The position numbers and the translations under genes are program-made. The notes under the pieces are model-generated. The model did not search any database, had not been told where the DNA came from, and worked only from the letters and a program-made list of their open reading frames with translations. A stretch of DNA of 40,652 nucleotides from Chloroflexota bacterium (lineage in GTDB: Bacteria; Chloroflexota; Dehalococcoidia; CAUJGQ01), in NCBI GenBank assembly GCA_963170165.1, contig CAUJGQ010000066.1:1-40652 (forward strand), written 5' to 3'. Shown piece after piece: positions 1 to 40,652 of this stretch (position 1 is the first letter of the stretch; the number at the start of each line of letters is the position of its first letter).

Positions 1-422
1 ATAGAGGCGCCACTGATCACCCCGACACGGGGCAGGTCATGGTCAATCGAGGCAACAACGCCCAGATCCACGCACACGATCAGCACGACCGGCGCCTGTG
101 CGACTACGTCGATGAGACGCTGGGGAACCTCGGTCTGTGCAACGGTGGTGGCGTCCACCGCCGTGGGGATGACCGTGTTGTAGGGGTTCTCCCCCGCGTT
201 CACCTGAGCGCGATACCGTTTTATCGCCGGGATCTGGCACTGCGCCAGCGCCGCCTTGGTATCGGGGTCACGCACCACGACAACCCGCCAGCCCTGACGG
301 TTGCCACCGCTGGAGGCGAACCGTGCATGATTGAGAATCGTGTACAGGTCTGAGTCTGGCACCGGGTCATCGGTGAATGCGCGCGCTGAGAATGTCGTGC
401 GCATCACCTCGTAAAGCTCCAT
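1..422 (-). CDS. Nitroreductase family protein, N-terminal part (cut by window edge)
   Basis: FMN-dependent NAD(P)H oxidoreductase of the nitroreductase fold; 140 codons are visible and the C-terminus lies left of base 1. Translating the reverse strand from the ATG at 422-420 gives a protein opening MELYEVMRTTFSARAFTDD, the usual start of the family with the R-x-x-x-S-x-R-x-F phosphate/FMN-binding element, followed by the typical HARFASSGGNRQGW segment. A GGAGG ribosome-binding site sits 6 bases upstream. It is the last visible gene of a minus-strand operon, 54 bases after the CocE-like hydrolase. Substrate is unknown; family members reduce nitro compounds, flavins or enoates. The frame is open to the window edge and no internal stop was seen. 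Confidence 0.85.
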   Translation of the reverse strand, partial: MELYEVMRTTFSARAFTDDPVPDSDLYTILNHARFASSGGNRQGWRVVVVRDPDTKAALAQCQIPAIKRYRAQVNAGENPYNTVIPTAVDATTVAQTEVPQRLIDVVAQAPVVLIVCVDLGVVASIDHDLPRVGVISGAS

Positions 423-476
423 GGCGGGCCTCCGTCGAGTGGGTGCAGCGGAACGCGGCCCGGCTGCTGCGCCGGC

Positions 477-2243
477 TCACCGCGGCCGAACCGGTAACAA
501 GATATGCGATGGTCGGGCGTCCTCGTGGTAGATCTGCTGCCTGGCCGGGAGTGTCTCCGTTTCTGTGGCGATCAGCCGGCCGGTGTTGGGGTTGGCGTCA
601 AAGCGCGGGAAGTTGCTGGAGCTGATCTCCACCCGGATACAATGGCCAGGCAGGAACACCGTGCTCGTGGCCCATAGATCGATCCTAAAACCGTAGACCG
701 TCCCTGGCTCCAGCAGTGTCGGGTGCTCCGGAGAATCGCGATAGCGGGCACGGATGATGCCATCCAGCAGGTTTTGGGCATAGCCGTCAGGGTGAACGTC
801 CACCAGCTTAGCGGTGAAGTCCGTGTCCGGTGCAGATGACGACGCCCACAGATGAACGACAACCGGCCCGGTCACTTCCAGCGACCGCGTCAACGGCGCC
901 GAGGTGAACACCAGCACGTCCGGGCGCTCCTCCACCGGGCGCTGATCCACAACCCCCAATGGCAGCGTCAGGTTGTGGCCACCCAGGGTGGGGGCGGGGT
1001 CGTTCGGGTCATAGGTGAAGCTATCAGCCGGCTCACCACCCGGCGGCACGGTGGAAAGCGTACCGTCTCCGTGCAGCGAGCTGGCATGGCCGTCGCTGTG
1101 GAAATACCAGGGGACGTAGGAGACATCAGGCGGTGGCCAGTCTGCGAGTCTCTGCCAGCGGTTTTCACCCATGGTGAAGACGGTCACCGGCGGGCCATCC
1201 ATGATGCCGGTGTCAATGTCCTTCAACCAGTAGTCAAACCAATTGAGCAGCGTGCCCCGTAGGTCGATCAGCGCGGCATCGCCGAAGTCGATGTCGCCCG
1301 TGCCGCCCGATGATGGCGTGTCATACGGGAGCAGGTGTGCCCACGGCCCCATGATCAGCCGCTGAGCCGCCCGCGCCCGCGGATTGCGGCTGCGCTCCCG
1401 GATGCTGCGATAGGCGTTGGGGGCGCCCTCGGCGAAGATGTCATACCACGAGCTGACATGCAGCATTGGCACGCTGACGTTCTCGGCGTGACGGCTGACA
1501 TTGGCGCGATGCCAGTACGGGCCGTCGCCGGCGTGCGCCAGATGCTCACCGAGGTACGGCGCCGCCTGCTTGATCATCTCACCCCAATCGCTGATCGGCC
1601 GGTGCCGGTACCACTCGTCTCGCAGTGGCGCGCCGAAGTTCGTACCCGGCCGAACGTACGCATCGAGAGCCGCCAGCAAATCCTCCCGCCCCTGGCGTTC
1701 CAGGGTATTGCGTCCTTTGAGAATGGCGTATGGCACTAACCATCCCCACATCGCTGCGCCGCCGGTGTGGTAGACCCAGCTTGCGTGGAAGTCCGACGAC
1801 GCCGAGACTGGCGCCATTGCCTGAAGGGAGGGAGGGAGGGGATCGTTGCAGGCGATGGCGTACTGGGTCAGACCCAGATACGACTGTCCGGTCGTGCCGG
1901 CCCGGCCGTTGGACCAGGGCAACCGCGCCGCCCACTCCACGCAGTCGTACCCATCCGCCACTTCCTGGAAGATGGGGTCATAGTTGCCCTCCGAGGCAAA
2001 GCGCCCGCGGCAATCCTGCATCACACTGACGTAACCGTAGCGGGCGTAAAACCAGGTGGATCCGTTCGGGTCGGTGCGCCCACCCTTGCCATACGGCCCG
2101 CGCGCCACAAGAACGGGGAAACGCCCCGGCGCATCCGGACGGTAGACGTCGGCGTAGAGCGTCACCCCGTCCCGCGTCCGCATCGGCACATCCTTCTCGA
2201 CGATGACACCGTACTGCCGCCTGGCATGCTCAATCACCGCCAT
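477..2243 (-). CDS. CocE/NonD family hydrolase (X-Pro dipeptidyl-peptidase S15-like)
   Basis: Serine alpha/beta hydrolase of the cocaine-esterase/X-Pro dipeptidase type, 588 aa from the ATG chosen here. The core opens with the family segment DGVTLYADVYRPDAPG, an oxyanion Tyr in RGPYGKGG, the nucleophile elbow GQSYLG (Ser121) and the His region GPWAHLL. The last third is the C-terminal jelly-roll domain (DTDFTAKLVDVHPDGYAQNL through RVEISSSNFPRFD). The start is uncertain: ATG 2243 has GGAGG directly abutting it, while a GTG at 2291 adds 16 basic residues without a ribosome-binding site. In the operon it lies downstream of the enoyl-CoA hydratase and upstream of the nitroreductase, which suggests ester or amide hydrolysis in a catabolic route. 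The true substrate cannot be told from sequence. Confidence 0.88.
   Translation of the reverse strand: MAVIEHARRQYGVIVEKDVPMRTRDGVTLYADVYRPDAPGRFPVLVARGPYGKGGRTDPNGSTWFYARYGYVSVMQDCRGRFASEGNYDPIFQEVADGYDCVEWAARLPWSNGRAGTTGQSYLGLTQYAIACNDPLPPSLQAMAPVSASSDFHASWVYHTGGAAMWGWLVPYAILKGRNTLERQGREDLLAALDAYVRPGTNFGAPLRDEWYRHRPISDWGEMIKQAAPYLGEHLAHAGDGPYWHRANVSRHAENVSVPMLHVSSWYDIFAEGAPNAYRSIRERSRNPRARAAQRLIMGPWAHLLPYDTPSSGGTGDIDFGDAALIDLRGTLLNWFDYWLKDIDTGIMDGPPVTVFTMGENRWQRLADWPPPDVSYVPWYFHSDGHASSLHGDGTLSTVPPGGEPADSFTYDPNDPAPTLGGHNLTLPLGVVDQRPVEERPDVLVFTSAPLTRSLEVTGPVVVHLWASSSAPDTDFTAKLVDVHPDGYAQNLLDGIIRARYRDSPEHPTLLEPGTVYGFRIDLWATSTVFLPGHCIRVEISSSNFPRFDANPNTGRLIATETETLPARQQIYHEDARPSHILLPVRPR
1826..1841 (+). 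other. G-quadruplex motif, G3-A-G3-A-G3-A-G4
   Basis: Four G-runs separated by single A residues, on the strand that serves as template for the hydrolase gene. Single-base loops are the most stable class of intramolecular parallel quadruplex. On the coding strand it encodes a Pro-rich loop (DPLPPSLQA) just after the nucleophile elbow, so amino-acid constraint may explain part of it. Confidence 0.7.
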
Positions 2244-2385
2244 CCTCCACAAGCTGATCCGCCGGCTCGTGCCCCGCGCCCGAGTGCGCACCGTCTGGTA
2301 GGTGGTAACGCTACTGCGGCTGGAAGCGAAGGGCGAGCCGGCAGAAACCCGCGCGGGTGCATCACGACGATGCCACTGCCGGACC

Positions 2386-3123
2386 TCAACCAGGCTGGAA
2401 GGAGCTGGTGGCCGGCCGGGCAGCGATCGCTGCCTCTCGCGCCAGCGCCAGCGGCAACGGCAGATCTAGCCCGTCGCCCACGGCGCGCTTAATGGCGGCG
2501 GCATAACCCGGCCTCAGCGCGGCCAGGCGGGCAGCAATCTGCTCCGCCGTGGCCTCCAGCTCGGCGCGCGGAACCAGCTGGTGGATCAGGCCCACCCGCA
2601 GCGCCTCGGCTGCAGTGATCGGCTCTCCGGAGAGGATCATCTGCAGGGCCGGACCGCGGGGGATGATGCGCGGCAGGGTTTGGGTGCCGCCGGCTGAGGG
2701 GATGTAGCCAAGCGTCACCTCGGGCAAGCCGAAGCGGGCATCGTCAGCGGCAACGCGAATATCGCACAGCAGGCTCATCTCGCAGCCCGCTCCTAGTGCC
2801 CAGCCATGGATGGCCGCCACCAGCGGCTTATCCAGCGCCAGCATCAGCCCCCACAGGTCACGCTCGCGCCGCGCCCGCCGGGCCGCCACCAGCGACGGCG
2901 CCGAGCCGAACTCCTTGACGTCGGCCCCCGCGCAGAACGCCTGCTCCCCCGCGCCACGCAACACAACAGCGCGCACGTCCGGATCGTCGCGCACGGCGAG
3001 GAGCAGCCCCCACAGCTCGTCGCGCATGGCAAGGCTGACGGCGTTGAGCGCCGCCGGCCGGTTGAGCGTTAGCCAGGCTACCGGGCCACGCTTGTCGTAC
3101 AGGACGAGTGGCGGATTCGCCAT
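2386..3123 (-). CDS. Enoyl-CoA hydratase/isomerase family protein (canonical active site)
   Basis: Crotonase-fold enzyme of 245 aa, expected to hydrate 2-enoyl-CoA to 3-hydroxyacyl-CoA in the cytoplasm. The CoA-binding loop FCAGADVKEFG (63-73), oxyanion-hole motif GWALGAGCEMSL, and both catalytic glutamates are present: Glu115 and Glu135, 20 residues apart as in the rat hydratase pair Glu144/Glu164. The start at ATG 3123 is preferred over the adjacent in-frame GTG at 3126; a GGGTGA element lies upstream. It sits immediately downstream (15 bases) of the tandem small-protein pair and is the catalytically intact partner of the degenerate crotonase at 3694-4452. Chain-length specificity cannot be assigned. 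Confidence 0.93.
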   Translation of the reverse strand: MANPPLVLYDKRGPVAWLTLNRPAALNAVSLAMRDELWGLLLAVRDDPDVRAVVLRGAGEQAFCAGADVKEFGSAPSLVAARRARRERDLWGLMLALDKPLVAAIHGWALGAGCEMSLLCDIRVAADDARFGLPEVTLGYIPSAGGTQTLPRIIPRGPALQMILSGEPITAAEALRVGLIHQLVPRAELEATAEQIAARLAALRPGYAAAIKRAVGDGLDLPLPLALAREAAIAARPATSSFQPG

Positions 3124-3138
3124 CACGTCACCCGCCGT

Positions 3139-3378
3139 TCACACCCAGTCGTGCTTCTGAATGGCGCTGCGCTCCTTGGCCTTGAGTGCGCGGGCCAGAT
3201 CGGTGTTGATCTTGTCGGTGAGCGCCCGCAGGCCCTCACGCCCCGGCCGCATCTCCTCGCTGCGCCACCGCCTCAGCTTGGCACGGTCATCATCAGACAG
3301 GCCGGCGCTTTCCAGGACTGACTGGGTGAGCATAGAGAACAGGGACCAGACTTCTTCTTCATCCACTTGGATGCGCAT
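3139..3378 (-). CDS. Small protein of unknown function, paralogue A of a tandem pair
   Basis: I do not recognise a family. The 79-aa product is highly charged, has no signal peptide or membrane segment, and looks helical. It begins MRIQVDEEEVWSLF and carries AKLRRWR at residues 33-39. An excellent ribosome-binding site (GGAGGAG, 9 bases before the ATG at 3378) argues strongly for translation. It aligns without gaps over its first 48 residues with the neighbouring 84-aa product (about one third identical), so the two genes arose by tandem duplication. Both lie between two crotonase genes in one operon, which hints at an accessory role such as a subunit, adaptor or regulator. That is inference only. 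Confidence 0.8.
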   Translation of the reverse strand: MRIQVDEEEVWSLFSMLTQSVLESAGLSDDDRAKLRRWRSEEMRPGREGLRALTDKINTDLARALKAKERSAIQKHDWV

Positions 3379-3396
3379 CCGTGAGGCTCCTCCGCG

Positions 3397-3651
3397 CTAC
3401 AGTTCCTTGCTGGAGACGTAGCGGCCCTTTTGTCGAATCAACTTGGTGGTCTTCTCGTCCAAGACGCTGCCCAACGACTCGTTGATGTCAATCGCCAGAG
3501 CCGCCATCTCGACGGTGCCGCTGGCACGGTCCGTCCGCCAGCGGCGCAGCTTCGCTTTACCGTCCGAGGAGACACCAGATTTGTCGATCATCTGCGAGAT
3601 GATCAGCGTCATCAGCGACCAGGATTCATCGGCATCGAGAATGATCTGCAT
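3397..3651 (-). CDS. Small protein of unknown function, paralogue B of a tandem pair
   Basis: An 84-aa soluble, charged, probably helical protein with no recognised domain. It starts MQIILDADESWSLM and shares with paralogue A the positions Ile3, Asp6, Glu9, Trp-Ser-Leu 11-13, Gly26, Ser28, Asp30 and the seven-residue block AKLRRWR at 33-39. The later Ile-Asn and Leu positions also line up after a one-residue gap. It has five extra residues at its C-terminus. GGGAG lies 6-7 bases upstream of the ATG at 3651. It is second in the operon, 42 bases after the crotonase-fold gene and 18 bases before paralogue A. The conserved Trp and the Lys/Arg block suggest a shared binding surface. Confidence 0.8.
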   Translation of the reverse strand: MQIILDADESWSLMTLIISQMIDKSGVSSDGKAKLRRWRTDRASGTVEMAALAIDINESLGSVLDEKTTKLIRQKGRYVSSKEL

Positions 3652-3693
3652 GCGGCTCCCTTTGATTGAGTCGATTGTTCGGCGGCGACGGCT

Positions 3694-4452
3694 CTACTCG
3701 CCGTGGAACTGCGGCGGCCGTTTCTCGATGAAGGCGCGCACACCCTCAGCGCGATCAGCGGTGGATTGCAGGATCACGGTGACATCGGTCTCGTAGCGCA
3801 ACGCCGGTTCGAGCGGCATCTCCATTCCGCGCGCCACCACCTCTTTTGCGTAGCGCGCCGCGATCGGCCCGCGCCCGGCAATAACGGCGGCCAGCCGGTC
3901 TGCCTCGCCGGGCAGGTCACGCACTGGGTAGACACCGGTCACCAGGCCGCACGCCAATGCGTGAGCGGCGTCCAGCGGCTCGCCGGTGAGGAGCGCGTGC
4001 AGCGCCACACCACGACCAGCCAGCCGCGCCAGCCGCGCCACACTGCCACCGACAGGCAACCGGCCGGCCGCCGCTTCGTCGGGGAAGCCCAGCCGCGCAT
4101 CCGCCGCTGCCAACCGCACATCACACAGCAGCGCCAGCGCCAGCCCGCCGCCGTAGACGTCCCCCTCCAGCACCGCGATCACCGGCAGCGGCGCCGCGGC
4201 CACCGCTTGCAGTGCCCCAGTCAGCCGTTCCCCGTCATCCCAAGCAGCGAGCGCGGCCGTGTCCCACCCCCGGCAGAACCGACCACCCGCGCCGCGGATG
4301 ACGGCGACGCGTGCCCCATCATCCGCCGCCTCGGAAAGCGAATCCGCGAGCGTCAGCGCCAGGTCGGGCGAGAACAGATTGCCGTCGGTGCCTTCCAGCG
4401 TTAGCCGGAGCACTGTGCCATCGCGCCGGGCGTGCAGCCGCGTCTGCGTCAT
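3694..4452 (-). CDS. Crotonase-fold protein lacking both catalytic glutamates
   Basis: Enoyl-CoA hydratase/isomerase superfamily, 252 aa. The fold markers are clear: a CoA loop GGRFCRGWD (57-64, with Arg where Ala is usual), the oxyanion segment YGGGLALALLCDVRLAAADA and a normal C-terminal helix region. Aligned to its operon mate, the first catalytic Glu is Ala105 and the second is Asp125, so classical hydratase activity is unlikely. Other crotonase reactions (isomerase, hydrolase, decarboxylase, ring cleavage) or a non-enzymatic role are possible. It is the first gene of the minus-strand operon, divergent from the glycosyltransferase gene over 140 bases. GGGAGAGG precedes the ATG. In the 4453-4592 gap no convincing -35/-10 pair was seen. 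Confidence 0.87.
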   Translation of the reverse strand: MTQTRLHARRDGTVLRLTLEGTDGNLFSPDLALTLADSLSEAADDGARVAVIRGAGGRFCRGWDTAALAAWDDGERLTGALQAVAAAPLPVIAVLEGDVYGGGLALALLCDVRLAAADARLGFPDEAAAGRLPVGGSVARLARLAGRGVALHALLTGEPLDAAHALACGLVTGVYPVRDLPGEADRLAAVIAGRGPIAARYAKEVVARGMEMPLEPALRYETDVTVILQSTADRAEGVRAFIEKRPPQFHGE

Positions 4453-4592
4453 CCGTCAACCTCTCCCGTGCGCGAGCGTACCAACGGTGACGGCGCGCGG
4501 GCAAGGCCGCCCGCTGGAATGCGCTGGTAAGCCGTGATACGCTCGTGCCGTTCCACGGCCCTGCCCGGCCTCCGCACCGTACCGAGGACACA

Positions 4593-5351
4593 TTGGCTGA
4601 ACGACTCACCTCCATCTCCGCATTCTTCCCGTGCTACAACGACGCCCCCACCATCGCCGCCATGGTGGAGAAGGCCGCCGCCGCTCTGCGCCGCCACACT
4701 AACGACTTCGAGGTGATCGTCGTCGACGACGGCAGCGCCGATGACAGCCTGGCAGTGCTGGAGGCGCTCCAGGCGCGGATGTCGTATCTGCGTATCGTCC
4801 GCCACCCGCAAAACCGTGGCTACGGCGCGGCGCTGCGTTCCGGCTTCGAAGCGGCCAGCCGCGAGTACGTGTTCTATACCGATGGTGATGGCCAGTACGA
4901 TCCGGAGGAACTGCCCGTTCTCATCCAAGCGATGCGCGACGGCATCGGCCTGGTCAATGGCTACAAGATCCGGCGGGCCGACCCATTTCACCGGGTGCTG
5001 ACCGGCAAGAGCTATGAATGGGTGGCGCGGCGGCTGTTCGGCATCAAGCTGCGCGATGTGGATTGCGACTTCCGCCTGGTCCGCGCTGAGTACCTGCGTC
5101 GCATTCCCCTCACCTTCGAGAGCGGCGCAATTGGCGTGGAGCTGGTGCGCAGCTTGCAGGATGCCGGCTGCCGGATGGTGGAGGTGCCGGTGCACCACTA
5201 CCCCCGCCTGTACGGCCGCTCTGAGTTCTTCCGCTTCCGCCATGTCTACAACCTGCTCTCTGACCTGTGGCGGCTGTGGTGGCAGATGCGCCGCCGCAAG
5301 TCCATCCGCGCCGCCGTTCCAGCCGTGACCGCCGAGGAACAGACCCCGTGA
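4593..5351 (+). CDS. Family 2 glycosyltransferase (dolichyl-phosphate-mannose-synthase-like)
   Basis: Cytoplasmic or membrane-associated inverting GT-A glycosyltransferase, 252 aa. It has the N-terminal nucleotide-binding segment FFPCYNDAPTIAAMVEKA, the acidic motif EVIVVDDGSADDS, the metal-binding FYTDGDGQYDPEEL and a GYKIRRAD...VDCDFRLVR region typical of DPM1/polyprenyl-phosphate glycosyltransferases. There is no C-terminal membrane domain. The TTG at 4593 is chosen because GAGGA lies 5 bases upstream and the homologous region begins right after it; a GTG at 4545 would add 16 unlikely residues. The stop overlaps the next gene's GTG (GTGA), so the two are probably translationally coupled. 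It starts the sugar/glycan operon. The lipid carrier and sugar are unknown. Confidence 0.88.
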   Translation: MAERLTSISAFFPCYNDAPTIAAMVEKAAAALRRHTNDFEVIVVDDGSADDSLAVLEALQARMSYLRIVRHPQNRGYGAALRSGFEAASREYVFYTDGDGQYDPEELPVLIQAMRDGIGLVNGYKIRRADPFHRVLTGKSYEWVARRLFGIKLRDVDCDFRLVRAEYLRRIPLTFESGAIGVELVRSLQDAGCRMVEVPVHHYPRLYGRSEFFRFRHVYNLLSDLWRLWWQMRRRKSIRAAVPAVTAEEQTP

Positions 5352-6151
5352 AGACGGAAGAATACGCGGCAATGTACGCCGTTGAGGACACGCACTGGTG
5401 GTACACCGGCATGCGCCGGTTGGCAGCCGCCCTCTTGCGACCGCGGCTGAGGGCGCGCATCGGGAAGCTAGATATCCTCGATGCCGGCTGCGGCACCGGC
5501 GGCAACTCGGCGTTTCTCCAGCAGTACGGCCGGGTGTGGGGCATCGACGCGGTCAGTGACGCGCTCCAGTTCGCTCGCCGGCGTCCAGGGCTTAGCCTCG
5601 CCCAGGCATCGGTCGATCGCCTGCCCTTCCTCGACGGCTCCTTTGATCTCGTGATCTCCAACGACGTGCTCTGTCACTTGTTCGTCTCGGATGACCAGAA
5701 GGCGGTAGCAGAGTTCGCCCGTGTGCTGCGCCCAGGTGGCGTGCTGTACCTGCAACTGCCCGCCTTTGACCGGCTACGTAGCCATCACGACGCCGCCGTC
5801 TTCACGAAGCATCGCTACACCCGCGATGAACTGCGCCAATTGCTGGCAGCCGGGGGTTTTGAACGCGGCCGTGTCACCTACGCGAACGCACTGCTGTTTC
5901 CGCTGGCTGCGGCATGGCGCGCCGTGCACAAGCTGGGCAGCCCGGAAGAGGCGGAGCGCTCAGACGTGCGGCCGGTGCAGCCGCTGGTCAACAGCGTAAT
6001 GCGCACCATCCTCAGCCTGGAGGCGCCCATTCTGTGGCGGCGTACGCTCCCCTTCGGGTTGTCAGTGATCGGCGTGGCACAAAAGGCGGACGGCACCACC
6101 ACCGGCGCGCCGGCGCAGACCACACCGGTACCGGCGCCGGTGACGCGCTAA
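5348..6151 (+). CDS. Class I SAM-dependent methyltransferase
   Basis: Rossmann-fold methyltransferase, 267 aa. The N-terminal block EDTHWWYTGMRRL is characteristic of glycan-cluster methyltransferases. It is followed by the SAM-binding glycine motif LDAGCGTGG (about 44-52), the acidic loop GIDAVSDAL, motif VDRLPFLDGSFDLV and the FARVLRPGGVLYLQLP strand-helix. The GTG at 5348 overlaps the glycosyltransferase stop codon and GAGGAA lies about 9 bases upstream, so this start is preferred over upstream in-frame codons. The C-terminal 20 residues are Pro/Thr/Ala-rich and probably disordered. Context suggests methylation of a sugar or lipid-linked glycan; O-, N- or C-methylation cannot be decided. 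Confidence 0.88.
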   Translation: MKTEEYAAMYAVEDTHWWYTGMRRLAAALLRPRLRARIGKLDILDAGCGTGGNSAFLQQYGRVWGIDAVSDALQFARRRPGLSLAQASVDRLPFLDGSFDLVISNDVLCHLFVSDDQKAVAEFARVLRPGGVLYLQLPAFDRLRSHHDAAVFTKHRYTRDELRQLLAAGGFERGRVTYANALLFPLAAAWRAVHKLGSPEEAERSDVRPVQPLVNSVMRTILSLEAPILWRRTLPFGLSVIGVAQKADGTTTGAPAQTTPVPAPVTR

Positions 6152-6164
6152 GGCAGAGGATGGC

Positions 6165-7187
6165 ATGACGCAGCCCGCCGCCGCGGCATCGTTCGCCACC
6201 TTCTACCAGGAACTGCCGGTGCTCGTCACCGGCGGCCTGGGCTTCATCGGCAGCAGCCTCGCTCGGCGGCTGGTGACGCTGGGCGCAAGGGTGACGGTGC
6301 TCGATAACCTCAACCCCGGCCAAGGCGGCAATCCGCACAATCTCGACGGCCTGGCCGGTGCGCTCGACGTGCGCCTCGCCGATCAGGCGGACCCGCAGGC
6401 TATCGGCGATGCCGTGGCAGGGCGGGCTGTGATCTTCAACCTGTGCGGGCGGGTGGCGCACATGGATAGCCTGCGTGACCCCTTCGGCGATATGCACGCC
6501 AACGTCACCGCCCAGATCGCCCTGCTGGAGGCAGTGCGCGCGGGCAGCCCGGCGGCGCGGGTTGTGTATGCCGGCACACGCTCGCAGTACGGCCGCGCGC
6601 TCACCCGGCCGGTACGCGAGGACCATCCCCAGCAACCAGCCGACATCAATGGCGTGCACAAGGCTGCCGGTGAGCGGCTGCACCTCGTGTATCACGCCGT
6701 GCACGGCATCGCCACCTGCTCGCTGCGGCTAACGAACATCTATGGCCCCCGCCAGCTGATGGCGCACGGGCGGCAGGGGTTCTTCAATTGGTTCCTGCGC
6801 CGCGCCATGGACGGGGAGGAGCTTCAGGTCTACGGTGACGGCAGGCAGGTGCGCGACGTGCTGTTCATCGACGACACCGTCACCGCCTTTCTGCTGGCAG
6901 GGATGACCACGGCAGCGGCGGGCCACGCTTTCAACATCGCTACCGGCGAGGGTCACGGTGTGGGCGAGCTGGCCGAGGCCGCCGTTGCCGCCGCGGGCCG
7001 GGGCTCCGTACGCTACATCGACTACCCAGCCGGAGAGAAGCCGATTGAGGTGGGAGATTTCGTGGCCGACATCACAGCGGCGCAGGAGACGTTAGGCTGG
7101 CAGCCCTGCACGCCGCTGGCTGAGGGGCTGCGCCGCACCGCCGCCTTCTTCGAGAGCAACCACGCCCACTACTGGACCGAACGCTAG
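6165..7187 (+). CDS. NAD-dependent sugar epimerase/dehydratase with Asn at the catalytic Tyr site
   Basis: Extended short-chain dehydrogenase acting on nucleotide sugars, 340 aa. The dinucleotide motif TGGLGFIG (22-29), the acidic cofactor residue in VLDNLNPG and the LTNIYGPRQ segment are present. The usual catalytic Y-x-x-x-K is N-x-x-x-K here (Asn162, Lys166 in INGVHKAAGE); Ser140 of the triad region is kept. Family memory says several epimerase-like clades carry this NG-x-x-K form with unassigned substrates, so it may not be a plain 4-epimerase. AGAGGA is 5 bases before the ATG. It lies between the methyltransferase and the aminotransferase, consistent with making a keto-sugar for amination. 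Confidence 0.88.
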   Translation: MTQPAAAASFATFYQELPVLVTGGLGFIGSSLARRLVTLGARVTVLDNLNPGQGGNPHNLDGLAGALDVRLADQADPQAIGDAVAGRAVIFNLCGRVAHMDSLRDPFGDMHANVTAQIALLEAVRAGSPAARVVYAGTRSQYGRALTRPVREDHPQQPADINGVHKAAGERLHLVYHAVHGIATCSLRLTNIYGPRQLMAHGRQGFFNWFLRRAMDGEELQVYGDGRQVRDVLFIDDTVTAFLLAGMTTAAAGHAFNIATGEGHGVGELAEAAVAAAGRGSVRYIDYPAGEKPIEVGDFVADITAAQETLGWQPCTPLAEGLRRTAAFFESNHAHYWTER

Positions 7188-7212
7188 CGCCCGGGCGCGT
7201 CAGGAGCGGAGC

Positions 7213-8316
7213 ATGATCCCTGTTACCGACCTCGCGCGCCTTCACGCCGGCATCCGCCCGGAGATTGACGCCGCTGCCCGGCGGGTGCTGGACCGCAACT
7301 GGTTCATCCTCGGCCCAGAGGTAGAGCAGTTTGAGCTGGCGTTTGCGTCTGCCTGCGGTACGCGTTTCGCCGTTGGCTGCGCCTCGGGCACGGACGCCAT
7401 CACCCTGACGCTCAGGGCATTGGGCATCGGCCCGGGAGATGAGGTGATTCTGCCCGCGCTGACTGCGGCGCCCACCGCCGGCGGAGTCGTGGCGGCCGGG
7501 GCCGTACCCGTTTTCGCCGATGTGGACGCCGTCACCCGCACCATGGACCCGGCATCGGTGGAAGCGCACATGACCCCTCGCACGCGGGCGCTGCTGCCGG
7601 TGCATCTGTACGGCCGCCCGGCGGACATGGCGGCACTGACGGAGATTGCCGAGCACCATGGTCTGTTGCTGGTCGAAGACGCCGCCCAGGCACACGGCGC
7701 GCGCTGGCAGGGGCGGCCCGCCGGGTCGCTCGCGGTGGCGGGCTGCTTCAGCTTCTACCCCACTAAGAACCTGGGCGCGCTGGGTGACGGCGGCGCGGTG
7801 ACGGTAGATGACCCCGCGTTGGCGGGGCGGCTGCAGCGGCTGCGCAACCACGGCCAATCCGCGCGCTACCGGCACGAGGAGCACAGCGCAAACTCCCGGC
7901 TGGATGACCTGCAAGCGGCGTTTCTCTCCGCCAAGCTGCCACACCTGGAGCGCTGGAACGCCGAACGTCGCGCCCAGGCCGTCCGCTACCAGGCGCTGCT
8001 GGCAGGCGCACCGCTGCGGCTGCCACCGCCGGATGATGCCACCTGCCAATCCTGCTGGCATCTGTTCGTGGTGGAATCAGACGAGCGCGAGGCGCTGCGA
8101 GCGCGGCTGGCAGAGGCAGGCGTGGCCACTGACCTGCATTACCCCACGCCAGTGCATCTTCAGCCGGCGTACGCGGGCTATGGCAAGGGGCCGGGATCGC
8201 TGCCCGTTGCCGAACGGCTGGCAGCAACGGTGCTGTCGCTACCGCTGTTCCCCGGCATGACCGAGGACGAACAGGAGCAGGTGGCACGAGCCGTCCTCCA
8301 GGTTCCGGCCCGCTGA
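7213..8316 (+). CDS. DegT/DnrJ/EryC1/StrS family sugar aminotransferase
   Basis: PLP-dependent aminotransferase (367 aa) that converts a nucleotide-linked keto-sugar to an amino-sugar. Landmarks are NWFILGPEVEQFE at the N-terminus, the phosphate-binding CASGTDAITL, the PLP-pyridine Asp156 in LLLVEDAAQAHGA and the Schiff-base Lys185 in FYPTKNLGALGDGG. The C-terminal part has the usual RHEEHSANSRLDDLQAAF block. Length is normal for the family. AGGAG precedes the ATG. It is the fourth gene of the sugar operon, and together with the epimerase/dehydratase it implies a 3- or 4-amino-deoxysugar. No dTDP-sugar activation genes are in the window, so the nucleotide is unknown. Confidence 0.93.
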   Translation: MIPVTDLARLHAGIRPEIDAAARRVLDRNWFILGPEVEQFELAFASACGTRFAVGCASGTDAITLTLRALGIGPGDEVILPALTAAPTAGGVVAAGAVPVFADVDAVTRTMDPASVEAHMTPRTRALLPVHLYGRPADMAALTEIAEHHGLLLVEDAAQAHGARWQGRPAGSLAVAGCFSFYPTKNLGALGDGGAVTVDDPALAGRLQRLRNHGQSARYRHEEHSANSRLDDLQAAFLSAKLPHLERWNAERRAQAVRYQALLAGAPLRLPPPDDATCQSCWHLFVVESDEREALRARLAEAGVATDLHYPTPVHLQPAYAGYGKGPGSLPVAERLAATVLSLPLFPGMTEDEQEQVARAVLQVPAR

Positions 8317-8354
8317 TCACCGCATCACTACCATCTCGCATGAGGTCGGCCGCC

Positions 8355-9512
8355 ATGGACTTTGAGCTGAACGACGGACAGCGCATCATCCGCGACACTA
8401 CCCGCCGCTTCGCCGCGCAGGAGATCACACCGTACGTCCGTGAGCGCGAGCATGACGAGCAGTTCAGCATCGATGTATTGCGGCGGATGGCGGAGACGGG
8501 GCTGCTGGGCGGCCCCATCCCCGAGGCGTACGGTGGGGGGGGTGTGGACCATATCTCCTACGAGATCATCTGCGAGGAGATCGGCAAGGCCAGCCCCAGC
8601 GTCTTCACCACCGCTCTCACCGTGCAGATCTCCCTGGTGGCGCAAACCATTCTGAAGTGGGGCAGCGAGGAGCAGAAGCGACACTATCTGCCCAAGCTGT
8701 GTGCCGGTGAGCTGGCCGGTGCGTACGCGCTGACGGAGCCCAACGCCGGCTCCGACCCTGCTGGGATGCAGACCGCCGCCCGGCGCGAGGGGGATGACTT
8801 CCTGCTCAGTGGCCAGAAGATGTGGATCAGCAACGGTGGCCTGGCCGATGTGATCCTCGTCTTCGCCCAGACCGATCCGGCGCTTGGCCATCGCGGTATC
8901 ACCGGCTTCTTCGTCCCTGGTGATGCACCTGGCCTCACGCGGACAGCGATCAAGGGCAAGATGGGTCTGGGCGCGTCGAACACGGCGATGCTGTTCTTCG
9001 ACAATGTGCGCGTACCGGCCGCCTCAGTGCTGGGCGGCGCCGGCAACGGCTTCCGCGTGGCGATGAGCGCGCTGGACAACGGCCGCTTCTCGACGGCAGC
9101 CTGTGCGGTAGGGGTGGCCCAGGGCTGCTTGGAGGCGAGCGTCGCCTACGCCAAACAGCGGATGCAATTCGGTAAGCCGATCGGCGCGCACCAGCTGGTG
9201 CAAGAGATGATCGCCGACATAGCCGTCGACACGGAGGCAGCGCGTCTGCTGGTGCTCAAGGTCGCGGCGATGCGTGACCGGGGTGAGACGGCTTCCAAGG
9301 AAGTCTCGATGGCGAAGTACTATGCCTCCGAAGCTGCGGTCCGCGCCGCCCGCAACGCCATTCAGGTGCACGGCGGCATCGGCTATGTGAGCGAATACCC
9401 CGTCGAGCGCTACCTACGTGACGCCATCGCCCTCACGCTGTATGAGGGCACCACGCAGATCCAGAAGCTGATCATTGGCCGTGATACCCTGGGTATCGCC
9501 GCCTTCGGTTAG
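8355..9512 (+). CDS. Acyl-CoA dehydrogenase
   Basis: FAD-dependent dehydrogenase of 385 aa catalysing alpha,beta-desaturation of an acyl-CoA, passing electrons to ETF. Signature 1 is AYALTEPNAGSDPAG, the FAD-binding segment is KMWISNGGLADVILVFA, signature 2 is QVHGGIGYVSEYPVERYLRD and the catalytic Glu lies in LYEGTTQIQ near the C-terminus. The ATG at 8355 is chosen because GAGGT is 8 bases upstream; an ATG at 8340 would add five residues. A run of eight G (8535-8542) encodes the Gly-rich loop YGGGGVD but leaves the frame open. The following gene is a crotonase, so the pair covers two successive beta-oxidation steps. Chain length is unknown. Confidence 0.95.
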   Translation: MDFELNDGQRIIRDTTRRFAAQEITPYVREREHDEQFSIDVLRRMAETGLLGGPIPEAYGGGGVDHISYEIICEEIGKASPSVFTTALTVQISLVAQTILKWGSEEQKRHYLPKLCAGELAGAYALTEPNAGSDPAGMQTAARREGDDFLLSGQKMWISNGGLADVILVFAQTDPALGHRGITGFFVPGDAPGLTRTAIKGKMGLGASNTAMLFFDNVRVPAASVLGGAGNGFRVAMSALDNGRFSTAACAVGVAQGCLEASVAYAKQRMQFGKPIGAHQLVQEMIADIAVDTEAARLLVLKVAAMRDRGETASKEVSMAKYYASEAAVRAARNAIQVHGGIGYVSEYPVERYLRDAIALTLYEGTTQIQKLIIGRDTLGIAAFG

Positions 9513-9581
9513 CGGTCGCACCGCTGCCCCAAGGCATGCGACGATGGATAAGCGAAGCGCACAAGGGAAGGGAGCCCCGCG

Positions 9582-10370
9582 ATGGAGTACCACGACCTGC
9601 TTGTCGAGACCGTAGACAGCATCTGCACGATCACGCTCAACCGGCCGGAGCGGCTGAACGCGATCAGCGGGCCGATGCTGCGCGGCTTTTCCCAGGCGCT
9701 TCAGGCGGCGGACGCCGACGCTGAGGTGCGGGCCATCATCATTACCGGCGCCGGCCGCGGCTTCTGCGCCGGGCTGGACCTGAAGGACTTCCAGACCGGC
9801 GTTGGCCCCGGTACCGGTGCGGGCACGACCCGCTTCAGCCTGCAAGACTCGCCACCCGTGGTGCTCCACCGCACGGACAAGCCGGTAGTCTGCGCGCTCA
9901 ACGGCGCCGCTGCCGGTTACGGCATGGACTTGGCGCTGGGCTGTGACATCCGCATCAGCTCCGACCAGGGCAAGCTGGCAGCGGTGGCCGTGCGCCGCAA
10001 CGTGTTGCCGGAGAGCGGCGGCACGTGGCTGCTACCGCGGCTGGTGGGTTGGGCCAAGGCAGCCGAGGTGGCGTTTATGGGCAAGGTGCTGGACGCCGAG
10101 GAGAGCCTGCGCCTGGGGCTCGTTAACAAAGTCGTCCCGCACGACGACCTGATGACCGAGGCCCGCGCCTGGGCGGCCGAAATCGCATCCTGCGCTCCGT
10201 CCGCCGTGCAGGCCACCAAACGGATGATGCGCCTGGGCATGGATGAGACCTTCGAGGCGAACGTGCATCACGTCTACCTCCAGTTGCTGCCGCTGTTCCG
10301 CTCCGAGGACTTCCGCGAGGGCGTCAAGGCCTTCGGCGAGCGCCGCCAGCCTGCATTCACCGGCCGCTAG
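9582..10370 (+). CDS. Enoyl-CoA hydratase/isomerase family protein (variant active site)
   Basis: Crotonase-fold protein of 262 aa. The CoA/oxyanion motif GAGRGFCAGLDLKDF (57-71) and AGYGMDLALGCDIR are clear. By alignment with the canonical copy at 2386-3123, the first catalytic Glu is Asp116 and the second position is Ala136, although LPESGGT supplies a Glu144 close by. Activity is therefore likely but may differ from standard hydration, for example isomerase or another crotonase reaction. GGGAAGGGAG lies upstream of the ATG. It is 69 bases after the acyl-CoA dehydrogenase, most likely in the same transcript. An apparent C-terminal trimerisation helix, KAFGERRQPAFTGR, is normal for the family. 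Confidence 0.9.
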   Translation: MEYHDLLVETVDSICTITLNRPERLNAISGPMLRGFSQALQAADADAEVRAIIITGAGRGFCAGLDLKDFQTGVGPGTGAGTTRFSLQDSPPVVLHRTDKPVVCALNGAAAGYGMDLALGCDIRISSDQGKLAAVAVRRNVLPESGGTWLLPRLVGWAKAAEVAFMGKVLDAEESLRLGLVNKVVPHDDLMTEARAWAAEIASCAPSAVQATKRMMRLGMDETFEANVHHVYLQLLPLFRSEDFREGVKAFGERRQPAFTGR

Positions 10371-10385
10371 CGCGGCGGGGTCTGC

Positions 10386-10412
10386 CGGGGGGTGGACCCG
10401 CCCCGCCCCCCG
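10386..10412 (+). terminator. Possible GC hairpin after the crotonase gene
   Basis: CGGGGGG (10386-10392) can pair with CCCCCCG (10406-10412) around a 13-base loop, just after the crotonase stop codon. There is no T-run, and G/C homopolymers pair easily by chance in this genome, so the call is weak. Confidence 0.35.
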
Positions 10413-10440
10413 CAATCCTGTATCACATAAGGGCGCATGC

Positions 10441-11145
10441 ATGGGCGGTCTGACAGAGTTCGCAATCGACCTGATGCGGGACCTGTTCGACCGCTGGGGG
10501 TACCTTGTCGTCTTTCTGGGGACGATGACCGAGAACCTGCTGTTTCTCGGCGTCGTCATCCCCGGTGCCCTGGTGTTGCTGCTGGCCGGCATCAGCGCAG
10601 AAGACCGGTTGCTCGACCTGCGCTGGGCGCTGGCGCTGGGGGTGCTGGGCACGTCGCTGGGCGACACGCTGTCCTATGTCGCCGGCCGCTTTGGCTGGCG
10701 GCGGGCGCTACGCCATGCCGAAGATCTGCCACTGATGGGTACGGTTCGCAGTGCGCTGCTGCGCCGCTCGGGCCTGTTCGTACTTTCGTATCACTTCCTC
10801 GGCTACACCCGCGTGCTCGGGCCGATCACCGCCGGGGCATTGCGACTGCCGTTCAAGCGGTGGTTTATCTTCGATCTGATGGGCGCGATGCTGTGGGTCT
10901 CTGCTTACGTGTTCGGCGGCTACTTGCTGGCGCGTGCCGGGCTCAGCTTCGAAGAAATGCGCGAGCACGCCGGCAAGCTTGACCGCGTGCTGCTGGTGCT
11001 GTCCATCGGCGGCGCCGGTATCGCCCTGCTGTACCTTCGCCGCCGCCAGCGCAACCATGCCCGCAACACTGCCGCCCCGGAGCCCGCAGGTACCGAGCCC
11101 GAGCCGGTGGCGGATGAGCAGGCGGCGGGCGGCCCTCGCGGCTAG
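10441..11145 (+). CDS. DedA/SNARE-associated (VTT domain) family membrane protein
   Basis: Polytopic inner-membrane protein of 234 aa in the DedA family, members of which help move undecaprenyl phosphate or other lipids across the membrane. Seen here: an N-terminal segment TENLLFLGVVIPGALVLLLA, the re-entrant Gly/Asp region GTSLGDTLSYVAGRFG, the conserved RVLGPITAGALRLPF motif and terminal hydrophobic helices. The usual acidic residue in the PGE motif is Ala (VIPGALVLLL). The C-terminal 40 residues are Arg-rich then Pro/Glu-rich and cytosolic in character. The start at ATG 10441 has only a weak AAGGG ribosome-binding site. Its 3' end overlaps the convergent small gene by four bases. Confidence 0.88.
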   Translation: MGGLTEFAIDLMRDLFDRWGYLVVFLGTMTENLLFLGVVIPGALVLLLAGISAEDRLLDLRWALALGVLGTSLGDTLSYVAGRFGWRRALRHAEDLPLMGTVRSALLRRSGLFVLSYHFLGYTRVLGPITAGALRLPFKRWFIFDLMGAMLWVSAYVFGGYLLARAGLSFEEMREHAGKLDRVLLVLSIGGAGIALLYLRRRQRNHARNTAAPEPAGTEPEPVADEQAAGGPRG

Positions 11146-11441
11146 CGCCCCTCCAGCCAGCGCACCACCCGCCCCAATTCGTCATGCAGGTACAGCCGCG
11201 CATCCTCGTAGAAGCCGCGCCAGTCTGCGCACGTTTGGAGCTCGGGATGGTCCGCATGGGCGAGCACCAGTGCATCGCCCGGTGACACCTTCGGCCAATC
11301 CGCTCGCGCGAACACATGGATATACACCGTCCCACCGTCGTCCGTGAAGCCCACGCGCGCCAGCGCGCCAGCCAGCAAGTCCTTCCGCCCCAGGCGCAGC
11401 AACTCCCCCCGCAGTTCCCGCTCGATCCGCCGCAGTGACAT
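11142..11441 (-). CDS. Conserved-looking small protein of unknown function (99 aa)
   Basis: Family not recognised. A soluble protein with an N-terminal basic helix (LRRIERELRGELLRLG), a central beta-like segment GGTVYIHVFARADWP and a C-terminal acidic/aromatic helix ending RVVRWLEGR. Codon usage and the absence of a better competing frame support it as real. GGGAG lies rather far (about 12 bases) upstream of the ATG, and TAGAAT at 11484-11489 could be its -10 box. It is convergent with DedA, overlapping its stop by four bases, and divergent from the zinc-ribbon gene. Confidence 0.6.
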   Translation of the reverse strand: MSLRRIERELRGELLRLGRKDLLAGALARVGFTDDGGTVYIHVFARADWPKVSPGDALVLAHADHPELQTCADWRGFYEDARLYLHDELGRVVRWLEGR

Positions 11442-11575
11442 GGGCTCGATCTACTCCCGTTATCGGGCGCCAGTTGCCGCCCCATTCTATTCCTGCGCTC
11501 GCTCCACAGCGGCGCGGCGGTGCGCTAGGATCGGGGGGCGCCCGCACCGAGGCCGGGCGGCCCAGAGGTGAACCA

Positions 11576-11857
11576 ATGCCCGTGTACGAGTATCGCTGCG
11601 GCGGCTGCGGCCACCGCTTTGAGAAGCTGATTCGTTCGGTGGCGGCCGCCGGTCCGGCCGTGTGTCCCCAGTGCCAGTCCAGCGGCGCGCAGCGGGAGAT
11701 GTCCCGCTTCGCCTATCACCGCTCGTTGCAGATGCAGATCGAGCAGATTGATCCGCAGATCGATAAGGAGCTGGACTGGGCTGACAGCCTCAATCCCGAG
11801 CCGGCCACCAGCCGCATCAACGTGGACTTCGACCGCGAGCTGCCACCGAGCGCGTAG
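11576..11857 (+). CDS. FmdB family zinc-ribbon protein
   Basis: A 93-aa protein with an N-terminal FmdB-type zinc ribbon: MPVYEYRCGGCGHRFEKL, then CPQC, giving two CxxC pairs that should bind one Zn. The remaining 60 residues are acidic and lack a known domain. FmdB proteins are described as putative regulators; no definite target is known. The ATG at 11576 is chosen because AGAGGTGA lies 6-7 bases upstream and the zinc ribbon starts immediately. In the leader, CGGTGCG (11518-11524) can pair with CGCACCG (11543-11549). The gene precedes the secreted protease on the same strand. Confidence 0.88.
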   Translation: MPVYEYRCGGCGHRFEKLIRSVAAAGPAVCPQCQSSGAQREMSRFAYHRSLQMQIEQIDPQIDKELDWADSLNPEPATSRINVDFDRELPPSA

Positions 11858-11858
11858 C

Positions 11859-11889
11859 GGCATGCCAGCCTGTCAAGTTCTTGCATGCC
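11859..11889 (+). promoter_or_regulatory. Hairpin 1 of the structured intergenic region (possible fmdB terminator)
   Basis: GGCATGC (11859-11865) pairs perfectly with GCATGCC (11883-11889) around a 17-base loop. It starts two bases after the FmdB stop codon and abuts hairpin 2 (shared bases 11888-11889). No U-tract follows, so termination is uncertain. Its 5' part includes a 15-base match to the tRNA-Asp anticodon arm. Confidence 0.55.
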
Positions 11890-11940
11890 TCCACCGATTA
11901 AGCAGATAAGCCGCCCTCGTGCACGGCGGTTCGGTGGAGG
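11888..11940 (+). promoter_or_regulatory. Hairpin 2 sequestering the metalloprotease ribosome-binding site
   Basis: CCTCCACCGA (11888-11897) is perfectly complementary to TCGGTGGAGG (11931-11940). The latter contains the GGAGG that serves the ATG at 11948. An inner stem, GCCGCC (11910-11915) with GGCGGT (11925-11930), stacks inside it. In RNA this would hide the ribosome-binding site, as in RNA thermometers, riboswitches or protein-controlled leaders. No known riboswitch class was recognised. Confidence 0.65.
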
Positions 11941-11947
11941 TGCCATC

Positions 11948-13561
11948 ATGCCATCAATCCCGCGGCGGCTGCTGGCCATCGCGGCCACCCTTGTCCTGTC
12001 CTTCGCGTTTGCCGCTCCCGCACACGCCGAAGAGCCGGAGAGTTCCTTCGTCTACTCCGACACCGTTCACTCCTATCACCCATCGCTTGATGGTTTTGTG
12101 CCACCACGGATGCAGGTCAGCCGCGCGCCAAAGACGTGCGCGGAACTCAGCCCGTCCTTTGACAACGCCACATTGGTGCACACCGAGACCACGCTGGGCG
12201 CAGGCGGCAGCGGTTCGCGGCTGTGCGTGTATGAGGACCGGCAGTGGGACTCGGCCTTTGCCGTACTGCTGAACCAGAAGAACCTGGCGGAGTGGCGCAC
12301 CAGCAAGGCGCAGTACCTCCCGTTGCTCGCCCGCAGCGGTATGGACCTGTGCCGCATCGGCTTCTGGGGCTCGCTGGACAGCACGATCAAACGCACGATG
12401 TCCACCCCTGACCGGCACGACGCCGGCCAGGCCTGCCAGCCGCAGATCTTCGCCCATGGCCCGGACAGCGAGGCGCGGTTAGAGGAAGTGCGCGGAGCTG
12501 TGGAGCGATCGATGGCGGCCGCGCAGGAGATCTTCGGCTGGACGCTGAGCTTCCCCATCCGCGTGCACGCCTACGATGACCACATCGCCTTCGTCAACGG
12601 CATCTGGCTGGAAGGCGGCGACGACGATGTCACGCCCCGGGAGATGGAGAACGTGCGCGGTGTGGCGATGGGTATCGCCAACGGCATGTACGGCTTCCTG
12701 CTTGACCTGTCCGGCTTCAAGGATGAGGCAGGGCTGACCATGTTGGTGTCGCACGAGTACGCCCACATCATGCAGGGTGGAATGATGGGCAACACCTCAA
12801 ATCTGCCGTACTGGGCGGTGGAAGGCGGCGCCGAGTACTTCGCCTCAAAGGTGGTGGGGGAGGATGAGTCGCACATCGCCAAGCGCTTCCGCAGCGCCGT
12901 GTTTGAGCAGTTCTCGCGCACACCGCCGGCGCTCAAGTCATTGGTCAAGCGGCCCTCCGGCGACAAGCTGAACCTGGCTGCCTACTCACGCGGGCTGGCA
13001 GCGTTCCGCTTTCTGGAGAAATCCTGGGATGCGGACACCTACCGCCGCCTGCACCAGGACTACCCCACCGGCAACCCCGATCGCTTCCTGGCCGGCGTCA
13101 CCCACATCACCGGCCAGAGCTTGGACGACTTCGACGCGGCACTGGGCGAGTGGCTCACCCAGCAGGTGGATGCAGTGTCCGCGGTTCCCAACCCACCGCA
13201 GACATCGATCCAGCCCGGCAGTGCCGTCGCCTATCTCGCCACCGTGCGATTGATCGGCCGGCAGCAGTTCGACGAAGTCAGCAGCTACACCCACAATGAT
13301 TCGGCGCTTACTATCTTGGTCGAATGGCGCTGCCTGACCAAGACGGCGAAGGCGGAAGTCAAGCTGTACCGGCCCGACGGCCAGGTGTTCGGCACAACCT
13401 CCCTCAGCCTGGCCCAGAGTTGTGGCGAGGCCGACGCCATCGCCACCAGCCTGGACGCCGGTCAGCCGGGACGTACCATGCGCTCCTATCCGGGTCAGTG
13501 GCGTATCGAGGTGTACGTCGAGAAGGCGCTACAGGCGACGACGAGCTTTGCAGTGGAGTGA
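11948..13561 (+). CDS. Secreted gluzincin-type zinc metalloprotease (peptidase MA-like)
   Basis: Exported 537-aa protein. Residues 1-27 are a signal peptide (basic MPSIPRR, hydrophobic core, APAHA cleavage site). The catalytic motif is HEYAH at His269-Glu270-His273, with the third zinc ligand probably Glu292 in AVEGGAEYFAS, the pattern of peptidase MA/M1-type gluzincins. The N-terminal domain (about 28-175) is Cys-containing and unassigned; the C-terminal 110 residues look beta-rich and may bind substrate or surface. The ATG at 11948 is preferred to ATG 11885 because of the signal peptide and the GGAGGT 7 bases upstream. That site is held in a hairpin, so translation may be regulated. Substrate unknown. 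Confidence 0.85.
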   Translation: MPSIPRRLLAIAATLVLSFAFAAPAHAEEPESSFVYSDTVHSYHPSLDGFVPPRMQVSRAPKTCAELSPSFDNATLVHTETTLGAGGSGSRLCVYEDRQWDSAFAVLLNQKNLAEWRTSKAQYLPLLARSGMDLCRIGFWGSLDSTIKRTMSTPDRHDAGQACQPQIFAHGPDSEARLEEVRGAVERSMAAAQEIFGWTLSFPIRVHAYDDHIAFVNGIWLEGGDDDVTPREMENVRGVAMGIANGMYGFLLDLSGFKDEAGLTMLVSHEYAHIMQGGMMGNTSNLPYWAVEGGAEYFASKVVGEDESHIAKRFRSAVFEQFSRTPPALKSLVKRPSGDKLNLAAYSRGLAAFRFLEKSWDADTYRRLHQDYPTGNPDRFLAGVTHITGQSLDDFDAALGEWLTQQVDAVSAVPNPPQTSIQPGSAVAYLATVRLIGRQQFDEVSSYTHNDSALTILVEWRCLTKTAKAEVKLYRPDGQVFGTTSLSLAQSCGEADAIATSLDAGQPGRTMRSYPGQWRIEVYVEKALQATTSFAVE

Positions 13562-13579
13562 ACCGGCATCCAGTAACCG

Positions 13580-13610
13580 GAGGATCGGGCAGGGAAAGGG
13601 CCCGATCCTC
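13580..13610 (+). terminator. Hairpin between convergent protease and GntR genes
   Basis: GAGGATCGGGC (13580-13590) pairs perfectly with GCCCGATCCTC (13600-13610), an 11-bp stem with a 9-base loop. It lies 19 bases after the protease stop and can serve both convergent genes. No clear T-run. Confidence 0.7.
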
Positions 13611-13666
13611 AGCAGGTTGTCGGTCGTCGCCTGGCATGCCCCAGACGCCGTCAGCCGAACGCGGGG

Positions 13667-14410
13667 TTATCCCGCCGCCGGCAACGGAATGCGGAGCATG
13701 AGCAGGGCCTTGTCGCGGGCGCGGTTGAGGTGAGCGGTCATGGCGGCGGCGGCGCGCTCGGGGTCGGCGGCCTCGATGGCGCGCAGCACCTCCCAATGAC
13801 CAGCAATGGAAGCGGGCAGGCCGCTGGCGCGGCGGGCAGGCTCGCGCACCTCCCCTAACATCCGCATCACCCCTTCCACCAGCCGGGTCATCACCGGATT
13901 GCCGCTGACCCGGGCCAGGCGCACGTGAAAGCGGGCGTCATCGGCGCTGGTATAGCGGCCGGCTTCGAGCAGCGCCTGTTGTTGCTCCACCATTTGGCGG
14001 AGTGCAGCCACGTCCTCCGCACGGGCCCGCTGGGCGGCGAGCCGCACCACACCCGGCTCGACGATGGCCCGCACCTCGAACAGGTGCAGGACACCGCGAT
14101 CATCCACGGAGACCGGCCCGGCCGGCACCTGCACCAGCCGCTCCAGTCCCTGCGGCCGGACGAACGTGCCGCGTCCCTGATGGCTCTCCACCAGCCCGCG
14201 ACTTTCCAGCGTGCGAATCGCCTCGCGCACTGAGGCACGGCTGACGGCGTACGCCTCGCTGAGCGTGCGCTCGGAGGGCAGGCGCTGACCAGGACGGAGC
14301 ACACCACCGGCGATCTCCGCCGCCAGCCGCTCCTCCAGATTCCGCGCTACCGTCCGCCGCACACGGTCTGCCGGTTCCCTGCCGCTCACCACACCGCCCC
14401 CCGGCGCCAC
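13667..14410 (-). CDS. FadR-type GntR family transcriptional regulator
   Basis: DNA-binding regulator of 247 aa. The winged helix-turn-helix spans about residues 25-95 (LRPGQRLPSERTLSEAYAVS, then ASVREAIRTLESRGL and GRGTFV). The rest is an all-helical FCD ligand-binding domain (EVRAIVEPGVVRLAA, DDARFHVRLARVSGNPVM, GHWEVLRAIEAADPERAAAA). FCD regulators typically sense carboxylic acids or acyl-CoA-like metabolites. The start is ambiguous: GTG 14410 or GTG 14389, with no convincing ribosome-binding site for either. It follows the YceI and VOC genes on the same strand and may control them or the nearby acyl-CoA genes; no matching operator was proven. Confidence 0.9.
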   Translation of the reverse strand: MAPGGGVVSGREPADRVRRTVARNLEERLAAEIAGGVLRPGQRLPSERTLSEAYAVSRASVREAIRTLESRGLVESHQGRGTFVRPQGLERLVQVPAGPVSVDDRGVLHLFEVRAIVEPGVVRLAAQRARAEDVAALRQMVEQQQALLEAGRYTSADDARFHVRLARVSGNPVMTRLVEGVMRMLGEVREPARRASGLPASIAGHWEVLRAIEAADPERAAAAMTAHLNRARDKALLMLRIPLPAAG

Positions 14411-14487
14411 GAGCCGTTGCGCTCCGCACCCCTCGTGGCACGCGGCCAGTCTACACGCCGCACCCAGAGGGCGGAAGCGCGGGCCCG

Positions 14488-15027
14488 CTAGCGTTCGCTC
14501 GGGGACAGCTCAAGCAGCGCCGCGCGCACGTCTTCATCGGTGATGTACGCTCCCCCGCGCGCCTCGCGAAGCGCCTGCGCTCGGCGGATGATCGCCGCCT
14601 GTGCTAGTCCGGCGGGCGGCGGAGTGAGCCAGCATAGCAGCTCGATGGTGACGCCATTGGGGTCCTTGAAGTAGATGGAGCGCTCGTAGCCACGGTCCAC
14701 CGGCCCTTCGCAAGGGATACCGGCACGTTCCAGCCGGCGCATCCCCTCCTCCAGTCCACCGCTGTCCACATCGAGCGCCAGATGGTCCATCCAGCCGGAG
14801 CCAGAGCGGGCCGGTTCATAGGTAGCCGCCGCTTCATCCTTGGGCACAAAGTAGGCAATGAAGTTGTCATTGCCCGCAGCGAAGAACAGGTGCTCCTCCG
14901 ACGGGTAGTCCAGATTGTCCTGGCGCAGCACCAGCTCCATACCCAGGATCTCGGTGTAGAACCGGATAGTCTCGGCATTCTTCGCGCCGGAGAACGCCGG
15001 GTGGGAGATCCGCAAGGTCAGCGACAT
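14488..15027 (-). CDS. VOC superfamily (glyoxalase/dioxygenase-fold) protein
   Basis: A 179-aa protein of the vicinal-oxygen-chelate fold with paired beta-alpha-beta-beta-beta modules. ISHPAFSGAKNAETIRFYTE gives the first module with candidate metal ligand His; WMDHLALDVDS gives the second His; IYFKDPNGVTIELLCW supplies the C-terminal Glu ligand. The last 40 residues form a helical extension ending RAALLELSPSER. The ATG at 15027 is favoured because the family fold begins there; an upstream ATG at 15060 adds 11 residues. It lies between YceI and the GntR regulator. Function could be lyase, dioxygenase or resistance; not decidable. Confidence 0.87.
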   Translation of the reverse strand: MSLTLRISHPAFSGAKNAETIRFYTEILGMELVLRQDNLDYPSEEHLFFAAGNDNFIAYFVPKDEAAATYEPARSGSGWMDHLALDVDSGGLEEGMRRLERAGIPCEGPVDRGYERSIYFKDPNGVTIELLCWLTPPPAGLAQAAIIRRAQALREARGGAYITDEDVRAALLELSPSER

Positions 15028-15083
15028 TCCTGCACCCCCGTGATCGCTCGCTGCCGGCAAATCTCACGCACCTGGGGAAGTGC

Positions 15084-15112
15084 CGGGGGATGCGCCGGCT
15101 GCACATCCCCCG
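15084..15112 (-). terminator. Hairpin downstream of the YceI gene
   Basis: CGGGGGATG (15084-15092) pairs perfectly with CATCCCCCG (15104-15112) around an 11-base loop, 11 bases past the YceI stop on the minus strand. No T-run, so it could be a partial terminator or processing element between YceI and the VOC gene. Confidence 0.6.
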
Positions 15113-15123
15113 TGTCACGGCCG

Positions 15124-15672
15124 CTAGTCCTGGCGTACGACCTCGATGTGCAACGTGATCTTCACCTTGTCCCCCACCACGGCGCCGCCGCTCTCCAGGA
15201 GAGCGTTCCACGTGAGGCCGAACTCCTTACGGCTGATTTCGGTGGTGGCGGTGAACGCGGCCACCTCCTTGCCGTACATCCCCTGCGTGCGGCCATCGAA
15301 GTCTGTGACCAACGTCACCGGGCGGGTGACGTCACGGATGGTCAGATCGCCGGTCACATTCCAACGGGCGTCACTGATCGGCGCGACCCTGGTAGACCGG
15401 AAGGTCATGTGAGGGTACTGCTCGGCCGCGAAGAAGTCATCGGACTTCAAGTGCGCGTCGCGCTGTGGCTCGGAGGTATCAATGCTGCCGATGTCAATCG
15501 CGGCCTCCACCCGCGATGCAGGAGGGTTCGCTTCATCAATCATGAGCGTGCCCGCGACCGTGCGGAACCGTCCCTTGACGGTGGAGATGACCAGGTGCTT
15601 CACCGCGAACTCGGCAATGGAGTGAGCACTATCAATGCTCCAGGTGCTGACGTTGCTGGCGACGGTAGTCAT
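15124..15672 (-). CDS. YceI family protein (isoprenoid-binding lipocalin-like fold)
   Basis: A 182-aa beta-barrel protein of the YceI family, members of which bind polyisoprenoids or other lipids. Diagnostic blocks are WSIDSAHSIAEFAVKHL, the VKGRF loop, IDTSEPQRDAHLKSDDFF, FRSTRV and GDLTIRDVTRPVTL. There is no signal peptide, so this copy is predicted cytoplasmic. GAGG lies 6-7 bases before the ATG at 15672. A strong promoter, TTGACA-N17-TACAGT, sits just upstream with a perfect palindrome over its expected transcription start, so the gene is probably both well expressed and regulated. Confidence 0.94.
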   Translation of the reverse strand: MTTVASNVSTWSIDSAHSIAEFAVKHLVISTVKGRFRTVAGTLMIDEANPPASRVEAAIDIGSIDTSEPQRDAHLKSDDFFAAEQYPHMTFRSTRVAPISDARWNVTGDLTIRDVTRPVTLVTDFDGRTQGMYGKEVAAFTATTEISRKEFGLTWNALLESGGAVVGDKVKITLHIEVVRQD

Positions 15673-15701
15673 AGCTGCCTCGGGCTGGTTGGTATCGATA
15701 G

Positions 15702-15716
15702 CTTACGCTTCGTAAG
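15702..15716. promoter_or_regulatory. Palindrome over the expected YceI transcription start (candidate operator)
   Basis: CTTACG-CTT-CGTAAG, a perfect 6-3-6 inverted repeat. It covers the position about 7 bases downstream of the minus-strand -10 box, where a bound repressor would block initiation. Confidence 0.55.
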
Positions 15717-15718
15717 TA

Positions 15719-15747
15719 ACTGTACGCGGCGGATGGTTGGTTGTCAA
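15719..15747 (-). promoter_or_regulatory. Sigma-70-type promoter for YceI
   Basis: On the minus strand, TTGACA (15747-15742), a 17-base spacer and TACAGT (15724-15719). The -35 is consensus and the -10 matches 4 of 6. It lies 47 bases upstream of the start codon. Confidence 0.75.
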
Positions 15748-15771
15748 GAGTACGATTGCATCGTGTACTAT
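15741..15771 (+). promoter_or_regulatory. Possible divergent promoter with internal inverted repeat (toward SDR gene)
   Basis: On the plus strand TTGTCA (15741-15746) and TACTAT (15766-15771) have a 19-base spacer that holds the inverted repeat ACGAT-TGC-ATCGT (15752-15764). The -35 overlaps that of the YceI promoter on the other strand, so the two would compete. The long spacer makes this tentative and suggests activator dependence (MerR-like spacing). Confidence 0.45.
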
Positions 15772-15883
15772 AGCGCGTGCTTGCCCCTAGCGCCCCCCGT
15801 GCTATCACTGAACACAGCGCACACCCTGCGACGTCCCATCTCACAGAGCGCGCCACTCCGGCGCGGACAGGAGCAACAGCGAC

Positions 15884-16822
15884 ATGGCCAACCGGCTCGA
15901 GGGCAAAGTAGCGATTGTCACCGGCGGCGGCCGCGGCATTGGCCGGGCAGAGGCGCTAGCCCTGGCCGCCGAGGGCGCGGCGGTGGTTGTCAACGACCTC
16001 GGCGGCGCCGTAGACGGCAGCGGCGCCTCCAGTGGTCCTGCCGATGAGGTGGCGGCGGAGATCCGCGCCGCCGGTGGCCGCGCCATCGCCAACTACGACT
16101 CCGTCACCGACATGGCCGGTGGCGAGCGCATGGTCAAGCAGGCCCTGGACGAGTTCGGCCGGCTGGATATCCTCGTCAATAACGCCGGTATCCTGCGCGA
16201 CCGCATGATCTTCAACATGAGCGAGGAGGAATGGGACGCGGTCATTGGCGTGCACCTCAAGGGCCACTTCACCGCTACCAGGTTCGCCAGCATCGTCTTC
16301 CGCCAGCAGCGCTCCGGCCGCATCGTTAACACCTCCTCCGAGTCCGGCATGGGCAACATGGGCCAGGCCAACTACTCGGCGGCCAAGGAGGGCATCGCCG
16401 GTCTCACTCGCACCCTGGCGCGTGACCTGGGCCGCTACGGCGTCACCGCCAATGCCATCCGCCCCCGGGCTAAGTCGCGCATGACGGTCTCGCCGGAGAT
16501 GGAGGAAGCGGCCCGCCGCTCCCGTGCCGCCGGCCTCCGCCCGGACGCTGGCGACGCCATCTCGATGATGGACCGGCTGATGCCCGAGTATGTCGCGCCG
16601 ATGGTGGTCTACCTGGCGCTGGATGAGGCCGGCTACATCAACGGGCGTGACTTCATCGTCGGCGGCAACCAGATCAGCCTGGTTTCTTTGCCGGAGATGG
16701 AGCGCTCTATCTACAACCCGCGCGGCTACTGGACGCTGGATGAGCTGGTTCAGGTCGTGCCGCAGTCTCTCGGCCAGGGGCTGAAGAACCAATGGCCGCT
16801 ACGCGAGGCGGCGAAGAGCTGA
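15884..16822 (+). CDS. SDR family 3-hydroxyacyl-CoA dehydrogenase (MFE-2/HSD17B4-like)
   Basis: NAD(P)-dependent short-chain dehydrogenase of 312 aa. The dinucleotide motif TGGGRGIG (13-20), NNAG (99-102), catalytic Ser151/152 (NTSSESG), Tyr164 and Lys168 (NYSAAKEG) are all present. The segment AGILRDRMIFNMSEEEWDAV is the hallmark of the dehydrogenase module of peroxisomal multifunctional enzyme 2, so oxidation of 3-hydroxyacyl-CoA is the best guess. It is longer than a minimal SDR (about 250 aa), with a C-terminal extension in place of the hydratase module. AGGAG lies about 10 bases upstream. It is divergent from YceI and is followed by a hairpin terminator. Confidence 0.92.
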   Translation: MANRLEGKVAIVTGGGRGIGRAEALALAAEGAAVVVNDLGGAVDGSGASSGPADEVAAEIRAAGGRAIANYDSVTDMAGGERMVKQALDEFGRLDILVNNAGILRDRMIFNMSEEEWDAVIGVHLKGHFTATRFASIVFRQQRSGRIVNTSSESGMGNMGQANYSAAKEGIAGLTRTLARDLGRYGVTANAIRPRAKSRMTVSPEMEEAARRSRAAGLRPDAGDAISMMDRLMPEYVAPMVVYLALDEAGYINGRDFIVGGNQISLVSLPEMERSIYNPRGYWTLDELVQVVPQSLGQGLKNQWPLREAAKS

Positions 16823-16829
16823 CGGTGAG

Positions 16830-16866
16830 CGGGAAGCGGGCGGTGACGCGCCCCAACCGCTTCCCG
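16830..16866 (+). terminator. Hairpin terminator after SDR gene
   Basis: CGGGAAGCGG (16830-16839) pairs perfectly with CCGCTTCCCG (16857-16866), a 10-bp stem with a 17-base loop, starting 7 bases after the SDR stop. No T-run follows. Confidence 0.65.
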
Positions 16867-16898
16867 GGATGCCGGATACCCGGAGCCGGAGAACGCTG

Positions 16899-18941
16899 AT
16901 GGCGCATTCGCTCAGAACCCGCTGGGGTGCGCACCACGCCACCTTCGACGTGGTAGACGGCGGTGGCCGGGTGTGGCTGCCGGGCTGTGCGCCGGATGTG
17001 GCGCTGCGGGACACCGACGGCGTCACCATCATTCAGGGGCCGGGCGCACGACGCGGTCAGTGGACCGTAAGTGTCGGGGATGCCCGCTTGTGCCTGGAAC
17101 TGTCGGTCGAGCGGCGCGGAGAGGCGCTGTGCTTCACGCTCACCGCCACCAACGACGGCGAGCGCGCGGTGACGCTCGACAGCCTCACCCCGCTCGCCAG
17201 CCGCGCAACCTGGCAGCCTCAGCCAGTAACAGGCGTCCTGGCGGATCTCAGCGGCTGGTATGTGTGGATGCACGGCCAGCGCATGACCTCGGATGCCCTC
17301 ACGCATCGCTTTGGCCGCAACGAGTTCCATCCCACCTTCCTGAATCAGTTCGTCGAGCGCGAACGGTGGGGGGCCGTCTGGCATGCGGATGGCCCTGCCA
17401 TCTTCGCGCATGACGGCACCCAGCAGGCGCTGGCGCTGGGCTTCGTGACGCTGGCGCGGCAGTTTGGCCGGGTGGAGTGGGGCACCGATGAGGGCGAACA
17501 CGTCTTGCACTGGCTGGCAGGTCGTTGCCTGTTAGAGGGCTACCGGCTTCCCCCCGGTGCATCTGTCACCTCGGAAACGCTGCTGGTGGCCGCCGGCGTG
17601 GAGCCTGTCACGCTGATTGACCGCTATGCTCGCGAGGCAGCGCGGCGGATTGCATCGCGAGCCGGTGGCGCGGCCCGCTCTGCCGTCTCCTCCCCCACCT
17701 CCCTCCGCACCGGTTGGTGCTCGTGGTATTACTTCTACAACCAGGTGAGTGAGGCGGACGTGCTCGCCAATCTCGACGCCCTCACCAGCGGTCCCTTCCG
17801 CGTGGACTACGCCCAGATTGATGATGGCTTTCAGTCAGCCACTGGTGATTGGCTGATTCCCAACGAGCGATTTCCCAGCGGGATGCAGCCCGTGGCAGCG
17901 GCAATCGCGGCAGCAGGACTGCGGCCGGGGCTGTGGTTGGCGCCCTTCACGGTGAATACCGGCTCGCGGCTGTACGCCGAGCATCCGGAGTGGATGCTGC
18001 ACGACACGGCGGGACAGCCCATCATCCAGCAGATCTGGCTGGGACCCTGCGCCGGGCTGGATTGCAGCCACCCTGGCGCGCAGGCGTGGCTAACGAACGT
18101 GATCCGCACCGTGGTCCATGAACTAGGCTTTACCATGCTCAAGCTGGACGCGCTGTTCACCGCCTGCTACCCGAACGCGGTGCATCATGCGCCCAACACC
18201 ACCACCGCCGCCAATTTGCGCCTGGGGCTGGAGATCGTCCGCGAGGCTGCCGGTGAGGAGGCATTCATCCTCGGCTGCTCCTGCCCGTTCGGACCGGCGC
18301 TGGGCCTCGTGAACGCGATGCGCACCGGCCCTGACGTGGAGGCGCGCTGGTTCAACCACCAGCAGCCGTGGCAACCTTCGACCAAACACGCGATGCGCAT
18401 GACGTTGCAGCGTAACTGGATGCACCGCCGCTGGTGGCAGAACGACCCCGACTGCCTGACCGTGCGCGATAACGAAGCGGCGATCGTCCCGGGCGCGCTG
18501 ACCCTGGAGGAAGCACGTTTCCTCGCGACCGGCGTTGCCCTGTCCGGCGGCCTGGCCGTCCTCTCCGATGACCAGGCGACCCTTAGCCCCGAGCGGCTGG
18601 CCGTGGCGTTGCGCGCACTGCCCCCTACCGACCGCGCTGCCCGCCCGCTCGACCTGGCTCAGCGTGAGACGCCGGCGCTGTGGACGCTGCCCCTCGGCCG
18701 GGGCCGGCATGCCGTCGTTGCCCTGAACTGGGGTGACACACCTGATACGTTCAGCGTCTCGTGGCAGCAACTGGGCATCATCGGCCGGTACCACGCCCGC
18801 GAGCAGTGGACCGACACGCCGCTCGGTATCGTGGAAGACGCCCTGCGCTTCACCGCCGTCCCACCTCACGGTGCCCGCGTCGTCGTGCTCGACCCCAACC
18901 GACCCCCCCGCCGTACGCGCAGGCTACTGCCGGTGTCGTGA
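16899..18941 (+). CDS. Glycoside hydrolase family 36-type alpha-galactosidase
   Basis: Retaining alpha-galactosidase-like enzyme, 680 aa, with no signal peptide and so predicted cytoplasmic. Residues 1-260 form an N-terminal beta domain. The TIM barrel starts at TGWCSWYYFYNQVSE and includes YAQIDDGFQ, GLRPGLWLAPF and the nucleophile Asp417 in MLKLDALF. The acid/base is probably Asp479 in RTGPDVEARW. A C-terminal beta domain follows. The ATG at 16899 has GGAGAA 6 bases upstream; an ATG at 16869 would add ten residues. Likely substrates are alpha-galactosides such as melibiose or raffinose family sugars, and galactokinase at 29509 could use the galactose, though it is unlinked. A C7 run near the 3' end is in frame. 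Confidence 0.9.
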   Translation: MAHSLRTRWGAHHATFDVVDGGGRVWLPGCAPDVALRDTDGVTIIQGPGARRGQWTVSVGDARLCLELSVERRGEALCFTLTATNDGERAVTLDSLTPLASRATWQPQPVTGVLADLSGWYVWMHGQRMTSDALTHRFGRNEFHPTFLNQFVERERWGAVWHADGPAIFAHDGTQQALALGFVTLARQFGRVEWGTDEGEHVLHWLAGRCLLEGYRLPPGASVTSETLLVAAGVEPVTLIDRYAREAARRIASRAGGAARSAVSSPTSLRTGWCSWYYFYNQVSEADVLANLDALTSGPFRVDYAQIDDGFQSATGDWLIPNERFPSGMQPVAAAIAAAGLRPGLWLAPFTVNTGSRLYAEHPEWMLHDTAGQPIIQQIWLGPCAGLDCSHPGAQAWLTNVIRTVVHELGFTMLKLDALFTACYPNAVHHAPNTTTAANLRLGLEIVREAAGEEAFILGCSCPFGPALGLVNAMRTGPDVEARWFNHQQPWQPSTKHAMRMTLQRNWMHRRWWQNDPDCLTVRDNEAAIVPGALTLEEARFLATGVALSGGLAVLSDDQATLSPERLAVALRALPPTDRAARPLDLAQRETPALWTLPLGRGRHAVVALNWGDTPDTFSVSWQQLGIIGRYHAREQWTDTPLGIVEDALRFTAVPPHGARVVVLDPNRPPRRTRRLLPVS

Positions 18942-18948
18942 ACCAGGG

Positions 18949-18976
18949 GGCAGGAGCAACGGAGGTTGCACCTGCC
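18949..18976. terminator. Bidirectional hairpin terminator between GH36 and DUF59 genes
   Basis: GGCAGG-A-GCAAC (18949-18960), loop GGAG, then GTTGC-A-CCTGCC (18965-18976): two perfect stems broken by a single A/A mismatch. It lies in the short gap between convergent genes and would serve both strands. Confidence 0.75.
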
Positions 18977-18988
18977 ATCCCCTCGTTC

Positions 18989-19288
18989 TTATCCCCAGCC
19001 CAGCGCCCGTTTTCCTTCGGGAGTGATACGCTCCGGACTCCAGGGGGGGTCCCACACCAGGCGCAGTTCCAGCGCGCGGACCCCGGGCAGCAGGCGGAAG
19101 GTTTCGCGTACCTCGTGTTCGATGGTGCTGCCCAGCGGGCAACCAGGGCTAGTGAGGGTCATATCTACCTGCACCAGGCCGTCATCACCGGTCTGCACGC
19201 CGTAGACTAGTCCCAGGTCCACAACATTCACTCCCAGCTCGGGGTCGTAGACGTTGCGCAGAACGTCGAGCACGTCGTTACGGTCCAT
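18989..19288 (-). CDS. DUF59/MIP18 family protein (SufT/PaaD-like metal-sulfur cluster assembly factor)
   Basis: A 99-aa protein of the MIP18/DUF59 family, involved in Fe-S cluster maturation. The family block DPELGVNVVDLGLVYGV and the reactive Cys50 in TLTSPGCPLGSTIEHEV are present. It has no fused domain. The ATG at 19288 lies 9 bases after the stop of the oxidase-like gene, so it is co-transcribed as the third gene of the DUF2249/oxidase-like operon. Context suggests that it services an Fe-S or redox enzyme linked to that membrane protein. PaaD itself acts in phenylacetate oxygenase assembly, but no paa genes are here. Confidence 0.93.
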   Translation of the reverse strand: MDRNDVLDVLRNVYDPELGVNVVDLGLVYGVQTGDDGLVQVDMTLTSPGCPLGSTIEHEVRETFRLLPGVRALELRLVWDPPWSPERITPEGKRALGWG

Positions 19289-19297
19289 ATCGTTCTC

Positions 19298-20656
19298 CTA
19301 ACGCACACCGGAGCGCGGGGCCGGCGTCACCTGTGGGTTCGGGTTCTGGCGCTGCCCGGCGCGCCGCGGCGGCCCGCCCGGTTTGGCGGCGTGCCGGCCC
19401 GCCATCACCCACACCATGTTGGCGAGGTAGCCGAGCACCCCGGCCATCCCCAACCACACGCCCGTCTGCAGTAGCGGCAGGCTGCCCGCTAGCAGTGCCG
19501 AGGTGGTGATCGCCGCACCGGCGGCGTACAGCGCCAGCGCAGCAGCAGCCAGGCGGCGGCCGTACATTTCGTGCAGCAGCACGGTTCGCCCGCCCGCTGC
19601 ACCCTGGGGCGCGTGGCGTAGTTGCCAGGTGAGCATCGGCACGATCTTGTAGCTGTGGCCCATCACCATCAGCGTCAGCCAGCCGCCCAGCGCCAGGTAG
19701 GCATAGGCTGCTGCCGCCCGCGGCTCGCCGGTGAGCGAAGTTAGCAGGCCCGTCGCCATCCCAAGCCCGGCGACGATGGTCAGCACGAGCGCCCCCGCAC
19801 CCAGGAACAAGTGCCAGGCGTACAGGTCCAGCCGCCGGCGCAGACGCAGCCGGAACATCCGCGCTGCATCGATCAGCCATACGGCAAAGCCTGCCGCCAG
19901 TGCCAGCGCCGGCGCCACGATCAGCGGCCGGGGCGCGTCGAGCGCCAGCGCGGTCACCAGCGCCAGCAGGGCGCTGATGAGCAGCCACAGATTAGCCCTT
20001 GCCAGCCGCTCGCTGTGGCCGCGCACCAGCAAGAACATCGGTAGCAGCCGGTAGGACACGCCCATCAGCATCAACCCCATCCATCCAGCGATGCCGAGAT
20101 GGGCGTGCAGCGCGATCCGTCGCGTGGTGACAGGAAACCAGCCGTAGTCCAGCGCAAAGGTGTACAGGAAGCCCGCCGAGACGGTGAGCGCGAGGGCACC
20201 AAGCGCCGCCGCCATATACCGTGCAGAAGCGTTCCACTCCGTAATGCGGCGGAAGGTCATCCCCGCCACCAGCAGGAACAAGGCAATCCCGGCGAACGCT
20301 GTCGCCCCGTGTACGGGCAGCGAGTCGAACTGCCCCACCCAGAAGCTCTCCACCAGCCCCAGCCAGCCGGCGAAAAACAACACCCCTTGCACCATCGCCA
20401 GCTTGACGCTCCACAGCCGCGCTTGCACCAGCACGGAAACAAGCTGATACGTCGCGCCGATGATCGCCATGGTTACCCAGCCGAGCACGGCCAGGTGCGC
20501 CAGCGCCACACTTCGGGGCAGCAGGTAATGGCGCAGCAGCGTCTCTCCCTCGGCGATGAGCACGGCCTGGGCCGCCAGCAGCGCCAGGAAGGCCGCGACG
20601 AAGAAGGCGAGCGACAGCCACGGCGGCGCTTGTCCGGCGCGTGGCGGTATGTTCAT
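19298..20656 (-). CDS. Heme-copper oxidase subunit I-like 12-TM protein
   Basis: Integral membrane protein of 452 aa with about twelve hydrophobic segments and a basic, Pro-rich C-terminal tail. His residues occur at 43, 54, 116, 184, 186, 282, 334 and others. Three copies of a motif of the form (H/Y)L-x3-GW-x5-G-x-(S/T)-Y-(K/R/Q) recur at Gly59, Gly191 and Gly325, about 133 residues apart. That matches the pseudo-threefold 4-TM repeat of heme-copper oxidase subunit I. The usual paired His of TM7 and the HxH of TM10 are not evident in the standard arrangement, so catalytic O2 reduction is unproven; NO reduction or heme-linked sensing are alternatives. The ATG at 20656 overlaps the DUF2249 stop by one base (TGATG). 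Confidence 0.8.
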   Translation of the reverse strand: MNIPPRAGQAPPWLSLAFFVAAFLALLAAQAVLIAEGETLLRHYLLPRSVALAHLAVLGWVTMAIIGATYQLVSVLVQARLWSVKLAMVQGVLFFAGWLGLVESFWVGQFDSLPVHGATAFAGIALFLLVAGMTFRRITEWNASARYMAAALGALALTVSAGFLYTFALDYGWFPVTTRRIALHAHLGIAGWMGLMLMGVSYRLLPMFLLVRGHSERLARANLWLLISALLALVTALALDAPRPLIVAPALALAAGFAVWLIDAARMFRLRLRRRLDLYAWHLFLGAGALVLTIVAGLGMATGLLTSLTGEPRAAAAYAYLALGGWLTLMVMGHSYKIVPMLTWQLRHAPQGAAGGRTVLLHEMYGRRLAAAALALYAAGAAITTSALLAGSLPLLQTGVWLGMAGVLGYLANMVWVMAGRHAAKPGGPPRRAGQRQNPNPQVTPAPRSGVR

Positions 20657-20892
20657 CACTGGCCGTCACCGGCACGCCAGATGCGCACGTGGAAGGAGCC
20701 GTCACCAACGGGCTGAGTATCGTGCTGGTAGCCGCGCTCCTCTAGCACCGGGTAGAGAAATACCGGCGCGCGGTCCATGCGGGCCAGCACTTGGCCGTCT
20801 TCGGGCAAGTCCTTGAGCGCGTCGAGAATCCGCAGCATCGGCTCCGGTGGCTGCAACCCGCGATTGTCCAGCTCGACCGTGGTCGGGTTCAT
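20656..20892 (-). CDS. DUF2249 domain protein
   Basis: A 78-aa TusA-like protein of family DUF2249. Family features are LDNRGLQPPEPMLRILDAL, a loop of the type LPEDGQVLARMDRAP and the terminal strand HVRIWRAG. The domain is often found alone or fused to hemerythrin-like domains, in respiratory or nitrogen-oxide contexts. This copy is stand-alone. A perfect AGGAGGT lies 7 bases before the ATG at 20892. It is the first gene of the operon, followed with one-base overlap by the oxidase-like gene, then DUF59. The upstream 258 bases contain a palindrome and a tandem repeat. Confidence 0.9.
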   Translation of the reverse strand: MNPTTVELDNRGLQPPEPMLRILDALKDLPEDGQVLARMDRAPVFLYPVLEERGYQHDTQPVGDGSFHVRIWRAGDGQ

Positions 20893-20951
20893 GCGGCTAC
20901 CTCCTGGGGAAGCGCGGGGCGCGGAGTACGTACATCAGCCATAGTCGCCAG

Positions 20952-20975
20952 TTTAACAACACTACTGTTGGTTTA
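20952..20975. promoter_or_regulatory. Palindromic candidate operator upstream of the DUF2249 operon
   Basis: Core CAACA-CTAC-TGTTG (20957-20970), equivalently CAAC-N6-GTTG, with arms that stay partly symmetric out to 20952 and 20975. On the minus strand it lies just downstream of a TATAAA box (20977-20972). From memory, CAAC-N6-GTTG is the form reported for cyanobacterial SufR sites; the match may be fortuitous. Confidence 0.5.
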
Positions 20976-21001
20976 TAGCGTACCGCGTCCCCACTCCGAG
21001 T

Positions 21002-21045
21002 CTGTCGGGTGCAGCCTGACACGCTGTCGGGTGATGTCTGACGCG
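21002..21045. repeat. Tandem 22-bp direct repeat upstream of the DUF2249 operon
   Basis: Units 21002-21023 and 21024-21045 match at 18 of 22 positions. Each has CTGTCGGGTG at its start and CTGAC-x-CG at its end, so TGTC/GACA half-sites alternate. The period is two helical turns. If the TATAAA at 20977-20972 is the -10 box, the repeats occupy about -37 to -80, an activator position. Confidence 0.7.
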
Positions 21046-21150
21046 GCGCCCCGCCACCAGCATTCCGGCCAGAAGCCGAGACCGCTACGGCCCGGCGGTT
21101 GCTGGGGTCTGTGCTCGTGGATTGCCGCACTGGCTTTGCCGAACTCCGGT

Positions 21151-21807
21151 TTACTGGATGCCGGTTGCGACTGCGTCCAGCCGCACGCGCAACGCCTCAA
21201 TACCTTCGAAGAGGATGGCGTGCATACCCAGTGCGGCCGCGCCCTCGACGTTCGCGGGGCGGTCATCTATCAGGATGCACTGGCCGGGCGGAACGCCAAG
21301 ACGATGAGCAGCGGCACGAAAGATGCGGGCATCCGGCTTGGCGAAGCCGATGCGGGCGGAGCTGACGATCACGTCGAAGGCGGTGTCCAGCTTGGCATGA
21401 CGCAGGTCATCCTCCAAGCGCGTGGTAGCGTTGGACAGCAGCGCGGTGCGCCAGCGCGGGCGAAGAGCAGCCACCAGTTCCACCATCGCGCGGTCGATTG
21501 CACCCGTGAGGCGCGTCCACTCCTCCACCGCCGCGGCCGCCGCCTCGCCGCAGGCACGCACCACCGCGTTGCGGGTGGCCAGCCGCCACGTCTCGTCGCT
21601 GATCCGGCCGGTGACGGCGCGGTCAGCCAGCGAATCGTCAAAGGCGGCGGCAAAGATTGTGCCTTCCGGCAGAGCATAGCGCGCCTCAATCGCCGGCGTC
21701 TCCGCCGGGTCCCAGATGCGCAGCACGCCGTCCAGGTCCCAGATGATCGCTCGATATGGAGCGGGAGCAGCGTCTTCCGTCTCGCCCGGCAGCAGGCTCT
21801 CGCTCAT
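21151..21807 (-). CDS. HAD family hydrolase
   Basis: Haloacid-dehalogenase superfamily phosphatase, 218 aa. Motif I is WDLDGVL with Asp24 (nucleophile) and Asp26; motif II is LLSNAT; the Lys of motif III is in GFAKPDARIF; motif IV is ILIDDRPANVEGA. The helical cap between motifs I and II places it in subclass I. The ATG at 21807 overlaps the stop of the upstream GNAT gene (ATGA), implying translational coupling and a shared role. An ATG further upstream would lie inside the GNAT gene. Substrate unknown. Confidence 0.93.
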   Translation of the reverse strand: MSESLLPGETEDAAPAPYRAIIWDLDGVLRIWDPAETPAIEARYALPEGTIFAAAFDDSLADRAVTGRISDETWRLATRNAVVRACGEAAAAAVEEWTRLTGAIDRAMVELVAALRPRWRTALLSNATTRLEDDLRHAKLDTAFDVIVSSARIGFAKPDARIFRAAAHRLGVPPGQCILIDDRPANVEGAAALGMHAILFEGIEALRVRLDAVATGIQ

Positions 21808-22889
21808 CGGGCCGCGCTCTCCCGCTCCCCCGCTTGTTGCTCCGCACGGGCCCAAGCGATGCGCTCATCCACCTGACGAAAGACGCGGACCTCCAGCGGC
21901 TGGAAGCCATGGCGGCGCCAGAAGCGCTCACCCGGGATGTTGGCGCTGAGGTAGTGCAGGGTGCAATGGCTGTGGCCTTGCTCCCGTGCCCAGCCCAGGC
22001 TGTGCGCCAGCAGCGCCGTGGCCGTACCGCTGCCACGCTCCTCCGGCTCGGTGTAGCCCTGGAACAGGTAGATTGAGCCCTTGGGGGTAAGCATCTCCCC
22101 CATGAACGACGATGTGAAGGTTTGCAGCGCCAGTGGCTGGCCGTCCCGGTAAGCGATGAACTGCGCGCCTGCCGGGTCCGCCAGCAGCTCACGCTGAAAG
22201 CGGCGGGCATCCGGTTCCATCTCCGGCAGGTAGGGGAAGTACATCGGCGCGCTGGCGTGATGCAGCGCCAGCCCGCGCACCAGCGACATGACGACGTCGA
22301 CATCCTCTTCCCCAGCACGGTGGAACGCCAGTCCCGGCACCGTCACCGCGTTCGCCACCGGTCCGGTATCACGCACCGCCGCCACGATGTCGTCTCCGAA
22401 GCCGAGCGAAAACCAGGCTTCGCGGGCGATGTCGTTGTACCAGGGCACATCGACGTAGTGGGAGAAACAGCCCCACTGCAGCCACTCGGGTGCAAGTGCG
22501 GCGTACAGCTCGCGGTAGGTCTCCACGCCGCCCGCCGGCTCCACGGCATGGCCGGCATACCCCACCCGTGCGGAGCGCGGCCGGATGAACTGGGAGAACA
22601 CCGACGCCGGTGACAGGATGGTGACCTCGCCGATGAGATAGCCGGTCAGCCGGCCGTTGCGCAGCGCCGCCACACCCCTCGCTCTCGGAGCAGCCAGAGC
22701 CGCTGCCACCTGGGCACGCACCTCCGCCGGGGCTTCGAAGCGGGCGGGCAATAACGGCGCCCCGGCACGGTCGGCCCGATGGCGCGCCGCCAGCAGCTCT
22801 GCCGCTGCGTCAAGATGCGCCTCGCTGAACGGCGACAGATCAAGCGGTGGGTGCGCAACGCGGTTTGGCGATGGCTCTCCGAAGGGCAC
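21804..22889 (-). CDS. GNAT family N-acetyltransferase
   Basis: A 361-aa protein with a C-terminal GNAT domain. The acetyl-CoA pyrophosphate-binding motif is the segment TEPEERGSGTATALLAHSL, followed by HCTLHYLSANIPGERFWRRHGFQP, which is the classic motif A/B arrangement. The N-terminal 200 residues probably form a second, degenerate GNAT-like half, as in tandem GNAT proteins. The GTG at 22889 is supported by AGAGGTGA five bases upstream. It is divergent from the CoA-transferase gene and overlaps the HAD gene by four bases. The acceptor is unknown. Confidence 0.87.
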   Translation of the reverse strand: MPFGEPSPNRVAHPPLDLSPFSEAHLDAAAELLAARHRADRAGAPLLPARFEAPAEVRAQVAAALAAPRARGVAALRNGRLTGYLIGEVTILSPASVFSQFIRPRSARVGYAGHAVEPAGGVETYRELYAALAPEWLQWGCFSHYVDVPWYNDIAREAWFSLGFGDDIVAAVRDTGPVANAVTVPGLAFHRAGEEDVDVVMSLVRGLALHHASAPMYFPYLPEMEPDARRFQRELLADPAGAQFIAYRDGQPLALQTFTSSFMGEMLTPKGSIYLFQGYTEPEERGSGTATALLAHSLGWAREQGHSHCTLHYLSANIPGERFWRRHGFQPLEVRVFRQVDERIAWARAEQQAGERESAAR

Positions 22890-22934
22890 GGTTCACCTCT
22901 CGTGGGGCATAGGATAGCAGCCGGTCTGTCTCAC

Positions 22935-22985
22935 CAGGTACCACCTGCCGGCGGCGCTGCGTCTTTGGCGCGCGGGGCGTATAGT
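22935..22985. promoter_or_regulatory. Divergent intergenic control region of GNAT and CoA-transferase genes
   Basis: CAGGT-ACC-ACCTG (22935-22947) is a perfect 5-3-5 inverted repeat. TATAGT (22980-22985) is a good -10 box for the plus-strand CoA-transferase gene, but no matching -35 is visible. A repressor or activator site is possible. Confidence 0.35.
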
Positions 22986-23007
22986 AAGCGCCGGATGGAG
23001 GGGGAAG

Positions 23008-25437
23008 ATGAGCGGGCCGCTTGCCGGGTTGCACGTGCTGGATATCTCGCAGGGCATCGCTGCGCCGTTCTGTGCCAAGCTCCTGGCCGGCCTCGGCGCC
23101 AGCACGGTCAAGGTCGAGCCGCCGGAAGGCGATTGGACGCGCACGCTAGGACCGTTTCCGGGTGACACCCCTGACCCAGAGCGCAGCGCTGCCTACTTCT
23201 ACTTCAACACCAGCAAGCGCGGCATCATACTGGACCTGGCCACGGAAGCCGGCCGGGCACACCTGGCGCGGCTGGTGCGGCAGTACGACGCCGTCATCGC
23301 CGGCGAGACCGAAGGGGAGCTGGCCGCGCGCGGTATTGGCCTCGCCTGGCTGCAACAGCACAACCCGCGCGTCATCCTCACCACCATCTCCGGCTTCGGC
23401 TCCGACGGACCGCGGGCCGGGTGGGGTTGGTCCCACCTGATCGCCTGCGCCACCGGCGGGTGGGCCAACGCCTGCGGCCTGCCGGATCGGGAGCCGCTCC
23501 AGGCCGGAGGGGCTATCACGGAGACGCTCACCGGCGCTTTTGCCGCTGCTGCTACGTTGCTGGCTGTACTGGGCCGCCACCGCCACGGCCACGGCGAGCA
23601 TGTCGATGTCAGCGCTCAACAGGCCACCCTCGCAGGGGCGCTGTTTCCAACGCTTCGCTACGAATACACCGGTGACCTACCCGGCCGCGACTCGAGCGTC
23701 GCCCCCGGGCCGTCGTTCATGTTGCCTGCCCGCGATGGGCACATCGGTGTGAACGTGCTCACTCCGGCGCAGTGGGGGCTGCTGTGTGACTTCCTCGGGC
23801 GGCCCGATATCGCCGCCAATCCGCGCTATGCCGGCCGCGAGCGACTGCGGCTGGCGGGCGAGATCCGTGCCATGTTCGAGGAGGCGGTCCGCGGGCGAGG
23901 CGCCGATGAGTTGTTCCATGAAGGGCAGACCTGGAGGGTGCCGTTTGGCCTCGTGCCCGACATGGCTGGTATCACCGCGCTTCCACCGCACCAGGAGCGC
24001 GGCTTTCTTGCCATGGTGGAGCACCCGGCCGCCGGCACCGTCGCTGTGCCCGGCGTTCCCTTCATCTCTACCGCCACCACACCAGCGCCCTTCCGGCCGC
24101 CGTTGCTGGGAGAACACACCGCCCAGGTCTTGGCCGAGCTGGACAGCACGCCGCCCGCCGCTGCACCCGCCGAACCAGCCGCGCCCATCACGGCGCCGCT
24201 GGAGGGTTTGTGCATCGTAGACCTGTCCATGTACTTCTCCGGCCCGCTGGCGACGCAGATCGCCGGCGATGGCGGCGCGGACGTGATCAAGGTCGAATCG
24301 GTCCAGCGCATCGACGGTTGGCGCGGGCCGCTGCTGGCCGGCGGCGAGCGGCCGTGGGAGCGCTCACCCAACTTCAACTGGGTCAACCGCTCCAAGCGCG
24401 GTATCACCCTCAACCTCACCGACCCGCGCGGTGCGGACCTGCTCAAGCGGCTGGTGGCCAGGGCGGATGTGCTGATTGAGAACTACACGCCGCGGGTGAT
24501 GGCCAACTTCGGGCTGGACTACGCCACCCTGCGCGCCATCAACCCGCGGCTGATTATGCTCTCGATGCCGGGGTTCGGCAGTAACGTTTCATGGCGGGAT
24601 TATGTCGCCTTTGGCATGTCCACCGAGCAGATGTCTGGCATCTGCCACCTTACTGGCTACGCGGGCGGCCCGCCGCTATTCACTGGCATGAATGGTGGTG
24701 ACCCGTTCGTCGGCGTCATCGCCGCCACGGTGCTGTTCGCCGCACTCCACCACCGCGGGCGCACGGGCGAGGGCCAGCACATCGATCTCAGTCAGGTCGA
24801 GGCCTGCACGCTGTTTACCGGCGATGCCGTTACCGGCTGGACCCTCGCCGCAGCCGACCCGGGCCGTACCGGCAACGCCCATCCACGCCGGGCGCCGCAT
24901 GGCATCTATCCCTGCCGCGACAGCCGCTGGATCGCGATTGACTGCCAGAACGATGACCAGTGGGCCACGCTCGCCAAACTGCTGGGCCTGACCAGCGCAG
25001 ACCTGGTCACGGCCGCCGGCCGGCTGGCGCACCGCCAGGCGCTCGATACCGCCGTCGCCGCGTGGACCCGCTCGCACGACCACATCTCACTGCAAGACGA
25101 GCTGCAAGCGCAGGGCATTGCGGCTGGAGCGGTGGTGAATGGTCCCGAGCTGCTGGCAGATCCGCAGCTGGCGGCCCGCGGCGGCTTTATCGTGCAGGAC
25201 CGCCCGGGTATTGGCGAGAAACACTATCCCGGCCAGCCATACCACTTCCGCTACGCCCCACCGCCACCGAACCGGCGGGCGCCGCTGCTGGGCGAGCATA
25301 CCAACGACGTGCTGCGCGAACTGCTGGGCCTCAACGACGCCGAGCTGGCCGAGCTGGAGCGGCTGGACATCACCGGCCAGGAGCCGGTCGCAGCCCGCAG
25401 CACCGCGCTGACGGAGGAACCGCATGTCCGTGTCTGA
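23008..25437 (+). CDS. Tandem (two-domain) CaiB/BaiF family CoA-transferase
   Basis: Family III CoA-transferase fused head to tail: domain 1 about residues 4-375, an Ala/Pro linker at 380-397, and domain 2 about 398-790 (809 aa in all; a single-domain member has about 400). Each half opens with the family motif (GLHVLDISQGIAAPF; GLCIVDLSMYFSGPL). The catalytic Asp, in GDSNTG of formyl-CoA transferase, is Glu172 in domain 1 (TETLTG) but Asp565 in domain 2 (GDPFVG). So domain 2 is probably active and domain 1 altered. The enzyme should move CoA between carboxylates. It overlaps the downstream carboxylase by 14 bases and likely feeds it an acyl-CoA. GGAGG precedes the ATG. Confidence 0.92.
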   Translation: MSGPLAGLHVLDISQGIAAPFCAKLLAGLGASTVKVEPPEGDWTRTLGPFPGDTPDPERSAAYFYFNTSKRGIILDLATEAGRAHLARLVRQYDAVIAGETEGELAARGIGLAWLQQHNPRVILTTISGFGSDGPRAGWGWSHLIACATGGWANACGLPDREPLQAGGAITETLTGAFAAAATLLAVLGRHRHGHGEHVDVSAQQATLAGALFPTLRYEYTGDLPGRDSSVAPGPSFMLPARDGHIGVNVLTPAQWGLLCDFLGRPDIAANPRYAGRERLRLAGEIRAMFEEAVRGRGADELFHEGQTWRVPFGLVPDMAGITALPPHQERGFLAMVEHPAAGTVAVPGVPFISTATTPAPFRPPLLGEHTAQVLAELDSTPPAAAPAEPAAPITAPLEGLCIVDLSMYFSGPLATQIAGDGGADVIKVESVQRIDGWRGPLLAGGERPWERSPNFNWVNRSKRGITLNLTDPRGADLLKRLVARADVLIENYTPRVMANFGLDYATLRAINPRLIMLSMPGFGSNVSWRDYVAFGMSTEQMSGICHLTGYAGGPPLFTGMNGGDPFVGVIAATVLFAALHHRGRTGEGQHIDLSQVEACTLFTGDAVTGWTLAAADPGRTGNAHPRRAPHGIYPCRDSRWIAIDCQNDDQWATLAKLLGLTSADLVTAAGRLAHRQALDTAVAAWTRSHDHISLQDELQAQGIAAGAVVNGPELLADPQLAARGGFIVQDRPGIGEKHYPGQPYHFRYAPPPPNRRAPLLGEHTNDVLRELLGLNDAELAELERLDITGQEPVAARSTALTEEPHVRV

Positions 25438-28400
25438 GGTCACTGCGCTCGCGCTGTCGCGGGTGCTGATCGCCAACCGCGGTGAGATCGCGATTCGCAT
25501 CGCCAAGGCCGCCGCTGCCCTAGGGATGGAATCGGTCAGTGTGCATGCCCCGGTTGACGCCCGCGCACTGCACACCCATTCGACCACCCGCTCGGTTGAG
25601 CTAGACGCCACTGCCAGCCCGGTCGGCGCTTATCTGGACGCCGCAGCGCTGATCCGGGCGGCGAAGCAGGCAGGCTGTGATTGTGTCCACCCTGGCTACG
25701 GCTTCCTTTCCGAGCAGGCTGCCTTCGCCGAGTGGTGTTCCTCCGAGGGGCTGACCTTCATTGGCCCGCCGCCTCATGTCCTGGAGTTGTTCGGCGACAA
25801 AGTCCGGGCCCGCGCCTTCGCCCGCGCGGCCGGCATCCCAATCGTGCCCGGCAGCGCCGCGCCGCTGACCTCGGCCGAGGAGGCGCGCGCCGTCGCCGAG
25901 TCGCTCGGCTACCCTGTCATGCTGAAGGCGTCTGCCGGCGGCGGCGGCCGGGGGATGCGGTTGGTGGCCGGTCCGGCAGAGATGGCGGCAGCGTTCGAGC
26001 GCTGCCAGGGCGAGGCGCGAGCGGCCTTCGGTGACGGTGCGCTGTTCGTGGAGAAGGTCATTCCCCGGCCCCGGCACGTCGAGGTGCAGATCCTGGCCGG
26101 CGCCTGCGGCAATGTGGTGCACCTGCACGAACGCGACTGCTCGGTGCAACTGCGCCATCAGAAGGTCGTCGAGGTTGCGCCGGCGCCGGGGCTGACGCCG
26201 GAGCTGCGTGCCCGCATCCTCGCCGATGCCGTCACCCTGGCGCGGGCTGCCGGCTACGTCAACGCCGGCACCGTCGAGTTCCTCGTCTCTCCCGAGAGCG
26301 GCGCGCACTACTTCATCGAGTGCAACCCGCGCATCCAGGTCGAGCACACCATCACCGAGCAGATCACTGGCGTGGACCTTGTCGAAGCGCAGTTCCGCAT
26401 CGCCGCCGGGGCATCGCTCGCGGACCTCGGACTGCCATCGCAGGCCGCCGTGAGCGCGCCACGCGGCTTCGCCGTTCAGGCACGGGTGGTCGCCACCGCG
26501 CCGGGGAGGCTGACCGCGTACAAGGAGCCGGCCGGCCCGGGCGTGCGCGTTGATGCCTGCGGCTACCTCGGCTACGCGCCGCCACCGCAATTCGATCCGC
26601 TGTTCGCAAAGGTGATCGGCACCGCTAACTCCTCCGGCTCGTTCCTATCTGCCGTCGACCGCACGTTGCGGGCGCTGGACGAGTTCCACATCGCTGGTCT
26701 ACCCGTCAACGTGCCGCTGCTGCGGGCCATTCTGCATGACCCCACCTTCCGCGCCGGTGATGCCCGCACCACGCTACTGGAGGAGGCGCCGGGCATCTTG
26801 GCAGGCATCGCCGGTAACGGCGCCGGACCGCTCACGCTGCTGGCGCAGGACACGCCGGACGCCACTCCCGAGACGCCCCCTGCCGCGCCAGGTCTCACCG
26901 CCGGCCCGGGCGAGTACGCCATCTTGAGCCCAATGACGGCCGCTGTGGTGGAATGGTGCGTGCGTGCGGGCGACCGGGTCGCCACCGGTGACACCCTCCT
27001 GGTCCTCAGCGCGATGAAGATGGAGACCGTGGTCACCGCCCCGTGCGCCGGTGCCGTGGCTGCCGTTCAGCCGCTCCGGCCGGGCGACGCCGTGGAGGCC
27101 GGGCAGGTCGTCGCGGTGCTTGCGCCCGCGGCGGAAGGTGAGTTGGCGCAGACCGCCGCCGCGGCGCAGCCAGACCAATCGTGGGCGCCGCTGCTGGGGC
27201 AGGTCGCCGCGCTCCAATCGGTCGCCCATGCCCGTCTCGCCCCCGGCTCCCGTGACCCTGGCGTCGTACGCCAGCGGGACCGCGGCAAGCTCACCTGCCG
27301 CGAACGGATTGAGCTGCTCCTGGACCCCGGCTCCTTCCGCGAGATCGGCAGTGTGGCCGGCTTCGCCAGCTACGACGAAGACGGCCAGGTGCTGGACTTT
27401 ACGCCTGCCAACCACACCGGCGGCCGGGGAGCAATTGAATCCCGGCCGGTGATCGTCTGTGCCGATGACTTCACCTCTCGCGGCGGCCACGCCGACGGCG
27501 CGGTCGGCGCCAAGAGCCGCTATCTGGATAGCCTATCGCTTGAGCTGCGCGTCCCATCGATCCGGCTGCTGGACGGTTCCTCCGGCGGCGGCAGTGTGGC
27601 GGCAATGGTGCCGGCCCAGCGGCAGGAGGGCGAAAGCCACGCGAAGGAGAGCAGCGGCGCGATTACGGCCGGGCGGCCGCGCGTCACCGGCAGTGGCGGC
27701 TCATACCTGCCCGGGCATCTGGGCAGCACGTTGTTCGCTGAGCAACTGGCGACCGTGCCGGTGGTGAACATGCTGCTCGGCAGCGTCGTCGGTATCGGCG
27801 CCGCCAAGGCAGTGCTCGGCCACTTCTCCGTGATGGTGCGCGACATTGCCCAACTGTTTGTGGCCGGGCCGCCGGTGGTCAGCCACGCGATGGGCTACGA
27901 CATCTCCAAGGAAGATCTGGGCGACTGGCGGATTCACTGCCGCAACGGCTCGGTGGACAATCTGGCCGAATCGGAAGAAGACGCAGCCGCCCAGACTCGC
28001 CGCTTCCTGTCATACCTGCCCGCGAGCGTGTACGAAGGACCGCCGGTGCTGCCGGCCAACCCGCTCGACCCGGCCGGCCGGCGCGACGAGGAGCTGTTCG
28101 CGCTCATCCCGCGCAAGCGCACGACGACGTTTGACATCCGCCATGCCATCACGCTGCTGGCCGATGCCGGTTCCTTCTTCGAAATCGGCCCGCTGTGGGG
28201 CACAGACCAGGTGACCGGCTTCATCCGGATGAACGGCTACCCGATGGGGGTGATCGCCTCCGACAGCCGCCACATCAACGGCGGGGCGCTCACCGCCGAT
28301 GGCTGCCGCAAGCTCATCCGCCACCTCGATCTGTGCGACCTGTTCCACCTGCCGGTACTGAACCTTGTGGATAACCCTGGGTTCGCCGTCGGCGTCGAGC

Positions 28401-28840
28401 ATGAACGGACAAGCACGATCCGTTGGGGTGGCCAGTGGATGATCGCCTTCGCCCAGGTGCAGACGCCCATCTTCACCGTGCTGCTGCGGCGTAGCTTCGG
28501 CGTGGCCGGCAACAACTACGCCACGCCGCGGGCGGCGGTCTCCATGCGCGTCGCCTGGCCGGCCGCTGATGTGGGTGGCATCCCGCCGGAGGGGGGTATC
28601 GAAGCGGCGTACAAGCGCCAGCTTGCCGAAGCCGCTGACCCAGCGGCGCTCCGGGCGGAGATCAACGCCCGCATCGAGAGCGCCCGCGGTCCGCTTGGCC
28701 CGCTATCCCGCTTCCAGATTGAGGAGGTGATCGACCCGCGCGATACCCGCCGGCTGGTGTGTGAGTGGGCGCCCAACGCCCACCGTGTCGCCACACTGCC
28801 GGGGCGGCTGTCCTCGCGGCCGGGTGGCTTCCGGCCTTAG
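25424..28840 (+). CDS. Single-chain biotin-dependent acyl-CoA carboxylase (BC-BCCP-CT)
   Basis: All three functions of a biotin carboxylase are in one 1138-aa chain. Biotin carboxylase, about 12-455: RVLIANRGEIAIRI, KASAGGGGRGMRLV, RDCSVQLRHQKVVEVAPAPG (Cys239, Lys247) and NPRIQVEHTITEQITG (Arg303). BCCP about 495-570 with biotinyl Lys532 in SAMKME. Carboxyltransferase about 600-1130, with the CoA/acyl halves visible as SVVGIGAAKAVLGH and VDNPGFAVGVEHER. The arrangement resembles the single-polypeptide long-chain acyl-CoA carboxylases described from actinobacteria. The linker between BC and BCCP is short, so a BT-like domain is not obvious. GGAGGAA lies five bases before the ATG. The substrate (acetyl-, propionyl- or longer acyl-CoA) is not determined. 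Confidence 0.93.
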   Translation: MSVSEVTALALSRVLIANRGEIAIRIAKAAAALGMESVSVHAPVDARALHTHSTTRSVELDATASPVGAYLDAAALIRAAKQAGCDCVHPGYGFLSEQAAFAEWCSSEGLTFIGPPPHVLELFGDKVRARAFARAAGIPIVPGSAAPLTSAEEARAVAESLGYPVMLKASAGGGGRGMRLVAGPAEMAAAFERCQGEARAAFGDGALFVEKVIPRPRHVEVQILAGACGNVVHLHERDCSVQLRHQKVVEVAPAPGLTPELRARILADAVTLARAAGYVNAGTVEFLVSPESGAHYFIECNPRIQVEHTITEQITGVDLVEAQFRIAAGASLADLGLPSQAAVSAPRGFAVQARVVATAPGRLTAYKEPAGPGVRVDACGYLGYAPPPQFDPLFAKVIGTANSSGSFLSAVDRTLRALDEFHIAGLPVNVPLLRAILHDPTFRAGDARTTLLEEAPGILAGIAGNGAGPLTLLAQDTPDATPETPPAAPGLTAGPGEYAILSPMTAAVVEWCVRAGDRVATGDTLLVLSAMKMETVVTAPCAGAVAAVQPLRPGDAVEAGQVVAVLAPAAEGELAQTAAAAQPDQSWAPLLGQVAALQSVAHARLAPGSRDPGVVRQRDRGKLTCRERIELLLDPGSFREIGSVAGFASYDEDGQVLDFTPANHTGGRGAIESRPVIVCADDFTSRGGHADGAVGAKSRYLDSLSLELRVPSIRLLDGSSGGGSVAAMVPAQRQEGESHAKESSGAITAGRPRVTGSGGSYLPGHLGSTLFAEQLATVPVVNMLLGSVVGIGAAKAVLGHFSVMVRDIAQLFVAGPPVVSHAMGYDISKEDLGDWRIHCRNGSVDNLAESEEDAAAQTRRFLSYLPASVYEGPPVLPANPLDPAGRRDEELFALIPRKRTTTFDIRHAITLLADAGSFFEIGPLWGTDQVTGFIRMNGYPMGVIASDSRHINGGALTADGCRKLIRHLDLCDLFHLPVLNLVDNPGFAVGVEHERTSTIRWGGQWMIAFAQVQTPIFTVLLRRSFGVAGNNYATPRAAVSMRVAWPAADVGGIPPEGGIEAAYKRQLAEAADPAALRAEINARIESARGPLGPLSRFQIEEVIDPRDTRRLVCEWAPNAHRVATLPGRLSSRPGGFRP

Positions 28841-28879
28841 GGCCGCCGGCCACCGCCGGGCGCGGGGCATGGGGGATCA

Positions 28880-29512
28880 ATGACCGGCAGCGTGCCGTGC
28901 GTGGTGCTGTTCGACCTGGGGGGAGTCGTGTGCCATTTCCTCCCCGCCCGCCGGCTGGCCCAGATGGCCGCAGCCGCCCATCTCACCGTTGAGGCAGTGG
29001 CCGAACGGCTGGCAGAGGGAAATTTCATCAGGCAGGCGGACCTCGGCCACTACTCGGCGCCCGAGATGCGGGCGATAGTCCGCGCGCGGCTGAACCTGCT
29101 CCTGCCGGACGCCGCGATTGACCGGCTGTGGGCCACCGCCTTCGAGCCGGACGCACCGATGCTTGCGCTGGTTGACCAGGTGGCGCGGTACACCCGCACG
29201 GCCTTACTGTCGGATAACCCACCGCTGCTGCATGAAGCGCTGCCTGAGGTGCTCCCTGCCGTGGCGCAGCGCTTTGACCCGTGCCTGTTCTCCTATCAGT
29301 TCGGCGCCTGCAAGCCGGATGCCGTGCTGTTTGCCGGGGCGCTGGAACGCCTGGGAGCGACCGGCAGTGAGGTGTTGTTCATCGACGACAACCCGGTAGC
29401 CGTAGCAGGAGCCCGCGCGGCCGGCTTGATCGCCCTCCTCTTCTCCTCAGTGGAAACGACGCGGGCCGGCCTCACTCGGTGGTTCCCCTCGCTGCAAGGA
29501 GCACCGCCGTGA
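28880..29512 (+). CDS. HAD family hydrolase (YihX-like, DLGG motif)
   Basis: HAD subclass I phosphatase, 210 aa. Motif I is FDLGGVV with nucleophile Asp12 and Gly at the usual second-Asp position, as in YihX-type glucose-1-phosphate phosphatases. ALLSDN is motif II, FGACKPDAVLF holds the Lys, and FIDDN is motif IV. The gene starts 39 bases after the carboxylase and its TGA overlaps the galactokinase GTG. That tight coupling suggests a sugar-phosphate substrate, but the loss of the second Asp could also mean weak activity. GGGGGAT lies just before the ATG. Confidence 0.9.
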   Translation: MTGSVPCVVLFDLGGVVCHFLPARRLAQMAAAAHLTVEAVAERLAEGNFIRQADLGHYSAPEMRAIVRARLNLLLPDAAIDRLWATAFEPDAPMLALVDQVARYTRTALLSDNPPLLHEALPEVLPAVAQRFDPCLFSYQFGACKPDAVLFAGALERLGATGSEVLFIDDNPVAVAGARAAGLIALLFSSVETTRAGLTRWFPSLQGAPP

Positions 29513-30684
29513 CGGCCGCCGAGCAGCAGATCTCCGGCGGTTTCCGGGCACAGTTCGGCGGCCCGCCACAGGTACTGGTGCGCGCGCCCGGACGCGTCAA
29601 CCTGATCGGTGAGCACACCGACTATACGGAAGGCTTCGTCCTGCCGGTGACCATCAACCGTGCCGTCTGGGTGGCGCTGCGCCCGCGCACGGACGGCCGC
29701 TTTCGCCTGTATTCCCAGAACTTTGGCGCGACGGTCGAACGTGCGGGAAACCCGGAGCCGCTGGTCGCAGGACAGCATCCGGAGTGGCAGGACTATGTAC
29801 TAGGGGCGGCCTGGGCGCTGCGCGAGCACGGGCACCGCGTCGATGGCTTCGACGCCATGATCGCGGGCGATGTGCCGCTGGGCGCCGGTCTGTCCTCGTC
29901 GGCGGCGCTGTGTGTGGCCGTCTGCTTCGCGCTGGCGCGGGCGTTCGCGCTGCCCATCGACGTCCGGCGGCTGGCGTTTTACGCCCGGCGGGTGGAGACC
30001 GGCTATATCGGTGTCCAGTGCGGCATCATGGACCAAATGGCGGCAGCGATGGGGCTGGCCGGCCATGCGCTGCTGATTGACTGCCGGACCACCGAGGCAC
30101 GGCCGGTGTGGCTGGGGTTGGAAGCGCGTGGCATCGCGATAGTGGTGGCAGACTCGGCGCTGCCGCGCACCCTGGCGGCCTCGGCGTACAACCAGCGCGT
30201 CGCGGAGTGCATCACCGCCACCGACGCCGCGCGCCGTCTCTTCCCCGCCCGCGCCATTGCCACGCTGCGCGACCTGCAGGAAGATGACCTGCCGGCACTG
30301 GCGCGGGCGTTGCCAGAGACGCTATTCCGCCGCGCCCGCCACATCGTGACGGAGAACGGACGGGTACAGACCGCAGTCGCCGTCCTGGGACATGGCGATG
30401 TGACGGCGCTGGGCGGGTTGCTGAACTCCTCCCACGTCAGCCTGCGCGATGACTACGCCGTCAGCACACCCGAGCTGGACCGCTTGGTGACTCTGGCGCG
30501 TGCGGTGCCGGGGGTGCTGGGAGCGCGGCTGACAGGGGCTGGCTTCGGCGGTTGCACGGTGAACCTGGTAGAGCGAACGGCGCTCGCGGCTTTCCAGGAG
30601 CGCGTCATCGACCGCTACCGCGCCGAGACCGGGCGGCCGGCAACGATGCTTGTCTGCCGGTCAGCAAACGGCGCGGCCTATTGA
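29509..30684 (+). CDS. galK: Galactokinase
   Basis: GHMP-family kinase of 391 aa that phosphorylates galactose at C1 (Leloir pathway). Family motif 1 is GRVNLIGEHTDYTEG (28-42) with catalytic Arg29; motif 2 is GLSSSAALCV (ATP loop); the catalytic Asp is in CGIMDQM; motif 3 is LTGAGFGGCTVNL. The GTG at 29509 has AAGGAG seven bases upstream and overlaps the HAD stop (GTGA). No galT or galE is adjacent. An in-frame GTG at 29479 would lie inside the HAD gene. The 3' end overlaps the convergent gene by seven bases. Confidence 0.95.
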   Translation: MTAAEQQISGGFRAQFGGPPQVLVRAPGRVNLIGEHTDYTEGFVLPVTINRAVWVALRPRTDGRFRLYSQNFGATVERAGNPEPLVAGQHPEWQDYVLGAAWALREHGHRVDGFDAMIAGDVPLGAGLSSSAALCVAVCFALARAFALPIDVRRLAFYARRVETGYIGVQCGIMDQMAAAMGLAGHALLIDCRTTEARPVWLGLEARGIAIVVADSALPRTLAASAYNQRVAECITATDAARRLFPARAIATLRDLQEDDLPALARALPETLFRRARHIVTENGRVQTAVAVLGHGDVTALGGLLNSSHVSLRDDYAVSTPELDRLVTLARAVPGVLGARLTGAGFGGCTVNLVERTALAAFQERVIDRYRAETGRPATMLVCRSANGAAY

Positions 30685-31688
30685 TAAATGACGATCAGCG
30701 GTTTCGGCTCGTAAGCCAGCACATCAGCCGGGGTGAGCAGGTCCACGTCATGCTTGTAGAACAGCTTGATCGCCGCCTGCTCAACTTTGTCGTCAACGAT
30801 GACGCGATTCCACGAGCCAAGCTTGACGTTACGCGGGCCAAAGCCGTCGGCGTCATATACCAGCTCCACCCGGTCGAACAGCTTGACAGACTGCTTCTGC
30901 TTAACCATACCGGGCAGGAATTGGTGGATGACCAGCATCTTGGTGGGCAGCTTCTGTTCAATGGCGAAACGCTGTAGCAGCGCCTGGGCGGCGTTGATCT
31001 GCGGGCCGGTCATATGGCCGATGTCCACATTGGCCTTGCCCTCCGGACCCCAGGCGAACTCTGGGTCCAGCGCCACGTGTACGTGCTCCTCTGTCAGGTA
31101 CGGGTACAAGTGCGGTAGTTCCGCCTCGACCGTGCTCTTGCCCATCTGGATATCCAGGAAGAGCAGCAGGCCGTTGTCTTTGGCGATGCGCACCCACTCA
31201 CGAATCATCGCATCGTCCATGCGCAGCAGGTGGGAACCATCGGGGCCGGGATAGCTCTGAGCGACGGCATAAATCAGGTGGATGGCCGGCACCACCGTCC
31301 GGTCCGTGCTGACGGCACGGTAGGCATCCGCCTGCGCCTTGAGCTTGGCTACTACCTCCTGCGGTGTGCCGGAGCCCAGCACCCCGAGGATCTCGGCCAG
31401 GGGGTTGCCGTAATACGAGATGATGCGGTGCTCGGCCAGGAAAGGCCGGGGCGGCGCCAGTGGAGGCAGCGAGATCAGCGTGCCATCGAGCTCGCGCGCA
31501 GCCATCGGGCCGGTGGCCGGTGTGGGCGGAACCGGGACAATGGAGACGGCGGGCAGGTCCCGGCCACGCGTACGCAGCGACACCAGCGACAAGACCGCTA
31601 CGGCTGCCAGCACGGCCAGCAGGATAGGCGTCAGGTTGCCACGCCGCCGCCAGTGTGGGGGCGCACTGCGGAGCCGGATGGTTGCCAT
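30678..31688 (-). CDS. Membrane-anchored extracellular protein of unknown function
   Basis: 336 aa with a basic N-terminus, a single transmembrane helix at about 19-38 (no lipobox Cys) and a Pro/Thr-rich linker to about 75. The outer domain begins EHRIISYYGNPLAEILGVLG and has alternating strands and helices with conserved-looking acidic clusters (VHVALDPEFAWGPEG, LLLFLDIQMGKSTVE). That pattern resembles a TIM-barrel glycosidase-like fold, but I do not recognise a family. A promoter TTGACG-N17-TACGAT is upstream. The 3' end overlaps galactokinase by seven bases on the opposite strand. Possible roles are cell-surface glycan hydrolysis or binding. Confidence 0.82.
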   Translation of the reverse strand: MATIRLRSAPPHWRRRGNLTPILLAVLAAVAVLSLVSLRTRGRDLPAVSIVPVPPTPATGPMAARELDGTLISLPPLAPPRPFLAEHRIISYYGNPLAEILGVLGSGTPQEVVAKLKAQADAYRAVSTDRTVVPAIHLIYAVAQSYPGPDGSHLLRMDDAMIREWVRIAKDNGLLLFLDIQMGKSTVEAELPHLYPYLTEEHVHVALDPEFAWGPEGKANVDIGHMTGPQINAAQALLQRFAIEQKLPTKMLVIHQFLPGMVKQKQSVKLFDRVELVYDADGFGPRNVKLGSWNRVIVDDKVEQAAIKLFYKHDVDLLTPADVLAYEPKPLIVIYQ

Positions 31689-31730
31689 GCGTTGCTCAGC
31701 CGCCTGCCGGGATCGTGCAGGCTCCGAAGC

Positions 31731-31759
31731 ATCGTACGGAGCGGTGTTTCTTCCGTCAA
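31731..31759 (-). promoter_or_regulatory. Sigma-70-type promoter for the membrane-anchored protein
   Basis: Minus strand TTGACG (31759-31754), 17-base spacer, TACGAT (31736-31731). The expected start is about 35 bases before the ATG. The -35 lies in a small hairpin CCGTC-AAGC-GACGG (31753-31766). Confidence 0.7.
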
Positions 31760-31828
31760 GCGACGGAGCTCACAAACCGCGGCATGCACGAGCATGAGCG
31801 AGCAACAGAGAGTACACAGGAGCACACG

Positions 31829-32416
31829 CTACTCATCGATAACGGCGGTGGTCGCGACCTCTCCACCCCGGGCGCGCACCACGGCCAGGGCTGCTGCCCC
31901 GTCTCCGGGCTGCATGTCCACGGCGCGGATAGCGTCTTCCAGCACCACGGCCGCAAATCCCGCGGACAGAGCGTCCTCCGCAGAGGCGCGTACGCAGTAC
32001 TCCGTTGCCAGCCCGCCGATGAACAGGCGTCGCACACCCAGCCCTCGCAGCACACCGGCCAGCGGCCGGCCGTCCTCCGCCACGGCGTCAAAGGCGGAGT
32101 AGCCGTCGTGCGTCGGGCTCATCCCCTTGGAGACGAGCCACGCACCGGCGGGCAAGCGCAGGGTAGGATGCAGTTCCGCGCCGGGTGTGCCCTGGATGCA
32201 GTGCGGCGGCCAGACGCCCCCACCGCCCTGGAAGTGCACGGTCTCGGCGGGGTGCCAGTCGCGCGCGGCGATGACGGGCAGCCCGGCGCTGGCGAAGCGC
32301 TGGGCGACGTCGCTCAGCAGCGACGCTACTTCATCACCACCGGCCACCGGCAAAGCTCCACCCGGGCAGAAGTCGTTCTGCACATCCACGATCAGCAGGG
32401 CATCGCCTGGTTGCAT
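31829..32416 (-). CDS. pncA: Nicotinamidase (isochorismatase-like fold)
   Basis: 195-aa cytoplasmic amidase that converts nicotinamide to nicotinate for NAD salvage. The catalytic triad is Asp11 (LLIVDVQNDFCPGG), Lys97 (SKGMSPTHDGYS) and Cys141 (GLATEYCVRAS). The metal ligands are Asp53 and His55 in ARDWHP and His72 in WPPHCIQGTPGAELH, a set specific to PncA-type nicotinamidases rather than other isochorismatase homologues. The ATG at 32416 has GGAGC seven bases upstream; an upstream in-frame ATG at 32503 adds 29 residues of no known type. No other NAD-salvage gene is adjacent. The 140-base gap to the next minus-strand gene holds that gene's promoter. Confidence 0.93.
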   Translation of the reverse strand: MQPGDALLIVDVQNDFCPGGALPVAGGDEVASLLSDVAQRFASAGLPVIAARDWHPAETVHFQGGGGVWPPHCIQGTPGAELHPTLRLPAGAWLVSKGMSPTHDGYSAFDAVAEDGRPLAGVLRGLGVRRLFIGGLATEYCVRASAEDALSAGFAAVVLEDAIRAVDMQPGDGAAALAVVRARGGEVATTAVIDE

Positions 32417-32567
32417 GGGTTTGCTCCGTTGCGCTGCGCGGGCATCCGGTGACGGAGGGTAGGACAGCAACGGCGCCACTGCCATCCGATCAATCCCGCT
32501 CATCCGCTGCCGCCGGCTTCCCGGGGCCGGTACCGGATACCTGGCACGCCTGTCGCATCCATCCTAT

Positions 32568-32596
32568 CCTGACGCGCTGTAGGAGTGTGGTAGGAT
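32568..32596 (+). promoter_or_regulatory. Possible promoter for the Bax-inhibitor-1-like gene
   Basis: CCTGAC/CTGACG (32568-32574) and TAGGAT (32591-32596), spacer 16-17. ATCCTA at 32561-32566 is the inverse of TAGGAT and could provide a -10 for the divergent nicotinamidase gene. Confidence 0.4.
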
Positions 32597-32640
32597 CGAG
32601 AGTGCCGCGGGGAAGCGGCGGAGCTTGAGGAGGGAGTCGG

Positions 32641-33294
32641 GTGTCGTACTTCCCATCGGAGCGGGCGCGGTCGGGGCAACTGTCCAGCGGCCTGCTGAGT
32701 AAAGTCTTCGGATTGGTGGCGTTCTCGCTTGCGTTCGCCGTCGCCGGCGGCGTGGTGGGCGCGCGACTCGGCCCGGGCTGGATGTGGCCGCTGTTGATCG
32801 GGCAGCTTGTCCTGATCTTCGCGGTGCAGGGACTCCGCGAGAAAGACGGGCTGAACCTCGTCCTGCTCTACGGCTTCACGTTCGTCTCCGGCATGACCGT
32901 GGGGATGATCGTTGATGCCTACATCGGTGCGGGACTCGGTTCCATCGTCCTGCAGGCAGTGGCGATCACCGGCGTGATGACGCTGGGACTCTCCACCTAT
33001 GCACTGGTGACGAAACGCGACTTCTCTGGGCTGGCGCCGTACCTGTTCATGGGGCTACTGGGGTTGATCGTCGCCGGTCTGATCGGCATCTTCGTGGGCG
33101 GCGGCCTGTTCCAGGTGGTGCTGGGCTGGGCCGGGGCCATCCTCTTTAGCCTGATGCTGGTGTTTGACGTGCAGCGTGCCAAGTACCTGCCAGACACGAT
33201 GGGCAACGCCGTCGTCATCGCGCTCGGCATCTACCTGGATATCATCAACATCTTCCTGTCCATCCTGCGCATCCTGGGCGGCAACCGCAATTAG
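32641..33294 (+). CDS. Bax inhibitor-1/YccA/YbhL family membrane protein
   Basis: 217-aa protein with about seven membrane helices. The family C-terminus is clear: DVQRAKYLPD, then IYLDIINIFLSILRILG, equivalent to the conserved Asp and NLF-x-LLR element of TMBIM proteins. The SGMTVGMIVD region matches the middle of the family. These proteins are pH-sensitive Ca2+ leak channels in characterised cases; in bacteria the physiological role is open. The GTG at 32641 is preceded by GAGGAGGGAG. A strong terminator follows 30 bases after the stop, so it is monocistronic. Confidence 0.93.
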   Translation: MSYFPSERARSGQLSSGLLSKVFGLVAFSLAFAVAGGVVGARLGPGWMWPLLIGQLVLIFAVQGLREKDGLNLVLLYGFTFVSGMTVGMIVDAYIGAGLGSIVLQAVAITGVMTLGLSTYALVTKRDFSGLAPYLFMGLLGLIVAGLIGIFVGGGLFQVVLGWAGAILFSLMLVFDVQRAKYLPDTMGNAVVIALGIYLDIINIFLSILRILGGNRN

Positions 33295-33323
33295 GCGGCG
33301 GTATCCAAGGATGGTCATCCCCT

Positions 33324-33353
33324 GCCCCATCTCCTGCGATCAGGAGATGGGGC
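33324..33353 (+). terminator. Strong intrinsic terminator after the Bax-inhibitor-1-like gene
   Basis: GCCCCATCTCCTG (33324-33336) and CAGGAGATGGGGC (33341-33353) form a perfect 13-bp stem with a four-base CGAT loop, followed by a T-enriched GTTCTCTT. Confidence 0.88.
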
Positions 33354-33498
33354 GTTCTCTTGCCCGCTCGTCGTTCCCCGCTACCGGCCCAATGCGTCAT
33401 AATCGAGGGGAGCGCCGAGCGCGCAGGCGTTGCGACCCCACCCGCTCCCCGTCCCCCGCTCCCCGCTCCTGACCACCCCACTCACGGAGGATCCTGCC

Positions 33499-34932
33499 GT
33501 GGCGACCGACGCCCACGCTCATGCACAGCCCGCGACGCACGGCCCCACCCGCACCGAAACCGACAGCATGGGGCCGATGCTGGTTCCGGCGGACAAGTAC
33601 TATGGCGCACAGACCGCCCGTTCTCTCGTCCACTTTGACATCTCTGAGGACCGCATCCCCCCTGCAGTCATCCGGGCAATGGCCATCCTCAAGCGCGCCG
33701 CCGCCGAGGTCAACCGCGACCTGGGGCTGCTGGCGCCGGACCTGGCGGGGCACATCGTCGAAGCAGCGACCGAAGTCGCCGAGGGCAGGCTGAGCGACCA
33801 CTTCCCCTTGCGGGTCTGGCAGACCGGCTCCGGCACGCAGACCAACATGAACGTCAACGAGGTGATCTCAAACCGCGCCATCGAGCTGGCGGGCGGGCAG
33901 ATGGGCAGCAAGCAGCCTGTCCACCCCAACGACCACGTCAACATGTCGCAGTCTTCCAACGACACCTTCCCCACCGCCATGCACATTGCGGCGGCGGAGG
34001 AGGTGATAGGGCGGCTGCTACCCGCCGTACATACGCTACGCGATGCGCTGGCAGAGAAAGCGGCGGCCTGGGACGGCATCATCAAGATCGGTCGCACCCA
34101 CCTGATGGACGCCGTGCCCCTGACGTTGGGGCAGGAGTTCAGCGGGTATGTGGACCAACTTGATCATGGCCTGCGTCGCATCGAGCAGACGCTACCGGAC
34201 ATCTACGAGCTGGCCATCGGCGGCACGGCGGTGGGCACCGGGCTCAACACCCACCCACAGTTTGCCGAGCGGACGGCAGCGCGCATCGCCGATCTGACAG
34301 GGCTGCCGTTCGTCTCCGCGCCCAACAAGTTCGCGGCGCTGGCGGGGCACGATGCGCTAGTCATGGCGAGCGGCGCGCTCAAGGCACTGGCAACCTCCCT
34401 GATGAAGCTGGCCAACGACGTGCGCTGGATGGGCTCGGGGCCGCGTTCTGGCTTGGGCGAGCTGGCGCTGCCGGAGAACGAACCTGGTTCATCGATCATG
34501 CCCGGCAAGGTCAACCCCACGCAGTCCGAAGCGATGACGATGGTGTGTGTGCAGGTGATGGGCAACGACACCGCCATCACCGTGGCCGGCTCGCAAGGCA
34601 ACTTCGAGCTTAACGTCTTCAAGCCGGTGATTATTCACAACTTCCTGCACTCCGTTCGCCTGCTGGCGGATGCCTGCCGTTCGTTCACCGAGCACTGCGT
34701 CGTTGGCATCGAGCCGCGTATCGACCAGATCAACCAGCACATGAGCCGCTCGTTGATGCTGGTAACGGCGCTCAACACCCATATCGGCTACGACAACGCC
34801 GCCAAGATTGCCAAGAAAGCACACGCCGAGGGCACGACGCTCCAGCAGGCCGGCCTCAGCCTTGGTCTGCTCACGGCCGAGCAGTTTGACCAGTGGGTGC
34901 GACCCGAGGAGATGCTCGGGCCATCCTCGTGA
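33499..34932 (+). CDS. fumC: Fumarate hydratase class II
   Basis: TCA-cycle enzyme interconverting fumarate and malate; 477 aa, homotetrameric, Fe-independent. Seen: [19 protein letters not shown], the substrate-binding [14 protein letters not shown], the [14 protein letters not shown] block and the fumarase/aspartase signature [11 protein letters not shown]. Length is normal except for about 15 extra His/Ala-rich residues at the N-terminus. The GTG at 33499 is chosen for GGAGG eight bases upstream. CATAAT at 33398-33403 could be its -10 box, without a clear -35. It is separated from the preceding gene by a strong terminator. Confidence 0.96.
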
Positions 34933-35067
34933 ACCGGTATCCGGCGCCCGGAGAACGTGCGGAACCTCGAGCGATGAACCGCCGGGCAAGCCACAGGCAG
35001 CACGGCAGGGGTCAACCTCCCAGATGACAGCGAGCAGGTCACGCGAACCGCAGAAAGCTTCACCGCC

Positions 35068-35421
35068 ATGACCGACCGCGCAGACCGCCGCGAGCAGGTG
35101 CGACAGTACAAGCGCAACCATCCAGAGGCAGGGGTGTACCGCATCGTCAACCGGCGCACCGGCCGGATGCTGGTGGGCTCGGCTGCCAACCTGGCCAGCG
35201 TCCATAACCGGCTGGCGTTCGCCCGCAGCACCGGCAGTACCGGCGCGCTGGACTACCGGCTGCTGGCAGACGCCCGCCACGACGGACTCGACGTCTTCGA
35301 GCTGGAGGTACTGGATATCGTGCAGCCACCGGCCGAGGCCACCCGCGAGGAGATCGCGGCCGAGCTGGCTACTCTGGAAGCGCTGTGGCGCGAGCGCTAT
35401 GACCCGCTGCTCCTCTATTGA
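35068..35421 (+). CDS. GIY-YIG nuclease-like small protein
   Basis: 117-aa protein resembling the small stand-alone GIY-YIG family of bacteria. The GIY equivalent is GVYRIVNRRTGR (Tyr24), the YIG equivalent is MLVGSAANL (Leu35 replaces Tyr), and the NRLAFARSTGSTG segment and the C-terminal AELATLEALWRERYDP helix match that subgroup. Loss of the second Tyr makes nuclease activity doubtful. The ribosome-binding site before ATG 35068 is poor. The preceding 135 bases carry no other gene. Confidence 0.75.
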   Translation: MTDRADRREQVRQYKRNHPEAGVYRIVNRRTGRMLVGSAANLASVHNRLAFARSTGSTGALDYRLLADARHDGLDVFELEVLDIVQPPAEATREEIAAELATLEALWRERYDPLLLY

Positions 35422-35570
35422 GCGGCCACAGATCTTCGCATACAGCCGAGCGTGGCCGCGGCTGTGCCGCAAGCACCGGCCGGCGGCTGAGCGCCGTGAC
35501 AACGCGGCCGCTGCCATGCTCGCAGGGTCAACGGACGATGATTACGCGCGCAGCCCGTCCTTGCTAGTCA

Positions 35571-35592
35571 CTGACCAGTGAGTGCTGGTCGG
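35571..35592 (+). promoter_or_regulatory. Hairpin directly before the helicase ribosome-binding site
   Basis: CTGACCAG (35571-35578) and CTGGTCGG (35585-35592) form an 8-pair stem with one G-U pair and a TGAGTG loop. It ends just before the AAGGGA of the helicase gene. The rest of the 187-base gap (35422-35608) shows nothing I can name. Confidence 0.45.
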
Positions 35593-35608
35593 AACGAAGG
35601 GAACCACC

Positions 35609-37132
35609 ATGGCGGATTTTGCAGAGCTGGGGCTGCGCCCCGAGGTATTGCGGGCGGTTGCCGACCTCGGCTTCGAAGAGCCGTCACCGGTGCAGGCACG
35701 CGCCATTCCTTTGTTGATGGCCGGGCGGGATCTGATCGCCCAGGCGATGACCGGGACGGGCAAGACGGCTGCCTTTGGCATCCCCTTGGTCGAGCGGCTG
35801 GACCCCGACAATGACGCCATCCAGGGAGTGGTGCTGGCACCCACGCGCGAACTGGCGGTGCAGGTGGCCGAGCAGATCCACCAGCTCGGCCGCCATCGCG
35901 GGCTGCGCGTCGTGCCGATTTACGGCGGACAGCCCTACGAACGCCAGTTCCGCGCCCTCCGCGCCGGCGTGCAGATCGTGGTCGCCACCCCCGGGCGCCT
36001 CATGGACCATATGCGCCGGGGCACGGCCGATCTGTCCGGCGTGCGGATCATGGTGCTCGATGAAGCCGATGAGATGCTCAACATGGGCTTCCTCGAGGAC
36101 ATCGAGTTCGTACTGTCGCACCTACCGGAGGAGCGGCAGACAGCGCTGTTTTCTGCCACCATGCCAGACCCGATCCGCGACCTGGCCGCACGCTACCTGA
36201 CCGAGCCGGAGACCGTAACGCTCGGCAGCCCCCGCGGAACCACCGTGGAAGCCATTGCCCAGCGCTACTATGAGGTGCCGGGGCGGCACAAGTTCGAGGC
36301 GCTGGTGCGGGTTTTGGATGTGGAGCAACCGTCCCTGGGGATCATCTTCTGCGGCACCAAGCGCGCAGTGGACGACGTGACGGAGGGACTGCGTGCCCGT
36401 GGTTACCGGGCAGAGGCGATTCACGGCGACATGTCCCAGATGATGCGGGAACGGGCGATCGGCGCGTTACGCGGCGGCCGGGCAGAACTGCTGGTCGCCA
36501 CCGATGTCGCCGCCCGCGGGCTGGATATCGAACAGGTCACCCACGTCATCAACTTCGACCTGCCCCAAGACCCGGAGTACTATGTCCACCGCATCGGCCG
36601 CACTGGCCGGGCCGGGCGCAGTGGTGAGGCGCTGACATTCGTCACGCCGTGGGAGATGCGCGAGTTCCGGTTTATCGAGCGCAGCACCGGGGCCCGCATC
36701 CGCAGGGCGGCCATCCCCACCGCGGCCGAGGTGGCCGAGCGTGAGCGCGAGCTGCTGGCTGAGCGGGTGATGAGCGTGCTGCGAAACGGCGCTACCGCCC
36801 GTTACCGGGCGCTCGTCGAAGAGCTGTCCGAGGACCATGACCCCGTCGACATCGCCGCCGCCGCCATCGCGATGGCAGAGCAGGCGCGCGGCAGCGACGG
36901 CGCAGACCGCTCCGCAGCGGCGCAGGCCTCGGCCGAACTGGAGGCATGGCTCCGCCGTCCACCACCGCCACCGGCTCCGCCCCGCCTATCGGGGCAGCGC
37001 TACAGCGGGCCACGGCGCGGGCCGGCGCCGTGGGATCGCGAGAACCGCCCGGAGCGCCGTGGCCCGCTGCCACCGCGTGGCGGCCCAAACGGTCCGCCGC
37101 GGCGCTTCACCTCCCGCCGGCGGCAGGATTGA
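35609..37132 (+). CDS. DEAD-box ATP-dependent RNA helicase
   Basis: RNA helicase of 507 aa, likely for ribosome assembly or mRNA turnover. Motifs in order: Q motif FEEPSPVQ, Walker A TGTGKT (48-53), PTRELA, TPGR, DEAD (151-154), SAT (182-184), the C-terminal RecA domain with IIFCGTKRAVDDV, ATDVAARGLDIE and HRIGRTGRAGR. After about residue 440 comes a disordered, Arg/Gly/Pro-rich tail (PRRGPAPWDRENRPERRG), typical of RNA-binding extensions. The ATG at 35609 has AAGGGA about seven bases upstream. RNase Y follows from its own promoter, and the two may meet in RNA decay. Confidence 0.95.
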   Translation: MADFAELGLRPEVLRAVADLGFEEPSPVQARAIPLLMAGRDLIAQAMTGTGKTAAFGIPLVERLDPDNDAIQGVVLAPTRELAVQVAEQIHQLGRHRGLRVVPIYGGQPYERQFRALRAGVQIVVATPGRLMDHMRRGTADLSGVRIMVLDEADEMLNMGFLEDIEFVLSHLPEERQTALFSATMPDPIRDLAARYLTEPETVTLGSPRGTTVEAIAQRYYEVPGRHKFEALVRVLDVEQPSLGIIFCGTKRAVDDVTEGLRARGYRAEAIHGDMSQMMRERAIGALRGGRAELLVATDVAARGLDIEQVTHVINFDLPQDPEYYVHRIGRTGRAGRSGEALTFVTPWEMREFRFIERSTGARIRRAAIPTAAEVAERERELLAERVMSVLRNGATARYRALVEELSEDHDPVDIAAAAIAMAEQARGSDGADRSAAAQASAELEAWLRRPPPPPAPPRLSGQRYSGPRRGPAPWDRENRPERRGPLPPRGGPNGPPRRFTSRRRQD

Positions 37133-37148
37133 TATCTCGCTATTACGA

Positions 37149-37197
37149 CTATATGTATACGATATAGTTGACAGTGCGGTGCACACCCGCCTATCAT
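37149..37197 (+). promoter_or_regulatory. RNase Y promoter with an abutting AT-rich palindrome
   Basis: TTGACA (37168-37173), 18-base spacer, TATCAT (37192-37197). Directly upstream CTATAT-GTATACG-ATATAG (37149-37167) is an imperfect palindrome with perfect 6-bp arms, in a short AT-rich island. It could act as an UP element or an operator. Confidence 0.75.
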
Positions 37198-37268
37198 GAG
37201 GCCGGTAGTTCGCCCTGCGGCCGTCAGAGATCCCCGCGCGGTGCGGGATTGAAAGAAGAACAGACGCC

Positions 37269-38804
37269 ATGGTCATCGGCCTGATAATTGGCCTGGTGAT
37301 CGGCGCTGTGGTGGTCGGGGCGATCGCTACCGTCGTCATCGGTTCGCGGCGGAAGGCTGCTGTGATCTCGTCGGAAGCAGCGCAGGGCGAAGCCGCCCGC
37401 ATCGTTGCTGAAGCTGAGACCCGGCACAAAGAGCTGCTGCTTGAGGCAAAGGAAGAAGCTATCCGGCTGCGCTCGCAGGCGGATGGCGAGTTAACCGAGC
37501 GCCGTGCCGAAGTCGCCCGTCAGGAGCGGCGGTTGGCCCAGCGGGAGGAGAACCTCGACAAGAAGTCCGATGCCGTTGAGCGGCGCGAGCGCGGGTTGAC
37601 CGCGCGGGAAGCCGAGATCGAGGCGCTGCGGGCGCAGGCGGAGGAGCTGCGGCTGGAGCGCACACGCGAAATTGAGCGGGTCGCTGAGCTGACACGTCAG
37701 CAGGCGCGGGACTTGGTGCTAGCCGAAGTCGAGCGTGAGGCGCGGGAGGATGCCAACCGACGCCTGCGCGCCATGGAGGCCGAAGCCAAAGACACCGCCG
37801 ACCGGCGCGCCCGTTCCATCCTGGCCACCGCGATGCAGCGGGTAACCACGGATGTCGCGGCTGAGACGACGGTGACGGTCGTCCCCATCCCCAGCGACGA
37901 CATGAAGGGCCGCATCATCGGACGGGAAGGGCGCAACATCCGCGCCCTCGAACACCTCACCGGTTGCGACCTGATCATCGACGACACCCCGGACGCGGTG
38001 ACGCTGTCCGGCTTCGACCCCGTGCGCCGCGAGGTCGCGCGCGTTGCCCTCACCCGCCTCATTCAGGACGGCCGCATCCATCCCACCCGCATCGAGGAGG
38101 CGGTGGAGAAGGCCAAGCGCGAGGTGGAGCAGACGCTGCGCGAGTCCGGCGAAGCGGCGGCGCTGGAGGCAGGCTGCCCCGGCCTTCACCCCGAGCTGCT
38201 CAAGGTCTTCGGCCGGCTCAAGTACCGCACGTCGTACGGGCAAAACCAGCTCAAGCACGCCGTGGAGACCTCGCAGCTCGGCGCAATCATCGCGCACGAG
38301 ATCGGCGCGAACGTCGAGGTAGCGCGCCGCGGCTGCCTGCTCCATGACCTGGGCAAAGCGCTGGACCACGAGATCGAAGGCACCCACGCCATGATCGGCG
38401 CCGACGTCGCCCGCCGCTTCGGTGTGCCGGCGCCCATCGTCCACTGCATCGAGGCCCATCACGAGGAGGTCGAGCCCTCCACCGTCGAAGCCGTCATCAC
38501 CATCATCGCCGACTCGCTCAGCGGGGGCCGGCCCGGCGCCCGGCGCGAGTCGCTGGAGCGCTACATCCAGCGGCTGGAGGCGCTGGAGAGCGTCGCCAAC
38601 AGCTTCCCCGGCGTAGAAAAGAGCTTCGCCATCCAGGCTGGGCGCGAGGTGCGCATCATCGTCCGCCCGGAGGACATCGATGACCTGGGTGCCATGCGCC
38701 TGGCGCGCGACATCAGCAAGAAGATCGAAGAGAACCTCGAGTATCCCGGACAGATCAAAGTTACCGTTGTCCGCGAAACGCGCGCCGTGGACTACGCAAA
38801 GTGA
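37269..38804 (+). CDS. rny: Ribonuclease Y
   Basis: Membrane-anchored endoribonuclease that initiates mRNA decay; 511 aa, normal length. N-terminal TM helix (2-24), long coiled coil of Glu/Arg/Ala repeats (about 35-190), KH domain with GRIIGREGRNIRALE, and a metal-dependent HD domain with HDLGKALDHE and EAHHEEVEPST. The C-terminus GQIKVTVVRETRAVDYAK is typical. The ATG at 37269 has only a weak AGAAG site; the promoter upstream is strong. The PHP phosphoesterase follows after six bases, so the two are co-transcribed. Confidence 0.97.
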   Translation: MVIGLIIGLVIGAVVVGAIATVVIGSRRKAAVISSEAAQGEAARIVAEAETRHKELLLEAKEEAIRLRSQADGELTERRAEVARQERRLAQREENLDKKSDAVERRERGLTAREAEIEALRAQAEELRLERTREIERVAELTRQQARDLVLAEVEREAREDANRRLRAMEAEAKDTADRRARSILATAMQRVTTDVAAETTVTVVPIPSDDMKGRIIGREGRNIRALEHLTGCDLIIDDTPDAVTLSGFDPVRREVARVALTRLIQDGRIHPTRIEEAVEKAKREVEQTLRESGEAAALEAGCPGLHPELLKVFGRLKYRTSYGQNQLKHAVETSQLGAIIAHEIGANVEVARRGCLLHDLGKALDHEIEGTHAMIGADVARRFGVPAPIVHCIEAHHEEVEPSTVEAVITIIADSLSGGRPGARRESLERYIQRLEALESVANSFPGVEKSFAIQAGREVRIIVRPEDIDDLGAMRLARDISKKIEENLEYPGQIKVTVVRETRAVDYAK

Positions 38805-38810
38805 GCCGCC

Positions 38811-39656
38811 ATGCGCGCCACGGGTGACTTTCACCTGCACAGCACCCATTCGGACGGCCGCAAGACCCCGGCGGAGCTGGCGGAGCTGGCCGCCGCCGCC
38901 GGTCTGCGGGTGATGGCGCTGACCGATCATGACACCCTCAACGGCATCGAGGAGATGCGCGCGGCCCTCCGCGCCCACCCCGATATCCGCCTGATCCCTG
39001 GTGTGGAACTGAGCACGGATATCCCCGGTAACGAGGTACACATCCTTGGCTACTGGGTGGACGAACGCGACCTGTCCTTTCAGGCCGAACTGGCCCGCTT
39101 TCGCGAAGGGCGGGTGGGTCGCGGCCGGGAGATGGTCGAGAAGCTGGGGCGGTTGGGCTACCCGATCTCCTTTGCCCGCGTGCAGGAGATCGCCGGCGAA
39201 GCTTCCATCGGCCGGCCCCATGTGGCACGGGCGTTGGTGGAAGCCGGACACACCGCCACCACCGACGAGGCGTTTGAGCGATTCATCGGCCGCAACGGTC
39301 CGGCCTACGCTGAGCGGGAGAAGATGACGCCCGAGGACGCGGTCCGCCTGATCACCGCCGCCGGCGGGCTCGCTGTGGTCGCCCATCCTACCTACATCGA
39401 CGACATGGAAACCGAGATTGCGAAGTTGATCCCTGCCGGGCTGACCGGGATGGAGGTCTACTACAGCCACTATCCGCCGGATGTGGTGGAGCAGCTGCGG
39501 CGCGTAGCGGAGCGGCTTGGCATCTTCCCGTTGGGTGGCAGCGACTACCACGCGATGCAGCGGCAGAACGAGACGTTACCCGGCGATATCCCTCTCCCTG
39601 ACCACGTGGTGGAGGCCTTCATGGCGCTGGGCCGCGGCCGGCCGGGGTATGTGTAG
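38811..39656 (+). CDS. PHP domain phosphoesterase (RNase AM/TrpH-like)
   Basis: 281-aa metal-dependent phosphoesterase of the PHP family, a stand-alone form like E. coli YciV/RNase AM, which act as 5'-3' exoribonucleases or 3',5'-nucleoside bisphosphate phosphatases. Metal-binding motifs are [23 protein letters not shown], a central AVVAHPTY and GGSDYHA. It follows rny by six bases, consistent with shared RNA or nucleotide turnover. An insertion domain of about residues 90-160 is normal for the family. Confidence 0.93.
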
Positions 39657-39709
39657 CCAGTACTCACGACATTCAGCGCGCCGACCTCCCAATATCAGGA
39701 GCACCCCGC

Positions 39710-40153
39710 ATGACTGCCGCCGGCTGGGACGCCGCCCGTATCTTGGAGAGTATTCCCCACCGCTATCCCTTCCTGCTGGTCGACCGCATTCTCGAGATCT
39801 CCGAGACCGGGGCGGTTGGACTCAAGCAGGTATCGTTTGGCGATTGGTTTTTCCAGGGGCACTTTCCCGGCCAGCCCGTGATGCCCGGCGTCCTGATCGT
39901 GGAAGCGATGGCTCAGGTGGGCGCGGTGGCGTTGCTCGGCCGCCCGGGCAATGCAGGCAAGATCCCGTTCTTCGCTGGTATCGACGGCGTGCGCTTCCGC
40001 CGCCAGGTCGTTCCCGGTGACAGCCTGCGCCTGGAAGTGGAACTCACCCGTGTGCGCAGCAATGCCGGAAAGGGCCAGGGGCGGGCCCTGGTCGATGGAC
40101 AGCTCGCCGCCGAGGCCGAGTTGATGTTCGCGCTGGGGGAACGGTCGGTTTAG
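39710..40153 (+). CDS. fabZ: 3-hydroxyacyl-ACP dehydratase FabZ
   Basis: Hot-dog-fold dehydratase of type II fatty-acid synthesis, 147 aa. Catalytic His51 in [11 protein letters not shown] and Glu65 in VEAMAQ are in the normal FabZ spacing, and the N-terminal [10 protein letters not shown] is diagnostic. AGGAG lies about eight bases upstream of the ATG. It follows the PHP gene by 53 bases. The stop overlaps the convergent minus-strand gene by four bases, leaving no room for a terminator. Confidence 0.96.
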
Positions 40154-40446
40154 CCCAGGACCAGCCAGAATCCGAACAGCACCACGATCAGCACCAGCGT
40201 AAGCAGGGCGATGCGGCGCAGCTCGCCGGCGACATAGCCGTAGTCGGTCGTCGTGATACGGGTGGAAACGGGAGTCGCGGCGCGCTGAGCAGGAGCCGTC
40301 ACCCGTGGGGCTGGGGTAGGGCCGGCATCGCCCGGGCCGGGGGAGGCAAGCGGCGCGGCAGCGGCCGGAGCGGCGTCGCGGCGACGGTAACCCTGGCCGC
40401 GCGGGCGTTGCGTTCGGGTGGTCTTGGCCAATGCAGCACTCCACAT
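40150..40446 (-). CDS. Small tail-anchored membrane protein of unknown function
   Basis: 98 aa from the ATG at 40446 (105 if GTG 40467 is used). It has a basic N-terminus, a Pro/Ala-rich disordered middle and a single C-terminal hydrophobic helix of about 20 residues ([19 protein letters not shown]), so it should sit in the inner membrane with its bulk in the cytoplasm. No family is recognised. A TGGACC-N17-TATACT promoter lies upstream; the ATG leaves a 30-base leader. Low-complexity composition makes this the least certain protein of the right end. Confidence 0.6.
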
Positions 40447-40482
40447 GCGGGCCGTAACCTGCGGCACGCCCGTCCACCCTGA

Positions 40483-40511
40483 GTATAGCCATGCCCCCGG
40501 TAGCCGGTCCA
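40483..40511 (-). promoter_or_regulatory. Possible promoter for the tail-anchored protein
   Basis: Minus strand TGGACC (40511-40506), 17-base spacer, TATACT (40488-40483). The -10 matches 5 of 6 and the -35 matches 4 of 6. It is back to back with the tRNA promoter. Confidence 0.55.
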
Positions 40512-40517
40512 GTCACG

Positions 40518-40547
40518 TTGACAGCGACCGCACCCAGCCCCTAAGCT
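40518..40547 (+). promoter_or_regulatory. tRNA-Asp promoter
   Basis: TTGACA (40518-40523), 18-base spacer, TAAGCT (40542-40547), ending 30 bases before the mature tRNA 5' end. The consensus -35 fits a stable-RNA promoter. Confidence 0.75.
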
Positions 40548-40577
40548 GAAAAAGCTGTGACATCCGTCACGCTCCCT

Positions 40578-40650
40578 GGCCCCGTGGTGTAGCGGTTAAC
40601 ATGCCAGCCTGTCACGCTGGAGATCGTGGGTTCGAATCCCATCGGGGTCG
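40578..40650 (+). tRNA. tRNA-Asp (anticodon GTC)
   Basis: Complete cloverleaf: acceptor GGCCCCG with CGGGGTC (one G-U), D stem GTGT/ACAT, anticodon stem CCAGC/GCTGG with loop CTGTCAC, T arm GTGGG-TTCGAAT-CCCAT and discriminator G at 40650. The next two bases are CC at the window edge, so a genomically encoded CCA is likely but its last base is not visible. Confidence 0.98.
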
Positions 40651-40652
40651 CC

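Follow-up and report, generated by a model that had tools for sequence, protein, structure and literature searches.

DmdD (PDB 4IZB) is a homohexamer encoded by a single gene, and both catalytic Glu residues and the C-terminal tail reside in the same chain. Its C-terminal helices mediate oligomerization, and a C-terminal loop together with Phe255′, Lys258′, Arg262′ and Arg264′ of the neighboring subunit binds CoA (PMC3660561). A subunit hence lends its C-terminal helix and loop to the CoA site of its neighbor, and it is this part that is divided between two proteins, E1 and E2, in the locus described here, unlike in DmdD. The nearest described arrangement to E1/E2 is the PaaF-PaaG hydratase-isomerase from E. 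coli (PDB 4FZW; PMC4498308), in which two neighboring crotonase paralogues encoded in the same catabolic operon form a stable complex. Both PaaF and PaaG have activity, each makes up a complete homotrimeric disc of its own, and no small partners have been described (PMC4498308); here, in contrast, E1 has lost catalytic residues, E2 has lost its tail, and two additional small genes, A and B, lie in between. A hydratase that is split over two paralogous subunits and has an extra partner is also known from steroid catabolism, the ChsH1-ChsH2-Ltp2 hydratase-aldolase (PMC13101464), but this system has the MaoC (hot-dog) fold and an aldolase-type partner, whereas a crotonase fold and two helical proteins of 80 residues are found here. 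Our search of the open literature, with subscription papers outside its range, revealed no heteromeric crotonase that has a degenerate partner or small accessory subunits.

The window analysed, i.e. the whole stretch of 40,652 nucleotides, is an entire contig (C66) of a 4.4 Mb Dehalococcoidia genome that is 97% complete. A and B (Table 1) are a real, conserved pair of an undescribed family, and their most probable role is that of accessory subunits in a heteromeric crotonase of an unusual kind.

Table 1. Genes of the A-B locus and its surroundings in the window
Feature	Position	Strand	Remarks
E1, crotonase-fold protein	3694..4452	-	degenerate active site; directly upstream of A
Small protein A, 84 aa	3397..3651	-	first of pair
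Small protein B, 79 aa	3139..3378	-	second of pair
E2, enoyl-CoA hydratase	2386..3126	-	downstream of B
CocE/NonD-family hydrolase	477..2291	-	TIGR00976, E 5e-141; co-directional
Nitroreductase-family gene	3..422	-	cut by contig end

An earlier note on this DNA had proposed two small open reading frames with strong ribosome-binding sites and similar products, and all of this was borne out: both frames are present on the minus strand, good ribosome-binding sites precede A (AAAGGGAG) and B (GCGGAGGAG), and AKLRRWR as well as a Trp-Ser-Leu motif are common to both proteins. In a two-sequence BLASTP comparison B and A have 29 identities over 80 positions (36% identity, E 4e-14); the ungapped alignment over 48 residues claimed before is roughly correct, the first gap occurring around residue 43. 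Comparison of profiles built from 24 relatives each yields an E value of 1e-20; A and B are ancient paralogues. For close pairs of relatives dN/dS ranges from 0.06 to 0.37, i.e. A and B are under purifying selection. These values, together with the relatives found in 91 of the 294 sampled genomes (see below), argue that A and B are real genes.

Both proteins are predicted to consist of three helices (residues 7-24, 29-43 and 49-75 in A; 7-24, 29-42 and 48-77 in B) followed by a basic, conserved C-terminus, which has the pattern I-R-x-K/R-G-x-Y-x-S in A and RSxIxKxDW in B, the latter reading RSQIRKPDW in most relatives. The AF2 models, which were predicted from four sequences only, have a pLDDT of 86 for B and a weak 69 for A. 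The mean net charge of the C-terminal 18 residues is +4.4 (A) and +2.9 (B), whereas the overall net charge of the proteins is about -1. A and B of the window have no above-threshold match in Pfam, NCBIfam, PHROGs or PADLOC, the best scores lying far below the cut-offs, and 24 relatives of each searched against Pfam, and the B relatives searched against NCBIfam, gave weak, scattered matches only. Searches of PDB sequences with the A and B profiles retrieved nothing below an E value of 0.38, and Foldseek searches of the PDB with both models gave no match at E <1. In agreement with the claim that no described family corresponds to the pair, A and B thus appear to be a small-protein family described in none of the searched libraries. 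A helical hairpin of the WXG100/Esx type was considered and rejected, as neither alignment has a conserved WxG at the turn; an Esx-type fold match (Z 5.5, rmsd 8.7) lies in a range that is uninformative for helical models. Likewise, the idea that the C-terminus of B (IRKPDW) mimics the crotonase tail missing from E2 (EKRxPxF) was dismissed, this being a likeness by eye for which profile-profile comparison gave no support.

The note had named homologues outside close relatives as a test of the pair, and the pairing holds far outside them. With a single B sequence as query (E<1e-4), relatives were found in about 91 of the 294 genomes of the class sampled, i.e. in about a third, and 85 of these 91 contain at least two matches. 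A B profile run against 400 genomes from across the phylum matched in the same class only, all other classes sampled giving no hit, and no relatives of A or B were present in the viral contigs or plasmids searched. The nearest outside relative, L003, comes from a Dehalococcoidia MAG and was the sole relative found by a scan of contigs for short exact peptides. The 82 sequences placed in a tree fall into two clades (support 100), one holding every A protein and the other every B protein, which points to a single old duplication that preceded the spread or radiation over the class. One genome, G036, has two complete E1-A-B-E2 copies (contigs C30 and C53).

Forty-two loci were annotated by profile: 40 from as many genomes, L003 and the window. 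The gene immediately upstream of A is E1 in 41 of them, and E2 is downstream of B in 36, the order E1-A-B-E2 recurring across many families of the class. Of the six loci without an adjacent E2, five have this gene elsewhere in the genome. E1 and E2 hence stand side by side like PaaF and PaaG, either flanking A-B (36/42) or directly adjacent, as in many genomes that lack A/B. The reading frames of A and B share 1 or 4 bases in 17 of the loci, and the distance between them does not exceed 40 bases in 40, an organization that would fit coupled translation. In L003 a gene with a GIY-YIG domain (6598-6894) is inserted between B and E2.

The flanking crotonases, the CocE-like hydrolase and the nitroreductase listed in the note were all recovered (Table 1), the crotonases with ECH_1 matches at E 7e-38 (E1) and E 2e-57 (E2), and the proposed tie of a two-gene accessory module to crotonases was supported. 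The suggestion that this module is specific to the catabolic operon of the window was not supported, however: the hydrolase and the nitroreductase are peculiar to the window locus and lie outside the conserved neighborhood, whereas most relatives have an acyl-CoA ligase (further downstream in 28/42 loci), a membrane-anchored Rieske-like protein (further downstream in 22 loci) and a membrane Fe-S/CCG oxidoreductase, this last protein, which has 4Fe-4S and CCG domains, being seen downstream in 9 loci, a number limited by the length of sequence covered. The Rieske-like proteins follow E2, often two in tandem (e.g. L062:4022-4528, L058:4707-5330, L003:7641-8694); by eye, two Cys residues are kept and the usual His ligands are absent, i.e. 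the cluster may be lost, and only L003:8284-8694 passes the Pfam Rieske cut-off.

E1 and E2 constitute separate orthologous groups, which were compared by aligning 76 E1 and 71 E2 sequences together, both with and without A/B. The note had described the upstream crotonase as lacking both catalytic Glu residues. This stands for the equivalent of Glu144, which is Ala in E1 of the window (GGGLALA), while the equivalent of Glu164 is ambiguous, the sequence there being P-D-E with a one-residue insertion; moreover, GW replaces GA at the oxyanion position. Thus, E1 of the window lacks the combination of both Glu residues and oxyanion hole that marks a canonical enoyl-CoA hydratase, and only 1 of the 76 orthologues has the complete active site, both Glu residues being kept in 28 and Gly-Ala in 2. 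Several of the E1 proteins that have kept both Glu residues may be active. The C-terminal tail, in contrast, is intact and highly conserved in E1 of the window (DRAEGVRAFIEKRPPQFHG), is present in all 76 orthologues and is the best-conserved part of E1.

E2 shows the complementary pattern. E2 of the window belongs to the crotonase superfamily by its ECH_1 match and has both catalytic Glu residues and the GA oxyanion hole, and the same is true of all 71 orthologues, but its ECH_1 match ends at residue 223 of 251. The tail of canonical homo-oligomeric hydratases (EGxxAF...KRxPxF) is missing from it and has usually been lost from the orthologues; the motif EGxxAF is left in 2 of the 71, and many lack the last 20-45 residues. 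As a control we used other crotonases from five of the genomes, leaving out the E1/E2 pair of G108: all 24 keep the tail, and 17 of the 24 have both Glu residues. Most E1 members of one large family (f33) have lost the oxyanion and Glu164 loops, and this family also has the shortest E2. An E2 tail of at most 4 residues is found in 27 of 36 proteins with A/B vs 13 of 35 without, a difference that represents only 2-3 independent pairs or changes. E2-like tailless proteins without an adjacent E1 occur in other classes of the phylum, i.e. the loss of a tail does not by itself imply that E1 makes up for it, and in these classes it predates the pairing or has another reason.

A tailless E2 next to an E1 whose tail is its best-kept part is suggestive of a mixed ring with E1 capping E2, and we infer from the sequences what a complex of all four proteins, including its stoichiometry and reaction, might look like. 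E1 and E2 would come together as a mixed trimer or hexamer; the (de)hydration would be carried out by E2, and E1 would supply its C-terminal helix and loop to close the CoA site of its neighbor. A and B would, in the simplest reading, pair as a heterodimer that may bind the E1/E2 assembly via the basic C-terminal tails and either stabilize it or position the substrate. The acyl-CoA ligase often found downstream suggests that this substrate might be the acyl-CoA made by the ligase, and overall the arrangement suggests a single, unusual enzyme complex of all four proteins. We consider the chances about evenly balanced that A and B are accessory subunits or assembly factors, most likely as a 1:1 heterodimer, of a heteromeric E1/E2 crotonase. 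Only tentatively, and with distinctly less confidence, do we propose the specific scheme of a split by reciprocal loss, in which one subunit provides catalysis, the other the neighbor-capping tail, and the A-B heterodimer holds or tunes the assembly.

The history of the pair speaks in part against this proposal. E1-E2 tandems without A/B occur in many genomes, some with the two genes adjacent and some with a PHP-domain protein in between, which implies that A/B are inessential to the E1/E2 pair, and one genome (G113) has an intact A-B pair and neither E1 nor E2. Together, these cases characterize A/B as an add-on. On the E1 tree the presence and absence of A/B amounts to four changes, and A/B were either added to an older E1/E2 pair or lost from it several times. 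The PHP-domain protein (MKLDLHTHC...; e.g. L116:4282-4797, L112:4231-4782 and L126:4061-5207) is often found between E1 and E2 in genomes lacking A/B, as if the slot between the two collected accessory genes. The orphan A-B pair (L081:5288-5787) adjoins a LytR-CpsA-Psr gene, in a genome that has one crotonase only and no E1/E2.

The orphan pair in G113 and the many E1-E2 tandems without A/B would also be expected if A-B were a heterodimer with its own role in lipid or acyl-CoA metabolism, for instance binding acyl chains, the membrane, the ligase or the membrane oxidoreductase, and were only co-transcribed with E1/E2. The frequency of the acyl-CoA ligase downstream points in the same direction, but it is E1 that is the constant neighbor whereas the ligase and the other genes vary, nor do A and B resemble the families of acyl-CoA-binding proteins or carriers; we regard such an independent function as rather unlikely. 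Regulation of the operon, with A and B as nucleic-acid-binding repressors or translational regulators, would be in line with their small size, the positively charged C-termini and the conserved LRRWR. However, no helix-turn-helix or other DNA-binding family reached the threshold, the overall net charge is slightly negative, the genes lie inside the operon and not at its edge, and the control of one promoter would require that two tandem paralogues be kept, making this role improbable. Although two small adjacent genes with coupled translation recall a toxin-antitoxin system or some other selfish gene pair that was inserted into the operon, we reject this, and with it a phage or plasmid origin, as very improbable, since A and B are paralogous to each other instead of belonging to unlike families, show vertical inheritance, the E1 tree having few state changes, and have no copies in the plasmids, viral contigs, or defence and phage family libraries searched.

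If A and B are indeed subunits of a heteromeric E1/E2 crotonase, the locus would be a clear natural case of the conversion of a homo-oligomer into an obligate hetero-oligomer by complementary loss and the acquisition of dedicated extra subunits, within an enzyme superfamily that is among the best known, and it would give a function to a conserved, unannotated pair of genes present in about a third of the sampled Dehalococcoidia genomes. Moreover, many of the annotated tandem 'enoyl-CoA hydratases' of the E1/E2 kind may not be stand-alone enzymes.

Crotonases are numerous in the genome of the window (G000), with 46 crotonase-like matches as compared to 48 in its nearest relative, reflecting a large family expansion. 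Among four short E2-like crotonases from other classes (L181-L184), three have, by eye, a gene for a CaiB/BaiF-type CoA-transferase upstream.
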